Source of the DNA: Acidisarcina sp.
GTDB lineage: Bacteria > Acidobacteriota > Terriglobia > Terriglobales > Acidobacteriaceae
Direction: 5' to 3'
DNA length: 64,000 nucleotides
Assembly: GCA_035539175.1 (NCBI GenBank)
Contig: DATLIY010000007.1
Coordinates: forward strand, 248,001 to 312,000
Both the position numbers and the translations under genes were made by a program. Numbering within the stretch: the first letter of the stretch is position 1; each line of letters starts with the position of its first letter. Below the pieces are notes generated by a model. The model was given only the letters and a program-made list of their open reading frames with translations, ran no database searches and had not been told where the DNA came from. Of the stretch, positions 1 to 64,000 are shown piece by piece.

Positions 1-71
1 TGGGGGACGCAGAGAGACAAGCCCCCGGCATGTTGCTCGCCATGAGCACCAACTCACCAGGAGGGACTAAG

Positions 72-269
72 TTGCAATTCAAACTGTGGAAACTCTATAG
101 CGAACTACAGAACCTGCTGAAGCGCGAAGAAGGTCAGGACCTGATCGAGTATGCGCTGGTAGTTGCTCTGATTGCATTTGCCGCAACTGCGGGCATGGGC
201 ACAATAGCCAATGACATCAATGCGGCCTTCACGAATATCGGCACCAAGCTGAATACCTATACCAGCTAA
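72..269 (+). CDS. Flp/Fap-type (type IVb) pilin
   Basis: A 65-residue prepilin of the tad/Flp class, which is cleaved by a TadV-like prepilin peptidase and assembled into thin adhesive pili. The class III signal is clear: a short basic leader ending EEG, then QDLIEYALVVALIAF, which puts the conserved Glu at +5 and Tyr at +6 of the mature pilin, followed by a single hydrophobic helix and a short C-terminus. The start is taken as TTG at 72 because a perfect AGGAGGG lies at 59-65, six bases upstream. In-frame ATGs at 30 and 45 would add a leader without a ribosome site. No tad assembly genes are in the window, so they must be elsewhere or to the left. Confidence 0.88.
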   Translation: MQFKLWKLYSELQNLLKREEGQDLIEYALVVALIAFAATAGMGTIANDINAAFTNIGTKLNTYTS

Positions 270-490
270 TCATCACGACAGCACCACACGAATCAACTTG
301 TTTCTTCTTCTTTGGGGGAGAGGCACATGGAGCAAGTCGAAGCCCTCGCGTACTCTCCCTTCGCTCTTTCACAAAGCCTTGATGGAAATGGATCCGTGGT
401 TCTCTTGTGCTCTCCTGCCGCAGCGGAGAAGCAACCAAATCTATCACCGGCAGTCGGCATGAGGGAGACCTCCATGCAAATCGTTCCGTT
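270..490 (+). other. Pilin to GT-C intergenic/leader region
   Basis: A pyrimidine-rich stretch followed by GGGGGAGAGG (about 315-324). A 60-codon open frame (ATG at 312 or 327) runs to a TGA at 492-494 and overlaps the next gene's ATG at 491 as ATGA. It could be a translational-coupling leader, but its composition resembles no known family and it may be chance. No terminator hairpin with a T-run is evident. Confidence 0.25.
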
Positions 491-2236
491 ATGATCCTGT
501 CTCCTGCTCCAGAACGCGGCGCTTCACTGATACTGATTGAAGGAGGCCTTACTGCGATTGCGATCGCTGTAGCGTTCTGCTGCCCCAGGCTTGGCTCCGG
601 GTTCTTTTCGCGCATCGAGCGCGCCTTCACGCGATTGGCGCGCAAACAGGGTCTGGCCGTCGCAACTACCGGCATCACAGCGCTCCTTCTGCGTCTGGCG
701 CTGCTTCCGCTGAATCCAATTCCCCACCCATTCATCCACGATGACTTCAGCTTTCTGCTTGCAGCGGATACCTTCGCATCCGGAAGGCTGACCAATCCCA
801 CTCCCGCGATGTGGATGCATTTTGAAAGCTTCCATATCACGATGACACCAACCTACATGTCGATGTACTTTCCCGCGCAGGGTCTCGTGATGGCCGCGGG
901 CAAATTGCTGCTGGGACATCCCTGGTTTGGCATCTTAGGCGTAACTTCCCTGATGTGCGCTGCCATCTGCTGGATGCTGCAGGCATGGTTGCCGCCAACC
1001 TGGGCGCTTCTCGGAGGCATGCTCGCAATTCTGCGCCTGGGCCTCTTCAGCTACTGGATCAACAGCTATACCGGTGGTGGCTCTGTCGCAGCGCTTGGTG
1101 GAGCGCTCGTGTTGGGATCATTTCCGCGACTCATGCGAACTCCACGACTGCGTCTCAGTCTCTTGATGACCGTCGGCATAATCATGCTCGCCATGAGCCG
1201 CCCTTATGAGGGCATGCTGCTTTGTCTTCCCGTAGCGTTTGTTTTAGGACGCTGGCTGCTCTTCGGAGAGAACAGGCCGACTGCTGCTGTATTTCGTCGC
1301 TGCACCGCGGCGCCGCTGGCGCTCATCCTCGCCGCCGGCGCGTGGATGGCCTACTACGACTATCGTGCCTTCGGAGACCCGCTCATCCAGCCCTATAAAA
1401 TAAACCGGGCTACGTACGCTGTGGCTCCTCACTTTGTCTGGCAAGCTCCACATCCGGAACCAGTCTATAGACATCCGGTCATGCGCAAATTCTATGCAGG
1501 GTGGGAACTCGACGGTTACCTGAGAATTCACACTCTCTCTGGCTTTCTCACGGAGACCCTCTACAAACTCATGAGGGCGACTTTTTTCTTCGCCGGCATT
1601 GTCCTGCTCCCACCTTTACTTATGCTCAAGCGAGTTCTTGCGGATCGCCGGACGCGTTTTCTGGTTCTGTGCGTATTCATATTGGCTGCGGGAATGCTGA
1701 TAGAAACATGGCTCATTCCCCATTACCTCTCACCCTTCACAGCAGCCTTCTATGCGCTTGGTCTGCAGGCGATGCGCCACTTGCGCCTTTGGAGCCCCGC
1801 CGGGCAGCCAGTTGGACTTGAGATCGTGCGGCTCATCGTAATGACATGTATTGTGTTGACCGGACTTCGTGCCTTCGCACAGCCACTTCACCTCACACTT
1901 GCCCAAGCCAGTAACCCCAGTTCCTACTGGTATGGATCGAGAGATTTCGGCGAGCGCCGAGCGCAGATTGAAGCCAGATTGGAGCAACTACCCGGACGCC
2001 AGCTCGTCATCGTCCGCTATCCCCCAAGCCACCTCCCATTCGATGAGTGGGTCTACAACGCTGCGGACATCGATAACTCCAAGGTCGTCTGGTCGCGGGA
2101 GATGGACCCCGCGAACAATCTCGCACTCATGCACTACTACAAGGATCGCAAGGTATGGCTCGTGCAGCCTGATAAAGAGCCAGTGGAAGTAACTCCCTAT
2201 GCCGTATCAGAACAGGAGACTGCTTCCCTGCGCTGA
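491..2236 (+). CDS. Multipass membrane protein, GT-C/GT39-like glycosyltransferase candidate
   Basis: About 581 residues with roughly ten or more hydrophobic segments. After the second membrane segment comes the loop PHPFIHDDFSFLLAADTFASG, which resembles the Asp-Asp/Asp-Glu first luminal loop of ArnT/PMT-like (GT-C) transferases that use polyprenyl-phosphate sugars. The C-terminal 130 residues after the last helices look soluble. The start is ATG 491, since upstream codons (from 407) read as non-membrane sequence of low quality. A GT2 polyprenyl-phosphate-sugar synthase-like gene follows 45 bases downstream on the same strand, a pairing expected for GT-C donors. The acceptor is unknown; glycosylation of a surface polymer or of the neighbouring pilin is only conjecture. 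Confidence 0.65.
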   Translation: MILSPAPERGASLILIEGGLTAIAIAVAFCCPRLGSGFFSRIERAFTRLARKQGLAVATTGITALLLRLALLPLNPIPHPFIHDDFSFLLAADTFASGRLTNPTPAMWMHFESFHITMTPTYMSMYFPAQGLVMAAGKLLLGHPWFGILGVTSLMCAAICWMLQAWLPPTWALLGGMLAILRLGLFSYWINSYTGGGSVAALGGALVLGSFPRLMRTPRLRLSLLMTVGIIMLAMSRPYEGMLLCLPVAFVLGRWLLFGENRPTAAVFRRCTAAPLALILAAGAWMAYYDYRAFGDPLIQPYKINRATYAVAPHFVWQAPHPEPVYRHPVMRKFYAGWELDGYLRIHTLSGFLTETLYKLMRATFFFAGIVLLPPLLMLKRVLADRRTRFLVLCVFILAAGMLIETWLIPHYLSPFTAAFYALGLQAMRHLRLWSPAGQPVGLEIVRLIVMTCIVLTGLRAFAQPLHLTLAQASNPSSYWYGSRDFGERRAQIEARLEQLPGRQLVIVRYPPSHLPFDEWVYNAADIDNSKVVWSREMDPANNLALMHYYKDRKVWLVQPDKEPVEVTPYAVSEQETASLR

Positions 2237-2281
2237 ACGCGTAAGAGTTCCTCGGAAGCAGGCAACAGTTAAGAGGAGACC

Positions 2282-3070
2282 ATGATCAACGGAAAACGCA
2301 TAGCCGTCGTGATGCCGGCTTACAACGCCGAGAGAACCCTCGAAAGAACTGTAGGAGAGCTGCCTGACATCGTCGACATCAAGATACTGGTGGACGACTC
2401 CAGCGAAGACAAGACCGCGCTTCTTGCCGAGCGCCTTGGCGTACAGACATTTGTCCATGACGCGAACTACGGCTATGGTCGCAATCAGCAGACCTGTTAC
2501 CGCGAAGCTCTTGCGGCAGGTGCGGATATAGTCGTGATGGTTCATCCGGATTATCAGTACACTCCATCCCTGGTTGGGCCGATGGCAGGCATGGTGGCCA
2601 GTGGAGTCTATGACATGGTCCTTGCTTCACGAATCCTTGGCAGAGGCGCGCTCACAGGCGGAATGCCGCTGTACAAGTACATCTCCAATCGCTTGCTGAC
2701 GGCCTTTCAAAATCTGTTTCTAGGGGCAAAGCTCTCCGAATACCACACCGGATTTCGCGCTTTCTCACGCGAGCTGCTGCAAACCCTTCCCCTGCTCGAA
2801 AATTCGGATGACTTTGTATTCGACAATCAAATGATCGCTCAGTCCCTGATGTTCGGCTTCAGGATCGGCGAAATATCCTGTCCAACCAAGTACTTTGAGG
2901 AAGCCTCCTCGATCAACTTCCAACGCAGCATGAAATACGGACTGGGCGTCGTGACCACCACGGCAGCCTTTGTCGCCCATAAAGTCGGGATCATTCGCGA
3001 TCCGAAGTTCGACGCAACCGGGAGAAAAGTCACCCTCAAGTACTATTCGGAAGTTACCCAGGGATCGTAA
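2282..3070 (+). CDS. Family 2 glycosyltransferase (polyprenyl-phosphate sugar synthase-like)
   Basis: A 262-residue GT-A enzyme without membrane segments. N-terminal RIAVVMPAYNAERTL is the nucleotide-binding start of GT2 proteins, followed by VDDSSEDKT and the metal-binding region MVHPDYQY (His-Pro-Asp in place of the usual Asp-x-Asp). The later YHTGFRAFSREL block is typical of the DPM1/GtrB-like subgroup. It probably transfers a sugar from a nucleotide donor to a lipid phosphate at the cytoplasmic face of the membrane. An AGGAGA box at 2273-2278 fixes the ATG. It lies 45 bases after the GT-C-like protein and is likely co-transcribed with it. Confidence 0.82.
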   Translation: MINGKRIAVVMPAYNAERTLERTVGELPDIVDIKILVDDSSEDKTALLAERLGVQTFVHDANYGYGRNQQTCYREALAAGADIVVMVHPDYQYTPSLVGPMAGMVASGVYDMVLASRILGRGALTGGMPLYKYISNRLLTAFQNLFLGAKLSEYHTGFRAFSRELLQTLPLLENSDDFVFDNQMIAQSLMFGFRIGEISCPTKYFEEASSINFQRSMKYGLGVVTTTAAFVAHKVGIIRDPKFDATGRKVTLKYYSEVTQGS

Positions 3071-3095
3071 GCATCCCCGGCCGAACGGTGCCCCC

Positions 3096-3216
3096 GAAGT
3101 TCGATCGAGAAGTTCGATCTATATGCGCGTTGCTCGCGCTCCCAACCGCCGCACCCACCCCTGACACCCGGCCTCCGAAGTCTCTCTTGCGCAAACGTCT
3201 CCGATCTTTGTATGAT
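3096..3216 (+). promoter_or_regulatory. Putative norB promoter with an 11-bp direct repeat
   Basis: An 11-base sequence, GAAGTTCGATC, occurs at 3096-3106 and again at 3109-3119, 13 bases apart. Further down TTGCGC (3187-3192) and TATGAT (3211-3216) are separated by 18 bases and form a plausible vegetative promoter about 50 bases before norB. No recognisable NsrR, NorR or FNR site was seen. The repeat could be a regulator site but nothing proves it. Confidence 0.35.
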
Positions 3217-3273
3217 CGACGCCCCGGATGACCTTGATCCGTGTTCCACCACCACGCCTCCGAGGAGCGACAC

Positions 3274-5559
3274 ATGCCTGCTCGCAGCAAGCGGGACCTC
3301 ATGATCTCCAGCGGCTGGATCCAAGCGGCCGTCATCGTTCTCATCATCGGCTTCTTCATCATGGGAGTGCTTACCTATTACACCTATAGCGATGAACCCC
3401 CCATTCCTGAAGTCGTAAAAGCGCCAGACGGCAGTGTCCTCTTTACACGTGCGGATGTCATGGCGGGCCAGAGCATCTTTCTGCGCAACGGCCTTATGGA
3501 ATACGGTTCGATCTTTGGCCATGGCGCGTACCTCGGTCCCGACTTCACCGCTGAGTATCTCCATCGCGCCGCTATCGCCAGCATCGCCTTCTATGGCGGA
3601 ACGAACTCCGACACCGCGAAGACCCGCACCATCCAGGACTTCAAGGCAAACCGCTATGACCCGGGCACCGGCGTACTTACCTATACCGAAGCTCAGGTAT
3701 ACGCATTTGAGCAATGCCGCGCCTACTACTCCACTTTCTTTGGAGAACCAACTACCCGCTTCGGGCTCAGGCCCGGGGCTATTCGCAATCAGGAAGAGAT
3801 TCGCCAACTCGTGGCCTTCTTCAGTTGGACAGCCTGGTCTGGTTCTACAGCTCGTCCCGGCCATTCTTACTCCTACACCAACAACTGGCCGCCGGAGCCG
3901 CTCGTCGATAATCACGCCACCGCGGACTCTATCGTCTGGAGCGTGCTCTCACTCGCCGCGCTGCTTGGTGGCACCGGCCTGCTCCTCGCTGCATTTGGCC
4001 GCTGGAACTTTCTCGGATGGCACGGGCGCGAGATGCAAAGTATGAACTTCCGCGCACCAGATGATGTCCTCCTCACTCCTGCGCAAAAAGTATGCGTCTG
4101 GTTCTTTTTCGTCATGGCCGCCTTGTTCGTTGTGCAGACGCTTCTCGGCGGCGCAACCGAGCACTATCGTGCCGACCTGCAGACCTTCTTCGGCTTTGAT
4201 CTTGGCCGCCTGCTGCCATTCAACGTAGTTCGAACCTGGCATCTGCAACTCTCTGTCTTCTGGGTCGCCACCTCCTATCTGGCCGCGGGAATTTTTCTCG
4301 CACCAATGATCGTCGGACGCGAACCTAACGGACAAAACTTTCTAGCCTATGGATTGCTCGGTGCTCTGGTCATCGTTGTCGTGGGAAGCCTTGTCGGCGA
4401 GTTCGGTGGCATCCAGGGGTTCATCCGCAATGCCTGGATTGGAAACCAGGGATTTGAGTGGCTCGACCTTGGACGCCTCTGGCAGATCCTGCTGGTCATT
4501 GGCCTTTTCTTCTGGGCTGTCATTCTTTATCGCGGACTGCGAGGACGCCTCGCCTCAGAGCATCTGGGGAACATGCCCTGGCTCTTCTTTTTCTCGGCGC
4601 TCTCCATCCCTGCGTTCTATAGTGTCGGCCTCCTCGCCCATCCCGCGGAGCACTTCACAACGACCGACTTCTGGCGCTTCTGGGTAGTTCACCTCTGGGT
4701 CGAAGATTTTCTCGAGTTGTTCACCACAATCCTCGTCGCCTACATCTTCGTGCTTCTGGGAGTCGTGCACGAGCGCATGGCGCTGCGGTTGATCTATCTC
4801 GACATCATTCTCTATTCAGCGGGCGGCATCGTCGGCACAATGCACCATGTCTACTTCTCCGGCGAACCCGCTCTCCACATGGCCCTCGGCGCCTTCTTCT
4901 CCGCTGCGGAGGTCATACCTCTCACCTTCCTCACACTGGAATCCTGGAGCTTCCTCCAACTCGGCGTCGTTCAGGAGTCCAACTCAGCGACTCCCTTCCC
5001 CCACTACTGGGCCGTCATGTTCCTCGCTGCCGTCGGCTTCTGGAACTTCCTCGGCGCCGGAATCTTCGGCTTCCTTATCAACCTGCCCGTAGTCTCCTAC
5101 TACGAAATCGGCACCGCACTCACAGCGAATCACGCGCACGCATCCATGATGGGCGTCTATGGAATGCTCTCCGTAGGTCTCGCGCTCTTCTGCCTGCGTT
5201 ACATCATCCCGCAGAAACATTGGTCCGATAACGCCGCGAAGATCAGCTTCTGGTCGCTGAATCTCGGGCTCGCGTGGATGGTCTTCGCCACCCTCTTCCC
5301 TCTTGGTGTGCTCCAGCTCTATCACTCCATCAACGTCAGCTATTATGATGCCCGCACCCTGTCCTACATCGGCAGCCACGCCAACTCTGTATTGGAGTGG
5401 ATGCGTATGCCCGGAGACGTTGTCTTCATCGTCGGCGGCACTTTGCCAATTCTCTACCTTACTTTTCTGGGAATTCGCTACATGAACAAGCCAACAGCCT
5501 TGAAGGAACCGGAAGGCGTACTCTTTACCGAAGTAGTCACTCCAAGTCAACGGAACTGA
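3274..5559 (+). CDS. norB: Quinol-dependent nitric oxide reductase (qNOR), single subunit
   Basis: A 761-residue inner-membrane enzyme that reduces 2 NO to N2O with electrons from quinol. Length and layout match qNOR: an N-terminal membrane anchor, a roughly 200-residue periplasmic domain without a haem c CxxCH motif, then about 12 helices of haem-copper oxidase type. Ligand-bearing helices are visible: WHLQLSVFW, HLWVEDFLELF (with the conserved glutamate near the non-haem iron), MHHVYFSG and NHAHASMMGVYGML. The start is ATG 3274, preceded by CGAGGAG at 3261-3267; the frame is open further upstream to 3241 without a better site. No other denitrification gene is nearby, so it may serve NO detoxification. 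The next gene starts two bases after the stop. Confidence 0.95.
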   Translation: MPARSKRDLMISSGWIQAAVIVLIIGFFIMGVLTYYTYSDEPPIPEVVKAPDGSVLFTRADVMAGQSIFLRNGLMEYGSIFGHGAYLGPDFTAEYLHRAAIASIAFYGGTNSDTAKTRTIQDFKANRYDPGTGVLTYTEAQVYAFEQCRAYYSTFFGEPTTRFGLRPGAIRNQEEIRQLVAFFSWTAWSGSTARPGHSYSYTNNWPPEPLVDNHATADSIVWSVLSLAALLGGTGLLLAAFGRWNFLGWHGREMQSMNFRAPDDVLLTPAQKVCVWFFFVMAALFVVQTLLGGATEHYRADLQTFFGFDLGRLLPFNVVRTWHLQLSVFWVATSYLAAGIFLAPMIVGREPNGQNFLAYGLLGALVIVVVGSLVGEFGGIQGFIRNAWIGNQGFEWLDLGRLWQILLVIGLFFWAVILYRGLRGRLASEHLGNMPWLFFFSALSIPAFYSVGLLAHPAEHFTTTDFWRFWVVHLWVEDFLELFTTILVAYIFVLLGVVHERMALRLIYLDIILYSAGGIVGTMHHVYFSGEPALHMALGAFFSAAEVIPLTFLTLESWSFLQLGVVQESNSATPFPHYWAVMFLAAVGFWNFLGAGIFGFLINLPVVSYYEIGTALTANHAHASMMGVYGMLSVGLALFCLRYIIPQKHWSDNAAKISFWSLNLGLAWMVFATLFPLGVLQLYHSINVSYYDARTLSYIGSHANSVLEWMRMPGDVVFIVGGTLPILYLTFLGIRYMNKPTALKEPEGVLFTEVVTPSQRN

Positions 5560-5561
5560 AG

Positions 5562-6116
5562 ATGAGCAACATACCCATCGAATACGTTCTGGCCCTCGGG
5601 TATGCGATCTTTCTGCTGGCGGCCGCCTTGTTGCTTGAGGCGGCCTCCCGCTATGCCTATCGCCGATCACTCCAGACCAGCACGATGGGCTTCACCTACC
5701 ATCCCGAACGCAACATCTGGAAGTGCCCCGAGAACCAGCACCTCTTCCCCGTCTTTACAGATCCGTTCAAGGGGTCTGTAACCTACCGTGCACACGCCGC
5801 CACCTGCAACGCATGCCACTGCAAGCCCTCCTGCACCGACTCTTCCTCCGGCCGGGAAATCGTACACAAGAGCACTCCCAGCCTGAAATATGGCATGCAA
5901 CACTTTCATCGGGGCCTTTCGCTCATGCTGCTCACCCTGGCCAATCTCATCCTCATCGTCGAGATGCTGCGCACGCCCGGCTTCTACCCACGCGCCCTCC
6001 TACTCGCCGTGCTGGTTCTCTTCTGCGCTATTGGGATGCGCCTCTTCTCCGGGCTTCCTCCTGGTACGCCACAACCTGGTATGCCACAGCAGCATCCAAA
6101 CCATGCTCGTTTCTAA
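5562..6116 (+). CDS. norB-linked membrane protein with Cys-rich zinc-ribbon-like domain
   Basis: 184 residues, starting two bases after norB, so certainly co-transcribed. One N-terminal membrane helix (about residues 8-27), a soluble part with WKCPENQHL and then YRAHAATCNACHCKPSCT, and two C-terminal membrane helices (about 115-160). The spacing CP-x-(N/G)-x-x-L ... YR ... CxxCxxxxxC resembles the zinc-ribbon segment found in IS1182-type DDE transposases, but no catalytic transposase domain is present. The four or five cysteines could bind zinc or another metal. No known family was recognised. Its tight linkage suggests a role in assembly of, or electron or NO sensing by, the reductase; this is inference. 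Confidence 0.75.
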   Translation: MSNIPIEYVLALGYAIFLLAAALLLEAASRYAYRRSLQTSTMGFTYHPERNIWKCPENQHLFPVFTDPFKGSVTYRAHAATCNACHCKPSCTDSSSGREIVHKSTPSLKYGMQHFHRGLSLMLLTLANLILIVEMLRTPGFYPRALLLAVLVLFCAIGMRLFSGLPPGTPQPGMPQQHPNHARF

Positions 6117-6190
6117 AAATTCGTCGCTGTCGCTGGCGCCCATATGCTTCACCGCTTGCATCCCCAACACGGGTCAAATAGTCTTCCCTA

Positions 6191-7081
6191 ATGTTTCCTC
6201 TGTCTCCCATAGCATCGCGGCTCCATAAAACACAGCCTCGGCGCGGGCTTCTAGCTTGCGCACTGATCTTGTTCTTCCTGCCTTCCTCCAGCGCGCATGC
6301 AAACTCAGATTCAGCCCCGCAGGAAGGCTCTTCCGTCAGTTCTTCCTCACTGCCGGAGGCGCCTCAGCCCCAGGCCACTCGGCCTCAGAGCACGTCCGCC
6401 AGTCCAACAGAGGATCGCGACGCAGTCACCCTTCGCAACACGCCCGTCCACATTCTCAAGGATCAGGCAGCTATCTGGACCAGTCCTCTCCGCATGCGTC
6501 CTCATGACCTCATATGGCTTCTGCCTTTTGCCGGTGCAACCGGCGCGGGCATCGCCACGGATCATCACGTCATGTCTTCAGTAGTCAGCCACGATGCCGG
6601 CTTCAACCAGCACAACATCGATGCATCCAACGCGCTCATTGGAAGCCTTATCGCACTACCGGCAGCCACCTATGGATTCGGCTATTTCAAGGACAATCCG
6701 CACGCTCGCGAGACAGGCATCCTGGGCGCCGAAGCGCTGGTCGATGGAGTCGTTGTCGAGCAGGGACTCAAGTTCATCTTCTGGCGCGAAAGACCATCCG
6801 ACGACCACGCGCGTGGTCTGTTCTTTCAATCAAGTTCCGGAGCAGATTCTTCCATGCCGTCATCGCATAGCCTCTTGGCGTGGTCTTCCGCTGCCGTCAT
6901 CGCGTCCGAGTATCCCTCTATCTGGAGCCAGGTCGGCGTATATTCCCTGGCTACCGGAGTCAGCGTGACCCGCGTGCTCGGCCAGCAGCACTTCCCCACA
7001 GATGTATTGCTGGGCAGCGCGGCAGGATGGCTGATTGGCCATTACGTCTATCGCGCCCACCACAAACACACCGCTCACTAG
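6191..7081 (+). CDS. PAP2-family phosphatase, exported
   Basis: 296 residues. An N-terminal signal sequence (LLACALILFFLPSSSAHA) is followed by a Ser/Pro/Gln-rich linker and a PAP2 domain (about 100-290). The three family motifs are present: KFIFWRERP, SMPSSHS (PSGH box, with Ser for Gly) and SVTRVLGQQHFPTDVLLG. The family dephosphorylates phosphatidate or undecaprenyl pyrophosphate on the outer face of the inner membrane, or haloperoxidase-like substrates. ATG 6191 has no good ribosome site, so a slightly different start is possible. It is separated from the norB pair by 74 bases with no clear terminator. Confidence 0.88.
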   Translation: MFPLSPIASRLHKTQPRRGLLACALILFFLPSSSAHANSDSAPQEGSSVSSSSLPEAPQPQATRPQSTSASPTEDRDAVTLRNTPVHILKDQAAIWTSPLRMRPHDLIWLLPFAGATGAGIATDHHVMSSVVSHDAGFNQHNIDASNALIGSLIALPAATYGFGYFKDNPHARETGILGAEALVDGVVVEQGLKFIFWRERPSDDHARGLFFQSSSGADSSMPSSHSLLAWSSAAVIASEYPSIWSQVGVYSLATGVSVTRVLGQQHFPTDVLLGSAAGWLIGHYVYRAHHKHTAH

Positions 7082-7330
7082 AGCGCCCTCGCCGATCTGG
7101 ACCGAAACCCGGTTCGTTCCCGTTACTGCCACTCTGAAGAGCTGGCATCCGCCGATGTTGCGTCCTTCCGCCAGGAAGAGCCTGCCTTGCCTGATTCCCA
7201 AACGGCGCGGCTGCCAATAGCACAAACGTAACAGTCACGACTACGACTCCAGATGGATCGAGTTGCGAGGCGAAACGTCGTTCAATGGAACTACGAAATC
7301 CAATTTTTTGCTCCTCCTTTCGAGGTACCT

Positions 7331-9256
7331 ATGAAGTTCCCAAAGGTCCTCATTGCGCTCGTTGCAATGGCCGCTTTATCTGTATGCGCGCTTGCTCAGT
7401 CAAACGTGATTGAAAATCAGACAACCTATCTGTATGTCGATGCCAACTCCGGCTCAGACCTCAACCCTGGAACCCAGGCGTTACCCTTCCTCACCATAGG
7501 AAAAGCCGCCAGCCAGGCGAAAACAAATAATGTCAACGGCATTGGCACCAAAGTCTTTATAAATCCAGGCGTGTATCGGGAACTCCTGAACATCCAGCCA
7601 ACCTATAAGCAGACAGCAGCACCCATCACATTCCAGGCCACCCAGACCGGTACAGCGGTCATCGCAGGATCGGATATCCTCACTGGCTGGTCCCCATCAG
7701 CGGCCAATCCAAGCATCTATACGCACCCCTGGAACTACAGCTTCGGCTTCTGTCCCATACCCTCTGGCTGGCCAACCGGCTTTGCGCCTGTAATCCAGCG
7801 AACAGAGATGGTCTATGTAAATGGGCAGGCGTTGACGCAGGTCATGGATCCTTCGCTCATCCGCTCCGGAACGTTCTATATCGATGAGACGGCCAATCTC
7901 ATCAGCCTCTGGCCCTCGCCAACTGCGAGCATGGCAACAGCAGTCGTGGAAGCGGCAGTTCGCCCCCAGACTCTAAACGTCTCCGGGCGCACCAACATGG
8001 TCTTTCGCGGATTGGTCTTCCGCCACGCCGCTTCCTGCCTTATGCAGGGCGGTGCAACCGTCGGCAGCAGCACCAATATTCTGTTTGACCAGGTTCAGGC
8101 GAATTGGAATAACTGGGGTGGCCTGGCGATAAACTCCAGCAACTTCGTCACGGTGCAGAATTCAGTCGCAAACTATAACGGAGGCACAGGGTTCCTGGGC
8201 TTTCGGACGCGGAATGCTCTCTATCAGTTCGATGAGAGCGACTACAACAACTGGCGCGGCGCAATGGGAGCCTTTTACAACTGGGGCATGGGCGGAACCA
8301 AGCTATTCGCCATGCACGGAGCCACCGTCAATCAGATTCATGCCTATAGGAATCAGGCACAGGGATTATGGTTTGATACGGATAACCGGCAGATCACCAT
8401 CAACAACGCAACGCTCGCGGAAAACTTCGCCGGCAATCTTCAGCTTGAGGCCAGTGAAGGACCGATCTCCCTTGCCAACAGCACCCTGTGCTCCGGCGGA
8501 TTGGGAGTGAACGTCATCAATACGGCAAGTCTCACCGCGACCGGAAATACCTTCTACAACAACGGTGGAACTGCCAAGTGGCAAGGGCAGTTCTTCCTTG
8601 CCGGCAAACCCGGAGGCCGCGTGATCACCGACTGGGAAACCGGTCAGACCTACACTCTCTATACCCAGAACACGACGCTCAGTAACAATACCTTCGAGGA
8701 TGCTGGAGCAGGACAGTTTGTGTTTGCCACATACCTGTCTGGAACCGACTGGACCCAGTTCACCTCCACCCTCGCATCCAACAATAACTACTGGTTTGAT
8801 CCGAACACCGCCAAGAGATTCTCGATCGTAAATGGCAAGCAGGTAGACCTCCCCGGCTGGCAACTGAACACGGCGGAGGATATGGCATCCATCTGGTCGA
8901 GCAACAGCCAGACCTCCAATTGCGCGGTTCCCAGCACCCCCTACCCGGACTTCTCGGTGAACGCTGACAACCATACATACACGATGGTGGCAGGCAGCGG
9001 CACCATCCAGCTATGGGTGAACTCGTTCTCGTTCGGAACGGTGAACCTCGCGGTGGCGGGATTGCCATCCGGCGTCACCGCATCCTTCTCCACCAACACA
9101 CTCATCAGCGGCAATCCCGTGCTCACGCTGGCCGCTGCTTCGACCGCGGTCAACCAGACCGTGCCGATTACCATCATCGTCAATCGTGGAAGCCGCGTGC
9201 ATACCATCACGGTCTACGTGCACGTTGTTCCAGCCACAACCACAACGACTCTCTAG
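7331..9256 (+). CDS. Secreted right-handed beta-helix protein with C-terminal Ig-like domain
   Basis: About 641 residues. The start is ATG 7331, which begins an ideal signal peptide (MKFPKVLIALVAMAALSVCALAQ); the frame is open back to 7253 but those residues are not signal-like. The mature N-terminus YLYVDANSGSDLNPG matches the DUF1565 opening of parallel beta-helix proteins. Asn-rich coil repeats (NNWGGLAINSSN, LSNNTFEDAGAG) fill the middle. The last 95 residues form an Ig-like module of the kind common in acidobacterial secreted proteins. A polysaccharide-binding or lyase role is possible, but no lyase catalytic residues can be named. A terminator follows. Confidence 0.8.
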   Translation: MKFPKVLIALVAMAALSVCALAQSNVIENQTTYLYVDANSGSDLNPGTQALPFLTIGKAASQAKTNNVNGIGTKVFINPGVYRELLNIQPTYKQTAAPITFQATQTGTAVIAGSDILTGWSPSAANPSIYTHPWNYSFGFCPIPSGWPTGFAPVIQRTEMVYVNGQALTQVMDPSLIRSGTFYIDETANLISLWPSPTASMATAVVEAAVRPQTLNVSGRTNMVFRGLVFRHAASCLMQGGATVGSSTNILFDQVQANWNNWGGLAINSSNFVTVQNSVANYNGGTGFLGFRTRNALYQFDESDYNNWRGAMGAFYNWGMGGTKLFAMHGATVNQIHAYRNQAQGLWFDTDNRQITINNATLAENFAGNLQLEASEGPISLANSTLCSGGLGVNVINTASLTATGNTFYNNGGTAKWQGQFFLAGKPGGRVITDWETGQTYTLYTQNTTLSNNTFEDAGAGQFVFATYLSGTDWTQFTSTLASNNNYWFDPNTAKRFSIVNGKQVDLPGWQLNTAEDMASIWSSNSQTSNCAVPSTPYPDFSVNADNHTYTMVAGSGTIQLWVNSFSFGTVNLAVAGLPSGVTASFSTNTLISGNPVLTLAAASTAVNQTVPITIIVNRGSRVHTITVYVHVVPATTTTTL

Positions 9257-9279
9257 AAATAAGCAGTATGAATCCGCAG

Positions 9280-9311
9280 AGAGGCTCGCGGGACTACCCC
9301 CGGGCCTCTTT
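9280..9311 (+). terminator. Rho-independent terminator after the beta-helix gene
   Basis: AGAGGCTCGCGGG, a five-base loop region, then CCCCGGGCCTCT and TTT. The arms pair with a small internal mismatch, and the element lies 24 bases after the stop codon. Confidence 0.65.
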
Positions 9312-9341
9312 GTCATTCTCTAAGACCGGCCTCATTCATCG

Positions 9342-10361
9342 ATGGATTACTATTGTCGCGTGCGAATACACCTGTCGATTGCCACCGCTCTCCTCGCCAC
9401 AGCGATTCTTTCCTCAGCCCAGGCTCAGCAAACCACGCTCCCCTTATGGCCGCAAGGCACCCCCGAGCCCTGGCACGTCGACGGGCCAGAGCGCAACGTC
9501 ACCACGCCTTCGGACCATCTCGTCGCCGGGAGACCCGTGGTGCGAATTGCCGATGTAGCCGTGCCCACACTCTCCCTTTATCAGCCGCCTGCTGCCAAAG
9601 CTACCGGCGCCGCCGTCCTTGTCTTTCCCGGCGGCGGCTACGTCAGGCTCGCCTGGGACCTGGAAGGCACCGAGGTCTGCGACTGGCTCAACTCCATCGG
9701 AGTCACCTGTGTGCTGGTCAAGTACCGGGTTCCGATTGAGAAACATTACCCTGACAGCTTCATCGCCCTGGAAGACGCGCAACAGGCCATGCGCCTCACC
9801 CGTTCGCATGCTGCGGAGTGGCATATCGATCCTCACAGGATTGGCGTTCTCGGCTTTTCCGCCGGGGCCCATCTCGCCGCCATCATCAGCAATCATGACG
9901 ATTACGCACCGGCTGGCTCCTCGGCCAATGCTATCGACGCGCGGCCTGACTTTGCCGCTCTAATCTACCCCGGCTATCTCGCCTATCCCTCCAGCCCGGA
10001 GGATATGAAGGGTCCGGCTGACGCCCCCGTCACCCGTCTGGCTCCGGGGCAGGAGCCGAGCGCACACACGCCCCCCACATTCCTGGTTCAGGCGGAGGAC
10101 GACTTCGTCCGCGAAGAGAATTCGCTGTTCTACTTCCAGGCCCTTAAGGAAGCCAAAGTCCCCGCCGAACTCCACCTCTTCGCGCAGGGTGGCCACGGCT
10201 ATGGGCTGCGTCCTACGGAGCTCCCCGTTACACACTGGCCGGTTCTCATGGAGACCTGGCTCCATACCATCCACGTCCTTGAAACACCCGCTGCACAAGC
10301 TGCGGCACCACGTAAGGCCCGTCCGCCTGCCAGCGCCAGAGGACATCGGGGAGAGCGTTAG
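9342..10361 (+). CDS. Secreted alpha/beta hydrolase, acetylesterase-like
   Basis: 339 residues with a signal peptide (about residues 8-28, ending SSAQA). Oxyanion-hole-like FPGGGY, nucleophile elbow GFSAGAH, acid Asp in VQAEDD and catalytic His in GGHGYG complete the triad. This is the COG0657-type group, often labelled xylanase/acetyl-xylan esterase, that removes acyl groups from plant polysaccharides in the periplasm or outside the cell. The C-terminal 30 residues (Ala/Arg/Pro-rich) look disordered. ATG 9342 lacks a clear ribosome site; GTG at 9360 is an alternative. The function fits a soil saprophyte, but the substrate is not readable. Confidence 0.82.
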   Translation: MDYYCRVRIHLSIATALLATAILSSAQAQQTTLPLWPQGTPEPWHVDGPERNVTTPSDHLVAGRPVVRIADVAVPTLSLYQPPAAKATGAAVLVFPGGGYVRLAWDLEGTEVCDWLNSIGVTCVLVKYRVPIEKHYPDSFIALEDAQQAMRLTRSHAAEWHIDPHRIGVLGFSAGAHLAAIISNHDDYAPAGSSANAIDARPDFAALIYPGYLAYPSSPEDMKGPADAPVTRLAPGQEPSAHTPPTFLVQAEDDFVREENSLFYFQALKEAKVPAELHLFAQGGHGYGLRPTELPVTHWPVLMETWLHTIHVLETPAAQAAAPRKARPPASARGHRGER

Positions 10362-10434
10362 AGGCAAAATCTCGACTGCCCGCTTGACTTTCTCCTTTTC
10401 TTCGCCTACGCTGCTTGCAGCAATGGAGGAAGAG

Positions 10435-10680
10435 ATGGCTGTCCACCTGAAAATGGATTTCCGCGTCGTCGAGCTTGCTGGAAACCTGAGCGTTCTGCAG
10501 TGTGACCGCGGAGATGCCAGTTGCCTGTATGAGGTCGAATTCAATCCGCGTCTCACCGGCTCGCTCGTGGGAGCCATCCGCCAATTGAGAACCCACCGCT
10601 GCGGGGAGGCCCATGCCGCCTCCCCCAAATCCACTTCAGCTCGTCGAATCCTCAACTATCCCGCGGCCTCGTCTCGTTGA
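10435..10680 (+). CDS. Hypothetical small protein
   Basis: An 81-residue open frame starting at ATG 10435, preceded by GGAGGAAGAG (10425-10434). ATG 10423 in the same frame is an alternative. The first 55 residues (DFRVVELAGNLSVLQCD..YEVEFNPRLTGSLVGAIRQLR) alternate like a small beta-rich domain; the tail is less ordered. Wobble-base GC is similar to neighbours. No family was recognised. Frames on the other strand also stay open here, so it may be spurious. Confidence 0.42.
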   Translation: MAVHLKMDFRVVELAGNLSVLQCDRGDASCLYEVEFNPRLTGSLVGAIRQLRTHRCGEAHAASPKSTSARRILNYPAASSR

Positions 10681-10702
10681 GACGGATCGCGCATAACGGT
10701 TT

Positions 10703-11797
10703 TTATCGCGTAATCCGGGCAGATCCGCCCTTCATCACGCGTTCCACCTCTGCCAGCGATGCCGTACTGGTATCCCCGGCCGTAGTCATCGCCAGCGCAC
10801 CATGAGCCACGCCGCACTCTACTGCCCACCGTGCAGGCTTACCCGCGAGATACCCGTAGATCAGGCCCGAGGCGAAGGAATCCCCACCTCCGACGCGGTC
10901 CAGGATGTCGACCTCCCGCTGGGGCACGTGCACCACGTCTCCCTTGTACAGGGCCATAGCGCCCCACGCGTTTCGAGACGCGGTGCGCGCCGTCCGCAAG
11001 GTTGTCGCAATAATCTTCAGATTGGGATACGCCGCCGCTACCTCGCGCAGCATTCTTTCGTAAGCCGCGCCAGGAAGCTCTTCAAAATCCTCCGTCACGC
11101 CGTCTAACTCAATCCCCAGCATGGCAGAGAAATCTTCTTCATTTCCGAAGAGGACATCGAGGTGGCGAACCATCTCGCGGTTCACCTCCTGCGCTTTTTG
11201 CTTCCCCCCAATTCCCTTCCATAGCGAGTCGCGATAGTTCAGGTCGTAAGAGGTAACCGTTCCATGACGGCGCGCCGCAAGCACGGCCTCCGCGCACACG
11301 TCCCGGCTGCCGCCCGACAGCGCGGCGAAGATTCCTCCCGTGTGGAACCAGCGCACGCCCGCGCCAAAGATGGCGTTCCAGTCGATCTCGCCCGGCTTCA
11401 GCAATGACACAGCCGTGTTGCCGCGATCGGAGCATCCCACGGCAGCGCGTACGCCAAAACCGCGCTCGGTGAAATTCAATCCGTTGCGCACTGCGCGACC
11501 TACGCCGTCATACGGAACCCAGCGAATCAGCGAAGGATCCACCCCGCCCTGCAAAATCAGATCCTCCAGCAATCGACCCACGGGATTCTCCGCCAGGGCC
11601 GTCACAATGGCAGTACGCAGACCGAAGCAGCGCCGCAGGCCCCGCGCCACGTTGTACTCGCCGCCGCCCTCCCATGCCGTAAAGCTGCGTGTGGTATGGA
11701 TGCGCCCCTCGCCCGGATCGAGCCGCAACATCACCTCGCCCAGACTCACACAGTCCCACTTCGCATCGTGCGCTGCCTTCAATACCAGTTCTTCCAT
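10703..11797 (-). CDS. kdgK: PfkB-family sugar kinase, 2-keto-3-deoxygluconate kinase-like
   Basis: 364 residues of the ribokinase/PfkB fold. The N-terminal substrate-binding GEVMLRLDPG and GGGEYNVA, and the C-terminal signature DRVGGGDSFASGLIYG with the catalytic Asp and anion hole, are all present. The GE(V/I)M(L/V)R(L/F) opening is typical of 2-keto-3-deoxygluconate kinases, which feed KDPG into the Entner-Doudoroff or uronate pathway. No KDPG aldolase or uronate gene is adjacent, so the substrate is a family-level inference. It is divergent from the cytochrome c gene across a 213-base spacer. Confidence 0.83.
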   Translation of the reverse strand: MEELVLKAAHDAKWDCVSLGEVMLRLDPGEGRIHTTRSFTAWEGGGEYNVARGLRRCFGLRTAIVTALAENPVGRLLEDLILQGGVDPSLIRWVPYDGVGRAVRNGLNFTERGFGVRAAVGCSDRGNTAVSLLKPGEIDWNAIFGAGVRWFHTGGIFAALSGGSRDVCAEAVLAARRHGTVTSYDLNYRDSLWKGIGGKQKAQEVNREMVRHLDVLFGNEEDFSAMLGIELDGVTEDFEELPGAAYERMLREVAAAYPNLKIIATTLRTARTASRNAWGAMALYKGDVVHVPQREVDILDRVGGGDSFASGLIYGYLAGKPARWAVECGVAHGALAMTTAGDTSTASLAEVERVMKGGSARITR

Positions 11798-12010
11798 GGT
11801 TTCTGCTGTGCCTTTCCGTTGGGAAATGTAACCAGATTACCCTTCCTTCCGCGATTGCGCGAACGAGCCTCGCCTCGATACTTCCGGTGTGTCTTCCATC
11901 ACAACTCCGCCAGATGGGGCCATAATTCCCGCATCCGCTGGAACCGAGCGGGAGTACTATTGGCGTGTCCGAATCCATAACGCTTTCCGCTTCTGAAATG
12001 GAGGCTATTT

Positions 12011-12442
12011 ATGTTGAAACCTGTCTTGTTGATTACCGCTCTGTTAGGCGCGGGGCTCACTGCGCTCACGCAGGAGAGCACCCCGCCTTCCACCAGCACT
12101 TCCTCCCAGATTCCCGTAAGCGCCATACACCAGGTGAATCCCATAAAGCCCACAACGGAATCCATCGCGGCTGCAAAGAAGACCTACGGATATGACTGCG
12201 CCATGTGCCATGGTGAGAAGGGCGACGGCAAGGGAGAAACAGCAGCAGACATGAAGCTTCCGATGAAGGACCTTCACGATCCCGCCACGCTGAAGGGCAT
12301 GACCGATGGAGAGATCTACTACATCATCGTCAACGGCAAGGGAAAAATGCCGCCAGAGGGAGATCGCGCGAAGCCAGACCGGGTCTGGAACCTGGTAGTT
12401 TACCTGCGCTCCTTCTCCGACCCCTCCGTACTGCCGAAGTAG
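12011..12442 (+). CDS. Exported monohaem cytochrome c
   Basis: 143 residues. A signal sequence (MLKPVLLITALLGAGLTALTQ), a Pro/Ser/Thr linker, then a class I cytochrome c domain with one haem-binding CAMCH and a distal Met in GKMPPEG. TDGEIYYIIVNGKGKMPP is typical of the cytochrome cbb3/alcohol dehydrogenase-type cyt_c domain. It should carry electrons in the periplasm. GGAGG at about 12000-12004 supports the ATG. It stands alone between divergent kdgK and a hairpin, so its redox partner cannot be named. Confidence 0.9.
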   Translation: MLKPVLLITALLGAGLTALTQESTPPSTSTSSQIPVSAIHQVNPIKPTTESIAAAKKTYGYDCAMCHGEKGDGKGETAADMKLPMKDLHDPATLKGMTDGEIYYIIVNGKGKMPPEGDRAKPDRVWNLVVYLRSFSDPSVLPK

Positions 12443-12466
12443 CGACCACGTAGCCGAATCTAACCA

Positions 12467-12504
12467 GAAGCGGTGCAGCCTCCGTCAAGGAGCGGCACCG
12501 CTTC
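12467..12504 (+). terminator. Hairpin after the cytochrome c gene
   Basis: Perfect 10-base arms GAAGCGGTGC (12467-12476) and GCACCGCTTC (12495-12504) around an 18-base loop, 25 bases after the stop. There is no T-run, so it is a transcript-end structure of uncertain mechanism. Confidence 0.5.
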
Positions 12505-12617
12505 CGTGCGTATAGCAACAACAGTCTTCGCAATCTTCCTTCAGTTGCATCCCACCGCTGCCCCCTTCATGCCGCCTTTTCCCGCCCTTTCTTTCCGCCC
12601 GCTCTTTCTATCAGTTT

Positions 12618-12660
12618 TTGAATCTTTTCTCGATATCGAGATATCTTATATCGTGATATT
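12618..12660 (+). promoter_or_regulatory. MarR-type operator overlapping the marR promoter
   Basis: CTCGATATCGAG (12629-12640) is a perfect palindrome, and ATATCGAGATAT (12633-12644) and ATATCGTGATAT (12648-12659) are two near-identical dyads 15 bases apart. A TTGAAT (12618-12623) lies at about the -35 distance from the TATCTT/TTATAT region inside the dyads. The element ends 15 bases before the MarR start codon. Dyads of this form, with ATCTCGA...TCGAGAT-like arms, are typical of autoregulated MarR/MhqR proteins, so the adjacent gene is the obvious ligand-responsive repressor. Confidence 0.75.
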
Positions 12661-12674
12661 AGAAGTTCAGAGAG

Positions 12675-13142
12675 ATGAGTAAAATCGCCCCTATCACCGC
12701 TCCACGCCTTTGGCTGGTTCTTGCCCGGGCCTATGGATCGATTGCCTCCTATGTGGAGAGCTGCGTCTCCGCTCAAGGGCTATGCCTGAGCGACTTCATG
12801 GTTCTGGAAGTTCTGCTGCATAAGGGACCGCTGACCATCTCCGCGATTGGCGAAAAGGTTCTTCTCGCGAGCGCCTCCATGACCTCGGCCATCGATCGTC
12901 TGGAAGAACGCGGCCTCGTCCAGCGCAAGAGCAGCAAGGAAGACCGCCGCATCCGCATCGTGCAGTTGACGCCCAAGGGAGAAGAGTTGATCTCCGAAAT
13001 CTATGTGCAGCATCGGCAGGACCTTGAGTTCATCACCACCGAGCTGTCCGCCGCGGAACGCAAGGCGCTCTATGCGGGCCTGAAGAAGCTGGGACTTGCG
13101 GCCAAGATGGCCCTGACCAGAGAGAAGCAGCTCACCGTCTGA
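12675..13142 (+). CDS. MarR-family transcriptional regulator
   Basis: 155 residues with the winged helix-turn-helix of the family: GPLTISAIGEKVLLASASMTSAIDRLEERGLVQRKSSKEDRRIRIVQLTPKGEE, including the DRR wing. These proteins bind phenolics, quinones or peroxides and release DNA. A dyad operator sits directly upstream, which implies autoregulation. The pirin gene starts 42 bases downstream and is presumably in the same operon, as in many MarR-pirin pairs. No conserved single redox cysteine of the OhrR type is placed near the N-terminus with certainty (Cys occurs at about residues 35 and 42 in ESCVSAQGLCL). Confidence 0.9.
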   Translation: MSKIAPITAPRLWLVLARAYGSIASYVESCVSAQGLCLSDFMVLEVLLHKGPLTISAIGEKVLLASASMTSAIDRLEERGLVQRKSSKEDRRIRIVQLTPKGEELISEIYVQHRQDLEFITTELSAAERKALYAGLKKLGLAAKMALTREKQLTV

Positions 13143-13184
13143 TCCAGAGATTTACGAGCTTATTTCCAGAAGAGAGAAACGATT

Positions 13185-13889
13185 ATGCTTACCATCCGTA
13201 AAAGTAACGACCGGGGTCATGCCCAGCATGGCTGGCTTGACTCACACCATACCTTTTCCTTTGCCAACTACTATGATCCCGCACACATGGGCTATCGCGA
13301 CCTGCGCGTGATCAATGAAGATCGCGTTCAGCCGGGACAGGGCTTCGGCGCTCACCCTCACCGCGACATGGAGATCCTGAGCTATGTGCTTGCAGGCAAG
13401 TTGGCACACAAAGACAGCATGGGCCATATCGAGTTGCTGGGACCGAATGAGATTCAGCGCATGTCCGCAGGCACCGGCGTGGTGCACAGTGAGTTCAACG
13501 GCTCAAACACGGAGCCGGTTCACTTCCTGCAGATATGGATTGAGCCGAAAACGACAGGGACTGTGCCCAGCTACGAGCAACTGAAGTTTGCACCCGAAGA
13601 GAAGCTGAACCGCTTCAAGCTGCTTGCATCTCCCAGAAAGGTAGCGGGAGCGGCCACAATCAATCAGGACGCCAGCGTCTCCGTGGCAGAGCTGACGCCC
13701 GGCAACAGCCTGACGTATGACCTGGCCGAGAATCGTCACTCATGGGTTCATATCATCCGCGGCGAGGTCACCGTCAACGGAGTTTCGCTCAGCAGCGGAG
13801 ATGCCGTCGCGGCGGACAACGAGCAGAAGCTGGAGATTACGGCAAAGGGCTCGAACAACAGCGAGGTTCTTGTCTTCGACCTCGCATAA
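13185..13889 (+). CDS. Pirin-family bicupin (YhhW/quercetinase-like)
   Basis: 234 residues, two cupin domains. The N-terminal cupin carries the pirin metal ligands: GFGAHPHRDMEILSYVL and GVVHSEFN (His, His, His, Glu). The opening RKSNDRGHAQHGWLDSHHTFSF is the family hallmark. Bacterial pirins of this length can oxidise quercetin or act as redox-linked cofactors. Placement behind a MarR regulator suggests induction by aromatic or electrophilic compounds. It is followed by a strong terminator. Confidence 0.92.
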   Translation: MLTIRKSNDRGHAQHGWLDSHHTFSFANYYDPAHMGYRDLRVINEDRVQPGQGFGAHPHRDMEILSYVLAGKLAHKDSMGHIELLGPNEIQRMSAGTGVVHSEFNGSNTEPVHFLQIWIEPKTTGTVPSYEQLKFAPEEKLNRFKLLASPRKVAGAATINQDASVSVAELTPGNSLTYDLAENRHSWVHIIRGEVTVNGVSLSSGDAVAADNEQKLEITAKGSNNSEVLVFDLA

Positions 13890-13909
13890 TCCGCGAAGTC
13901 ATTTCTACG

Positions 13910-13946
13910 CCGGGCGCGGGAATCCTCCTGCGCCCGGACTTTTTTC
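13910..13946 (+). terminator. Rho-independent terminator of the marR-pirin operon
   Basis: Arms CCGGGCGC (13910-13917) and GCGCCCGG (13930-13937), then ACTTTTTTT-like sequence. It lies 20 bases after the pirin stop. Confidence 0.85.
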
Positions 13947-13979
13947 ACACTGCATAGCCTGGAATTACAGCCTTGAAAT

Positions 13980-14639
13980 TTATGAGGCAGGTTCGAGCGA
14001 TCGATCCGAGATATGGCCCATCTTGTCCTGCTTGGTCTGCACGTAGCGCTGGAACGTCTCAAGCGGCTCAACCTCAGCGGAGACACGCTCCACCACCTGG
14101 ATGCCCAGTGCTTCCAGAGCTGCAACCTTCTCGGGATTATTGGTCATCAGGCGAACCGAGGAAACACCCAGTTTCTTCAGTACCTCGCCAGGAAGCTCAA
14201 ATTCGCGACAATCCGCCTTGAAGCCCAGGTCGAGATTTGCCTCGACCGTGTCGCGCCCATTGTCCTGCAGTTCATACGCTTTGAGTTTTGCCATCAGGCC
14301 AATGCCGCGGCCCTCCTGCTGCTCATACAGCAGAATGCCCGCACCTTCCCGCGAGATGGTTTCGAGCGCCAGCTCCAATTGCGGGCGGCAGTCGCAGCGC
14401 AGGGAGCCAAAGACATCCCCGGTAAGGCATTGTGAGTGGATACGGACGATTGGCGGTGCGGAGTGAATATCCCCCATCACCAGCGCAACCAGCCCTTCCT
14501 TTGTCTTCTCGCTATTCAGGAAGTCCGCGGAACAGGGACGCGGCTTATCGAGCAGCCCCTCGAAACCGAGAATACGGAAGTGACCCCAGCGGCTGGGAAA
14601 ATCCGCATCCGCTACCTGGACAACTTTAACGAACGCCAT
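13980..14639 (-). CDS. ribA: GTP cyclohydrolase II
   Basis: 219 residues; opens the imidazole ring of GTP in the first step of riboflavin synthesis. The zinc site is readable as SQCLTGD...GSLRCDC, followed by the catalytic EGRGIGL loop and the C-terminal LMTNNPEK. It is the stand-alone form, not fused to the RibB (DHBP synthase) domain, and no other rib gene is adjacent. The start is ATG 14639: upstream codons in frame (to 14705) are Arg-rich and do not match the family. A TATAAT sits six bases before this ATG, so the mRNA may be leaderless. Confidence 0.93.
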   Translation of the reverse strand: MAFVKVVQVADADFPSRWGHFRILGFEGLLDKPRPCSADFLNSEKTKEGLVALVMGDIHSAPPIVRIHSQCLTGDVFGSLRCDCRPQLELALETISREGAGILLYEQQEGRGIGLMAKLKAYELQDNGRDTVEANLDLGFKADCREFELPGEVLKKLGVSSVRLMTNNPEKVAALEALGIQVVERVSAEVEPLETFQRYVQTKQDKMGHISDRSLEPAS

Positions 14640-14645
14640 ATCTTG

Positions 14646-14651
14646 ATTATA
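14646..14651 (-). promoter_or_regulatory. -10 box immediately before ribA
   Basis: A perfect TATAAT on the minus strand with only six bases between it and the ATG at 14639. With a normal -10 to +1 distance the transcript would begin at or next to the A of the ATG. The -35 region is weak (around GATTTC). Confidence 0.5.
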
Positions 14652-14772
14652 CCGGGATCGGCGCCCTCGAAATCTTCCGATCTGGCACGCACCAGCGTCC
14701 CGCACTTCTGCTTACAATGGCCGCCCTATCTATACTTTCCCCGCCGGCGGCTCACCGGGGTACAGTAGAAAC

Positions 14773-16086
14773 GTGATTGAGACAAAACTCATCCTGAGCA
14801 CACTGCTGGTGAAGCTGGGTGTCGCCGCTGCAGTGTCGGCCGGTCTGGCCAGGTCACGCGTCTTCAAGCGCCTCCTCTTCTCCGACAGGAGAACCACGCG
14901 AGAAACGATGGGCCTGTTGGCCTTTATCCTGGTTCCCCTCACTCTTGGCGTAGGGATGCGGCGGTGGGTGCCCAACTTTCTTGCCGGTGATATCGCGTTT
15001 GAAACAGTCATCATTATCGCGGTCCTCATCGGACCTTTTTCAGCACTGATGTCTGCGGCCATTTTGTCTATCCCGGCAATGCTTTACCACGAATACCTCA
15101 CCCTTCCCTTTAACTTGACAGTGGCGGTAGTCTCGGGCATCTTCGGGCGCTTCGTGGAGCGGGATGAGGTGTGGTCTTTCTCTCCCTTCGTCGATCTGAG
15201 CATCTATCGCTGGATTCGGAGAAACCTGCGAAAGCCTCGCTTCGACCGGCAGATTCTGCTGCTCATCCTGATTGTGGCTCTGGAAATTGGCCGTGAATGG
15301 CTCAACACGCTTTATCCCCACCTTCTATTCGCACTCACAACGGATAGCTGGGGAATCCGGCTGCTGATCTATACCTGCGCTGCGATGGTTGTCGGCATTC
15401 CGCTCAAGATATGGAATGCGCTCCGCATCGAGCAGAAGCTGGAAGAGCAGCAGCGCCTGCTCCTGGAGGCTCGCTTCGATGCCCTGCAGCGGCAGATCAA
15501 TCCGCACTTTCTGTTCAATACTCTCAACTCCATCGCTTCCCTTGTTCGCTTCCGGCCCGAGCTCGCACGCGAGATGATCGTGAAGCTGGCCAACATTCTC
15601 CGCGCCCTCCTGCGCGACCACGATTCCTACGTGCCTCTTCACGAAGAGCTGAATTTCACCGACGACTATCTGAGCATCGAGGTCGTGCGTTTTGGCGCGG
15701 AAAAGCTAAAGGTGGTGAAGGAGATTGACCCCGAAACGCTGGGAATCCTGGTTCCCAGCATCCTGCTGCAGCCTTTAATCGAGAACAGCATCAAGCATGG
15801 GCTGGAGCCACGCGTTGGCGGAGGCACTATTACGGTTCGCAGCCGTCTGGTAGGTGGCAGGCTGGTCGTCGAGGTGGAAGACGACGGTGTCGGAATCAGC
15901 CAGCGCCCCGAGGACAGCATCATTCCGCGTGGTTCCGGCATCGGCATGCGAAATGTGCAGGAGCGCCTGGAGGTTCTTTACGGCAACGAGGCTCTCTTCT
16001 CCGTCAGAAGCCGCCCCGGCCGCGGCACACTTGTGGTAATCGAGTTGCCCGTAGCCGAGCGCGGCGAAGCTGTCCGGCGGAGCTAG
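14773..16086 (+). CDS. LytS/YehU-type sensor histidine kinase
   Basis: 437 residues, GTG start. The N-terminal half has six or so membrane helices of the 5TMR-LYT type (VVSGIFGRFVERDEV region). A short coiled coil (EQKLEEQQRLLLEARFDALQ) leads to the His_kinase domain RQINPHFLFNTLNSI, where the phospho-accepting His lies, and to the HATPase with PSILLQPLIENSIKHG, DDGVGI and GSGIGMRNVQERL. The usual partner is a LytTR response regulator, but none is adjacent (bshA follows convergently), so it is an orphan kinase here. Its ligand is unknown; relatives respond to cell-wall state or pyruvate. Confidence 0.92.
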   Translation: MIETKLILSTLLVKLGVAAAVSAGLARSRVFKRLLFSDRRTTRETMGLLAFILVPLTLGVGMRRWVPNFLAGDIAFETVIIIAVLIGPFSALMSAAILSIPAMLYHEYLTLPFNLTVAVVSGIFGRFVERDEVWSFSPFVDLSIYRWIRRNLRKPRFDRQILLLILIVALEIGREWLNTLYPHLLFALTTDSWGIRLLIYTCAAMVVGIPLKIWNALRIEQKLEEQQRLLLEARFDALQRQINPHFLFNTLNSIASLVRFRPELAREMIVKLANILRALLRDHDSYVPLHEELNFTDDYLSIEVVRFGAEKLKVVKEIDPETLGILVPSILLQPLIENSIKHGLEPRVGGGTITVRSRLVGGRLVVEVEDDGVGISQRPEDSIIPRGSGIGMRNVQERLEVLYGNEALFSVRSRPGRGTLVVIELPVAERGEAVRRS

Positions 16087-16128
16087 CTCTCCGCCTGTCC
16101 CATTTGGTTCCTCGTTCGGTCGTCTGGG

Positions 16129-17268
16129 CTATCTGGTTTGGGCCAGCACCTTCTCGTAATACTCCACATACCTGGGAACGATGCGTGAAGCACAGAAGTT
16201 ATCCTGCGCGGTACGGCGTGCCGCCAGCCCCATCTCCCTTAGTTCCTCGGGATGACTGAGCAGATGAATCGCAGCCTCGGCCATGCCATCCACGTCTCCC
16301 ACAGGCAACAATCGTCCCGTTCTGCCGTCGTCGATAAGCTCCGGAACGCCGCCCACAGTGGTCGCAATCGCCGGAACCTGGCAGGCCATGGCCTCCAGCG
16401 CAGCCAGTCCGAAGGACTCCATCTCGCTGGGCATCAGGATAAGATCCGCGACCGGCAGCAGCTCATTGACGCTCTCCTGCTTCCCCAGGAAATGGACAGA
16501 GTTCTGAATCCCCTTGCTGTGCGCCAGCCACTCCGCTGCCGAGCGATCGGGGCCGTCGCCAACAAGGAGAAGTTGTGCCGGCATGCGATGCACAATCCGC
16601 GAAAAGACCTCCACCACATCCACCACCCTCTTCACCGGCCGGAAGTTGGAAAGATGCAACAAAATCTTTTCGCCGTTGGGCGCGAATACCTTGCGTGCCG
16701 CCTCCCGCCTCTCGTCCAGCGGAGCATACACATCGCAATTCACAAAGTTGGGAATCACCTCGATCTCGCGCTGGACCTCAAATTCCTCAACCGTCTTCTC
16801 GCGAAGATAGCTGGAGATTGCCGTCACGCCATCGCTCTCCTCAATCGCAAAGCGCGTGATGGGAAGATACGAGCGGTCCAGGCCCACCAGGGTGATGTCG
16901 GTACCATGCAGGGTCGTCACGAACGGCAGCTTGCGATTGCGCGCAGCCAGCATCTGACGGGCCAGCAGCGCGCTGACGGAGTGCGGAATCGCATAGTGCA
17001 CATGCAGCAGATCCAGCTCGTAATACTCCGCCACCTCAGCCATGCGCGTCGCCAGCGCCAGGTCGTAGGGCGGATACTCGAAGAGCGGATAGTTCGACAC
17101 CGACACCTCGTGATACGAGATGCCCCGCTCGCGCCCGGTCAGCCGGAAGGGCTGAGAATAGGTGATGAAATGAACCTCATGTCCGGCGACCGCAAGTTCA
17201 ATCCCCAGTTCCGTGGCAACCACGCCGCTACCGCCGTAGGTTGGATAACAGGTAATTCCTATCTTCAA
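16129..17268 (-). CDS. bshA: N-acetyl-alpha-D-glucosaminyl L-malate synthase
   Basis: 379 residues, GT4 family. It joins GlcNAc from UDP-GlcNAc to L-malate in the first step of bacillithiol synthesis. The start is TTG 17268, because KIGITCYPTYGGSGVVATELG is the exact N-terminal theme of BshA and an AGGGAG box lies six bases upstream; the frame upstream to 17418 is not homologous. YPPYDLALATRM, LLHVHYAIPHS, LHGTDITLVG and the C-terminal SEMESFGLAALEAMA give a confident call. A YdjC/ChbG-type deacetylase lies 112 bases upstream on the same strand. The normal next enzymes, BshB (LmbE fold) and BshC, are not in the window. Confidence 0.94.
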   Translation of the reverse strand: MKIGITCYPTYGGSGVVATELGIELAVAGHEVHFITYSQPFRLTGRERGISYHEVSVSNYPLFEYPPYDLALATRMAEVAEYYELDLLHVHYAIPHSVSALLARQMLAARNRKLPFVTTLHGTDITLVGLDRSYLPITRFAIEESDGVTAISSYLREKTVEEFEVQREIEVIPNFVNCDVYAPLDERREAARKVFAPNGEKILLHLSNFRPVKRVVDVVEVFSRIVHRMPAQLLLVGDGPDRSAAEWLAHSKGIQNSVHFLGKQESVNELLPVADLILMPSEMESFGLAALEAMACQVPAIATTVGGVPELIDDGRTGRLLPVGDVDGMAEAAIHLLSHPEELREMGLAARRTAQDNFCASRIVPRYVEYYEKVLAQTR

Positions 17269-17380
17269 TTTTGACTCCCTGAACGCAGGATTCGAGATTC
17301 TTGTATGGCCACGAGCTTTTTCTATGGTCAATGGTTCGATGAACCGGCAAGTCGCCGGGAGCGGAAATTCTTTTGCGGTA

Positions 17381-18292
17381 TCAGTGCGACTTGGCGGGAG
17401 CCGCGGCCAGATTTCCACTGGTCACGTCTCCGTTTGTTGCGCTCCCACCCGCCAGGTTCCCAAAGTGGATCAGCGAGATTCCCGCAGCGTGGGGCAGAAC
17501 CTCCAGCAGTGCCTCCCGCTCGATCTCCCGCGATTCCCGCAGGCGGGTTCGAACCGCGGCTAGCTCCGCATCCTGATATCCGGGATGACAGCAGAGCTCC
17601 CAAACCCCCTCCGGCATAGCCGCGACAAAGGCGCGCAGGATGGAAGCATTCAGCGTTCCGGTCGCCAGCACGCCGATCGCGCCCTCGGTTGTCGCGATTC
17701 GCGCCTGGCGCACCGCATCAAGAAAGCCTCTCCGCATCCACCGCAGTCCCCTGACCTGCAGCCTGCGCACCAGCCCGGCATTCGATGTCAGCCGCACGCT
17801 CCACTCCGGCTCAAATGGGTTGCGAATCGCCGGAACGCCGCACGTGATCGCAGCGCGCAGCAGTGGCCGGTAGACCCCGGGAAACATGTGCGTGTGCTTG
17901 TGCGTATCGACGTGCGTCACCCGCACCCCTGCGCTCTGCAGGCGGCGAATCTGCGCGGTGGCCTCGGCCTCGATCTCAGCCTCCGGAATCCGATTCCGAA
18001 GCAGATCCTGCACGAAGCTCCCCAGCGTCCTCCGGAAGAGGCCCGTCGCGCCCACGGTCAGCCGCGGAAGCTGATCTCCTGCGAGCCAGGACCTGCCGTC
18101 AACCAGGGTCACGTGGCACCCTGTCCCAAGACTGGACTGCGCGACTGCTGCAAGGGCAGCCGGCTCAAAGCACTCCGCCGTCGCCATCAGGGTGGTCGAA
18201 GGCAGCACGCCGCGCTCATTCAGATCGAGGATCGCGCGGTTGACGCCCGGAGTTAGACCAAAATCATCCGCATTGACAATAAGTCGCTTCAC
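17381..18292 (-). CDS. ChbG/HpnK (YdjC) family carbohydrate deacetylase
   Basis: 303 residues, GTG start. The family removes N-acetyl groups from chito-oligosaccharides or acts on hopanoid-linked sugars, using a metal bound by Asp and His. The metal motifs are visible: NADDFGLTPGVN at residues 7-18, HVTLVDG, VDTHKHTHMFPGVY and ELCCHPGYQD. It is upstream of bshA on the same strand with a 112-base gap. Because BshA makes a GlcNAc-malate that must be deacetylated, a link is tempting, but the known BshB is an unrelated LmbE-fold protein. A role in hopanoid or cell-wall sugar metabolism is equally possible. Confidence 0.85.
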   Translation of the reverse strand: MKRLIVNADDFGLTPGVNRAILDLNERGVLPSTTLMATAECFEPAALAAVAQSSLGTGCHVTLVDGRSWLAGDQLPRLTVGATGLFRRTLGSFVQDLLRNRIPEAEIEAEATAQIRRLQSAGVRVTHVDTHKHTHMFPGVYRPLLRAAITCGVPAIRNPFEPEWSVRLTSNAGLVRRLQVRGLRWMRRGFLDAVRQARIATTEGAIGVLATGTLNASILRAFVAAMPEGVWELCCHPGYQDAELAAVRTRLRESREIEREALLEVLPHAAGISLIHFGNLAGGSATNGDVTSGNLAAAPAKSH

Positions 18293-18425
18293 TGGCGAAA
18301 GTGTATCAAGAGAAAATTAGACCATGCGTGTGCAAGGTCACTGACCCATTCCTGTCTGGTAATCAGAATTCAAAATTGAAATAGATTGGATTCGGCTTTT
18401 GATATCCGTTTCTAGAGGTTGGAAG

Positions 18426-18656
18426 ATGATTTTTCAAGGCTTCAAGTTCGCATTGGGCATCGGTATCGGGTCTGTGCTCCTCCTCGCTGCAGCGGTTCTG
18501 GCGTCCGCGGTAGTCTTCCGGTTCGAGCGCCTGGCACACCAGCGGGGTTGGATACCCGAGCCAAATCGCGCAATGCCGAAAGCGCGGACGAACCATGTTT
18601 TGCCCTTCGGACCACGAAATACAACTCCCTCACCCCCTCGCAGCAAAGCAGAATAG
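18426..18656 (+). CDS. Small single-pass membrane protein
   Basis: 76 residues. An N-terminal membrane helix (FALGIGIGSVLLLAAAVLASAVVF) is followed by a basic, Pro-rich soluble tail ending PSPPRSKAE. The start is ATG 18426, with GAGG/GGAAG a few bases upstream; the frame is open slightly further to 18399. No family was recognised. It stands alone before tRNA-Val. Confidence 0.55.
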   Translation: MIFQGFKFALGIGIGSVLLLAAAVLASAVVFRFERLAHQRGWIPEPNRAMPKARTNHVLPFGPRNTTPSPPRSKAE

Positions 18657-18722
18657 AAGAAGCTGATAGACTGGCATTAGAGAACGCAGCGAATCACTCC
18701 TGCACTCTTATTTCTCCCCAAG

Positions 18723-18799
18723 GGGCGGTTAGCTCAGCTGGTTAGAGCGCCTGCTTTACACGCAGGATGTCGGGGGTTCGAATCCCTCACCGCCCACCA
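18723..18799 (+). tRNA. tRNA-Val (anticodon TAC)
   Basis: 77 bases. The acceptor stem GGGCGGT pairs with ACCGCCC. The D-arm is AGCTCAGCTGGTTAGAGC, the anticodon stem CCTGC/GCAGG encloses the loop TTTACAC, and the T-arm is GGGGGTTCGAATCCCTC. A CCA end is encoded at 18797-18799. The anticodon TAC reads GTA and other Val codons. Confidence 0.97.
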
Positions 18800-18818
18800 A
18801 CCGTATTCCTCCCGCCTT

Positions 18819-19679
18819 CTATTTCCGCGATCGGCCAAAATTAAAGCGGCGGCCTAGAATCCCCTTCACCATCAGGTGATCGGTGGCCTGCGTAGCTCCA
18901 ATCCCCACGCCAAAGTTGAATTCCCATTGTTGAGAAATGTTGAGATCGACGGAAGGCACGAACTGCTGCTGCTGGTCCCGGAAGGGATCCGGATTGCTCA
19001 GGCGGCCCACCGAGCCGTAGTACTCCAACCCGGCAGAGATAGACTTGTCCTGCCCCTCTTTCTTCCAACGGAGGACGTCATAAGCGACCTTTGCGTTAGG
19101 AGAAAAAGTGAATCCCTGGCTGGTTCCCGGGCCATGGAGCGACCGGTCGAATACCGGATTCAACGACACGTACCAGCGCCCCATTTGCTTGTCCAGGATT
19201 GGACGCAGCTCCAGCGACCAGGTATCCGGCGAAAAGCGCGCTCGCTGATACCCCACCTCACCGGAAAGGCTCGCACCCACCGGCCAGTGCCATGACTCCG
19301 GCACGCGGACACGTGGCCGGATGTGATCCCCAACCCACTCCCAGCCATCGCCAGAGTGCGCGCTGCTGAACACATAAAATCCCGTCTCAAACCATGGAGT
19401 AATGCCGCGTGTAATCTCCAGCGTCTCGTGGAGTGCATGGTTTGTCGCTTCTGTGCCATCGGCGGCCAGGTGGCTTCCGGGGAGTGGCTTGCTGCCCTCC
19501 ACCGTAAAGTTGCTATGGATCTCAACCATCGTGGTGCCACTCTCCACGGTGTCCGATCCATAAACCTGGATTTCGTAGTTACCCTGGGCGTGGGCCGTCT
19601 CCACATGCAGGAGCAGCGCCGCACACGCAAGCGAGAGGAACAGCAAATACTTCGAGTGTTGGAACAAATGTCTCCCCAT
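18819..19679 (-). CDS. Exported beta-barrel-like protein, function unknown
   Basis: About 286 residues. From ATG 19679 there is a good signal peptide (HSKYLLFLSLACAALLLHVETAHA); the frame is open to 19727. The mature protein is made of alternating aromatic strands (WFETGFYVFSSAHSG, RWYVSLNPVFDRS, LEYYGSVGRLSNP, WEFNFGVGIGATQATDH) with a C-terminal strand ending NFGRSRK, which suggests an outer-membrane barrel of the porin/transporter type. No specific family was recognised. It converges on tRNA-Val and is transcribed away from DinB-side genes with a 92-base gap. Confidence 0.75.
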   Translation of the reverse strand: MGRHLFQHSKYLLFLSLACAALLLHVETAHAQGNYEIQVYGSDTVESGTTMVEIHSNFTVEGSKPLPGSHLAADGTEATNHALHETLEITRGITPWFETGFYVFSSAHSGDGWEWVGDHIRPRVRVPESWHWPVGASLSGEVGYQRARFSPDTWSLELRPILDKQMGRWYVSLNPVFDRSLHGPGTSQGFTFSPNAKVAYDVLRWKKEGQDKSISAGLEYYGSVGRLSNPDPFRDQQQQFVPSVDLNISQQWEFNFGVGIGATQATDHLMVKGILGRRFNFGRSRK

Positions 19680-19771
19680 GCAGTGCAGAAATAAGCTGGT
19701 TCCGGAATCGTAATTTGCCGCTCGCACCGCACTCCTGCGTTACGCCGAGCCGGCGTGGCCCGCGGAGCGAG

Positions 19772-20353
19772 TTACCCCCGCTGCGCCAGCAGTATCTTCG
19801 CTGTGGTCACGGCCTGCCCGACGTGGCGTTGCGTGTGGTCCGCTACGTGGACGACCAATCCAGCCACTGTAGTTGGCAGTTGCTTTCTGCCGACGGTGCG
19901 AGGCGCTTCCAACCCGCCGCCACGAATTGCCTGAACACGATGCATGGCATTCTCGAGGGCCTGGGTAACTTCCTCCAGCAAGCCGTCGCGAGTGGCCCCG
20001 GGGTCCATCTCCGCCTTGAGCGCAAGCAGTTGATTAGCATTCAATTCCCTGCCCTCTGCGTAGGTCAGCAAGCGGTCAGCGCTGCGTCCCATGTGGCGCA
20101 GATGAAAGGCTATCGGTGGCAGACCATGCGGGCGCGCATTCACCTCATCGTCGCTCAGGTTCCCGCACCAACGCCTTAGGTCTTCCTGAGCCAGTTCAAG
20201 GGCATGCACGACGGCACGCAACACGGCGGGAGTCTCGGTATGAGTTCCGCGCAGCCACGGCTCCGGCCCTGTTGTGGGCGGTACCGGAGCAGCTTCCGTA
20301 CCCTTAAGCTGAGTGCTCTTTTCGTCGCTCATCTTCTCTGCCATGGCTTCCAT
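19772..20353 (-). CDS. DinB/YfiT-family protein, probable metal-dependent enzyme
   Basis: 193 residues; four-helix DinB fold. The likely metal-binding His residues are in PPIAFHLRHMGRS and VVHVADHTQRHVGQ. Acidobacterial genomes carry many DinB paralogues; some members are thiol S-transferases using bacillithiol or mycothiol. With bshA in the same window, a bacillithiol transferase role is a reasonable guess, not proof. ATG 20353 or ATG 20344 could be the start. It lies 21 bases downstream of the osmolyte-transporter gene cluster on the same strand and may be its last gene. Confidence 0.85.
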   Translation of the reverse strand: MEAMAEKMSDEKSTQLKGTEAAPVPPTTGPEPWLRGTHTETPAVLRAVVHALELAQEDLRRWCGNLSDDEVNARPHGLPPIAFHLRHMGRSADRLLTYAEGRELNANQLLALKAEMDPGATRDGLLEEVTQALENAMHRVQAIRGGGLEAPRTVGRKQLPTTVAGLVVHVADHTQRHVGQAVTTAKILLAQRG

Positions 20354-20374
20354 TCCTTAAAGTAATCGATACTG

Positions 20375-21304
20375 TTACAAACCCTTGCGTGCGCGAAATT
20401 CCCGAACCACATCGGCCGGATCGCGATGCTCTCCATCGACCGCGTTGTTCATGGATTGCATCTCTTCCGCACTTACCTTATCACCCAGACCGGCAAGGGC
20501 ACTACGCAACTGCGGCCAGCGTTCCAGCGCAGATTCCCGCACCAGCGGAACCGCCTCATACGGAGGGAAATAATGCTTGTCATCTTCGAGCGCCACCAGT
20601 CCGAAGGCCCTTATGGGGCCATCCGTCGAGTTTCCGGCAACAATGTCCACCTGCCTTGCATTCAACGCGCGGTACAGCAGGCCGAGATCCATCACCCTCG
20701 GCGTCCCTGCAAAATGCAGTCCATAGGTCGCTGACATTCCTCGCAGTCCATCAGGCCGTTCCTGGAACTCATAGCCCACCCCGAGCCGCAGCGTTGGTGC
20801 AACCTTTGCGATATCGCTGAGGGTGCGCAAGCCCAGTCGCCGTGCATCGTCGCCGCGCATGACCATCGCAAACGTGTTCTCAAAACCCAGCGGCGGAGTC
20901 ATCTCCACTCCATACTTTTCACGATAAAGCCGCGCAACGGTTTCTCTCGTCCTCGCAGCTTCGCGCTGCAACGGCTGCTTGAGAATCGCCGTCAGCGCCG
21001 TGCCGGTGTACTCCACATATCCATCGATGCGGCCCGAGATAAGCGCCTGATGCGCGATGTAACTTCCGGCGAGATAGAAACGCCGCTCCACCCGCAGCCC
21101 TGTCGTCGCTTCGATATGCTGCGCCAGCAACTCCCCAAGAATTACCTGCTCCGTAAAATTCTTTGCCCCGATAACGGGATGATCCGGGCGCGGTGGGCTG
21201 CAGGCTCCCACGAGCATCAGGCCGCACAGCAACCCGGCAAGGCATGCAATCCGAACGGTCCGCCTGATGGTGCGCCTGATGGTCTGTCTGATACTCAGCC
21301 TCAC
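20375..21304 (-). CDS. Osmoprotectant (glycine betaine/choline-type) ABC transporter binding lipoprotein
   Basis: 309 residues, GTG start overlapping the permease stop (GTGA). The export signal ends LMLVGAC, a lipobox, so the mature protein is a lipid-anchored periplasmic binding protein. VIGAKNFTEQVILGELLAQHIE and GRIDGYVEYTGTALTAIL are the OpuC/OsmF/ProX-type signature, and GNSTDGPIRAFGLVALEDD follows. It would bind quaternary amines for osmoprotection or as nutrients. The N-terminal basic segment is built from a 12-base tandem repeat. Order on the minus strand: ATPase, permease, binding protein, dinB. Confidence 0.9.
   Translation of the reverse strand: MRLSIRQTIRRTIRRTVRIACLAGLLCGLMLVGACSPPRPDHPVIGAKNFTEQVILGELLAQHIEATTGLRVERRFYLAGSYIAHQALISGRIDGYVEYTGTALTAILKQPLQREAARTRETVARLYREKYGVEMTPPLGFENTFAMVMRGDDARRLGLRTLSDIAKVAPTLRLGVGYEFQERPDGLRGMSATYGLHFAGTPRVMDLGLLYRALNARQVDIVAGNSTDGPIRAFGLVALEDDKHYFPPYEAVPLVRESALERWPQLRSALAGLGDKVSAEEMQSMNNAVDGEHRDPADVVREFRARKGL
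21257..21292 (-). repeat. 12-bp tandem repeat in the signal peptide coding region
   Basis: Three adjacent 12-base units (plus strand GGTCCGCCTGAT, GGTGCGCCTGAT, GGTCTGTCTGAT) encode the repeated basic tetrapeptides IRQT, IRRT, IRRT at the n-region of the lipoprotein signal. A change in copy number would keep the frame. Confidence 0.75.
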
Positions 21305-21948
21305 GCCTGCTCCCGTCCAGGGACACGCAACCAGCGCTCCGCCAGTCCCAGCAATGCATCCGCGCCGAGCGCCAGCGCCGCAGCGGGCAAAGCCCCCGCC
21401 AGCACCAGCCGGTTATCCACCGAAGCCACTCCGCGAAAGATAAATTCGCCTAGCCCGCCTGCGCCGACCGCTGCCGCAATGGTCGCAATTCCAACGCAGG
21501 TGACCGTTGCCGTGCGCACCCCGGCAAGGATGACGCCTGCGGCCAGCGGCAGCTCCACCTTGAAAAGCCGCTGCGAGCCCGTCATGCCCAACGCCTGCGC
21601 AACGTCGATCACCGCCGGCTCCAGCCCCCGGATTCCCGCGTATGTGTTGCGCAGGATCGGCAGCAGCGCATACCCCGTCAGCGCGACGATCGCGATGCGT
21701 GCAGCGCGTTCCCCCAGCCACGGCAGCGGCAGCAGCAACCCAAACAGCGCAAGGCTTGGAATGGTCTGAATGATATTGGCAATCCCGATCACCCAGCGGG
21801 CCCAGCGAGCATGCCGCGTCAGCCAGATCCCGGTTGGGATTCCAATGGCGATGGCGAACAGCATAGCTGCTCCCGTAAGCCACAAATGCTCCACTGTCAG
21901 CGTCAGGATCTCTGTTCCATGTTCCGCGATGAAGCCACTCATGAGCAT
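21301..21948 (-). CDS. Osmoprotectant ABC transporter permease
   Basis: 215 residues with about six membrane helices. IGIPTGIWLT begins the permease core and the EAA-type loop contains VIDVAQALGMTGSQRLFKVELPLAAGVILAGVRTATVTCVGIATIAAAVGAGGLG, characteristic of OpuCB/OsmW-like permeases. It overlaps the ATPase gene by ten bases and the binding-protein gene by four, so all three are one operon. Only one permease is present, whereas some OpuC systems have two, so it probably works as a homodimer. Confidence 0.9.
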   Translation of the reverse strand: MLMSGFIAEHGTEILTLTVEHLWLTGAAMLFAIAIGIPTGIWLTRHARWARWVIGIANIIQTIPSLALFGLLLPLPWLGERAARIAIVALTGYALLPILRNTYAGIRGLEPAVIDVAQALGMTGSQRLFKVELPLAAGVILAGVRTATVTCVGIATIAAAVGAGGLGEFIFRGVASVDNRLVLAGALPAAALALGADALLGLAERWLRVPGREQA

Positions 21949-22622
21949 GCCGCCTCCCGCCTGCGAAAGGCGCGCACATAGGCCTGCACAGCTGGAATGT
22001 CAGACCGCAGAAACTCCGCGGAAGCCAGATCCGCAACCAGGCGGCCCTTCTCCACCAGCACAAGGCGCGAAGCCAGGAAGAGCGCTTCGTCCAGATCGTG
22101 GGTCACCAGCAGCACCGTCTTCTTCAGCCGCAGCAGCAGGTGGCACATCATCTCCTGCATCTCCGCGCGCGTCAGCGGATCGAGCGCGCCAAACGGCTCG
22201 TCCATCAGCAGGATTGCAGGATCGGCAGCCAGTGCCCGCGCCAGGCCCACACGCTGCCGCTGCCCACCGGAGAGCTGGTGAGGATAGCGCTTCTCCAGGC
22301 CAGCCTCGCTCAGCCCCACCAGTTGGAGCATTTCCGCTACGCGAGCGCGGATCGCGTCTTTCTGCCATCCTTCAAGCTCAGGAACCAGGCCAATGTTTCG
22401 TTCGATGGTGAAATGCGGAAACAGCCCCGTCTCCTGAATCACGTATCCGATGCCGCGCCGCAACTGGATAGGATCGGAGGCTATGGTCGCCACGCCCTCG
22501 ACAAGAACGGTGCCGCTGGTTGGCTCCAGCAACCGGTTCACCATGCGCAGGAGAGTCGTCTTTCCCGAACCGCTGCGGCCCAGCACCGCGGTTGTCGTGC
22601 CGGCCTCGAGCGAGAGGTTCAC
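21939..22622 (-). CDS. Osmoprotectant ABC transporter ATPase (true N-terminus probably further upstream)
   Basis: 227 residues from GTG 22622. Walker A LGRSGSGKTT, signature LSGGQRQRVGLARA, Walker B LLMDEPFGALDP and the switch His in VTHD are all intact. This start puts Walker A at residue 15, but the family has about 20-25 residues and a beta strand before it. The frame upstream of the GTG continues with convincing homology, AIEFQGVGFRTAEGRSLLEG, as far as about 22700, yet contains no ATG, GTG or TTG. GGTGA at 22712-22708 precedes ATC 22703; ATT 22694 and CTG 22718 are other candidates. Confidence 0.88.
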   Translation of the reverse strand: MNLSLEAGTTTAVLGRSGSGKTTLLRMVNRLLEPTSGTVLVEGVATIASDPIQLRRGIGYVIQETGLFPHFTIERNIGLVPELEGWQKDAIRARVAEMLQLVGLSEAGLEKRYPHQLSGGQRQRVGLARALAADPAILLMDEPFGALDPLTRAEMQEMMCHLLLRLKKTVLLVTHDLDEALFLASRLVLVEKGRLVADLASAEFLRSDIPAVQAYVRAFRRREAACS

Positions 22623-22735
22623 TCCCTCGAGTAGCGAACGCCCCTCAGCGGTCCTGAATCCAACCCCCTGAAATTCGATTGCCCGGAATTCAATTGCCGC
22701 GATGACTTCACCTCGCAGGGTAGTAGCTGCAATAG

Positions 22736-22764
22736 AAAAAGCCGGGCACGTACCTCCCGGCTTT
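22736..22764 (-). terminator. Rho-independent terminator (minus strand)
   Basis: Minus strand reads AAAGCCGGG, loop, CCCGGCTTTTT: plus-strand arms GCCGGG (22741-22746) and CCCGGC (22756-22761), with AAAAA at 22736-22740 giving the T-run. It lies just past the stop of the P-loop kinase gene and before the transporter operon. Confidence 0.85.
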
Positions 22765-22784
22765 CTCTAATGACGAACTACGAA

Positions 22785-23732
22785 TTACTCATCCGTCGCC
22801 TTCTCCAGCGCAGCCTCTGGCTGAGGAGCAGGCGCGCCCTTGACCCGTACCACCGTGATCTTCGAGAAGCCTTCCCGGAAGCTCGGCGGCCGCAGCCGCT
22901 CCGCCATCTTCTGCATCGCTTCCGCGCTTACCACGCGTTCGCGACGGTTGTTCCGCTGCATGCAGACTTCAAATGGCACGTCGAAGAACACGGCCTGCAC
23001 CTCGTAGCCGAAGCTCTTCGCCATCTTGATCCATTGACGCCGCTCGTGCGGAGAAAGATTCGTTGCGTCGACATAGTTCCACGGCATCTTTGCGATCAGC
23101 CGCGCCCGCAGCAGCGAACGCAGCGTGGAAAAGACCAGCCCCTGGTAGCGCTGCTCCGTGATGTCGTCGAAGAGAATGCTGCGCAGCATGTCGCTGGACA
23201 GAGGCATAACTCCGCGGCGCTTGAACCACGTCGTCTTGCCGGAACCGGGCAACCCGATGGCGAGCACCACGTAACCACGCGGACTCTTCGAATTGGCTGC
23301 CGGGGCTTCCGGCGGCGGCATGCCCAGCGAGTCGGGCTGTGTCTCTACTTCCACCCGGCTATCGCCCTCCGGCTCCAGCCCACCTAGTTCCGGCCCCTCC
23401 GCATCCAGATCCTCCACATGGGAATCATCCGGATGCACTGCGGCCGGGGCCTGCTGGGCCACGGAGATTTGAGCGGCGTCTTCCGCGCCAGTCTCTGCCC
23501 ACTGCGTATCCTGCCCCGGAGCTGGTGCATGCACCGGGGTCTTGGTTTCGTTACCTTCTGGCTCTTGGGCTTCTGCCTGTGCCAGTCTTGCAGGTCGACC
23601 CTCGGGATAAACCGGACGCAGCGGTGTTGGCTGGTCTGCTGGGATCTCCTGCCCTATCTTGCCCGTAGACTCCGAAGTATTCGGTCCACGTTTGGAGCGT
23701 TTTCTCATTTGTTCGCGCATCCATTCGCGCAT
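22785..23732 (-). CDS. P-loop (polynucleotide-kinase-like) ATPase with long disordered N-terminus
   Basis: About 315 residues from ATG 23732. The first 145 residues are Pro/Glu/Ala-rich and look disordered. Then comes an AAA_33/PNKP-type kinase domain: VVLAIGLPGSGKTTWFKR (Walker A), SSDMLRSILFDD, YVDATNLSPHERRQWIKMA, FFDVPFEVCMQRNNRRERVVSAEAMQKMAERLRPP (lid). Relatives phosphorylate nucleic-acid ends or small molecules; here the substrate is unknown. The DATN(L)..R motif is shared with T4 Pnk-like bacterial kinases that repair RNA, but no ligase or methyltransferase partner is nearby. Confidence 0.8.
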   Translation of the reverse strand: MREWMREQMRKRSKRGPNTSESTGKIGQEIPADQPTPLRPVYPEGRPARLAQAEAQEPEGNETKTPVHAPAPGQDTQWAETGAEDAAQISVAQQAPAAVHPDDSHVEDLDAEGPELGGLEPEGDSRVEVETQPDSLGMPPPEAPAANSKSPRGYVVLAIGLPGSGKTTWFKRRGVMPLSSDMLRSILFDDITEQRYQGLVFSTLRSLLRARLIAKMPWNYVDATNLSPHERRQWIKMAKSFGYEVQAVFFDVPFEVCMQRNNRRERVVSAEAMQKMAERLRPPSFREGFSKITVVRVKGAPAPQPEAALEKATDE

Positions 23733-23838
23733 GTTGAGGATGTAACACACTCGAAGCCCTGTCGCAAATCCGCCCTTAAATCGTTCCTCTCTTGCTCATG
23801 GAAACAGTGCGCTTCATCGCGTTTTCTCTTGGTTGTGC

Positions 23839-23867
23839 TTGACAACGATGATAATATCGCTTGTTTG
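23839..23867 (+). promoter_or_regulatory. Possible gapA operon promoter
   Basis: A perfect TTGACA at 23839-23844 about 107 bases before gapA. The region 17 bases later (TTGTTT) is a poor -10; GATAAT at 23850-23855 is too close to pair with it. The weak dyad CGATGATAATATCG overlaps. Treat as tentative. Confidence 0.3.
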
Positions 23868-23950
23868 GTGGTTTCCGGGCAGGGGGCCCGGAGTGTCGCC
23901 ATAACGGCTGAATCAAAACGATTTACCTACTAAACAGGAGAGTAATCAGC

Positions 23951-24958
<1,008 letters not shown>

Positions 24959-24979
24959 TCACTCGACGAGAGGTTCAGG

Positions 24980-25387
24980 ATGCAATCAGGAGACGACCGG
25001 CAGAGAATTTCGGGCCAGTCTCCTTATGAACCGGTAATCGGATTTTCCCGGGCTGTGCGCTGCGGACGCTTCATCAGTGTCTCTGGCACCGGCCCGGTAA
25101 ATCCCGACGGCGGTTCAGCAGGAGGGGATGACCCCGCGCTACAGATGGCATCCTGTCTGGAAATCATTCGGGAAGCCCTCAATTCCGCGGGTGCCCGATT
25201 CGAACACATCGTACGAACCCGCATCTATCTCACCCGTGCGGCAGACTGGGAACCAGTCGGCCGTGTCCACGGCAAGTACTTTGCCCTATGCCGTCCAGCC
25301 TCCACCATGGTCATCGTAGCGGCGCTCCTGCGCCCCGAATGGAGAGTGGAAGTGGAAGCGGACGCCATCATTCCAGAGGAAGGCTAA
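24980..25387 (+). CDS. Rid (YjgF/YER057c/UK114) family protein in the glycolytic operon
   Basis: 135 residues of the chorismate-mutase-like Rid fold. [23 protein letters not shown], the substrate-carboxylate Arg in [23 protein letters not shown] and the C-terminal EVEADAIIP are clear. Archetypal RidA hydrolyses reactive enamine/imine intermediates from PLP enzymes, and this protein keeps the central Arg; subfamilies without it differ in function. It lies between gapA and pgk, four bases before pgk, so it is translated with glycolytic enzymes. Why is unknown. Confidence 0.88.
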
Positions 25388-25391
25388 TCCT

Positions 25392-26603
25392 ATGCCCAAG
25401 CTTTCGATTCAGGATCTCGATCTCAACAACAAACGTGTCTTTATGCGCGTGGACTTCAATGTGCCGCTCACCGAAGACGGCTCGGAGATCACTGACGACA
25501 CCCGCATCCGCGCTACCCTGCCAACAATCCTGTATGCGTTGCGGCATCATGCGAAGCTGATTCTCGCCTCGCACCTGGGCCGCCCCAAGGGCAAGCCCAC
25601 ACCGAAGTACAGCCTCCGGCCGGTCGCGGATCGCCTGCGTATCCTGCTCGACAAGGAAGCCGGCCAGTCCGTCAATGTCGCCTTTGCGCCGGACTGCATC
25701 GGAGACGTTGCCTCCGAAATGGCTCGCCAGCTTGAGTCCGGACAAGTACTGCTGCTGGAGAACCTGCGCTTCCACGCCGAAGAAGAGAAGAATGACCCGG
25801 CCTTTTCGAAAGAACTGGCTTCGCTATGCGAGATTTACGTCAACGACGCCTTCGGCTCGGCCCACCGCGCCCACGCGTCCACCGAAGGAATTACCCACTT
25901 CGTCAAGCAGTCAGCGGCTGGATTGCTGATGGACAAGGAACTCAACTACCTGGGCAAGGCCCTCGAAGCCCCGGAGCGGCCCTTCGTAGCCATCCTCGGC
26001 GGTGCCAAGGTCTCAGACAAGATTCAGGTAATCGAAAACCTGCTGGGAAAGGTCGATACGCTTCTGATCGGCGGCGGCATGGCCTACACCTTCCTCAAGG
26101 CAAAGGGTCAGGATGTCGGCAAGTCGCTATTGGAAGTCGACAAGATCGAGACCGCAAAGGAAGCCCTGAAAGCTGCCGAGGCCAAGGGAGTTCGCTTCCT
26201 TCTTCCGGTCGACCATGTTCTAGCCGACAAGTTCGCCGCCGACGCTGCCACGCAGATCTTCTCCGGCGACAGTGCCTTCCCCGCGGATTGGATGGCATTG
26301 GACATCGGACCGAAGACCATCGAGCTCTTCTCGAAGGAAATCGCCGGCGCCAAGACCATCGTGTGGAACGGCCCCATGGGAGTTTTTGAAATGCCGGCGT
26401 TTGCCGTCGGCACCACAGAGATTGCCAAGGCCGTCGCCAGCTCCGGCGCCATCTCCATCATCGGGGGCGGCGATTCCGTCTCTGCTGTAAAGAAGGCGGG
26501 AGTGGCGGACAAGGTCACCCACATCTCCACCGGCGGCGGCGCCTCATTGGAGTTTCTGGAAGGCAAGAAACTCCCCGGCGTCGAAGCCCTGAGCAACAAG
26601 TAG
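25392..26603 (+). CDS. pgk: Phosphoglycerate kinase
   Basis: 403 residues; transfers phosphate from 1,3-bisphosphoglycerate to ADP. The N-domain substrate site is seen in [18 protein letters not shown] and the RAHAS segment. The C-domain nucleotide site appears as [18 protein letters not shown] and GGGDSVSAV. Full length for the family. It starts four bases after the Rid gene, with AGAGGAAGG overlapping the Rid stop as its ribosome site. Confidence 0.97.
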
Positions 26604-26643
26604 CCTCAAACCGTCCAGGCGGCGCGAGCGGAAGAGGAATACG

Positions 26644-27048
26644 GTGCAAGATACGAGGCTTTTGGATCTCGAATTCGAACTACCGTTCCTTCTGCTCGCG
26701 TTGGGCCTTCTGCTCTCGGTCGGATTCTGGCTCGTCGGTATGTTCACCAGGAGCTTCCAGGGCTACCGCTGGAGAATCACGGTGGCTCCCTTCTCCTTCG
26801 CATTCATGGGGGTTCTGGGGCTCTTTGCTACGGTTCGTTTTAAAGTTGAGTACCTCTCCGATTGGTTGTCCAACAGCCCGCTCCTCAGCCCTCACTTTGA
26901 GCTCATCAGCCTGTTGATCTACCTCTTCGGCTACCTCATTTTCGGAGCGTTGGGCTGCTGGCTGGCGGTTCGCGTGGCCCACAGGCTGGATCGCGCGAAC
27001 ACACTGAAAACGCTCTATACCGTTCTAAAAACCAAGAAACAGGACTAG
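26644..27048 (+). CDS. Small membrane protein between pgk and tpiA
   Basis: 134 residues, GTG start behind AGAGGAA. Three or so membrane helices: LEFELPFLLLALGLLLSVGFWLVG, ITVAPFSFAFMGVLGLFATV and LISLLIYLFGYLIFGALGCWLAVRVA, then a basic tail ending KTKKQD. No family was recognised. It is eight bases before tpiA and certainly co-transcribed with triose-phosphate enzymes; nothing in it suggests an enzymatic role. Confidence 0.7.
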   Translation: MQDTRLLDLEFELPFLLLALGLLLSVGFWLVGMFTRSFQGYRWRITVAPFSFAFMGVLGLFATVRFKVEYLSDWLSNSPLLSPHFELISLLIYLFGYLIFGALGCWLAVRVAHRLDRANTLKTLYTVLKTKKQD

Positions 27049-27055
27049 AAAAATC

Positions 27056-27805
27056 ATGCGCAAGGTATTGATCGCTGCAAATTGGAAGATGTACAAGACA
27101 CCTGCCGAAGCCAAGGCCTTCACCGATGCATTTCTGCCCCTGGTGAAGAACCATACCCGCGACGAGATCGCGCTGTTCCCTTCCGCCACCTCGCTCGCCA
27201 CCGTCATTGAAGCCGCCAAGGGCTCTAACGTCGCCGTGGGATGCCAGAACATCCACTTCGCAGAAGAAGGCGCCTATACCGGCGAAACCTCAGCCAACAT
27301 GGTGATCGCCGTCGGGGGAACGCACACTCTCATTGGGCACTCCGAGCGCCGCCAGTATTTTGCCGAGACCGACCAGATCGTGAACCAGAAGCTGCACACG
27401 GCTCTGAAGCACAGCCTGGTCCCGGTCGTCTGCATCGGCGAAGTTCTCGCCGAGCGCGAAGCGGGCAAGACCGAAGAGGTCCTGCGGACGCAAACCGTGG
27501 GAGCGCTCGCCGGCATCACTCCCGAGATGGCCAGGACCATCGTCATTGCGTACGAGCCTGTCTGGGCCATCGGCACGGGCAAGACGGCAACGCCGGAGAT
27601 GGCCGTCGAAGCTCACAAGATCATTCGTGCGGAAGTTGCCAAGCTGCTCGGCCAGCCCGTGGCAGACGCAATGCGCATCCTCTACGGCGGCAGCGTGAAG
27701 CCGGAGAATGCAACCTCCCTGCTCAACGAGGTCGAAATCGACGGAGCACTGGTCGGTGGCGCGAGCCTCAAGCCAGACTCCTTCGCCAAAATCGTCCAGT
27801 ACTAA
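27056..27805 (+). CDS. tpiA: Triosephosphate isomerase
   Basis: 249 residues, TIM barrel; interconverts dihydroxyacetone phosphate and glyceraldehyde-3-phosphate. The catalytic Lys is in AANWKMYK, the His in IGHSERRQYF, and the Glu with flexible loop 6 in AYEPVWAIGTGKTAT. The phosphate-binding YGGSVKPEN and GGASLKPDSF follow. Normal length. It is the last gene of the gapA operon and is followed by a strong terminator. Confidence 0.97.
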   Translation: MRKVLIAANWKMYKTPAEAKAFTDAFLPLVKNHTRDEIALFPSATSLATVIEAAKGSNVAVGCQNIHFAEEGAYTGETSANMVIAVGGTHTLIGHSERRQYFAETDQIVNQKLHTALKHSLVPVVCIGEVLAEREAGKTEEVLRTQTVGALAGITPEMARTIVIAYEPVWAIGTGKTATPEMAVEAHKIIRAEVAKLLGQPVADAMRILYGGSVKPENATSLLNEVEIDGALVGGASLKPDSFAKIVQY

Positions 27806-27827
27806 GCACGATCAGACACATAGCGCG

Positions 27828-27863
27828 GCGCGGCTTTCGGAATCAGGAAGCCGCGCTTTTCTT
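27828..27863 (+). terminator. Rho-independent terminator of the gapA-tpiA operon
   Basis: Perfect nine-base arms GCGCGGCTT (27828-27836) and AAGCCGCGC (27848-27856), then TTTTCTTT. It lies 22 bases after tpiA. Confidence 0.9.
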
Positions 27864-27886
27864 TGGCTCGCCCTCCGCAATTCGCT

Positions 27887-28198
27887 TCAGCCAATATCCG
27901 CTAACACGTCTTGTCCCAATATCTTGACGGAATATACCTGAACCGATTCCTGAGGTTTATGGGCATAAGCGCCTGTCGCGGCATGGAATGCCCAGGCGTG
28001 CAGCGGACAGATGACATGCCCCTCCTCTACCGTTCCCTGGCCCAGCGGACCTTGCCGATGAGGGCACACATTGTTCAACGCGGAGATTGTGCCTCCCACA
28101 TTGGCCAGGCATAGAGTGAGATTGCCCGCTCGAATCTCTGCCACAGTGCCCTCGGCGGGAAGATCGGCGATCCCGCATATCCGCACGAATTGCCCCAT
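27887..28198 (-). CDS. Rieske [2Fe-2S] ferredoxin-like protein
   Basis: 103 residues. The cluster motif CPHRQGPLG...CPLHAWAF (Cys-x-His, Cys-x-x-His) is of the NirD/aromatic-dioxygenase ferredoxin type, so it is a soluble electron carrier or a small subunit. The start is ATG 28198, behind AGAGGAGAGG; the frame is open further to 28288 but that part does not resemble the family. No oxygenase or nitrite reductase is adjacent, so the partner is unknown. Confidence 0.87.
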   Translation of the reverse strand: MGQFVRICGIADLPAEGTVAEIRAGNLTLCLANVGGTISALNNVCPHRQGPLGQGTVEEGHVICPLHAWAFHAATGAYAHKPQESVQVYSVKILGQDVLADIG

Positions 28199-28305
28199 TC
28201 CTCTCCTCTTTGCCTCAGCGGGCAGTAGACGTGGCTTTATCGTACCCCCTCTTATAGACGGCAGGGCTGCAATGAGCCAGCCGCACATGCTACGCTGGGT
28301 CCGGA

Positions 28306-28506
28306 ATGCCTACACAACCCCAGCCCCCGGAACCCACGCCTCCGCAACCCGAGTCATCGCACTCCACGCCAGACTCGGGAAAGCTCTGGTGCCCGAACTG
28401 CGCCCGCGCCGTGGATGATCCCCTGGTATGCGGCGATTGCTCTGCCGTGATCTGCCGGGTCTGCGGCACGCCATTGGAAAATCCCGACGAGCTGGCCTTC
28501 GGTTGA
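28306..28506 (+). CDS. Mini zinc-ribbon protein
   Basis: 66 residues. A Pro/Glu/Ser-rich N-terminus is followed by three CxxC knuckles: WCPNCARA, VCGDCSAV, ICRVCGTP. Six cysteines are enough for at least one, possibly two, zinc sites. It ends seven bases before the alpha/beta hydrolase-fold gene and is likely co-transcribed. No named family was recognised; it could bind a protein or nucleic-acid partner. Confidence 0.68.
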   Translation: MPTQPQPPEPTPPQPESSHSTPDSGKLWCPNCARAVDDPLVCGDCSAVICRVCGTPLENPDELAFG

Positions 28507-28513
28507 ACGCGCA

Positions 28514-29488
28514 ATGACGCAAAAGCCCTCCCGGTCACGAAATCACAGCAGGCAACACCCCCCGCCCGGATGGCAGGACCCGCTGCGCCAGCAACAGCCG
28601 CTGGTCTCGCACCGTTGGCTGCTCCGTGCCCTGGGAATCGCTCTCGGCCTCGCCCTGGTTTGCGCCTACCTGGCGCTGTGCCTGCTCTTTTATCAGGGAG
28701 GCTGGCAGCTTCTCTTCCATCCCTCGCATGCTGGCACCGCGACCCCGGCAAATGTGGGAATGCGCTACGAGGATATTCATTTTGACGCGACCGAGACGGG
28801 GCGACTGCAACTGACAGGCTGGTGGATTTCGGCAGAGCCGCCCGCCCGATATGACGGCGCAGCGATGCTCTACCTGCACGGCGCTGAGGGGTCGCTTTCC
28901 GACACCCTGCCGCAGCTCAGGATGCTGCATGCGCTCGGCATCAACCTCTTTGCGATCGACTATCGCGGCTTTGGGAAGAGCATGGCGGCGCATCCCTCGG
29001 AACAGAGCGTCTACGAGGATGCGGATGCTGCCATCGAATATCTCAGCGACACCCGCAAGCTGGACACAAAGAGGATCGTGATCTACGGCGAGGGGCTTGG
29101 CGCAACCATCGCAGCGGAAGCTGCCCGGCGCCATCCGCTGGCTGCGGGCCTCGTGCTGGAGAATCCAATGCCGCCTGCGCTTGAGCAGATTGCAGGGGAT
29201 CGCCGCACCGGCATGCTGCCCGTCAGGATGCTCTTTGCCGATCGCTTTGAGCTGGCGCCCAAATTGAGCACCCTGGCGACGCCAAAGCTCTTCCTGCAAA
29301 CGCAGCCCGACGCTTCGAGCCACACTGCGCAGGAGCGCCTGCTCTCGCTGTACAAGGTGGCCTCGGAACCCAAGCGGCTTGTCCCGGCACAGGGCACCCG
29401 GTATTTTGAGGCAATGCTGCGATTCCTCGACGATTCGCTACGAAAAGACTCCCCCGCGCCGCCTAAGCCGGAAGCAGCAGCTCCATAA
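28514..29488 (+). CDS. Membrane-anchored alpha/beta hydrolase fold protein lacking the nucleophile Ser
   Basis: 324 residues. A basic N-terminus and one membrane helix (about 37-58) lead to an ABHD12/S33-like hydrolase domain. The oxyanion strand MLYLHGAEGS, FAIDYRGFGKS and the nucleophile elbow position IYGEGLGATIAAE are all in place, but the elbow reads Gly-Glu-Gly-Leu-Gly, with Gly194 where the family has Ser. The expected His near the C-terminus (normally GxGH) is AQGTRYFEAM, also without His. Either it is a non-catalytic relative or it uses an unknown mechanism. It overlaps the convergent GNAT gene by 26 bases. Confidence 0.82.
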   Translation: MTQKPSRSRNHSRQHPPPGWQDPLRQQQPLVSHRWLLRALGIALGLALVCAYLALCLLFYQGGWQLLFHPSHAGTATPANVGMRYEDIHFDATETGRLQLTGWWISAEPPARYDGAAMLYLHGAEGSLSDTLPQLRMLHALGINLFAIDYRGFGKSMAAHPSEQSVYEDADAAIEYLSDTRKLDTKRIVIYGEGLGATIAAEAARRHPLAAGLVLENPMPPALEQIAGDRRTGMLPVRMLFADRFELAPKLSTLATPKLFLQTQPDASSHTAQERLLSLYKVASEPKRLVPAQGTRYFEAMLRFLDDSLRKDSPAPPKPEAAAP

Positions 29489-29933
29489 AAACATCGCAGC
29501 GCGCGAAGTGCCCCTGCATGGTTTCTGGCGGCAAGTGGCGAAAGCCGAGCGACTCGTAAAGATGAAGAGCGCTGGATAACCGGCTGTTGCTCTCGATATA
29601 GAGGCGCCGGGCTCCCATCTGGCGCGCATCCGCAATCACAAAGGAGAGAAGCTGCCGCCCTATTCCCTGCCCGCGCCGCTCTTCCGCGACGGCCATCTTG
29701 GCGACCTCGAACTCTCCGTCGCCTATCTTGACCAGGGCGCAGGCACCGACGCGCTCCGTGCCATCCAGAGCCAGATAGATCTGTCCGCCGGATGCGAGGA
29801 TCTGCGACTGGGGATCGCCCAGGATTCGCCGGTCAGCGTCTTCCATGCCGAAGTAGCGCTCAATCCATGCCTCGTTCAGCCTGCGGAAGGCCTCTTCATC
29901 GCCGCTCACAAATCGCCGTACTGAGATTGCCAT
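29463..29933 (-). CDS. GNAT-family N-acetyltransferase
   Basis: 156 residues. The acetyl-CoA binding motif A is in FEVAKMAVAEERRGQGIGRQLLSFVIADA (R/Q-x-x-G-x-G/A), followed by LYIESNSRLSSALHLYESLGFRHL. Substrate cannot be read. The 3' end overlaps the convergent hydrolase-fold gene by 26 bases. Confidence 0.88.
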   Translation of the reverse strand: MAISVRRFVSGDEEAFRRLNEAWIERYFGMEDADRRILGDPQSQILASGGQIYLALDGTERVGACALVKIGDGEFEVAKMAVAEERRGQGIGRQLLSFVIADARQMGARRLYIESNSRLSSALHLYESLGFRHLPPETMQGHFARCDVFMELLLPA

Positions 29934-30172
29934 TCTTCCAAGTTAGCAAGAGCGCGCGAATCGAAGAAGCTCCTTGCACGGGCGCGCTCATGAGACGGAG
30001 ACCCCAGATGCTCGTCTCTCGCACGCAGAGGCCCCAGGACGCCTCAGCAAGAGTTCACTGGAGACATGGAGCAGCGATGATGCCTCGATGCCGCTGAGGG
30101 CGACTCTGAGGAGAATCGCCAGCAGCGGTCCACGGATACAGGTGTGGATACTGGTGTGCTGATGGCGATCCG
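29934..30172. other. Intergenic region between GNAT and E1 genes
   Basis: 239 bases, with no frame supported by a ribosome site. A short GAGACG...CGTCTC hairpin (about 29992-30018) is the only structure noticed. The minus-strand promoter of the GNAT gene is presumably here. Confidence 0.35.
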
Positions 30173-32347
30173 CTAGTACGCCTTCAACTCCACCATAGCG
30201 CGATACAAATCCTCCGGTTGCGGAAGGATTGCATCTTCCAGAATCGGCTGATACGCCACGAAGGTGTCCATAGCGGCAATGCGCTTGACCGGAGCATCGA
30301 GGTGCTCGAACAGTTCGTCTCCAATGCGAGCGGCGATCTCCGCGCCATAGCCCCAGCTCCTCATGTCCTCGTAGGCGACGATTGCGCGGCTGGTCCTGCG
30401 GACCGAGGAGGCGATGGCCTCCCAATCATAGGGGCTCAAGGTGCGCAGATCGATCACCTCCACCTCAATGCCGTCTTCCCGATGGGCCTTTAGGGCGGCC
30501 TGCAGCGCGCGGGGCACCACCGCTCCATAGGTGATGAGGGTCATGTCCTTGCCCTTGCGGACCACGTTTGCCTTGCCGAAGGGGATGGTGTAGTCCGGAC
30601 CGGGATACACTGCCCGGCCATACGTCTCGCGGTAGAGCCGCTTGTGCTCCAGGAAGAGCACCGGATCGTCGCAGCGAATCGCGGTGCGCAGCAATCCGTT
30701 CGCATCCAGCGCGTTCGAGGGAAAAACGACGCGGAGGCCCGGAATGTGGGTAAAGATGCTTTCTCCGGACTGCGAGTGATAGATCGATCCCCCGCTGAGA
30801 TATCCGCCGATGGCAACGCGGATCACCGCAGGTGACCCATAGGTGCCATTGGACCGCCAGCGCATTACGGCAAGCTCATTGCGAATCTGGTGCATCGCCG
30901 GCCAGATGTAGTCGAAGAACTGGATCTCCACCACGGGCTTCATGCCGCGTATCCCGTAACCCACGGCACGGCCCACAATGGCCGCCTCGGCCAGGGGGGA
31001 GTTGAAGACGCGATCCGATCCGAATTCCGTCTGCAGACCGGCGGTGAGCTTGAACACTCCACCCTTGCCCTTAACCTCCTTCATGGCTTCTTCCCGGCTG
31101 CAATCCGCAACGTCTTCGCCGTAGATCACGATCCGCGGATCGTGACGCATCTCGTCGCGCAGGCAGAGGTTGATCAGGTCTGCCATGGTGCGCTTCTGCG
31201 TATCTTCCGACTGCGCCGGCTGGGAAACAAGGTCTTCCCGAGTCGGGTCCCAATGCTCGGAATGCACGTGCCGGGGAATGGAGGAGACCTCCGGCAACGG
31301 TGCGTGGATGGCGCGCTCGGCAGCCAGGCGAACTTCCTCATCGACATCGTGCTCGAGCTTTTCAATCTCCTCTGCGCTGAGGATGCCGTCGCGCAACAGG
31401 CGCATCTGCATCTTGGACAGCGGATCGCGCAGGGCGTCGGCCTCAATCTCAGCCTTGCAGCGGTAATTTCTTTCATCGTCGGAGAGGGAGTGCGAATACG
31501 GCCGCGTTACGTGCCCATGCACTAGCGCCGGTCCCTTGCCGGAGCGGCAGTGCGCGACCGCCCTGCTCATCGCGTGCAGCGACAGGATGGGGTCGGTGCC
31601 ATCGACCTCTTCAAAGTGCGTGTTGGGAAACTCACGAAGCAGCCGTGAAATGTTGCCCCCCGGCGTATTGACCTCGACCGGGACGGAGATTGCATAGCCG
31701 TTATCTTCCACAACAAAGACGACGGGCAGTTTCCGGTTGGAGGCTGCGCTGAATGCCTCCCAGAACTCGCCCTGGCTGGTTGAACCCTCGCCCAGCGAGA
31801 CGTATGTAACCTCATCGCCATGGAAGGACACATCGTGGAATGCGCGATAATCTTCCTCTCCGGCTGGCTTGACGGCAGCTTCGGGATGCCGGGAGAAGTA
31901 CCGGCCCGCCTCCGCACAGCCAATGGCGTGCAGGCACTGGGTTGCCGTGGAAGAAGAGGGAGAGACGATATGGAGCTTCGTGCTGCTCCAGTGCGAGGGC
32001 ATCTGGCGTCCGCCGCTGGCCGGGTCGTCCACCGAGCCGACACCCTGCAGGAACATCTCTTCGGCGGTAACTCCCAGAGTCAGACAAAGCGCGCGATCCC
32101 GATAGTATGGGAAAAACCAATCGTAGCCGGGCTTCATCGCCATGCCGGCCGCTACCAGCAGGGCCTCATGCCCGGCTCCGGAGATCTGGAAAAAGATCTT
32201 CTGCTGGCGTTTCAGCATGATCTCCCGGTCATCCACACGGCGGGACATATAGATCAACCGGTACATGCGAATCATCTGCTGCGGATCGACTGGAAACTCC
32301 GCCTTGCTCTTCGTACCTTCAACCGTGGACCCTGCCGTTCGACCCAT
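30173..32347 (-). CDS. Fused 2-oxoacid (branched-chain-type) dehydrogenase E1 alpha-beta
   Basis: 724 residues that join the E1 alpha and beta chains, usually separate. The alpha half has the thiamine-diphosphate motif [19 protein letters not shown]...NGYAIS and the phosphorylation-loop-like [14 protein letters not shown]. The beta half from about 385 has [59 protein letters not shown] and the C-terminal transketolase domain [16 protein letters not shown]. It decarboxylates branched-chain 2-oxoacids or a related substrate and passes acyl groups to a lipoyl E2. No E2 or E3 gene is adjacent. Confidence 0.93.
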
Positions 32348-32376
32348 CTCACTCCCCTACAGAACTACATTCGCAC

Positions 32377-32400
32377 AAAAACCCCGGATGATTCCGGGGT
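32377..32400 (-). terminator. Rho-independent terminator (minus strand)
   Basis: Plus-strand arms ACCCCGG (32381-32387) and CCGGGGT (32394-32400) with six-base loop; AAAAA at 32377-32381 gives TTTTT on the minus strand. It ends the small secreted-protein transcript before the E1 gene. Confidence 0.85.
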
Positions 32401-32574
32401 AGCCCAACTGGGAATTGTAACAATCTTCTGCTCTGAGCATAGAAACTTCCGAGGCTATGGAAATCCCTGGCCCGCCGACTCGCTCCCCCGGCAGGTAGAG
32501 GGTTCTCCTACGGTTATCCCCTTTGCCTGAGCGACTTACAACCTTCCGGTCGACGCAAAAATTCATTTCAAGGA

Positions 32575-32952
32575 TCAGTTGGCCTTCATCTTTTCCCGTA
32601 CGCTCTTTGCCAGTTTTGCGATCTGATCAGCCTTCGCGGCGGCATCTGCCGACAAAGGAGCACTCCCCGGCTTGCCAACCTCGGCCTTCAACTCCGTGGC
32701 CAAGCGGAGAAGTTTGTCTGCATCCTCTTCCAGCCGCTTCTGCCGAGTCGCGTTCAGCTTCTTTATCTGCTTCTCATGCATCTCTGCCCCCAGGCGGTCC
32801 AGTTCGCCTTGGGGCCCAGTCAAGGGGCTTGCACTATCGCGACGCGGAGCAGACATTTGTCCTGACTCCTGAGCCACACCCGCAGCGGACAGAAAGCTCG
32901 TGCACAATCCCAGAAGAGCAGTCAGGCACAACTTCTTTAGCGCGCATCGCAT
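32575..32952 (-). CDS. Exported coiled-coil protein, function unknown
   Basis: 125 residues. A signal sequence (LTALLGLCTSFLSAAGVAQ) precedes a charged helical body with heptad-like Leu/Lys/Glu (LDRLGAEMHEKQIKKLNATRQKRLEEDADKLLRLATELKAEV) ending KSVREKMKAN. No family was recognised. It is divergent from the mscS-type gene across 51 bases and is closed by the terminator at 32377-32400. Confidence 0.65.
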   Translation of the reverse strand: MRCALKKLCLTALLGLCTSFLSAAGVAQESGQMSAPRRDSASPLTGPQGELDRLGAEMHEKQIKKLNATRQKRLEEDADKLLRLATELKAEVGKPGSAPLSADAAAKADQIAKLAKSVREKMKAN

Positions 32953-33003
32953 CGGTTCATTATAGAAACATCACAGCAGCCTTATCGGAAAGTCTCTTAA
33001 CCT

Positions 33004-34014
33004 ATGCAAAGTTTGCTTCTCGCAATTCCGCGCTCGGCCCAGTTTTTTGCCCGCATCACGGACAAATGGCTTGACGATAGCGCAGATTTCGTCCGTACAA
33101 CCGTCCCCAAGCTCATCATCATCGGCCTCGGCGCGTGGATCCTGATCCGCTTGCTGGCCGGGATCACCCGGCGCATCACCGCACTGGCTGAGAGACACGC
33201 CCACGGGGCTCATGGGACCACCAGCGTTTACCAGGTAAGGACGCTGGCCTCCGTCGTGCGCGCTACCGGCATCGGCATCATCACCTTTCTGGCTGCGCTG
33301 GAGATTCTGCCTCTGCTCGGAGTGGATCTGAAGCCACTGCTGGCTTCCGCGGGCGTTGCCGGTGTGGCTCTCGGCCTGGCCGCACAGACGATCGTCAAGG
33401 ATGTTCTGAATGGCGTCGTACTGGTGGTGGAGGATCAATTTCACGTCGGCGACGTGGTGACCCTGGCGGGCATCACCGGCACGGTGGAGGAGCTTACCCT
33501 GAGGCGAACCACGGTGCGCGGATTCGATGGCACGCTCTACGTGATCCCGAACTCGCAGATTACCAACACCGCCAATATGAGCCGCGACTTCTCCGTCACG
33601 ACGCTGAACGTCTCAGTGGATTTTTCCGCACCTCCCGATGAGGTCGTGGCTCTTTTGAAGAAGATTGCGAACGATGTGCGCAACGACCCGGCATATAAGG
33701 ACGTCTTCCTCGCCGACCCGCAGGTGCAGGGTGTGGATGCGATCAAGGGTTCCGAGGTTCTGTATCCCATCGAGCTGAAGACCCGCGCACGCAAGCAATT
33801 TGCCGCCGTGCGCGAAATTCACCGTCGCATCCGCCTGGCACTGGAAGAGAAAAAGATGCTGCCCGGAAGCCCCTACCGGGTAATGACGGCCTCTGCTGCC
33901 GCACAGGGTCAATCCCCGGCGCTGACGCTCCCCGGCAAGTCCCCTGCAGTAGTTGCGGCCGACCCCACAAGGAACCCGCCGCAGGAGGTAAATCCGTTCA
34001 CTGGTGAGGGCTAA
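33004..34014 (+). CDS. MscS-family mechanosensitive channel
   Basis: 336 residues; inner-membrane channel that opens under osmotic downshock. About three membrane helices, then the pore-lining TM3 region LLASAGVAGVALGLAAQTIVKDVLNGVVLVVEDQFHVGDVV, which is characteristic, and a cytoplasmic beta domain (GTVEELTLRRTTVRGFDGTLYVIPNSQI). The C-terminal 45 residues are Pro/Ala-rich. Its stop overlaps the convergent YyaL-type gene by 17 bases. Confidence 0.92.
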   Translation: MQSLLLAIPRSAQFFARITDKWLDDSADFVRTTVPKLIIIGLGAWILIRLLAGITRRITALAERHAHGAHGTTSVYQVRTLASVVRATGIGIITFLAALEILPLLGVDLKPLLASAGVAGVALGLAAQTIVKDVLNGVVLVVEDQFHVGDVVTLAGITGTVEELTLRRTTVRGFDGTLYVIPNSQITNTANMSRDFSVTTLNVSVDFSAPPDEVVALLKKIANDVRNDPAYKDVFLADPQVQGVDAIKGSEVLYPIELKTRARKQFAAVREIHRRIRLALEEKKMLPGSPYRVMTASAAAQGQSPALTLPGKSPAVVAADPTRNPPQEVNPFTGEG

Positions 34015-36157
34015 GCGCCTCCAGCAGTGCTTCCGGACTGGTGAGGGGCGGCAGACAGGTGCGTCCCTTGCAAACGATGGCAAAGCTTCCCTCGACTTGT
34101 GGCAGGTTGGGCAGCGTCTCCGCCAGCATTGGCGGCAGGGTCTCCGCACGCAGTTGATCGCGGCGCAGGTGGAGGACGCTCTTGTTCACTGCATAGCGGG
34201 CAGTGGCAGTCACTTGCAACTGCCGCGCCAGCAGGTCTTCTCCCACCACCACCACCTGGATCGGGTCCAGCATCAGACGCTCCAGCGCCAGCCCATACAT
34301 GCCGACGTAGAGGCCGAAGTGCTCCACAACGCCGGCGAAGGACTCCAGCGTATCCTCGGCGATTTCACGATATTCCTCTCTGCCGCTCAGAGCCTCCAGC
34401 CGCAGCAGCGCCGCAGCAGCAGCGGAGTTCCCTGCCGGCGTGGGCGAATCCTGCAGCGGCTTGCGACGCGCCGATAGCGCACCCAGCGCCTTCTGCCCTT
34501 CCGCCGTTGCCTCCGCATCGAAGAACCCGTTTCCGATCCGGTCGTAGAAGCGTGCAATCATGGCATCGGCAATCTCCACCGCGGCCTGGTAGTAGCGCAG
34601 GTCCCCGCTTGCCATCCACGCATCGGTGCAGGCCAAAGCCAGAAATGCGTAGTCGTCCAGCACTCCGGCAATTCGTGGCCCCGGCGCAGCATCGGGATAG
34701 GCGATCACGTGCGCCAACCCGGTGGTCTTATCCCATCCCTCGGCCAGAATGCGATCGAGCGTGCGCAGAGCAAAGCCCCTGGGCGCGCTCAGGCTCAGCA
34801 CCTGCGCCGCGTCCAGATAGGCCGAAACAGCAAGAGCATTCCAGCCGGTATAAATCGTGCGATCGATGAACGGAGCCGGACGAAGCATCCTTGCCTCGTA
34901 AAGCTTCTGCTTCGCGGACTCCAGCAATCCTTTGGCCTCGCTGGCGGCGATCTTCGCGCGTGCGGCAGTCTCCTCCAGCGTCAGGCGACGATGCAGAACA
35001 TTCTTTGCAGGGTTGTGGTGCATGTCCCCCACTTCGCCAATGTCGTAGTAGATTGCGGCGATGGCGAATTCGTCGGGGCTCAACACCGCCTCGGCTTCGG
35101 CGCGCGTCCAGGTGAAGTAGTCGCCATCATCGTCGAGCGTGATGTCTGCGTCCTGCGAGGCATAGAAGCCGCCATGCTGCTGGTCGCTCAGGCATTCATT
35201 CATCCACCGCATGATGTCCTTCGCCACCCCGGCCAGCGCCGGATCGACAAAGCTCTGGAATGCGTGCACGTAGTTCCCCAGCAGGCCGGCATTGTCGTAA
35301 AGCATCTTTTCAAAGTGAGGAACCACCCAGCGCTCATCGACCGAGTAGCGATGGAATCCGCCGGCGATCTGGTCGTAGACGCCGCCTTTCGCCATGCACT
35401 CCAGTGTGAAGACGGCGGCGCGTTTTGTCTCCTCGTTTCCCGTCCGCGAGGCCACGTCCAGCAGGAGATCGAGTGCTGCGGGATGAGGGAATTTTGGCTG
35501 CGAGCCAAAACCGCCATAGCGGGAATCGAATTGCGTGACCGCCGACGCCACCAGCTTCTCCACCAACGACAAGCTCAACTGCCCCCGCCTTCCGGCAAAG
35601 CTCTCGCCGTGCTCGATTGCCTCCATTACGCTCGCTGCCGACTCCAATGCTTCCTCGCGGCGCGTCTCCCATGCTCCAGCCATCGTGCGCAGGACGCGCT
35701 CGAATCCCGGCCGGCCATAGCGATCCTCCCTGGGGAAATAGGTTCCGCCAAAGAAGGGCCTTCCATCGGGAGTCAGAATCGCGGTAAGCGGCCAGCCTCC
35801 CTGCCCGCTGATTGCGGAGACGGCTGCCTGATAGCGGCTATCCACGTCGGGACGCTCGTCGCGATCCACCTTAATGGCGATAAAGTGCTCATTGATTACG
35901 CCGGCAAGCTGCGCGTCCTCATAGGATTCGCGGTCCATCACATGGCACCAGTGACACCACACCGCGCCAATATCCAGCAGGATGGGCTTTCCAGTGGACG
36001 CAGCCAGGGCGAATGCCTCCTCGCCCCACTGATGCCACCGCACAGGCTGGTGCATCGCCGAACGAAGGTACGACGAGGCTGCATGCTGCAGCGCATTCGA
36101 CGGGTGGACGGGGCTGTTTCCGACTGCGGAGTTATGCTGCTTCTCGCCTTCGCTCAT
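33998..36157 (-). CDS. YyaL/SPATA20-type thioredoxin-domain protein (DUF255)
   Basis: About 719 residues (TTG 36163 is an alternative start). The N-terminal domain of about 170 residues has a thioredoxin-like fold: LRSAMHQPVRWHQWGEEAF, IGAVWCHWCHVMDRESYED, IKVDRDERPDVDSRY and GGWPLTAILTPDGRPF. The rest is an (alpha/alpha)6 barrel like GlcNAc epimerases and cellobiose epimerases. The family is highly conserved but its substrate is not established. The CHWCH in place of CxxC suggests redox or metal chemistry. Confidence 0.92.
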   Translation of the reverse strand: MSEGEKQHNSAVGNSPVHPSNALQHAASSYLRSAMHQPVRWHQWGEEAFALAASTGKPILLDIGAVWCHWCHVMDRESYEDAQLAGVINEHFIAIKVDRDERPDVDSRYQAAVSAISGQGGWPLTAILTPDGRPFFGGTYFPREDRYGRPGFERVLRTMAGAWETRREEALESAASVMEAIEHGESFAGRRGQLSLSLVEKLVASAVTQFDSRYGGFGSQPKFPHPAALDLLLDVASRTGNEETKRAAVFTLECMAKGGVYDQIAGGFHRYSVDERWVVPHFEKMLYDNAGLLGNYVHAFQSFVDPALAGVAKDIMRWMNECLSDQQHGGFYASQDADITLDDDGDYFTWTRAEAEAVLSPDEFAIAAIYYDIGEVGDMHHNPAKNVLHRRLTLEETAARAKIAASEAKGLLESAKQKLYEARMLRPAPFIDRTIYTGWNALAVSAYLDAAQVLSLSAPRGFALRTLDRILAEGWDKTTGLAHVIAYPDAAPGPRIAGVLDDYAFLALACTDAWMASGDLRYYQAAVEIADAMIARFYDRIGNGFFDAEATAEGQKALGALSARRKPLQDSPTPAGNSAAAAALLRLEALSGREEYREIAEDTLESFAGVVEHFGLYVGMYGLALERLMLDPIQVVVVGEDLLARQLQVTATARYAVNKSVLHLRRDQLRAETLPPMLAETLPNLPQVEGSFAIVCKGRTCLPPLTSPEALLEALSPHQ

Positions 36158-36195
36158 CTGCAAAGTCTATCTGGAAACGACATATGCAGAAAGCG

Positions 36196-36678
36196 TCAGC
36201 CATACACCGGAGGATGGAAGTCATATCGCCGCGCGGCTCGACCCGCCAGCCACGCATAAGCCGCAGCCATGGTCGCGGAATAGCTCACGGTGAAGACCGT
36301 ATAGAGGCTGAAGCCACGAAGATCGACGGGAAGGTGCGGACGGAAAAGCAGGAGCTGCCAGACTTCAAACTTCAACACGTTCACCACAACGGAGAGGAGC
36401 ACGCATCCCCCCACCACCCACCGGCGCATGCGATAGATCCACGCTGGATTCACCAGCAGGGTGATCGGCAAAGCGGCCAGGAGCCATCCCAGCAAGGCCA
36501 GGCCAAAGGTCCAGACGGACCACACCATCACCACCAGCGGAATCATTTGCCGGAAGAGGTGCATATCGCCATCGGTGTTGCGTAGACACACCGATACCTG
36601 GAACGGAATCGTGGTAAGCATGGCCACGGCCCAGGCCGCGAGCAACGCCAGCACCGCATGCGCCAGCCGAGTCTTCAT
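36196..36678 (-). CDS. Four-helix membrane protein, function unknown
   Basis: 160 residues with four membrane segments (AHAVLALLAAWAVAMLTTIPF, MIPLVVMVWSVWTFGLALLGWLLAALPITLLV, VVGGCVLLSVVVNVL and a last one near 125-145). It overlaps the stop of the M20 peptidase gene by four bases (ATGA), so it is translated with it. The Trp-rich loops have no known signature. Confidence 0.72.
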   Translation of the reverse strand: MKTRLAHAVLALLAAWAVAMLTTIPFQVSVCLRNTDGDMHLFRQMIPLVVMVWSVWTFGLALLGWLLAALPITLLVNPAWIYRMRRWVVGGCVLLSVVVNVLKFEVWQLLLFRPHLPVDLRGFSLYTVFTVSYSATMAAAYAWLAGRAARRYDFHPPVYG

Positions 36679-37697
36679 TGCAGAAGCCGCCGGGCCACCT
36701 CGGTATAAATGTCGATGGCTTGCAGCAGTTCTTTCTTTGCCAGCCGCTCCCCAGGGGTGTGCGCCACATGGATCGATCCTGGCCCGAGCAGCAGAGGCTC
36801 TCCCCAGTTCGAAAGAGCAGGGATATCCGTGGTAAAAGCAGCCACCATGGTTGGCACGCCATCAATCCTGCGCATGCGCACGAAGGGAAGCTCCAGCGTG
36901 AAATCGACCTCCGCCAATCCCCGAACCGTATCCTCAATGGCCTTGCGCGTCGATGCGGAGTCTCCCACCAGACGCACCAGCAGTTGAGCCTCGGCGGAAT
37001 CCGGAACAATGTTCGGTGCGTGACCACCCTCGATCACACCGATATTCAGCGTGCTGCTGCCCACGTCTTCGGTTGCCGGCAGCTCTAACTGGAGCACGCG
37101 TCCCAGCGCCACGATCATCTTGTTGATCGCGTTGTCGCCCAGCTCAGGATAAGCAGAATGCGCCATCTTTCCCGAGGTGCGGAGAACCACGCGCAGAGCA
37201 CCCTTGGAGGCCAGGGCAAGCCGGTTGTCGGTCGGCTCACCGTTGATCAGAAAGCGGCTCCCTTTGGGCGAAAGATTCGCGACCTTCGCTCCCGCCGAAT
37301 CGCGCTCCTCACCGGCAACCAGCAGCAGGCCCACCTTGAAGCCCGCCTTCGTCAGCCGCTCCAGCGCGCCGATCTGCGCGGCGATGATTCCCTTAGCGTC
37401 GCAGGCGCCCCGTCCATAGATGAAATCCGCATCCTCGCGGCTGCCGAAAAAGGGAGGCACCGTGTCCAGATGGGTGGAAAACACCAGGTCGGGAGTTTCG
37501 CCGGCGCGGCCCGCGTAGAGATTCGCTCGCTCCGCGGTATCCTTGCTATCCGCCGGCTGGGGAACCGGGGTTGTCTCCACGGCATAGCCCTGCGCCGTCA
37601 AAAACTGCGCCAGAAACGCTGCCACAGGACCTTCATGGTAGGTCGTCGAGTCGATATCAATAAGCTGCCTGGTCAACTGAATGGGATCGAAATTCAT
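36675..37697 (-). CDS. M20-family metallo-deacylase/peptidase (ArgE/DapE-like)
   Basis: 340 residues. Di-zinc ligands appear in FSTHLDTVPPF, YGRGACDAKG, VAGEERDSAG (the general-base Glu-Glu), LINGEPTD and, near the C-terminus, GPGSIHVAHTPGE. The family hydrolyses N-acyl or peptide bonds of amino acids. The start is ATG 37697, behind GGGAG; the frame is open to 37745 but that part is not homologous. It is divergent from the COG2945 hydrolase across 46 bases. The exact substrate (acetylornithine, succinyl-diaminopimelate or another) cannot be decided. Confidence 0.88.
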   Translation of the reverse strand: MNFDPIQLTRQLIDIDSTTYHEGPVAAFLAQFLTAQGYAVETTPVPQPADSKDTAERANLYAGRAGETPDLVFSTHLDTVPPFFGSREDADFIYGRGACDAKGIIAAQIGALERLTKAGFKVGLLLVAGEERDSAGAKVANLSPKGSRFLINGEPTDNRLALASKGALRVVLRTSGKMAHSAYPELGDNAINKMIVALGRVLQLELPATEDVGSSTLNIGVIEGGHAPNIVPDSAEAQLLVRLVGDSASTRKAIEDTVRGLAEVDFTLELPFVRMRRIDGVPTMVAAFTTDIPALSNWGEPLLLGPGSIHVAHTPGERLAKKELLQAIDIYTEVARRLLQ

Positions 37698-37743
37698 CAG
37701 ACTCCCAGAATACCTGAGCCACTTCAATACAATAGAAGGAAGC

Positions 37744-38445
37744 ATGACGACGACTCACATCGGTTCGGCTCAATTGCGCTCGGTAGAGCTTCGAGGCCCC
37801 GCGGGGCGGCTGGAGGCGTTGCTCAACGCTGGCCGCGAAGATGCCCCTTATTGCGTGCTGGTCTGCCACCCCCACCCCCTGGGCGGCGGCACCCTGCACA
37901 ACAAGGTCGTCTTTCATACGATGAAGGCATTTCAATCCTTCGGACTTCCCGTCCTGCGCTTCAACTTTCGCGGTACCGGCCTGAGCGAGGGGACGCACGA
38001 TGATGGGCGCGGCGAACGGGATGACGTCCGGACTGCGCTGGACTGGCTGGATCACGAGTTTGCGCGGCCGATTCTCTTCGCGGGATTCTCCTTCGGCGCC
38101 GCGGTTGGCCTGGAGGCGTGTTGTGGCGACCCGCGGGTCAAGGGTCTCGTGGGGCTGGGCCTGCCGGTCCACGCCGAGGGCCGCGACTACACGTACGGGT
38201 TCCTCCCCCACTGTACGCAACCGAAGCTCTTCGTTAGCGGAAGCCGCGACCAGTACGGGCCGAAGGATGGCGTGGAGGCGGTGGTCCATACCGCTGCTCC
38301 CCCCGTCCAATTGGTATGGATCGAGGGTGCCGATCACTTCTTTACCGGCAAGCTGGATGCGCTGCAAGCGGCGATCCGCACCTGGCTGGAATCGAACTTT
38401 GCTCTCGGAGATAAGGGCGCCACGCCTGAATTGGGGAGTCGATGA
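37744..38445 (+). CDS. COG2945-type alpha/beta hydrolase
   Basis: 233 residues with no signal. CHPHPLGGGTLHNKVV is the COG2945 signature, with FRGTGLSEG, the elbow GFSFGAAVG, the acid Asp in SGSRDQYGP, and His in GADHFFTGK. A cytoplasmic esterase/dienelactone-hydrolase-like enzyme of unknown substrate. GAAGGAAGC precedes the ATG. Its TGA overlaps the next gene as ATGA, so the two are translated together. Confidence 0.86.
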   Translation: MTTTHIGSAQLRSVELRGPAGRLEALLNAGREDAPYCVLVCHPHPLGGGTLHNKVVFHTMKAFQSFGLPVLRFNFRGTGLSEGTHDDGRGERDDVRTALDWLDHEFARPILFAGFSFGAAVGLEACCGDPRVKGLVGLGLPVHAEGRDYTYGFLPHCTQPKLFVSGSRDQYGPKDGVEAVVHTAAPPVQLVWIEGADHFFTGKLDALQAAIRTWLESNFALGDKGATPELGSR

Positions 38446-39890
38446 CTGCGCAAATCTGTACTCCCCTGGAGGGCCTGCACGAAGCTGCGCAGGCGATCTT
38501 TCTGCATGCCCTGGAAGAGTGCAGCATTGAAGCTGCCTTCGACCGGCATCTGCACTTCGAAGGGGACGTGCTGATTCGCCACGTCTCTCCCCTGCTGCCG
38601 CCCTCGCGCATTGAGCTGAACAAATTCAAGAGCATCCTGGTCATCGCGATTGGCAAGGCGGCACGGCCGTTGATGGAGACGCTGCTGTCGCGCATGCCGC
38701 GCCGCAAGGGAGTTCGCGGCATCTGCTGCGCGCCGGAAATTCCGCGCAAGCGCAACTGGCGCATCCGCTATTTCGCTGGCGGGCATCCGCTGCCCAACAA
38801 GAGCTCCTTCGATGCCGCACGCGCCGCGCTGCACATGCTGCACCGCGCCAGGAAAGATACGTTCATCTTCTTCCTCATCAGCGGCGGCGGCTCCGCAATG
38901 TTCGAGCTTCCGCTCGATCCCGCAATCTCGCTCGAAGACACCATGGCTTTTCACGAAGCCTTGATCTCCAGCGGCGCTGCGATCGCCGAGGTCAACACCG
39001 TCCGGAAGCATTTCTCTGCCGTCAAGGGAGGAAGGCTGGCCATGGCGGCTCCGGATTCCACCAAGCTCTCCCTGCTGTTGCCCGACGTGCCGTTGCGTCA
39101 CATGGACGCCCTGGCCTCCTCGCCGACCCTGCCGGACCGCACCACCGTGGAGCAGACTCGCGAGATTCTGCAGCGCTACCACCTGCTGGAGAAGTTTCCC
39201 CAGAGTGTCCGCTTCTTCTTCCAGCGCGAGGACCTGCCAGAGACTCCGGGAGCCAAGGTGGCTCACGCCTGGACCAGCCGCCCACTTGAGGCAGGAGCCG
39301 CGCGGACTAGCATCTTTGCCAACTCCACAGCCGCCGATCCCTTCGGGGCTGGCAGCATCGGCTTTGACACCTTGCTCTCGGGCCATGACCTGGTGAATGC
39401 CGCGCGCGACCACGCCCGCTCGCTGGGCTTTAAAGTCGTCATCGACAATACATGCGACGAGTGGGACTATGCCGACGCCGCTCGCTACCTGCTGGAGCGC
39501 TTCCATGCCCTGCGGCAGGAGCATCCGCGCCTCTGCCTTATCTCGGGCGGCGAGGTAACCGTCAGAATCGACGGCCCCGCCGGTACGGGAGGACGCAACC
39601 AGCAATTCGCCCTCGCCTGTGCCCTGGACCTGGCAAAGTGGGAGGGAGATCCGCTTGTCGTCTTCAGTGCCGGTTCCGACGGTATCGACGGGAACAGCCA
39701 GGCCGCCGGGGCGATTGCGGATACCACCACGGTGTCCCGGGCACGAGCCTTCGGATTCGATCCACAGGAATCGCTCGCCCAATTCAACGCCTGCCCCCTC
39801 TTTACGGCTCTTGGAGATACGGTAGTTACCGGACCAACGGCGCACAATCTCCGCGATCTCCGGCTTCTTCTGGCTGTTCCGCGAGGCTGA
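38442..39890 (+). CDS. Glycerate 2-kinase (DUF4147/MOFRL type)
   Basis: 482 residues; phosphorylates D-glycerate to 2-phosphoglycerate with ATP. The N-terminal domain has VIAIGKAARPLM and HPLPNKSSFDAARAAL, then ISGGGSAMFELP; the C-terminal MOFRL domain has LISGGEVTVRIDGPAGTGGRNQQFALACAL and FSAGSDGIDGNS. The motifs define the class II (TtuD/GckA-like) family. The four-base overlap with the upstream hydrolase indicates a two-gene operon, perhaps feeding a glycerate ester or glyoxylate-derived glycerate. Confidence 0.92.
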   Translation: MTAQICTPLEGLHEAAQAIFLHALEECSIEAAFDRHLHFEGDVLIRHVSPLLPPSRIELNKFKSILVIAIGKAARPLMETLLSRMPRRKGVRGICCAPEIPRKRNWRIRYFAGGHPLPNKSSFDAARAALHMLHRARKDTFIFFLISGGGSAMFELPLDPAISLEDTMAFHEALISSGAAIAEVNTVRKHFSAVKGGRLAMAAPDSTKLSLLLPDVPLRHMDALASSPTLPDRTTVEQTREILQRYHLLEKFPQSVRFFFQREDLPETPGAKVAHAWTSRPLEAGAARTSIFANSTAADPFGAGSIGFDTLLSGHDLVNAARDHARSLGFKVVIDNTCDEWDYADAARYLLERFHALRQEHPRLCLISGGEVTVRIDGPAGTGGRNQQFALACALDLAKWEGDPLVVFSAGSDGIDGNSQAAGAIADTTTVSRARAFGFDPQESLAQFNACPLFTALGDTVVTGPTAHNLRDLRLLLAVPRG

Positions 39891-40185
39891 TCCCCCGCGG
39901 CACTCCTTCGCGGCACCCCAGGCGATCTGCGCAACACCTTCCGACCGGGCGCGCCCCTCACAAAACACGGTAGTCCGCATATCACCCAAAGTGATATAAC
40001 GGCTCTGTCATTCACACACAGTAGAAGGTTGCATCCCGGACCAAAGATTCTTAGGAAAGGGCTCTACCGTTTCGTCTATCTGCACAGATCTTTAGTGACG
40101 CAGATCACGACCCGGACGCCCCGCTACGCGTGAATTGTCCGTAGATGTCACAACTGAGGCTCTGTTGAGTGACGAGGAGGACAGA
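39891..40185 (+). promoter_or_regulatory. pntAA upstream region with a 7-5-7 palindrome
   Basis: 295 bases without a gene. A perfect dyad ATATCAC (39979-39985), CCAAA, GTGATAT (39991-39997) is followed by TATAAC overlap (39995-40000), which could be a -10. The arms do not match a Rex site. It is a good candidate operator for the transhydrogenase operon. Confidence 0.5.
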
Positions 40186-41346
40186 TTGCTTCTTGGCATA
40201 GTGAAAGAAACAGCGAGCGGAGAGACTCGCGTTGCCCTGCTGCCGGATTACATAAAGACGCTGGTGGCCCAGGGCATCGATGTGGTGGTGGAGCAAGGCG
40301 CAGGCGTCGCATCCGGCGCGCTGGATGAGGCTTACGCTCAGGCGGGAGCAACCGTGACCGCCGATCGCGCCGGACTGCTGGCGAACGCGGACCTGCTGCC
40401 CGTGGTCAACGCGCCCAACGCCGCCGACCAGCGGCTGCTGAAGCAAGGAGTTGTCCTCACCGGCTTTCTGCGTCCGCTCGACGCACCGCAGGAGCTGACA
40501 ACCGCAGTGGACCGGGGAGCTACCCTCTTCGCTACCGAGCTGGTGCCCCGCATCACCCGCGCCCAGGCGATGGACGCCCTCTCCTCCATGGCAACCGTTG
40601 CCGGATACAAGGCCGCGGTGCTCGCCGCCGACACCCTGCCGCGGCTCTTCCCGCTTTTGATGACCGCCGCAGGCACCGTGCCTCCCGCCAAAGTCTTCGT
40701 AATTGGCGCTGGAGTCGCTGGCTTGCAGGCCATCGCCACCGCGCGGCGGCTGGGAGCCGTGGTCGAGGCCTATGACGTTCGGGCCGCAGCCGGCGAGCAG
40801 GTGCGCTCTCTCGGGGCAAAGTTTCTCGATGTAGATCTGGGTGGAATCAACGCCGAAGATAAAGGCGGCTATGCAAAGGAACTGAGCGAAGAAGCTCTGG
40901 ACCGCGGACGCGATCTGATTGCAAAGACGGCAAAGTATTCCGACGTCATCATCACCACAGCGCAGGTTCCGGGCCGCCGCGCCCCGCTCCTGGTTCGCAA
41001 GGATGCCGTCGAAGGCATGCGCCCCGGCTCGCTGATCGTGGACCTGGCCGCACCTGCCGGAGGAAACTGCGAGCTAACCCGTCCGGGCGAAACAACGCTC
41101 ATCAACGGAGTCACGATCCTGGCCCCGCTCAATCTGGCGATCACGATTCCAGTACACGCAAGCCAGTTGTATTCGCGCAACATCGTCAACTTCCTTGGCC
41201 TGATCGTGCATAAGGGAGTGCTGACGATGGATTTCAACGACGAAATTCTCTCCGGCTCCTGTGTTGCCCACGCGGGCAAAGTGACCCATCCACGTGTGGC
41301 CGCGGTGCTTGAGGCCGCCACCGCCGCCCACCAGACTTCAAACTAG
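40186..41346 (+). CDS. pntAA: NAD(P) transhydrogenase alpha subunit part 1
   Basis: 386 residues, soluble NAD(H)-binding domain I of the proton-translocating transhydrogenase. The start is TTG 40186, five bases after a perfect AGGAGG (40175-40180), giving LLGIVKETASGETRVALLP, as in the family. TTG 40135 upstream would add 17 unrelated residues. FVIGAGVAGLQAIATARRLGAVVEAYDVR is the NAD site, and ITTAQVPGRRAPLLV and the C-terminal HAGKVTHP follow. Three genes (AA, AB, B) as in many alphaproteobacteria and acidobacteria. Confidence 0.95.
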   Translation: MLLGIVKETASGETRVALLPDYIKTLVAQGIDVVVEQGAGVASGALDEAYAQAGATVTADRAGLLANADLLPVVNAPNAADQRLLKQGVVLTGFLRPLDAPQELTTAVDRGATLFATELVPRITRAQAMDALSSMATVAGYKAAVLAADTLPRLFPLLMTAAGTVPPAKVFVIGAGVAGLQAIATARRLGAVVEAYDVRAAAGEQVRSLGAKFLDVDLGGINAEDKGGYAKELSEEALDRGRDLIAKTAKYSDVIITTAQVPGRRAPLLVRKDAVEGMRPGSLIVDLAAPAGGNCELTRPGETTLINGVTILAPLNLAITIPVHASQLYSRNIVNFLGLIVHKGVLTMDFNDEILSGSCVAHAGKVTHPRVAAVLEAATAAHQTSN

Positions 41347-41362
41347 ACGAAGCGAGATCAAA

Positions 41363-41680
41363 ATGAATCCTGCCGTTCTGATTGCATCTATTTACGTTTT
41401 CGCGCTGGCCGCGTTTCTTGGCTATCAGGTCATTTCACGGGTTCCTCCGCTGTTGCACACACCGCTGATGTCGGCGACCAATGCCATCTCCGGCATCTCG
41501 CTGATTGGGTCGATTGTGATCGCCGGGGCGCACCACTCGCGGTTTTCCACCATTCTCGGCTTTGTCGCGGTGACCACCGCAACCATCAACGTCGTGGGCG
41601 GCTTCGGCATTACCGACCGCATGCTGAAGATGTTCCAGAAGCGGACCCCCGCCAAGCTGGAGAAGGCGGTGCAGAAGTGA
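41363..41680 (+). CDS. pntAB: NAD(P) transhydrogenase alpha subunit part 2
   Basis: 105 residues, three membrane helices (PAVLIASIYVFALAAFLGYQV, PLMSATNAISGISLIGSIVIAG, ILGFVAVTTATINVVGGFGITD). The TPLMSATNAISG motif is specific to the membrane part of transhydrogenase alpha. Its stop overlaps the pntB start by four bases, so translation is coupled. Confidence 0.95.
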   Translation: MNPAVLIASIYVFALAAFLGYQVISRVPPLLHTPLMSATNAISGISLIGSIVIAGAHHSRFSTILGFVAVTTATINVVGGFGITDRMLKMFQKRTPAKLEKAVQK

Positions 41681-43074
41681 CCGGGCCCGAGATCATGACG
41701 ACTTCGTCGTACTTTACGGAAGCGACCTATCTGGTTGCCTCCGTCCTCTTCATTCTGGGCCTCAAGGCAATGTCCCACCCGGAGTCGGCGCGGCGCGGAA
41801 TGTTTCTTGCCGAGGGAGGCATGCTGGCGGCCATCATCGGCACGCTGATCAACAAGGAGATCGTCAGCTATGAGTGGATCATCGCCGGGCTGGTGATCGG
41901 TTCGATCATCGGCGCGCTGATGGCCATCTGGGTTCCCATGACGGCCATGCCCCAGCGAACTGCGCTGTCGCATGCCTTTGGAGCCATCGCCGCAGCGCTG
42001 GTGGGTATCGCAGAGTTCTCGTTTCGCGGCAGCTCGATGAGCCTGTTCACCCGCAGCGCCCTGGGCTTCGAGGTCATGCTGGGCGCGCTCACCACCACCG
42101 GATCGCTGATTGCCTCGGGTAAGCTGCAAGGCATCATTCGCGGCACCCCGGTTCAGTTTCGCGGTCAGCAGTTGCTCAATGGGGCTGTCTTTCTAACCAC
42201 GGTAGGAAGTTTTCTCTACACGCTCATCCATCCTGAGGCGACCATCGCCTTCTACGTCATGGTGGGCACCGCCTTCCTCTTCGGCATTATGCTCGTCATC
42301 CCCATCGGCTCCGCGGATATGCCGGTGGTTATGTCGCTCCTCAACTCCTATGCCGGGCTGGCCGCAGCAGCAACCGGCTTCGTCCTCTCGAATAACGTCC
42401 TCATCATCGCCGGTACGCTGGACGGATTCTCCGGCCTGATCCTCTCCATCCTGATGTGCAAGGCGATGAACCGCTCCATCGTGAATGTCCTCTTCGGAGG
42501 CTTCGGATCGGCGGCCACCCATGCCCAGGCCGGCTCCGGCGGAGTGATGCGCGAAATCTCAAGCGACGATGCCGCGGTGCAGCTTGCCTATGCTACTCGC
42601 GTCGTCTTCGTTCCTGGCTATGGACTCGCCACGGCGCAGGCACAGCACGCCGTCCGCGAACTCGCCGAGCTGCTCGAAGCGCGCGGCGTCACGGTGAAAT
42701 ACGCCATCCATCCTGTGGCTGGCCGTATGCCGGGACACATGAATGTTCTGCTGGCCGAGGCGAATGTTCCCTACTCCTCTCTCTATGAGATGGACCAGAT
42801 CAATCCGGAGTTCCCCTCCACCGATGTTGTGGTGGTCATCGGCGCCAACGACGTCGTCAATCCGGATGCCCGCGACAATCCCACTTCCCTTATCGCTGGT
42901 ATGCCGATCCTCGAAGTGGATCGCGCCAAGTCGGTCATCGTGCTCAAGCGCGGCCAGGGGCGGGGCTTCTCCGGCCTGGAGAACCCCCTCTTCTTCAAGG
43001 ACTGCACCCACATGCTCTACGGCGATGCGAAGGGTTCTCTGACCCAGCTCTCCCAGGCGGTCCAGCACGTATAG
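41677..43074 (+). CDS. pntB: NAD(P) transhydrogenase beta subunit
   Basis: 465 residues. The first 270 residues have about nine membrane helices (MSLLNSYAGLAAAATGFVL), and the C-terminal NADP(H)-binding domain III has VFVPGYGLATAQAQHAVRELAELL, HPVAGRMPGHMNVLLAEANVPY and KSVIVLKRGQGRGFSGLENPLF. With AA and AB it couples proton entry to NADPH formation. A GTG start overlaps the pntAB stop; ATG 41695 is an alternative. Confidence 0.95.
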   Translation: MTGPEIMTTSSYFTEATYLVASVLFILGLKAMSHPESARRGMFLAEGGMLAAIIGTLINKEIVSYEWIIAGLVIGSIIGALMAIWVPMTAMPQRTALSHAFGAIAAALVGIAEFSFRGSSMSLFTRSALGFEVMLGALTTTGSLIASGKLQGIIRGTPVQFRGQQLLNGAVFLTTVGSFLYTLIHPEATIAFYVMVGTAFLFGIMLVIPIGSADMPVVMSLLNSYAGLAAAATGFVLSNNVLIIAGTLDGFSGLILSILMCKAMNRSIVNVLFGGFGSAATHAQAGSGGVMREISSDDAAVQLAYATRVVFVPGYGLATAQAQHAVRELAELLEARGVTVKYAIHPVAGRMPGHMNVLLAEANVPYSSLYEMDQINPEFPSTDVVVVIGANDVVNPDARDNPTSLIAGMPILEVDRAKSVIVLKRGQGRGFSGLENPLFFKDCTHMLYGDAKGSLTQLSQAVQHV

Positions 43075-43099
43075 ACCGCTCCTAACGTCTATAAATCGG

Positions 43100-43140
43100 G
43101 GTCTTGATCCAGCCTTCGTTTCGGGCTACGATCAAGATCC
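43100..43140 (+). terminator. Two-part hairpin after pntB
   Basis: Outer arms TCTTGATC (43102-43109) and GATCAAGA (43130-43137) with inner AGCC/GGCT (43111-43114 and 43124-43127) around a TTCGTTTCG loop. A long stable hairpin 27 bases after the stop, without a T-run. It may end or stabilise the pnt transcript. Confidence 0.55.
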
Positions 43141-43459
43141 CAGATCGGTTCGGTAAATCCTGAGCGGCTAAATCTATCTTGAGTTCCACGCCCGAGGATG
43201 AGCCGAAAGCTGAATCGCATCTATGAGAAAATAGATGTATAGATATGGATATACATATTCAAATCTAGAATCTGTGAAAAACTGGACATTTTGCTCAGGA
43301 TGATCCCCTGAGATTTCCTGGACCAGTCCTTCTATCGCCCTTACTTTGAGCGAGATATCTACATCTATCCAGTTGAGTCCTGAGCGCTGATGTCATGGCA
43401 GGTGACGTGCACCAGCGGTTGAGTTAAGGTCCATAGAGCACGCGATTCTTCGCTCATCC
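43141..43459 (+). promoter_or_regulatory. AT-rich upstream region of the PDZ histidine kinase with dyads
   Basis: 319 bases without a gene, more AT-rich than the flanks around 43220-43270. CATCTAT (43218-43224), GAGAAA, ATAGATG (43231-43237) is a perfect dyad, followed by GTATAGATATGGATATAC, a second, weaker dyad, and by a related TATCTACATCTATCC near 43360. The region probably carries the promoter and perhaps a regulator site for the two-component operon. Confidence 0.45.
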
Positions 43460-46294
43460 ATGCAGAAGCCATTCCAAATTCGGCTTGCCGTGATCGTTTT
43501 AGCGATATCGACGATCTTCGCAGCCGTCTTCGCCACGCTGAACTTCATCCAGGAGGGCAAATTCCAAAAGCCCACAGATGGCGTCTGGTGGGTCGAGGCG
43601 CATGGCGGGCTGGAGGCACAGCGCGTTCTCCAGGACGGACCAGGACAGCGCGCCGGCATTAAGGCCGGCGATCTGCTGATTACCGCCAACGATCATCCCA
43701 CCCCCCGGTTGGCACCATTGGTGCGGCAGATGTATCGCACCGGGGTCTACGGAAAGGCCAATTACACGCTGATCCGCTCCGGTGTGCGCGTCGATGTGCC
43801 TGTGATTCTGGAGGCGCCGGATCGCAGCATCAACCAGGGCTTCCGGCTCATCGCGACGGTCTATCTGCTCATCGGGCTGTATGTGCTCTTCCGCCGCTGG
43901 ACCGCACCCCGGTCGACGCATTTCTACGTCTTCTGCCTGCTCTCTTTCGTTCTGTACTCCTTCAACTACACCGGCAAATTCAACTCCTTCGACTGGACGA
44001 TTTACTGGGGCAAGATCATCGCGGGCGCCCTGCAGCCTGCACTATTTCTGCACTTCGCGCTGGCTTTTCCTGAAGAACGGCCCTGGACCCAAGGCAAGCG
44101 CTGGCTGATCGCACTTACCTATGTGCCGGCATTCATCGTAGTGGGACTGCAGATTGCTGCGATTGAGTTGTGGTCGGCGACGGAGAAACTGGCTCACCGC
44201 CTGGATCAGATCGCAACCGGCTATCTGGCGATTTACTACTTGCTGGCCGCGCTCCTGTTCTTCATCAGCTATCGGCGCACCAACATTCCGCTGCGCCGCC
44301 AGCAACTGAAGTGGCTGACCCGCGGAACCGTGCTTGCGGTGGCGCCCTTCACCCTGCTCCACGTGATTCCGTTCCTGCTGGATCTGCCCGCCCCGGCGCT
44401 GCTGACAAAAGTTGCCGTCATTTCGCTGGTGTTTCTGCCGCTCACGTTCAGCTGGGCCATCGTTCGCTATCGCCTGATGGATGTGGACCTGATCTTCAAG
44501 CGGGGCGTGACCTATACCCTGGCCACGGCGGGCATCGTCGGCCTCTACTTTGGAGTGGTGGCTGTCGCCTCCGAAGTGGTGCACACCCGCCTGCCCCAAC
44601 TGCGTGTCTGGGGGTTGATTGTCGCCATCATCGTGACGGCGCAGCTATTCGACCCGCTGAAGCGCGCCATTCAGGAGTGGGTCGATCGCGTCTTCGACCG
44701 CAAACGCTATGATTACCGCCAGACGCTGATCGACTTTGGGCGTGGCCTCAGCTCGCAGACCGATCTCCGGACGCTGCTGAACTCGATCGTGGACCGCCTC
44801 CCGCGAACGCTGCTGGTTGCACGCGTTGCCGTCTTCCTCGCCGACGACGAATCCCACTACATGCTCAGCGCCGGACACGGACTTCCGCAGGACCTGGATT
44901 CGTCCGGCATGCAGCTCGACATGGGCTTTCTCGACTTCGACCTGCCCGATGCCGGCTCGCACATCTTTCTGGAAAATACGCAGCAGGCACTGCATCTCCC
45001 AGTGAGCCAGCGCAACACTGCCGCGCTGCTCGATCTCAACTACTACCTTCCCTGTCGCCTGCAGGAGAAGACGATCGCAGTGATCGGGCTGGGCCGCACC
45101 ATTGGCGGAGACTTCCTCTCCAGCGAGGACGTGGAACTGCTGGAGTCGCTGGCCAGCTACATCGGCATCGCCATACAGAATGCGAGACTCTACGCCCGGC
45201 TGGAAGAAAAGATCACCGAATATGAGCGGTTGAAGGAGTTCAATGAGAACATCGTGGAATCCATCAACGTCGGCATCTTTGCCGTGGATCTGGCCGATCG
45301 CATCGAAAGCTGGAACGCGCAGATGGAGGCGATGTACGCACTCTCCCGCGAAGAGGCGATTGGACAGCCGCTCGCCGAGATTTTTCCCCAGGATTTCATC
45401 GCCGAATTCCATCGCGTGCGCGAAGAGCCGGGCGTACATAACCTTTACAAATTCCGCCTGACCACGCGCACCGGCGAAACCCGTACTGCCAATATCGCAA
45501 TCGCGCCCCTGGTCTCGCGCAACTTCCAGACCGTCGGACGAATCATTCTGGTGGACGACTTCAGCGACCGCGTGGAACTGGAGGCGCAGTTGATGCAGGC
45601 GGAGAAACTATCCTCCATCGGCCTGCTTGCCGCCGGGGTCGCTCACGAAGTCAACACCCCACTTGCGGTGATCTCCTCCTATGCGCAGATGCTGGCGAAA
45701 CAGGTGCGGGGAGACGAGCGCCTGGGGCCGCTGCTCGACAAGATTACCCAGCAGACCTTCCGTGCATCGGAGATCGTCAACGGCTTGCTGAACTTCTCGC
45801 GCACCAGCGGAACGGAGTTCCGCGAACTGGACCTGAACCAGATCATCCAGGACACGCTGACGCTGCTGGAGCACCAGATGAAGACCTCGCGCGTGCAACT
45901 GGAGATTGCCCTCGAACCGGATCTGCCTGGCATTCTCGGCAACCCGGGCAAGCTGCAGCAGGTCTTCCTCAATCTCTTTCTCAACGCTAAGGATGCCATG
46001 GCGAGTGGCGGAGTCCTCAGCGTCAGGACGATTTCCAACGGTCATGTCGAGGTACTGATCGGCGACAACGGCTCGGGGATCGCGCCCGAGCATATGCAGC
46101 GAATCTACGACCCATTTTTCACAACCAAGAGTGCTCCGAAGGAAGGACAGCGGCGGGGTACCGGACTCGGACTGGCTGTCACCTACGGCATCATTCAGGA
46201 ACACGCCGGCAAAATACTAGTCGAAAGCCGCGTCGGCGAAGGAACAACATTTCACTTGGAATTCCCCATGGTAAGGAAACCCGTACATGTCTGA
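43460..46294 (+). CDS. PDZ-7TM-GAF-PAS sensor histidine kinase
   Basis: 944 residues in an unusual order: one membrane anchor (8-28), a periplasmic PDZ domain (about 45-120, DGPGQRAGIKAGDLLITANDHP), roughly seven more helices of 7TMR type (135-400), a GAF domain (about 420-590), a PAS domain (about 605-720, NIVESINVGIFAVDLADRIESWN), then HisKA with GVAHEVNTPLAVISSYAQML (His729) and HATPase_c with the N box NLFLNAKDAM, DNGSGI and GTGLGLAVTYGII. It overlaps the NtrC-type regulator by eight bases, so they form one two-component system. Confidence 0.93.
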   Translation: MQKPFQIRLAVIVLAISTIFAAVFATLNFIQEGKFQKPTDGVWWVEAHGGLEAQRVLQDGPGQRAGIKAGDLLITANDHPTPRLAPLVRQMYRTGVYGKANYTLIRSGVRVDVPVILEAPDRSINQGFRLIATVYLLIGLYVLFRRWTAPRSTHFYVFCLLSFVLYSFNYTGKFNSFDWTIYWGKIIAGALQPALFLHFALAFPEERPWTQGKRWLIALTYVPAFIVVGLQIAAIELWSATEKLAHRLDQIATGYLAIYYLLAALLFFISYRRTNIPLRRQQLKWLTRGTVLAVAPFTLLHVIPFLLDLPAPALLTKVAVISLVFLPLTFSWAIVRYRLMDVDLIFKRGVTYTLATAGIVGLYFGVVAVASEVVHTRLPQLRVWGLIVAIIVTAQLFDPLKRAIQEWVDRVFDRKRYDYRQTLIDFGRGLSSQTDLRTLLNSIVDRLPRTLLVARVAVFLADDESHYMLSAGHGLPQDLDSSGMQLDMGFLDFDLPDAGSHIFLENTQQALHLPVSQRNTAALLDLNYYLPCRLQEKTIAVIGLGRTIGGDFLSSEDVELLESLASYIGIAIQNARLYARLEEKITEYERLKEFNENIVESINVGIFAVDLADRIESWNAQMEAMYALSREEAIGQPLAEIFPQDFIAEFHRVREEPGVHNLYKFRLTTRTGETRTANIAIAPLVSRNFQTVGRIILVDDFSDRVELEAQLMQAEKLSSIGLLAAGVAHEVNTPLAVISSYAQMLAKQVRGDERLGPLLDKITQQTFRASEIVNGLLNFSRTSGTEFRELDLNQIIQDTLTLLEHQMKTSRVQLEIALEPDLPGILGNPGKLQQVFLNLFLNAKDAMASGGVLSVRTISNGHVEVLIGDNGSGIAPEHMQRIYDPFFTTKSAPKEGQRRGTGLGLAVTYGIIQEHAGKILVESRVGEGTTFHLEFPMVRKPVHV

Positions 46295-47723
46295 AGGCAC
46301 TTTGACCCTGCGTCCTGGGTCATCCATATCGCTCGCAGAAGCCCCGAATCGAATTCTGATCATCGACGACGAAGCGGGCATCCGGGAGTCGCTCCAAACG
46401 CTGCTGACACTGGAAGGTTACACAGTGGAATCCGCGAACGACGGAGAAGCCGGACTGATCGAGATCGATGAAAAGTCCTTCGACCTGGTCCTGCTCGATC
46501 TCGCCTTGCCCGGACAAAACGGCATCGAGATCCTGGGGCATATCCGCGAACGGCAGCCGCAGTTACCCGTCATCATGATCACGGCCTATGGCACCGTGGA
46601 CAACGTGGTGGATGCCATCCGCGCAGGTGCGCAAAACTTCGTCCAGAAGCCCTGGGATAACGAAAAGCTGCTGGCGGACATCCGTTCCGCAATCGCACGC
46701 CATCGCGCGGAAGAAGAAAATGTTCAACTGAAGCGGGCGCTCAAGCAGCGCTATAACTTTGAGAACATCGTCGGCAAGAGCGAGAACATGCTGCGCATCT
46801 TCGATCTGGTGGCACAGGTAGCCCCGAGCCGCTCCACCGTACTGATCCAGGGAGAAAGCGGCACGGGCAAGGAGCTCATCGCGAAAGCTCTGCACGCAAA
46901 CTCGCCGCGCCGCGATAAGCCGTTTGTGCCCGTGAATACAGGAGCGATGACGACGGATCTGCTGGAGTCCACGCTCTTCGGGCACGTCAAGGGTGCATTC
47001 ACTTCTGCTATCGCCTCCAAGAAGGGGCTCTTCGAGATTGCCAATAACGGCACACTCTTTCTCGACGAAATTGGAACCATGGGGATGGATACGCAGGCTA
47101 AAATCCTGCGCGTCCTGCAGGACAAGCGCTTTATGCATCTCGGTGGAGTGCAGGAGTTGCAGGTCGATGTCCGCATCATCGCGGCTACCAATGTCGATCT
47201 CCGCCAGGCGGTACGCGAAGGCAAGTTCCGCGAAGACCTCTACTACCGGCTGAACGTGATCACGATCGATCTGCCGCCACTGAGGAACCGCCGCGAAGAT
47301 ATTCCTCTGCTGGCGACACACTTCCTCAAGCGCTACTCAGACGAAAACGGGCTGGAGTTGCGTCACCTGGCGCCCGAGGCCATGCGTGCCCTGGTGGACT
47401 ATGATTGGCCTGGCAACGTCCGGGAGCTGGAGAATGTCATCGAGCGCGGAGTCGTGCTCTCATCCGGAACCAGCATCACCTCGGACCTTCTGCCCGGCCA
47501 TCTGACCGGCAGCAGCTATTCCTCCAGCCTGCTCGAACACAATCCTGACGCATCCCTCTTCGATATCCTCGAGGACATCGAGCGGCGAATCATCATGGAC
47601 AAGCTCGAGCGCTCCAACTGGAACCAGACGGAGGCCTCCGAGCAGTTCCGCATTCCGCTTTCCACCCTGAACCAGAAAATCAAACGCCTCAATATAGAAA
47701 TCAAGAAGCGCGTGAAAGAATAA
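46287..47723 (+). CDS. NtrC-family sigma-54 response regulator with a variant GAFTGA loop
   Basis: 478 residues. The receiver domain (about 22-140) has IDDE, the phospho-acceptor Asp71 in LVLLDLALPG and KPWD; the AAA+ domain has GESGTGKELIAKALH (Walker A), FLDEIGTM (Walker B), and the C-terminal Fis-type helix-turn-helix NWNQTEASEQFRIPLSTLNQKI. The sigma-54 contact loop is GAFTSA (236-241, bases 46992-47009) rather than GAFTGA. The eight-base overlap with the PDZ kinase marks a pair. It probably activates sigma-54 promoters, unless the variant loop changes that. Confidence 0.93.
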   Translation: MSEGTLTLRPGSSISLAEAPNRILIIDDEAGIRESLQTLLTLEGYTVESANDGEAGLIEIDEKSFDLVLLDLALPGQNGIEILGHIRERQPQLPVIMITAYGTVDNVVDAIRAGAQNFVQKPWDNEKLLADIRSAIARHRAEEENVQLKRALKQRYNFENIVGKSENMLRIFDLVAQVAPSRSTVLIQGESGTGKELIAKALHANSPRRDKPFVPVNTGAMTTDLLESTLFGHVKGAFTSAIASKKGLFEIANNGTLFLDEIGTMGMDTQAKILRVLQDKRFMHLGGVQELQVDVRIIAATNVDLRQAVREGKFREDLYYRLNVITIDLPPLRNRREDIPLLATHFLKRYSDENGLELRHLAPEAMRALVDYDWPGNVRELENVIERGVVLSSGTSITSDLLPGHLTGSSYSSSLLEHNPDASLFDILEDIERRIIMDKLERSNWNQTEASEQFRIPLSTLNQKIKRLNIEIKKRVKE

Positions 47724-47838
47724 GAGGCAGAACTTTAGAGGGGATTGGTTCTGTGTGCAGTCGGCATGAAAAGAACCGTGCCGCGTTCGAACTGAATCCA
47801 TAATCCCCGTCCCGCATCTAAGCTCTGAATTGGGAATC

Positions 47839-48618
47839 ATGCCCTTACGATCGATTGAGACGTTTTCAAAGCGAATAGTCGGCTCCGTTCAGGACTATGC
47901 CATCCTGTCCGCGTCTGCCCTGGCAAATCTGTTCAGTGGCCGGCTGTATTGGTCCGACATTGCAATGCAGGCAGACAGGATCGGGATCGGGTCACTACCC
48001 ATCGTCATCCTCACTGGCTTTTTTACTGGTGGCGTGCTCGCCCTGCAATCGGCCTCCACACTTTCTCAATTCGGGGCCACTGCCGTAACCGGACAGTTGG
48101 TCAGCTTCTCCATGATCAAGGAGCTTGGTCCAGTCCTGACCAGCCTCATGGTCTCCGGCAGAAACGCATCGGGAATGGCCAGCGAACTCGGTTCCATGAT
48201 GGTCACCGAACAGATCGATGCCATGCGGGCTCTTGGTACTGACCCGCTCAGGAAGCTGGTTACACCGCGCGTCGTGGCCACGATTTTCATGTTGTTCTTC
48301 CTGACGATCGTCTCGGACAGTGTCGGAACCGCTGGAGGCGCCTTTGTCGCGGTCTTCATGCTGGGCCAGGACGGCTCGCAGTATTACCATACGGCCTACC
48401 AGTCGCTGGTCTATGCCGATGTCCTGCAGGGACTCGTTAAGCCCATTTTCTTCGGATTCATCATCGCGACCATCGGCTGCTATTACGGCATGAACACGCG
48501 CGGAGGCACGCAGGGAGTCGGGCGCTCAACGACGCAGGCGGTGGTCGTATCTTCTGTGCTCATTATCGCCATTGACTTCGTCATCAGCCGTCTTATGATC
48601 GGCATCTTTGGGCGGTAA
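47839..48618 (+). CDS. mlaE: MlaE-family ABC permease
   Basis: 259 residues, about five or six membrane helices. VILTGFFTGGVLALQSASTLSQFGA, ELGPVLTSLMVSGRNASGMASELGSMMVTEQIDAMRALGTDP is the MlaE signature. With MlaF it forms the inner-membrane part of a lipid transporter that keeps outer-membrane asymmetry, normally with an MCE-domain MlaD. No MlaD, MlaB or MlaC gene is in the window. ATG 47839 was chosen; TTG 47830 is possible. Confidence 0.92.
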   Translation: MPLRSIETFSKRIVGSVQDYAILSASALANLFSGRLYWSDIAMQADRIGIGSLPIVILTGFFTGGVLALQSASTLSQFGATAVTGQLVSFSMIKELGPVLTSLMVSGRNASGMASELGSMMVTEQIDAMRALGTDPLRKLVTPRVVATIFMLFFLTIVSDSVGTAGGAFVAVFMLGQDGSQYYHTAYQSLVYADVLQGLVKPIFFGFIIATIGCYYGMNTRGGTQGVGRSTTQAVVVSSVLIIAIDFVISRLMIGIFGR

Positions 48619-48631
48619 GGATGGAAAATTG

Positions 48632-49465
48632 ATGGCGACGCAGACTCTCCCCGTCCCCGTTCCCGCCCTAGGCGCCGAGGAACCGGTGGTTGTGTTCGAC
48701 GACGTCTCCATCGGCTTTGACGGCAAACCCGTTCTCAAGAACATCTCTTTTCGCGTCGCCGTGGGAGAGACACGCATTCTGCTGGGCCCGGCAGGCGTGG
48801 GCAAGAGCGTGCTTCTTAAGCTGGCAAATGGGCTGCTTCGTCCGGACTCGGGACGAATCACGGTCTTTGGACAGGAAGTAAGCAGCATGCCGGAACGCGA
48901 TCTCTTCAAGCTTCGCTCCCGCATCGGCATGGTCTTCCAGGAGAGTGCCTTATTCGACTCCCTTACCGTTCGGGATAATGTCGCGTACCGCCTGCTGGAG
49001 GACAAGGTTCCTCAGGAAGAGATCGATGCCCGCGTCTCGCAGGCGCTTCGATTTGTAGAGCTGGAGCACACCATCGACATGTTTCCGGCGCAACTCTCCG
49101 GAGGCATGCGGCGCCGTGTCGCGATCGCGCGAGCCGTAATCTCCCATCCCGACCTGATCCTCTATGACTCCCCTACAGGCGGGCTGGACCCCGTGACTTC
49201 GACGACGATTATTGATCTGGTGATGAAACAGAGAGACGTGTACCACACCAGTTCCCTGCTGGTGACGCATCGCCTGCAGGACGCGTACACCCTGGCGACC
49301 CACACCTTTAATCAGGCCACCAATCAGGCAGAGCCTTCATCCGGAGACGAGGCCACCCTTCACACCAGCTTCCTGATGCTTCGAGATGGAGAGTTGATTT
49401 TCGATGGATCGACCCACGATCTGGTGACCTCCGACGATCCCTTTATCAAGGAATACCTGTCCTGA
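48632..49465 (+). CDS. mlaF: MlaF-type ABC ATPase with Ser instead of the Walker B Glu
   Basis: 277 residues. Walker A GPAGVGKSVLLKLAN, signature LSGGMRRRVAIARAV, and switch His VTHRLQDAY are present. Walker B reads LILYDSPTGGLDP: Asp179 is kept but the following general-base Glu is Ser180 (bases 49169-49171). A 30-residue insert (NQATNQAEPSSGDEATL) precedes the C-terminal domain. It begins 13 bases after mlaE and should pair with it. Other ABC proteins in the window keep the Glu, so the change is not a reading artefact. Confidence 0.92.
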   Translation: MATQTLPVPVPALGAEEPVVVFDDVSIGFDGKPVLKNISFRVAVGETRILLGPAGVGKSVLLKLANGLLRPDSGRITVFGQEVSSMPERDLFKLRSRIGMVFQESALFDSLTVRDNVAYRLLEDKVPQEEIDARVSQALRFVELEHTIDMFPAQLSGGMRRRVAIARAVISHPDLILYDSPTGGLDPVTSTTIIDLVMKQRDVYHTSSLLVTHRLQDAYTLATHTFNQATNQAEPSSGDEATLHTSFLMLRDGELIFDGSTHDLVTSDDPFIKEYLS

Positions 49466-49599
49466 GAATATCTGTCCTGAGCCGCTAGCCGCCTGGTCGC
49501 TGCCCCGGCGCTGACCCTTGCTTTGCCCGTTTTGCACCGTTCTGCTAGGCTTTCCTGTCTTGGTTTTCAGTCTGCGATTGATAACCCCGGAGACTTGCC

Positions 49600-50778
49600 A
49601 TGGGCTTCACGTTTCAAGGAGTGGACTTCATCGGTTTCGACGCTCTGCTCAGCGAGGACGAGCGTATGGCTCGCGATACAGCGCGGCAATTCGTCGAAGA
49701 CAATCTCATTCCCATCATTGAGCAGTGCAACCGCGATGGACGCTTCCCGCAAGAGCTGGTTGCGCCCATGGGACGCCTCGGTTTCTTCGGCGCGAATCTC
49801 GAAGGATATGGCTGCGCCGGGATGTCCAATGTGGAGTATGGCCTGGTGATGCAGGAGCTGGAGCGCGGCGACTCTGGCTTGCGCAGCTTCGTCAGCGTGC
49901 AGTCTGCATTGGTCATGTATCCCATCTACACCTTCGGCAGTCCGCAACAGAAGGATGAATGGCTCCCACGGCTGGCGACCGGAGAAAAGATTGGCTGCTT
50001 TGGACTGACGGAGCCGGATTTCGGATCGAATCCGGGCGGAATGCGTACCCGCGCGCGCCACGTTGGCGAAGGATACATTCTGAACGGCGAGAAGATGTGG
50101 ATTACCTCGGGCTCCATCGCGGATATCGCCATTGTGTGGGCCAAAGTTGACGACGAGGACGATAGCATCCGCGGCTTCCTGGTAGAGACGGACCGCCCCG
50201 GCTTCTCTGCCTACGATGTACACGGCAAATGGTCCCTCCGCGCTTCGGTCACCTCCGGCCTCTCTCTGCAGGATGTCTATGTTCCAGCGAGCAATCTGTT
50301 GCCCGCAAGCGGCGGCCTGAAGTCTCCGCTGATGTGCCTGAACCAGGCACGTTACGGAATCAGTTGGGGCGCCATCGGCGCAGCCATGTCCTGCTACGAC
50401 ACGGCGCGGCAGTATGCGCTGCTGCGCAAGCAGTTCCGCGATGAGCCCATTGCCAGCCACCAGTTGGTGCAGGAGAAACTAGCCTGGATGATTGGAGAGA
50501 TCAGCAAGGCGCAACTGCTGGCGCTGCACGTCGGCAGGCTCAAGGATAACGACACACTAGGCTATGAACACATCTCGCTGGCGAAGCGAAACAACGTGTG
50601 GATGGCGCTCGAGTGTGCGCGCATGGCTCGCGATGTGCTCGGCGCGAACGGCATCACGGACGACTATCCAGTCATGCGTCACATGATGAATCTGGAGTCG
50701 GTGAAGACGTATGAGGGCACGCAGGACATCCATACCCTCATCATTGGCCAGAAGATTACCGGAATTGCGGCGTACTAA
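49600..50778 (+). CDS. gcdH: Acyl-CoA dehydrogenase, glutaryl-CoA dehydrogenase-like
   Basis: 392 residues; FAD enzyme that desaturates and, in this subfamily, decarboxylates glutaryl-CoA to crotonyl-CoA. The FAD/CoA region GCFGLTEPDFGSNPGGM, the loop RSFVSVQSALVMYPI, and the catalytic Glu in VKTYEGTQDIHTLI are the GCDH-type. SVQSALVMYPIYTFGS matches the family around the substrate. It degrades Lys/Trp or aromatic compounds. No other gene of that path is adjacent. Confidence 0.82.
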   Translation: MGFTFQGVDFIGFDALLSEDERMARDTARQFVEDNLIPIIEQCNRDGRFPQELVAPMGRLGFFGANLEGYGCAGMSNVEYGLVMQELERGDSGLRSFVSVQSALVMYPIYTFGSPQQKDEWLPRLATGEKIGCFGLTEPDFGSNPGGMRTRARHVGEGYILNGEKMWITSGSIADIAIVWAKVDDEDDSIRGFLVETDRPGFSAYDVHGKWSLRASVTSGLSLQDVYVPASNLLPASGGLKSPLMCLNQARYGISWGAIGAAMSCYDTARQYALLRKQFRDEPIASHQLVQEKLAWMIGEISKAQLLALHVGRLKDNDTLGYEHISLAKRNNVWMALECARMARDVLGANGITDDYPVMRHMMNLESVKTYEGTQDIHTLIIGQKITGIAAY

Positions 50779-50842
50779 CGCACTCTGGAACCGAAACGCG
50801 GGGCACGAGGGAGCACACCCGCTTGGCCTGACCTCGATTGTC

Positions 50843-51994
50843 CTAGACCGCCACGGTGAAGGAGTCTTCTGTCCTTGTGACCGGCCTGTACATCGTATCC
50901 CGCTCCACCGGCTCGCGGCCCGCTTCCCGAATCAGGCGGATCAGGCCGTCGCGGCGCAATCCCTGGGGAGTCTTCGCCCCGGCATCGTGGTAGATCTTCT
51001 CTTCCACCACCGTGCCATCGATATCGTCCGCACCAAAGCGTAGCGATATCTGGGCAATCTTCGGAGTCATCATCTGCCAGTACGCCTTGATGTGAGGAAA
51101 GTTATCCAGCATCAGACGGCTCACCGCAATCTGGCGAATATCCATCATGCCAGTAGTCGTAGTCAGGTGCCCGAGAGCCGTATTCGCCGGATGGAACGCC
51201 AGTGGAATAAAGGTCTGGAAGCCGCCGGTGTCGTTCTGCACAGCGCGCAGCTTCAGCAGATGGTCCACGCGGTCTTCATCGTTCTCGATGTGCCCGTAGA
51301 GCATCGTCGCCGTCGAGCGAAGCCCAAGCCCGTGCGCGATCCTGGCCGTCTCCAGCCACTCATCCCCATTGATCTTGTGATCGCAGATGATGTGCCGGAC
51401 GCGATCGGCGAAGATCTCCGCTCCGCCACCCGGCATGGAGTCCACACCGGCGGCCTTGATCTTCATCAGCGTCTCCGGGATGGAAAGCTTCGCCCGCTTG
51501 GCCAGAAAGGCCACCTCCACCATGGTGAATGCCTTGATGTGCACCTTGGGGAAACGCTGCTTTAAGCCGGCAACAAGATCGAGGAAATATTCAAATGGCA
51601 GGTCGGGATGCAATCCGCCGACAATGTGAAACTCTGTCACCGCCTCGGTGTAACCGGAAGCCGCTGTCTCCCAGGCCTGCTCCAACGCCATGGTGTACGA
51701 GCCCTCGGCTCCCTTTTTGCGGCCAAAGGCGCAAAGGCGGCATGCGGCCACACACACATTCGTCGGATTGATATGCCGGTTGACATTGAAATAAGCGACA
51801 TTGCCATTCATCTGCTCACGAACCCAGTTGGCAAGCCAACCCACCGCAAGCAGATCGCTGGATTGATAGAGGGCTACGCCGTCCTCATAGCTCAGGCGTT
51901 CGCGGGCAAGGACTCGCTCCGCTATGGGGTTGAGGCGCGGGTCATTGGTCCTGAAGGGATGGCGTTCCACGGTTGCCATTGTCTCGACTGTCAT
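50843..51994 (-). CDS. mqnE: Aminofutalosine synthase (radical SAM)
   Basis: 383 residues. It joins SAM's adenosyl group to 3-[(1-carboxyvinyl)oxy]benzoate in futalosine-route menaquinone synthesis. The radical-SAM cluster is C81-x3-C85-x2-C88 in NVCVAACRLCAFGR, preceded by YFNVNRHINPTN. HIVGGLHPDLPFEYF, STATMLYGHIE and the C-terminal FGADDIDGTVVEEKIYHDAGA define MqnE/MqnC-type proteins, and the length and start fit MqnE. Other mqn genes are not adjacent. Menaquinol is the likely donor for the NO reductase. Confidence 0.93.
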   Translation of the reverse strand: MTVETMATVERHPFRTNDPRLNPIAERVLARERLSYEDGVALYQSSDLLAVGWLANWVREQMNGNVAYFNVNRHINPTNVCVAACRLCAFGRKKGAEGSYTMALEQAWETAASGYTEAVTEFHIVGGLHPDLPFEYFLDLVAGLKQRFPKVHIKAFTMVEVAFLAKRAKLSIPETLMKIKAAGVDSMPGGGAEIFADRVRHIICDHKINGDEWLETARIAHGLGLRSTATMLYGHIENDEDRVDHLLKLRAVQNDTGGFQTFIPLAFHPANTALGHLTTTTGMMDIRQIAVSRLMLDNFPHIKAYWQMMTPKIAQISLRFGADDIDGTVVEEKIYHDAGAKTPQGLRRDGLIRLIREAGREPVERDTMYRPVTRTEDSFTVAV

Positions 51995-52119
51995 ACTCTT
52001 CCATCATAAACGGAGCCGGGCTTCGGTGCAGAGGAGGCCGTCCTCCTATGCAGCAGGACCCGCCGGGGCCGCGACGCTGATACTATCGTGGAATTAAGAA
52101 AGCAAACCAGGGTCTTCCC

Positions 52120-52680
52120 ATGCGCTTCTTTGCAAAGCTCGCCTGCTATACTCTCGCACTCTTTCTCTGCCACACCGCCCTGGCACAGCCGGGGGCGGCA
52201 TCCGCTGCCAACAGCAACTTTCCCGTCGTGGCTTCTTACAACCTCGACAAGACCAAAGTGACTCTGCCCCGCGACTTGCAGGGAGAGATCAACCTTCTCA
52301 TGCTGTCGTTTGCACCTGAACAACAGAAGGACGTTGATAGCTGGAAACCCATTGTCAAAGAGGTCGAAACTTCCCGCCCCGGCTTTCGCCACTACCTTGT
52401 TCCCGTCTTTTCGCGGGAGAATTTTCTCTCCCGCTGGTGGATGAACTCCTCCCTGCGCAGCCGCCTGCCCGCGAATGAAGAGCGGAAGTGGACGATCCCC
52501 CTTTACCTCAACCGCCAGAGATTTCTCAAGCAGCTGCAAATTGCCTCCGATCAGGAGATTACGCTGCTGCTGGTGGAGAAGAGCGGCCAGATCCTATGGC
52601 GGACGACGGGAGCGCTTACCGAAGAGAAACGTGCCGCACTGCAGGAGGCGTTGATGGCATCCGACAAAGCAGGCCGCTAG
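52120..52680 (+). CDS. Exported thioredoxin-fold-like protein without CxxC
   Basis: 186 residues. A signal peptide (LACYTLALFLCHTALA) is followed by a domain resembling ATP10/thioredoxin-like proteins: TLPRDLQGEINLLMLSFAPEQQKDVDSWKPIV, LVPVFSRENFLSRWWMNSSLR and LLLVEKSGQILWRTTGALTEE. No Cys pair is present, so it is not a disulfide oxidoreductase. Its stop overlaps the convergent GNAT gene by four bases. Confidence 0.6.
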   Translation: MRFFAKLACYTLALFLCHTALAQPGAASAANSNFPVVASYNLDKTKVTLPRDLQGEINLLMLSFAPEQQKDVDSWKPIVKEVETSRPGFRHYLVPVFSRENFLSRWWMNSSLRSRLPANEERKWTIPLYLNRQRFLKQLQIASDQEITLLLVEKSGQILWRTTGALTEEKRAALQEALMASDKAGR

Positions 52681-53198
52681 GTCCTCGTCCCTGCAACAGG
52701 CAGATTTTTCTCCATGACCATGGCATCGATGCGGTCCAGGTAATACCTGCGGAGGCGCGCCGTAGTCTGGTATCCGAGTCCGCTGTAGAATTCCTGCGCT
52801 GCGGGATTGTCGACCGCAACCTCCAGCACACACTTCCGTGCTCCCCGGGCGATCAGTTCCCTCTCCAGCGCTTGCATCAGCATACGGCCAATTCCCTGCC
52901 TGCGGTACGCAGGATCCACGTCGATGGTGATGATATGGCCGCCCACAACTGCTCCGCCGCGCCTCGTCAGCTCTGTGATGGCAAAGCCGGCCAGCCGATG
53001 GCCCGATGCTTCTACGATCAAGGTAAAATTGCGCGGATTCTCAGCCAGAAACTCGAACTCCGCAAACGAGTAGGAGATGCCCCTGCGGAAGCAGATCTGA
53101 TCGAGAGAGTGCATCGCCGGAAGGTCATCCGGAACAAAACTGCGCAGGCGAACCGGTTCGCGGTTCGCCTGCGCAGTGTGAGGATGATCTTGCTCCAC
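52677..53198 (-). CDS. rimI: RimI-like N-alpha-acetyltransferase
   Basis: 173 residues, GTG start five bases after the upstream propeller gene's stop. ITIDVDPAYRRQGIGRMLMQALERELIARGARKCVLEVAVDNPAAQEFYSGLGYQ is the RimI acetyl-CoA site. The family acetylates the N-terminal Ala of ribosomal protein S18 and other proteins. Confidence 0.88.
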   Translation of the reverse strand: MEQDHPHTAQANREPVRLRSFVPDDLPAMHSLDQICFRRGISYSFAEFEFLAENPRNFTLIVEASGHRLAGFAITELTRRGGAVVGGHIITIDVDPAYRRQGIGRMLMQALERELIARGARKCVLEVAVDNPAAQEFYSGLGYQTTARLRRYYLDRIDAMVMEKNLPVAGTRT

Positions 53199-53203
53199 CG
53201 GAG

Positions 53204-55189
53204 TTAATGCGTTGCCGTGGAAGCCAGAGCGGGTTCTGTCGGCGGCTGCATCACCACCCCATCGAAGAGTGAGGCAGCAATCAACCTTCCCCCCGAAGAG
53301 CGCACGGTGTGAACGCTCCAGCCCGCGTCCCAGAACTTCAACTTCTTGTCGGACTCAGAGACCGCCAGCACCCATGTGGAACGCCACGATGTGACCAGAA
53401 TACGCTGCAGTTCGGCATCGTAACTCAGGCCGTTCACATCACGGAAAGGAAGGCTCTCCAGGGCTTGCCAGGTTTGTCCCCGGTTTTCACTGTAGAAGAG
53501 TCCCTCTCTGCCCCCGATCCACAAGGTTCCGTTGGGAGAAGCGGCAACCGCCCGAATGGACGTCAGCTTGGCAGGAAGCGGAATCGGCTGCCACTCCTTG
53601 CCGCTGTTCTCGGATACGGCCAGACTGTCTCGGCGTGCCGCGAGTACAGTGTTCCCGGCAACCGCCACACCGAGCACGGACTGCTTCACAACCGGTCCCT
53701 GCCAGGTCGCTCCTTGATTGACGCTTAGATACACGCCCTCCGAGGTAGCCGCGAACCAGGTATCGCCAGTGGCGTCAATCTTGTTCACCCTGGCGTCCAG
53801 GACAGTAGCAGGTTGGGCAACCTGCACCGTCTTGGTGACTCGCTTCTTGCCTTTACCGATGTAGGTTTTGCGCTCGGTATAATTCGTTACCTTACTCAGC
53901 GCCTGCCAGTCACTCCCGCTCCAGCGGAAAACGCCGTGGCTGGTGCCGGCGAGTACGGTGCCATCCTTCGACTGGGAGAAGCTGAAAACGTCGCGCCCAT
54001 TCAGCCCGCTGCTGCGCTGCTGCCAGTCCAGTCCATTGTCTTGAGAAACGAAGACGCCGCCATAGCCCTTATCGTTGACCACACCTGCATAAATGGTCTT
54101 CGGATTCCGGGAATCCAGCAGGATCGATGCCACCTGGCGCTGCGAGAACCCAGAATTGGAGCTGCGGAAGGAGAATGCTCCGTCGACGCTTTCCAGAACA
54201 CCACTGCGATCTGTGGCCAGCAGGACATGCTGCGGATTGGACGGATCGACGTACACGTCGTTGACGATCACATCGGGACCGGTTACCCGCTGCCAGTTGA
54301 TGCCTGCAAGAGTCGTGCGATACAAACCTTCCGTTGTCCCCGCATATACAGTGTTGCGGTTCACGGGATCCTGCATCAGTACGCGGGTTCGCCGCGCAGT
54401 CGACGGGATACCCTGCACCTTCTTGAACAGCTCCCCTGCGTTATCGCTCTTGTAGATGCCGGAGCAGGCGCTGGCATAAACCGTTGTCGGCTGTTTGGGA
54501 TCAATGATGATTGAGAAGACATCGGAATCATCAATCACGCCTTCCTTGATGTTGTGCCAGCTCACGCCACCATCCGTCGTCTTCCAGGGCAGGTGCCACG
54601 TCCCCGCATAGATGGTCTGCGAATTCGCGGGATCAATGGCAATCGACTCCACTTCATGCAGCTCCATACTTCCGGCAGGGCTGATCAGTTTCCAGTGAAG
54701 TCCCTTGTCCTCGCTGCGGTACACGCCTTTCAGCGTTCCGGCGACCAGGATCTTCGGGTTCGATGCAGACTGCGCCAGAGCGCGGATCGATTGCCCCTGC
54801 ATATCGGGCACAGAGTTCCAGTGAACCCCTTGATCGTTGCTGATGAACAAGCCTCCATCCGGATGGTCGACCACCCAGGCGGCAACGAACAATGTCTTTG
54901 TATCGGTAGGGTCGACGAGAATGTTATCGACAATCAGATCGTCCGTCTTGGCCAGCTTCGCCAATCGCTTCCAGGTTGATCCTCCATCCCGCGACTCATA
55001 GACCCAGCTATTCGTCGTTCCGAGATAGATGTGCTTGGCATTGGAGGCGTCTGCGGCGAAGCTTCGCGCGTCTCCCCCGTCGGGGCCAACAGGCAGCCAC
55101 GCCGCGGAGGCGGCCATTACAAAACGGCCAGAGAAGACAGCGAAGAGCAGGAAGAAGAGCAGAAGATTGCGTTGTTTCCGTTGCGTCAT
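53204..55189 (-). CDS. Exported sortilin/YCF48-like beta-propeller
   Basis: 661 residues. A signal sequence (NLLLFFLLFAVFSGRFVMAASA) precedes repeated blades with the S-x-D-x-G-x-x-W type motif (YESRDGGSTWKRL, FISNDQGVHWNSV, YRSEDKGLHWKLI, FVSQDNGLDWQQR, YFSENRGQTWQAL). A scaffold or binding role outside the cytoplasm; glycosidase activity is not shown. It is transcribed just upstream of rimI. Confidence 0.86.
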   Translation of the reverse strand: MTQRKQRNLLLFFLLFAVFSGRFVMAASAAWLPVGPDGGDARSFAADASNAKHIYLGTTNSWVYESRDGGSTWKRLAKLAKTDDLIVDNILVDPTDTKTLFVAAWVVDHPDGGLFISNDQGVHWNSVPDMQGQSIRALAQSASNPKILVAGTLKGVYRSEDKGLHWKLISPAGSMELHEVESIAIDPANSQTIYAGTWHLPWKTTDGGVSWHNIKEGVIDDSDVFSIIIDPKQPTTVYASACSGIYKSDNAGELFKKVQGIPSTARRTRVLMQDPVNRNTVYAGTTEGLYRTTLAGINWQRVTGPDVIVNDVYVDPSNPQHVLLATDRSGVLESVDGAFSFRSSNSGFSQRQVASILLDSRNPKTIYAGVVNDKGYGGVFVSQDNGLDWQQRSSGLNGRDVFSFSQSKDGTVLAGTSHGVFRWSGSDWQALSKVTNYTERKTYIGKGKKRVTKTVQVAQPATVLDARVNKIDATGDTWFAATSEGVYLSVNQGATWQGPVVKQSVLGVAVAGNTVLAARRDSLAVSENSGKEWQPIPLPAKLTSIRAVAASPNGTLWIGGREGLFYSENRGQTWQALESLPFRDVNGLSYDAELQRILVTSWRSTWVLAVSESDKKLKFWDAGWSVHTVRSSGGRLIAASLFDGVVMQPPTEPALASTATH

Positions 55190-55288
55190 AGTAAGTTTTT
55201 ACACCGTGATCCAGTTCGGTATTTCTTGAAAGTTCGGCTACCACTGTTCCGTGCAACTTTCGACGGCCAGATCCGAAGGTGCGAAACG

Positions 55289-55321
55289 AAAGGGCTGACC
55301 GTAACTACCGGCCAGCCCTTT
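55289..55321 (-). terminator. Rho-independent terminator (minus strand)
   Basis: Arms AAAGGGCTG (55289-55297) and CAGCCCTTT (55313-55321), nine bases each, 31 bases past the OmpA-like gene stop on the minus strand. The T-tract after the stem is short. Confidence 0.75.
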
Positions 55322-55351
55322 CTAGTTTAGAACACAAGCGGTACCACCTGC

Positions 55352-57067
55352 TTACTTAGCGGCCTTCTTGTGGTGGGTCTTGTGTTTGACAGCAGTGCGA
55401 GTCTGCGCCTTCACCGTTGACTCATCAAGCGGCGTAGTACCCTGCACGTCGTTGCTGAACGTGGCACCTGCAGGAACAAGATAATTTTGCACCTGGTTGG
55501 CATCCTGAGTACCAGTCTGGACCGAAATTCTTGATGGATCGATTCCCTTTTCGGTTACCAGGTAATTCTTGGTATTGACCGCGCGCTGTGCTGCGAGATC
55601 GGATACCTTGACTCTCTTCTTGCCCTTCTTGGGTGCCGCTTCTGTAGCCTTGTTGCCTACCAGTACAGCCGTTGCATCCGACTGCCGCTGGAGGTTAAGG
55701 GCCACATCGTCCAGGCAAGCCTTCGCTTCGTTGTCTACACGAGCCGGACGCTTCTTGTCGCGATCAAAGTTGATCGAGCAGAGCGTCTGGGTCTTCGCAA
55801 CTGGCGGCGGCGGTGGCGCTTCCACGTTCACGTTGGTCGTTGAGGAAGCAGTCTGGCCCTTGTCATCCACCACATTGCAGGTGACGGTAATTGCGCCCGC
55901 CGGTGCACCGGTGGTGGTAAGAGTTGCCGTGTTGCCCGCACCGCTGATCTGACCAGCCGAGGTTGTATAGCTGTAGGTCAGAGTACGATTCTGCGGGCTG
56001 ACACCCTGAGCTGTGATGGTGGAAGAGTCACCCGGCTTGATGGTGGATGGATTCGCCGAGCAGCTGACTGTCGGCGGCTCGAACTGCTTCACCGTCAGGT
56101 CAGTCGAGCAATCGGCGAACTGGCCAGCCTTCACGCCCTCGCTGACATTGCCCTTGATCGTATAGGTTCCAGGAGCAACGCCTGCGGTATCGATGTTTCC
56201 CGTCGCCGTATCGCCCGTTACCTTGACGCCGGTCGCGGTCCAGGAATACTTCGCAGTCTTCTTGGGATTCAGGTTTGCTGCAGTGCCAGTCACGGTCGCG
56301 GGATCACCGGGAAAGACCGAATTCGGGCTAACCGCGCAGGAGTACGTTACCGGCGGCGGCGGCACGATATTGCCAAAGTGATACAGAAGTCCCGTGCTCA
56401 AACGGGCAGCGTTGATGTTCGCGCGGCCACCGAAGATGTAGTGCGGAGCCACGGGCGCCTGCGGCCCGAAGTTCGCGTGCATATACTCGTAATCCGCCTG
56501 GAAGAGACGCAGTCCGAGATGGTGATTGAAGAGCGGAGTGTCGTAATCCATACCACCACCGACAGTCAGCGCCGGACCCCACGTATAAGGCTCGTGCAGG
56601 GGGCCTCCGATTCTTGCGCCGCCAGCCAGGGCATGAACGAAAGGCGTAACGCCCGTCGATGCGTTTGGATAACGCCCGATCAACCCGCCCTGGGCGGTGT
56701 AGATACCATCGTTTCTGCCATCCGGATGTGCGCCGAACTCACCCTGAATGCCGATGAACCGATTGAAGTAGTAAGCAACGCTTCCTATAGCGCCTAAATC
56801 AATCGACGAATACTTAACCGGCAACGCCGAACCGTCCGGGTTAATACCGGGAACATTCACTGTGCCCTTTGGGGCGAGGTAAGAATAACCTGTAAAAATA
56901 TCGACCCGAGACGCAGACGGCTCTGCTGGGGCGGCCGGCTTTGAGGGGGTACTGCTGGGTGTACTGCTACTGGACGAATCCTGCCCGTAGAGACTCAACG
57001 ATCCGAGCCCAACGGCACACGTAACAAACAGAATCCGGCTCAGAGAACTCATCGGACGAGCTAACAT
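55352..57067 (-). CDS. OmpA-like outer-membrane protein with Ig/PKD-type repeats
   Basis: 571 residues. Signal peptide (LSRILFVTCAVGLGSLSLYG), a Ser/Thr/Pro linker, an eight-strand-barrel-like domain (about 55-240), then two or three Ig/PKD-like modules (CAVSPNSVFPGDPATVTG, SCSANPSTIKPGDSSTITAQG) and a degenerate OmpA domain (LCSINFDRDKKRPARVDNEAKACLDDVALNLQ, LAAQRAVNTKNYLVTEKGIDPSRI) ending in a Lys/His tail. The start is ATG 57067, behind GGAGG; the frame is open to 57142. It likely links the outer membrane to peptidoglycan. Confidence 0.82.
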   Translation of the reverse strand: MLARPMSSLSRILFVTCAVGLGSLSLYGQDSSSSSTPSSTPSKPAAPAEPSASRVDIFTGYSYLAPKGTVNVPGINPDGSALPVKYSSIDLGAIGSVAYYFNRFIGIQGEFGAHPDGRNDGIYTAQGGLIGRYPNASTGVTPFVHALAGGARIGGPLHEPYTWGPALTVGGGMDYDTPLFNHHLGLRLFQADYEYMHANFGPQAPVAPHYIFGGRANINAARLSTGLLYHFGNIVPPPPVTYSCAVSPNSVFPGDPATVTGTAANLNPKKTAKYSWTATGVKVTGDTATGNIDTAGVAPGTYTIKGNVSEGVKAGQFADCSTDLTVKQFEPPTVSCSANPSTIKPGDSSTITAQGVSPQNRTLTYSYTTSAGQISGAGNTATLTTTGAPAGAITVTCNVVDDKGQTASSTTNVNVEAPPPPPVAKTQTLCSINFDRDKKRPARVDNEAKACLDDVALNLQRQSDATAVLVGNKATEAAPKKGKKRVKVSDLAAQRAVNTKNYLVTEKGIDPSRISVQTGTQDANQVQNYLVPAGATFSNDVQGTTPLDESTVKAQTRTAVKHKTHHKKAAK

Positions 57068-57422
57068 GCGTCTATCCTCCGCAACCATTACGTAGACTTG
57101 GAGATCTAATTTAGAGAAGTGAGCCGTACTATTGCGAACCACTCTCTCGAAAGCATGGTGATTTTATGCAACTTGCTGACAGCATTAACAAAACTACCAT
57201 ACTTCTATTTAGATTAGTGCACATTTTTCACGGATGAGTTGCCTTCGGCGACAATTTCGCAGGGGGAAGCGAATCAGTAAAGAGGGCATCTAGAAAGACT
57301 TATGGGGCGGCTCTCTCTCATTGCGATGTCTTCTTGGTTAATAGGTAACTGTTACAACGACAGTTTTCTAAGATAGTCCCTGGGACGAACTACCGAAGCT
57401 CGCGCTACGCCAGCGAAGCAAC
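57068..57422 (-). promoter_or_regulatory. OmpA-gene promoter region
   Basis: 355 bases without a gene. On the minus strand TTGTTA (57186-57191) and CATAAA (57163-57168) are 17 bases apart, about 95 bases before the ATG, giving a plausible promoter. A short GTCCC-T-GGGAC dyad lies at 57377-57387. The stretch is more AT-rich than the genes. Confidence 0.4.
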
Positions 57423-58028
57423 CTAGCCCTGGTAGTGCCGTTCCGACGCATATTCCGGCTGCAGATTCAGCGTGCGGCGAAGGCTGCCTTTTTCATTCAG
57501 AATCTTCTCTTGCAGAAGATTGATCGCGTAAATCAATTGCTCTGGGCGCGGCGGGCATCCCGGCACATACACGTCTACCGGTATGAACTGATTCACTCCC
57601 TGCACCAGCGCGTAGTTATTGAAAACACCGCCCGACGTCGCACAGGCTCCCATGGAGATGACCCACTTCGGCTCGGTCATCTGCTCATACAGGCGACGGA
57701 TCACGGGCGCCATCTTCTGCGAGACGCGGCCGGCCACGACCATCAGGTCCGACTGGCGCGGGGATGGGCGAAACACTTCGGCGCCAAAACGGGCGATGTC
57801 AAAGCGCGAGGCTCCCATGGACATCATCTCAATGGCGCAACACGCCAGGCCGAACGACATAGGCCAGACGGAGTTTTTTCGGATCCAGTTCACGGCGAGA
57901 TCCAGCGAGGTCATGATGATCCCCTCCGGTTGCTCATAGCCGTAACTTGTTTCGCGAATCTTCTCACGATTCTGCGCGCTGCTTTCGAGTGCTCCGAAAA
58001 GATAGCGGTCCTGGTTCCTGTCGCTCAT
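57423..58028 (-). CDS. nuoB: NADH-quinone oxidoreductase subunit B, solitary copy
   Basis: 201 residues; complex I subunit that carries cluster N2. [62 protein letters not shown] and [13 protein letters not shown] give the four ligand Cys. The start is ATG 58028, with AAGGAT upstream; the frame extends to 58151 without homology. No other nuo gene flanks it, so it is separate from the main nuo cluster. Confidence 0.93.
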
Positions 58029-58173
58029 ATCCTTACTATACCTCGAAATCTTAAAGGAGCTATACCACAGAGGAGTTCCGTCGCGCGCATCTTTTACTAC
58101 CGAGTTTGCAGGGAGATGGGTGTGCCTGGAAACCACAGGCATGGTTCTCATGCATGGATTTCAGACATACCTC

Positions 58174-61134
58174 TCAGGGAAGCGATCCTTCTCCTGTCGT
58201 GACAATCGTGGTTTCCCGGTACGTGCCGGCGGGTGGCGATAATTCGATTCGATTTCGTCCCTGGGCCTTGGCGCGATAGAGGGCCTGGTCCGCGAGGATC
58301 AGCAGATCATTGACAGAAGTTGCCTCGTCTCCTGCTGAGAATCCGGCCATGCCAAAACTCGAGGTCACAAGTACCGTTCGCTGGCCAACCCGCAATGGTG
58401 CAGCGCAGACTGATTGCCAGAGATGGGTCAATCTCTCTTCCCCGCCCTCGCGCGACCAGCCGGTGAGCACAATCAGGAACTCCTCTCCGCCATACCGCCC
58501 GACAGCGTCATACTCCCGCACGGCATCTTTCAAGCGTGTAGCGATCGCGCTCAGAATCTCATCGCCTACCAGATGCCCGAAGGTGTCATTGAACTGCTTG
58601 AAATGATCCACATCGGCAATGATGACCGCCAAGCCGCCTCTTTCGCGGTCCGCCCTCTTCCACTCACGGTCCAGCACTTCAAGAATCGCGGTGCGATTCA
58701 GAAGGCCCGTCAGGCCGTCTCTGGTCGCCTGCTGCCGCAACACTTCCCGAGTCGCCAGAAGTTCGCGCCGTTCTGCCTGGAGAGCATGGGTACGTTCGGC
58801 GACCAGCTTCTCCAACCGCTTCTGCCTCTCCAGCAGACTTCGCAATCTCCAGCGCAGCAGCAGCGCCACAAGGAACACGATCCCGATCCCCAGCAGGCCC
58901 CAGGCGGTTGGGGTTCTCCACCACGGGGGAGTGACTTCAAAGCTGAGAACAGCGGGCGGAGAAACCCGGTGGAGCCCGGAATCAGCCGAAATAACTTCGA
59001 AGCGATACTTTCCTGGAGGCAGCTTGGGGTATCGCACCGAGCGGTCTCGTGTGGAGACCCAATCTTCCTCTAAGCCCACCAGTCGGTAGCGAAAGGAGAT
59101 GGCGCCTTCGTTGCGATAGCTGAAGACGGCAAAGTTCACCTTCAGGTCGCCGCTCTGCCACGGCAGGCTGCTTTTCGCCGCAGGATCGAGCTGATGGCTG
59201 CCCCAGAAGGCATCCGTTATGGTGGTTGTCAGGGGGCGCACGGTGGAAGGCGTATCCGGATAAACCAGGTGCGAGAGCCCGGCGCTGGTACCGATCCACG
59301 CAGACCCATCGGATGCCAGTAACAGGGCGCCTTCATTGGTATCGTTCCAAAGCAGCCCTTCGTCCTGGTCGAAGTGCCGCCAGCGCCCGGATTGCAACAG
59401 ATCGATGCCTTGATCGTTGATGATCCATACCCAGCCGCGCCGGTCGATGGCGATTCCATTCACATACTCCGAAGAGAGTGTGGGAGTGGTAAAAATCTGC
59501 ACTGCTCCGACTGTATCGTTCTCGACGCGCAGCCGCGCGACACCTCCGAATTTTCCTGCCACCCATACCTGGCCGCCGGTGCTGACAGCAACAAGGGAGA
59601 TAAAGCCACCAACCTCCTCGTTGTGCATCTGCACCCGATGCCAAAGCCCTGCGGTGCGATGGAACAGGCCGCTCGCGGTGCCAAGCCAAAGGGTTTTATC
59701 GGGAGCCTCGGTGATATCTCTGAGTCGCGCGCGCTTGAGGAGTGGAGAATCGTCGAGCACCGGTTTACTCTGCCCATGCGGCGCTGCGGGAATACTGTAA
59801 AGGCCCCCACGCGTGATGGCCCAGAGCGTATCGGAGGAGTCGATGAATATCTTGTGGACCCCGTACGCCACCTTTACTGTCTCGTAGGTATTGGATTCAG
59901 GATGAATATGGAGCAGCACCCCGGAAAAATCCCCGAACCAGATGCTGCCATCCAGATCGCTGACTGCCGATTGCAGGCCCACCAGATGCGGAGGGAGTGG
60001 GCGAGCGAACGGCCGGAACTTCTGACGGCCGCTGTCGCTGACATCGATCGTGTCGCCATTCCCCACCCAGATACGCTTCTGGCGATCGATCGCGACGGCA
60101 AAGACGGACGGATCGCGAATCCCCTGTGGCGTGGACCAGTGCTCCCAGTCGCCGTATCCCAGCCACTTGAACAATCCGCGTCCGTGGCTGCCAACCCAGA
60201 CAATACCCTCCCGGTCCACAAAGAGCTGGGTGATGTTCGAGTCCGGGAGGCCACGAGAAGGATCGATCCGATCCCATGACTTGCCGTTAAAGCGTGCGAT
60301 GCCGCGCAACGCAGGAGTCAGGATTCTGCCGCTCGGGTCCTGAATCAGCGCCGCGTTGGACGCGTTCCGAGGATCAAAGAGAAATCCAGCCGAGGCATCG
60401 CGGAACACGGAGGAACCAGCCCGGCGTTCCAGCACATGTCGGTCGCCCCGAGCCCATAGGTTCCCTGCGCCATCTTCTGCCAAGGCAATGTATCGGTCCC
60501 CGGGCACGCCATCGTGGACACCCAGCTTGCGGAATCCCTGGTCCGTGGTCTGGCATATTCCCTGATCGCAGCCCGTCCAAACCCCTTCGCTCGCCGTTGC
60601 CAGAATACTGTTGATGCGCAGATTGCCTGGAACCTGCGGATGACGAGCCTCATACGGCAGGACGCTCCACCCATCGCCGGCTGGCTCGACGGAATAGAGA
60701 TCGTGCATTGCATTGATGAGGACCTCTCCCGCCCGGGTCGAGGTTATCGATGAGGCATCGTCCATCTCCAGAGACTTGGCGCCGCCCACCAGAGGACGGA
60801 AGCGATCGTTTTTCAGGAAAAAGACACCCGTTGGTGTACCAGCCCAGAAAATTCCGCGGGAGTCGAGGTGGGCCGAAATAACGAAGGGATTCTCCAACCC
60901 CTCCTTTCGCCCATACGCTACGAATCGGGACCCGTCGTAGCGGAATAGACCATTTTCGGTGGAAATCCACAGAAAACCAGTGCGGTCCTGCAGAATGCCC
61001 CGAATCGCCAGATTTTCAAGTCCCTCTCTCTGCCCATACTCCTTGAAGGTCACGCTTTGTGCAGACGCAAGTGTGCCGACGCCGATCAGTACGGCGATTA
61101 CCACGAGGCGGCGCAATTGAGTGATCCTTCTCAT
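58174..61134 (-). CDS. Two-component-propeller diguanylate cyclase
   Basis: About 986 residues from ATG 61134. Signal sequence (RRLVVIAVLIGVGTLASA), about 14 Reg_prop propeller repeats (GFLWISTENGLFRYDG, GIVWVGSHGRGLFKW), a Y_Y_Y domain (RYPKLPPGKYRFEVISADS), a membrane helix (WGLLGIGIVFLVALLLRW), a coiled coil, and a C-terminal GGDEF domain with DGLTGLLNR, DVDHFKQFND and GGEEF. REYD five residues before GGEEF is an intact I-site. It makes cyclic di-GMP in response to an external signal. Confidence 0.92.
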   Translation of the reverse strand: MRRITQLRRLVVIAVLIGVGTLASAQSVTFKEYGQREGLENLAIRGILQDRTGFLWISTENGLFRYDGSRFVAYGRKEGLENPFVISAHLDSRGIFWAGTPTGVFFLKNDRFRPLVGGAKSLEMDDASSITSTRAGEVLINAMHDLYSVEPAGDGWSVLPYEARHPQVPGNLRINSILATASEGVWTGCDQGICQTTDQGFRKLGVHDGVPGDRYIALAEDGAGNLWARGDRHVLERRAGSSVFRDASAGFLFDPRNASNAALIQDPSGRILTPALRGIARFNGKSWDRIDPSRGLPDSNITQLFVDREGIVWVGSHGRGLFKWLGYGDWEHWSTPQGIRDPSVFAVAIDRQKRIWVGNGDTIDVSDSGRQKFRPFARPLPPHLVGLQSAVSDLDGSIWFGDFSGVLLHIHPESNTYETVKVAYGVHKIFIDSSDTLWAITRGGLYSIPAAPHGQSKPVLDDSPLLKRARLRDITEAPDKTLWLGTASGLFHRTAGLWHRVQMHNEEVGGFISLVAVSTGGQVWVAGKFGGVARLRVENDTVGAVQIFTTPTLSSEYVNGIAIDRRGWVWIINDQGIDLLQSGRWRHFDQDEGLLWNDTNEGALLLASDGSAWIGTSAGLSHLVYPDTPSTVRPLTTTITDAFWGSHQLDPAAKSSLPWQSGDLKVNFAVFSYRNEGAISFRYRLVGLEEDWVSTRDRSVRYPKLPPGKYRFEVISADSGLHRVSPPAVLSFEVTPPWWRTPTAWGLLGIGIVFLVALLLRWRLRSLLERQKRLEKLVAERTHALQAERRELLATREVLRQQATRDGLTGLLNRTAILEVLDREWKRADRERGGLAVIIADVDHFKQFNDTFGHLVGDEILSAIATRLKDAVREYDAVGRYGGEEFLIVLTGWSREGGEERLTHLWQSVCAAPLRVGQRTVLVTSSFGMAGFSAGDEATSVNDLLILADQALYRAKAQGRNRIELSPPAGTYRETTIVTTGEGSLP

Positions 61135-61440
61135 CACTTGGACGCTGTAGATACACCTTGCACTGCCATCGGCAGACTTGCACTCACCCAATCGTAAGTT
61201 CGCAACCCACTTGCGTTTGCCATAGATAACACGCCGCGCCACCGGTCCGATGGTTTTCGCCATTTTCTAAATGCGAAAAGTGTGTAAAAGTAAAACGCAA
61301 AGCATAAGGGCAACCCATCGTCACTTTTAAGACTTCTGATCCCGCCTCGAAGCCGATTTTCGGGCGAATCGACGGGGACCACTCATCTTACACGGTAATA
61401 ACTGCACCTTTTGAACTTTCAACACTCCTTTGGAGGGCCA
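61135..61440 (+). promoter_or_regulatory. Divergent region between diguanylate cyclase and amtB
   Basis: 306 bases holding both promoters. The cyclase frame is open back to 61263, so its true start could be further in. No sigma-54 GG-N10-GC element or other strong dyad was seen. GGAGGG (61432-61437) is the amtB ribosome site. Confidence 0.35.
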
Positions 61441-62874
61441 TTGCGTCGCTTTACAGCACAGTTGTTTCTTGGACTACTCCTATGTACCTTGTTCCCTCTC
61501 AGCGGGCTGGCGCAAAGCCCGGCTCCTGCTGGCGCAGGAGCGGATATCTCCGCCACCGGCCCGGCAGACCGCATTGCGAAGCTCGAGAGCCAGGTTGCCG
61601 ATGCGCGTTCGTCGGCGGATAACTCGTGGATGCTGGTAAGTTCCGCCCTGGTTCTGATGATGACCGGCCCCGGTCTTGCCCTGTTTTATGGCGGTCTGGT
61701 CCGCAAGAAGAACGTGCTGTCCACCATGATGCAGAGTTTTACCATGATGGCGATCATTTCCATCCTGTGGGCACTGGTCAGCTACAGCCTTTGTTTCGAT
61801 TCGGGAAACAGCTTTATTGGTGGACTCCACCATGTCTTTCTTCGCGGGGTAGGTCTGGCGCCCAATACGGATTACGCGCCAACGATTCCCGAGCAGACGT
61901 TCATGATCTACCAGATGATGTTCGCCGTAATCACTCCGGCACTGATCACCGGCGCATTTGCCGAGCGTATGAAGTTCAGCGCGATGGCGGTCTTTCTCAT
62001 CCTCTGGTCGCTGTTCGTCTATGATCCGATGGCCCACATGGTCTGGGGCAAAGGGGGTCTGCTGAATGCCTCGTTTGGAGGCCACTTCCCCACCCTGGAT
62101 TTTGCCGGCGGCACAGTTGTACACGTCACTTCCGGCGTCTCGGCGCTGGTTTGCGCGATCTACCTCGGCAAGCGCCTGGGGTATCCCCGCGAACCCATGA
62201 CGCCGCATGCCGTGGTCCTCAGCTTTATTGGCGCCTGCCTGTTGTGGGTTGGCTGGTTCGGATTCAATGCCGGCAGCGCGCTAAGTGCCAGTGGGCTGGC
62301 AACCAGCGCTTTTGTAAACACTCACCTGGCCGCCGCTGCCGCCGCTCTGGGCTGGGGTGCTGCCGAGTACGTGCGGAACGGCAAGGCAAGCGCCCTGGGA
62401 GCCATCTCCGGTGCGGTGGCCGGCCTGGTCGCTATTACTCCCGCGGCTGGCTTCGTCCAGCCCATGTCCGCTCTGGTCATTGGAATCATCGCGGGCATCT
62501 TCTGCTTCCTGATGGTGACTGTGGTCAAGAAGATCTTCGGCTACGACGACTCGCTGGATGCATTCGGCGTTCACGGAGCGGGTGGGACGCTGGGTGCGGT
62601 ACTGACCGGCATCTTTGCTTCGAGCGCAATCAACCCGATCTTCAAGAAAGCCGATGGAACCGTTCTGCCTTCGGGAGCGATCCAAGGCAACTTTCACCAG
62701 ATACTCAATCAGCTTGCCGGAGTCACCATAGCCTGGGTCATTTCGATCATAGGCACCCTGGTGCTTCTCAAGCTGGTGGATTTAGTCATCGGATTGCGCG
62801 TCTCGCCCGAGGAAGAGGATGAAGGCCTCGACTTGACGCAGCACGGTGAGGAAGGTTACGACTGGGCATCCTGA
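61441..62874 (+). CDS. amtB: Ammonium transporter AmtB
   Basis: 477 residues, TTG start four bases after GGAGG; TTG 61411 is an alternative. A signal peptide (FLGLLLCTLFPLSGLAQ), a 35-residue coiled linker, then about eleven helices. The channel motifs are FYGGLVRKKNVLSTMMQSF, DFAGGTVVHVTSGVSALV (first pore His) and DSLDAFGVHGAGGTLGAVLTGIF (second pore His). It imports ammonium under nitrogen limitation and is blocked by the PII protein encoded next. Confidence 0.94.
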   Translation: MRRFTAQLFLGLLLCTLFPLSGLAQSPAPAGAGADISATGPADRIAKLESQVADARSSADNSWMLVSSALVLMMTGPGLALFYGGLVRKKNVLSTMMQSFTMMAIISILWALVSYSLCFDSGNSFIGGLHHVFLRGVGLAPNTDYAPTIPEQTFMIYQMMFAVITPALITGAFAERMKFSAMAVFLILWSLFVYDPMAHMVWGKGGLLNASFGGHFPTLDFAGGTVVHVTSGVSALVCAIYLGKRLGYPREPMTPHAVVLSFIGACLLWVGWFGFNAGSALSASGLATSAFVNTHLAAAAAALGWGAAEYVRNGKASALGAISGAVAGLVAITPAAGFVQPMSALVIGIIAGIFCFLMVTVVKKIFGYDDSLDAFGVHGAGGTLGAVLTGIFASSAINPIFKKADGTVLPSGAIQGNFHQILNQLAGVTIAWVISIIGTLVLLKLVDLVIGLRVSPEEEDEGLDLTQHGEEGYDWAS

Positions 62875-62935
62875 TCTCCGCCAAGCGGTCTTCGGATATG
62901 TCAAGCTGATACTCTGATTTGCCTGAGGCTTTGAT

Positions 62936-63274
62936 ATGCAAAAGATAGAAGCAATCATCCAGCCGTCGAAGCTGGATGCTGTGAAGGACGCCCTGATGGA
63001 GGTAGGGATCGAGGGCATGACGATCCTCGACGCCCGCGGTCATGGCCGTCAAAAGGGCCATACCGAGTTCTATCGCGGCCGGGAATACACGGTAGATCTC
63101 CTGCCTAAGATAAAGCTGGAACTGGTGATCAACGACGAGCTGGTCGAGAAGGCTCTGCAAGCCATTCTGGGTGCGGCACGAACAGGCAAGATCGGCGACG
63201 GCAAGATCTTCCTCTCCAGGATCGACGAGGCTATCCGCATCCGCAACGACGAAAGAGGACCTTCGGCCCTCTAG
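62936..63274 (+). CDS. glnB: Nitrogen regulatory protein PII (GlnB/GlnK)
   Basis: 112 residues. MQKIEAIIQPSKLDAVKDAL, the T-loop with Tyr51 in FYRGREYTVDLLPKIKLE, and GDGKIFLSRIDEAIRIRN identify a canonical PII. Tyr51 would be uridylylated by GlnD, whose gene follows. Position behind amtB suggests the GlnK role of gating AmtB. AMT-PII-GlnD order is a coherent nitrogen-control operon. Confidence 0.95.
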   Translation: MQKIEAIIQPSKLDAVKDALMEVGIEGMTILDARGHGRQKGHTEFYRGREYTVDLLPKIKLELVINDELVEKALQAILGAARTGKIGDGKIFLSRIDEAIRIRNDERGPSAL

Positions 63275-63338
63275 CCTTTCTCCCACGGATGCGGTGCGCA
63301 CGCCGCGCCGCATCCCCAACTTCCGGAAAGTGCAGGGC

Positions 63339-64000
63339 ATGATACCTGAGTCCATACTGATTCCTGAGCTTCGCGAACAATATCAGCAAGACTCCCTCGC
63401 CCTGCGCGAAACATTTGAGCGCAACAGTAACGGCATCTCTGCCATCCACCGGCGGACCGCACTGGTCGATGAGATCCTCCGCAGGCTGTGGACCGGGCTG
63501 GCCGGGGAACCGGCACGCATCGCGGTCGTGGCAACCGGAGGCTATGGCCGCAAGGAGCTCTTCCCCTGCTCGGATATCGACGTGCTCTACCTGTGCGGCG
63601 ACGAAGAGGCGGAGAGGACATCCAGGGAAGCGATCCGCGCCTGTAACCAGGCGATGTGGGACATTGGACTACGCGCCAGCCCGGCCACTCGCAATCTGCG
63701 GGAGTGTGACCGCTTCGATCCAGACAACATCGAGTTCACGCTCTCGCTGCTGGACCGTAGATTCCTGACCGGTGAGTTCCCTCTCTACAAGAAGCTGCAG
63801 GACGATCTCATTCCTGAGCTCGTTCTGCGCGAGTGGAACACAATCGCGCAAAAGCTGGCGGAGATCGCCCGCAATCGCCATGCCAAGTACGGCAACACCA
63901 TCTTCCATCTGGAACCGAACATCAAGGACTGTCCCGGAGGGCTGCGCGACCATCATTTTGCGCAGTGGTTCGCGCTGCTGTTCGCTCTGCGTGAGAGTAA
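63339..64000 (+). CDS. glnD: PII uridylyltransferase, partial (runs off the right edge)
   Basis: The first about 220 residues are in the window and open to the last base. The nucleotidyltransferase site TGGYGRKELFPCSDIDVLYL with Asp-x-Asp, and GNTIFHLEPNIKDCPGGLRDHHFAQWFALLFALRES, are GlnD-specific. ATG 63339 was chosen; GTG 63330 and GTG 63294 in the same frame are alternatives. It modifies the PII encoded 64 bases upstream. Confidence 0.9.
   Translation, partial: MIPESILIPELREQYQQDSLALRETFERNSNGISAIHRRTALVDEILRRLWTGLAGEPARIAVVATGGYGRKELFPCSDIDVLYLCGDEEAERTSREAIRACNQAMWDIGLRASPATRNLRECDRFDPDNIEFTLSLLDRRFLTGEFPLYKKLQDDLIPELVLREWNTIAQKLAEIARNRHAKYGNTIFHLEPNIKDCPGGLRDHHFAQWFALLFALRES

Follow-up and report, generated by a model that had tools for sequence, protein, structure and literature searches.

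In the sections consulted of the published reports on quinol-type nitric oxide (NO) reductases (qNORs), these enzymes appear as single-subunit, single-gene enzymes (PMC6713497, PMC10256718, PMC9976466). The locus analyzed here raises the question of what a second, small membrane protein is doing when it is encoded directly behind such a gene. The window, i.e., the whole stretch of 64,000 nucleotides from Acidisarcina sp. that was analyzed, carries on the forward strand an open reading frame at 5562–6116 (P0001, the accessory gene or partner), which translates into 184 amino acids plus a stop codon with no internal stop and is a real gene. The first-pass annotation had placed its start two bases after norB and, in fact, the norB stop codon TGA lies at 5557–5559 and the accessory ATG at 5562, leaving a gap of 2 bp.

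The upstream NO reductase gene

The norB (norZ) gene occupies positions 3274–5559 of the forward strand and encodes 761 amino acids when its start is taken as the ATG at 3274; beginning instead at an upstream in-frame GTG (3241) would lengthen the protein by 11 residues. In a Pfam scan, NorB matched PF22085 (E 7.3e-52) and COX1 (PF00115, E 3e-49), corresponding to a NorC-like N-terminal domain followed by a haem-copper-type catalytic domain, and its residues 30–754 could be aligned with the solved qNORs 28pn/8bgw (E 1.4e-160). The helix bearing the active-site Glu was kept (HLWVEDFLE opposite HLWVEGFFE), and H308, R722 and D726 (numbered from the GTG and counted by hand in the alignment) correspond to H305, R720 and D724 of the Alcaligenes enzyme, whose roles at the quinol site are described in the part consulted of PMC10256718. 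Since the domains, the active-site helix and the quinol-site residues are all kept, the gene upstream of the accessory gene is, judged by its sequence, an ordinary full qNOR of the NorZ type, with NO reduction as its predicted activity. The same genome contains a second qNOR (G000:C3:160796-162961), which belongs to the standard clade, is 41% identical to the window NorB and has no partner.

In comparison with the single-gene qNORs, as described in the sections consulted, the clade of the window NorB differs by a second conserved gene, present at 20 of the 21 loci found, and by an extra C-terminal NorB tail (5506–5556, +). This tail carries the motif L-[FY]-x-[ED]-[VIL], which was observed in 19/19 partner-bearing NorBs, in the partnerless NorB of genome G384 (L110) and in the Streptomyces NorB discussed below (P0003), and in none of the 11 outgroup rows of the NorB alignment. 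The tail is thus clade-specific and represents a candidate docking peptide for the partner, a role that its retention in the partnerless G384 neither supports nor refutes.

Regarding the surroundings of the pair, visual inspection of 22 stretches upstream of norB showed no evident common operator. On the 3′ side, a gene of the PAP2-family phosphatases (6191–7081, +; E 1.6e-17) follows the accessory gene after 74 bp in the window, and the genes found in this position at two other loci (L002 and L036) differ from it. At both distant loci, an SPFH/Band 7 gene is found immediately 3′ of the partner (L106:5600-6370 and L108:5600-6358), and genes other than SPFH/Band 7 come after the partner in the window, L002 and L036.

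The cysteine ribbon and its membrane setting

The accessory protein harbors an IS1182-type ribbon at residues 42–103 (5685–5870, +), delimited by its match to NF033551, by profile alignment and by a model of the domain alone, which reached a pLDDT of 90.7. Its four presumed metal ligands are Cys55 (codon 5724–5726, +) and Cys82, Cys85 and Cys91, arranged as C-x2-C-x5-C (5805–5834, +). These cysteines were found to be invariant in 19 aligned accessory sequences, window included, and also in another set, of 18 sequences, which includes those of Pseudonocardia and UR.bin238; the idea of a domesticated metal-binding module was therefore not refuted on this point, on which loss of the cysteines in homologues would have counted against it. 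Zinc is a label given by analogy to this presumed Cys4 metal site.

A likeness of this segment to IS1182-type transposases, in a protein devoid of a transposase core, had been pointed out in the first-pass annotation, and both statements were borne out. It was verified that only residues 40–114 of P0001 match the NCBIfam model NF033551 (IS1182 transposase), with an E of 3.5e-8 and 32.8 bits, far below the cut-off of 270, and that the match to Pfam PF13751 (DDE_Tnp_1_6; E 0.00097) is also under its cut-off. Both matches recurred at E <= 0.01 in all 18 members of alignment A4 when each was scanned singly. When the accessory family was compared by hhalign with 11 transposases, the single alignment reported covered the ribbon only (76 columns, E 5e-15, probability 98.4), and the membrane helices gave no alignment. 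Indeed, no DDE core was found in P0001, whose membrane helices stand where the transposase stretch after the ribbon would be.

The resemblance extends along the roughly 65 residues of the ribbon, in which F-x-Y, D, CP, L, Y-x-A, C-x2-C-x5-C, T and R are equally placed in the IS1182 family. In an alignment of 23 accessory and 12 transposase ribbons (A6), F, C-P, C-x2-C-x5-C and R were invariant, and F-x-Y, D, L, Y-x-A and T almost so; the spacing from the first Cys, C-x26-C, was common to the accessory ribbons and 8 of the 12 transposases. An HMM built from 11 transposase ribbons scored all 23 accessory ribbons at 51.5–64.5 bits, against 20.9–33.3 bits when the cysteines were masked and 1.0–11.9 bits when the other residues were shuffled with the cysteines in place. 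In the reverse direction, the 11 transposase ribbons scored 34.3–57.7 bits, with 12.3–32.0 for masked and −0.7 to 16.1 for shuffled versions, these two controls overlapping slightly. Therefore, the resemblance is not due to the four cysteines alone, and common descent of the accessory ribbon and the IS1182-type ribbon is strongly supported by these comparisons. What sets the accessory family apart from the transposases is the lack of the DDE core and of the rest of the transposase, the position of the ribbon between membrane helices, and W53, N83 and the F-H-R motif, which are family-specific in the sets aligned. Additionally, in a tree of 35 ribbons built on few columns, the 23 accessory ribbons fell together on one side of a branch (95/87).

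The three membrane helices proposed in the first-pass annotation agree with the hydropathy of P0001, whose 19-residue maxima lie at residues 9–27, 118–136 and 145–163, and with the AlphaFold2 model, in which helices 6–40, 107–137 and 141–163 surround the beta-rich Cys domain (best model with mean pLDDT 82.5 and pTM 0.67; 70.0–77.1 for the four others). The core of the first helix (TM1, residues 7–28; 5580–5645, +), also defined by segment charge, is followed by a positively charged stretch. The motif Phe115-His116-Arg117 (5904–5912, +), invariant in both alignments, opens the second helix, and TM2 and TM3 span residues about 120–162 (5919–6047, +). Mean net charges over 18 sequences were −0.33 for the N-terminus, +2.89 after TM1, +1.17 for the TM2–TM3 loop and +1.0 for the tail. 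Due to the positive stretch right after TM1, the ribbon is predicted to be best placed in the cytoplasm, a placement weakened by the charge of the TM2–TM3 loop. Since just 2 of 23 accessory ribbons have a His after the CxxC and the prediction places the domain in the cytoplasm, the window CNACH was rejected as a haem c site and regarded as a CxxCH by chance; a conserved CxxCH of the NorC type is thus lacking in these ribbons.

Structure comparisons yielded no significant relative for the ribbon domain in the PDB (best Foldseek E 1.0; best VIA Z 3.3, with 4.2 A over 61 residues), and the best Foldseek E values for the whole model were 0.47 in the PDB and 0.13 in the viral library. Matches of the model to MIT domains and ribosome recycling factors, with VIA Z up to 10.0 (2.4 A over 78 residues), were discarded as generic three-helix bundles, for which such scores are common. 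Sequence searches of the PDB with the family, the ribbon, the transposases and the Streptomyces protein returned nothing better than E 0.2.

Distribution, inheritance and the ribbonless relative

A profile search (A1) of 398 genomes of the window's family (Acidobacteriaceae, judging by the named members Edaphobacter and Silvibacterium) recovered 20 full-length accessory members, window included. Scores then fell off clearly, and the 29 weaker matches that followed were almost all limited to the ribbon, 16 of them lying in open frames of at least 440 aa. In the same genomes, a NorB search that scored at most two candidates per genome, and whose counts are thus lower bounds, found 21 loci at >= 72% identity to the window NorB and 87 at 39–53%, split genes being counted once. 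The accessory gene stood directly 3′ of norB at 20 of the 21 window-clade loci found, and all 20 full-length members adjoin norB, which runs against the possibility, considered beforehand as a refutation, that homologues would rarely be found next to norB. At the remaining 87 norB loci no full-length accessory relative was found, 17 of them having also been searched directly (L040–L053, L120–L122), and no partner relative was detected downstream in the 45%-identity qNOR clade (L040, L041, L120–L122) or in the plasmid relatives L124 and L125. The exception within the clade, G384 (L110, G384:C10), holds a complete and intact norB frame with no trace of the accessory gene at E <= 10. Because G384 lost the gene yet keeps norB intact, the partner would be helpful and not strictly essential. 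Among the 20 members, G589 (L112, G589:C2) carries an intact accessory gene beside a norB cut to its last ~125 residues, with an unrelated frame upstream; elsewhere among the 21 clade loci, G381 has a broken norB frame, and in G392 and G510 the norB gene is split or interrupted by contig ends.

Outside the family sample, a search of 396 genomes of the phylum detected the full-length accessory protein only in the window and in G195, the 10 other matching genomes having ribbon matches, and when 297 phylum genomes were searched by a BLAST-type method, full-length members were again limited to these two. A first scan of species genomes with P0001 alone revealed no relative. Among plasmids, P0001 found none, and the Pseudonocardia protein found two records only, both annotated as IS1182 transposase. 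A pattern scan of the species-genome collection, which depends on short conserved words and says nothing on absence elsewhere, gave 13 loci; in 12 of them norB immediately precedes the match, and the remaining one is a Hymenobacter transposase (L109). Eight of these loci repeat the family sample and are not independent (L099 and L104 are G311, L100 is G195, L101 is G418, L102 is G392, L103 and L105 are G610, and L107 is G462), and L097, L098, L106 and L108 are new. In this way the pair was recognized in Pseudonocardia acaciae DSM 45401 (norB 64% and partner 45% identical to those of the window) and in a metagenome-assembled genome titled Acidobacteria bacterium UR.bin238 (58% and 39%).

The two genes are adjacent and co-inherited, the partner being nearly always encoded with one norB clade. 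The intergenic gap ranged from −4 to +23 bp at 19/19 loci with a complete norB, and in a norB tree of 31 rows the 19 partner-bearing norBs and that of G384 grouped together as a single clade (100/100), separate from the 45% and 40% clades. The distances of norB and of the accessory gene were correlated (Spearman 0.90, reached in 0 of 2000 permutations; 0.53 within the largest subgroup, 1 of 2000), with the accessory protein diverging faster (mean p-distance 0.527 versus 0.249 for NorB). In the seven of the eight nearest pairs that were not saturated, which share six sequences, dN/dS was about 0.13–0.27 for the accessory gene and 0.05–0.09 for norB; the accessory gene is under purifying selection.

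A further member of the norB clade was found on plasmid NZ_CP108071.1 of Streptomyces sp. NBC_00271 (L123), whose NorB is 62% identical to that of the window and ends in the tail LLFTEV. Overlapping this norB by 4 bp, a hypothetical protein of 129 aa is encoded (P0002, L123:6322-6711), which shows an N-terminal hydrophobic helix, a short linker, the sequence WPHSEAHRFHH, in which the F and H of the F-H-R motif are kept, and a hydrophobic second half, with no ribbon. Scanned against Pfam, P0002 stayed below every cut-off (best E 0.013), and NCBIfam yielded nothing. Its relationship to the partner is supported by BLASTP with the Pseudonocardia protein (E 7e-6), by hhalign against A4 (E 5.7e-8, probability 94.7) and by an HMM devoid of the ribbon columns, which scored 36.0 bits, over all 499 scored of 500 shuffles (top 12.7); an HMM of TM2–TM3 alone scored 34.5 bits. 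Since the hhalign alignment covers the TM2–TM3 half only, the Streptomyces TM1 is matched by its place and not by significant sequence similarity. Upstream of this pair, the annotation lists an Rrf2-family regulator and a truncated haemoglobin. Two other Streptomyces plasmids contain decayed remnants of the norB end and of a ribbonless partner (L126 and L127, about 3917–4313).

The norB tree places Streptomyces as the sister group (98/100) of Pseudonocardia plus UR.bin238, both of which have the ribbon. Owing to this grouping, loss of the ribbon in Streptomyces would be simpler than two gains, a reading made tentative by the uncertain root within the clade and the long branch of L108. Whichever direction the change took, this comparison of sequences suggests that norB can be accompanied by the membrane part without the ribbon. 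As the Streptomyces relative retains the membrane part, the latter looks like the constant partner of norB and the ribbon like an added module, on the example of one intact ribbonless gene. Thus, the earlier view of a domesticated metal-binding module serving as a qNOR partner held with respect to its common descent with the IS1182-type ribbon and its pairing with norB, whereas its emphasis has to be shifted to the membrane part, which is constant, the Streptomyces form being ribbonless.

Possible roles of the partner

The near-constant pairing with one norB clade, the purifying selection and the predicted cytoplasmic Cys4 module are the reasons for which the accessory protein is read here, with a confidence slightly above even, as a second small membrane subunit or a tightly coupled partner, such as a close regulator, of one qNOR clade. 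The earlier interpretation was largely on track and is partly supported, its functional part being putative. In this arrangement, the three helices would pack beside NorB with the N-terminus outside, and the first and second helices would extend into the cytoplasm, bearing the Cys4 metal ribbon near the cytoplasmic face, the side of proton uptake in qNOR, whose protons come from the cytoplasm according to the parts consulted of PMC6713497 and PMC10256718. The ribbon may dock on the cytoplasmic L-[FY]-x-[ED]-[VIL] tail of NorB, and the job of the partner may be to stabilize or tune the enzyme through its assembly, its proton-channel access or its dimer, qNOR being reported in the same parts as dimeric in cryo-EM and monomeric in two crystal forms. 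The metal-thiolate site could possibly represent an NO- or metal-sensitive switch, or the ribbon may simply keep the complex together. A bolder version, which we regard as speculative and rather doubtful, is a two-subunit quinol NO reductase in which a qNOR clade gained a three-helix subunit whose built-in IS1182-type ribbon would sense NO or metal as a cytoplasmic metal-thiolate switch and gate the proton-entry side, Streptomyces-like lineages keeping the subunit without the switch.

Membrane or metal-related partners encoded together with an NO reductase are known for cNOR, namely NorC, NorQ, NorD, NorE and NorF; however, the domains of these proteins were not among the Pfam matches of the accessory protein, including VWA or MoxR AAA+ domains of the NorD/NorQ type at E <= 5. 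Likewise, the CuANOR of Bacillus azotoformans is an NO reductase variant bearing an extra metal centre, which in the part consulted of PMC10256718 is a di-copper site fed with electrons by cytochrome c551, a domain of this kind being absent from the accessory protein in the Pfam scan. By analogy with the action of NorQ and NorD on cNOR, the partner could be an assembly or iron-loading factor that transiently helps to insert or protect FeB, its Cys4 site handling iron. The tight pairing with a single norB clade and the invariant Cys4, whose predicted location is the cytoplasmic side, the same side on which NorQD acts in the case of cNOR (PMC9976466, in the part consulted), would fit such a factor. 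This reading is nevertheless considered unlikely, given that FeB insertion in qNOR is reported in the same part of that source to proceed without additional genes, that the only evident metal site, the ribbon, is missing in Streptomyces, that one norB of the clade lost the gene and that the VWA and AAA domains mentioned above are lacking among the Pfam matches.

Somewhat less probable still is a sensor of NO or of redox state, in which the metal-thiolate ribbon would react with NO and gate NorB or signal to another target: invariant thiolates beside an NO-consuming enzyme and the Rrf2-family and truncated haemoglobin annotations near the Streptomyces relative are in line with it, whereas the Pfam and NCBIfam scans revealed no effector domain scoring over its cut-off and the ribbonless form indicates that the ribbon is dispensable for pairing with norB. 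The homology of the ribbon to that of transposases could also suggest a membrane-tethered regulator that retained a role in binding nucleic acids, which appears very improbable, since DNA binding by the IS1182 ribbon itself is only putative and both the pairing with one clade (Acidobacteriaceae, Pseudonocardia) and the ribbonless form are easier to reconcile with a protein partner than with a DNA target. Finally, the similarity to transposases, the decayed copies in two Streptomyces plasmids and the orphan of G589 could be taken as signs of a hitch-hiking or decaying transposase fragment with no function as a unit. Such a fragment is hardly credible, being contradicted by the purifying selection, by the invariant Cys and F-H-R, by the single clade shared with norB and by membrane helices that do not align with transposases.

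As for the physiological setting of the second subunit or close partner favored here, the part consulted of PMC5900883 describes NOR genes (cNOR and qNOR homologues) in strains of Acidobacteria subdivisions 1 and 3 devoid of dissimilatory nitrate and nitrite genes. The nitrite reductase searched here was nirK, and none of the 12 chosen genomes had a match to its model TIGR02376 at or above the cut-off. Weaker matches occurred in nine of the 12 and, since seven of 14 control genomes also matched (one of them over the cut-off), they are read as general multicopper proteins. On the basis of the published strains and of the nirK result, NO detoxification is, by inference, the likelier setting.

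A partner gene of a qNOR was not found described in the openly licensed literature, as judged by titles and the beginnings of abstracts, so a second conserved membrane gene for a qNOR clade is apparently new, as far as this literature shows. This matters because qNOR is treated as a one-gene NO reductase and, in contrast to cNOR, draws its protons from the cytoplasm, and a natural clade with a second membrane protein, in ribbon and ribbonless forms, offers a ready-made experiment on the effect of an added subunit. It also documents that a transposase-type domain has been reused in a membrane protein associated with NO reduction. In public records, the NorBs of L123, within the clade, and of L124 and L125, in the neighboring clade, are annotated as 'cbb3-type cytochrome c oxidase subunit I'; among the matches listed, 'cbb3-type oxidase' is the annotation of 5 of the 15 plasmid relatives of norB, including the closest, and the remoter ones are annotated as nitric-oxide reductase. 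The enzyme concerned converts nitric oxide to the greenhouse gas nitrous oxide in one soil-bacterial lineage and, because of such annotations, part of this N2O-forming norB group may escape soil and denitrification surveys.
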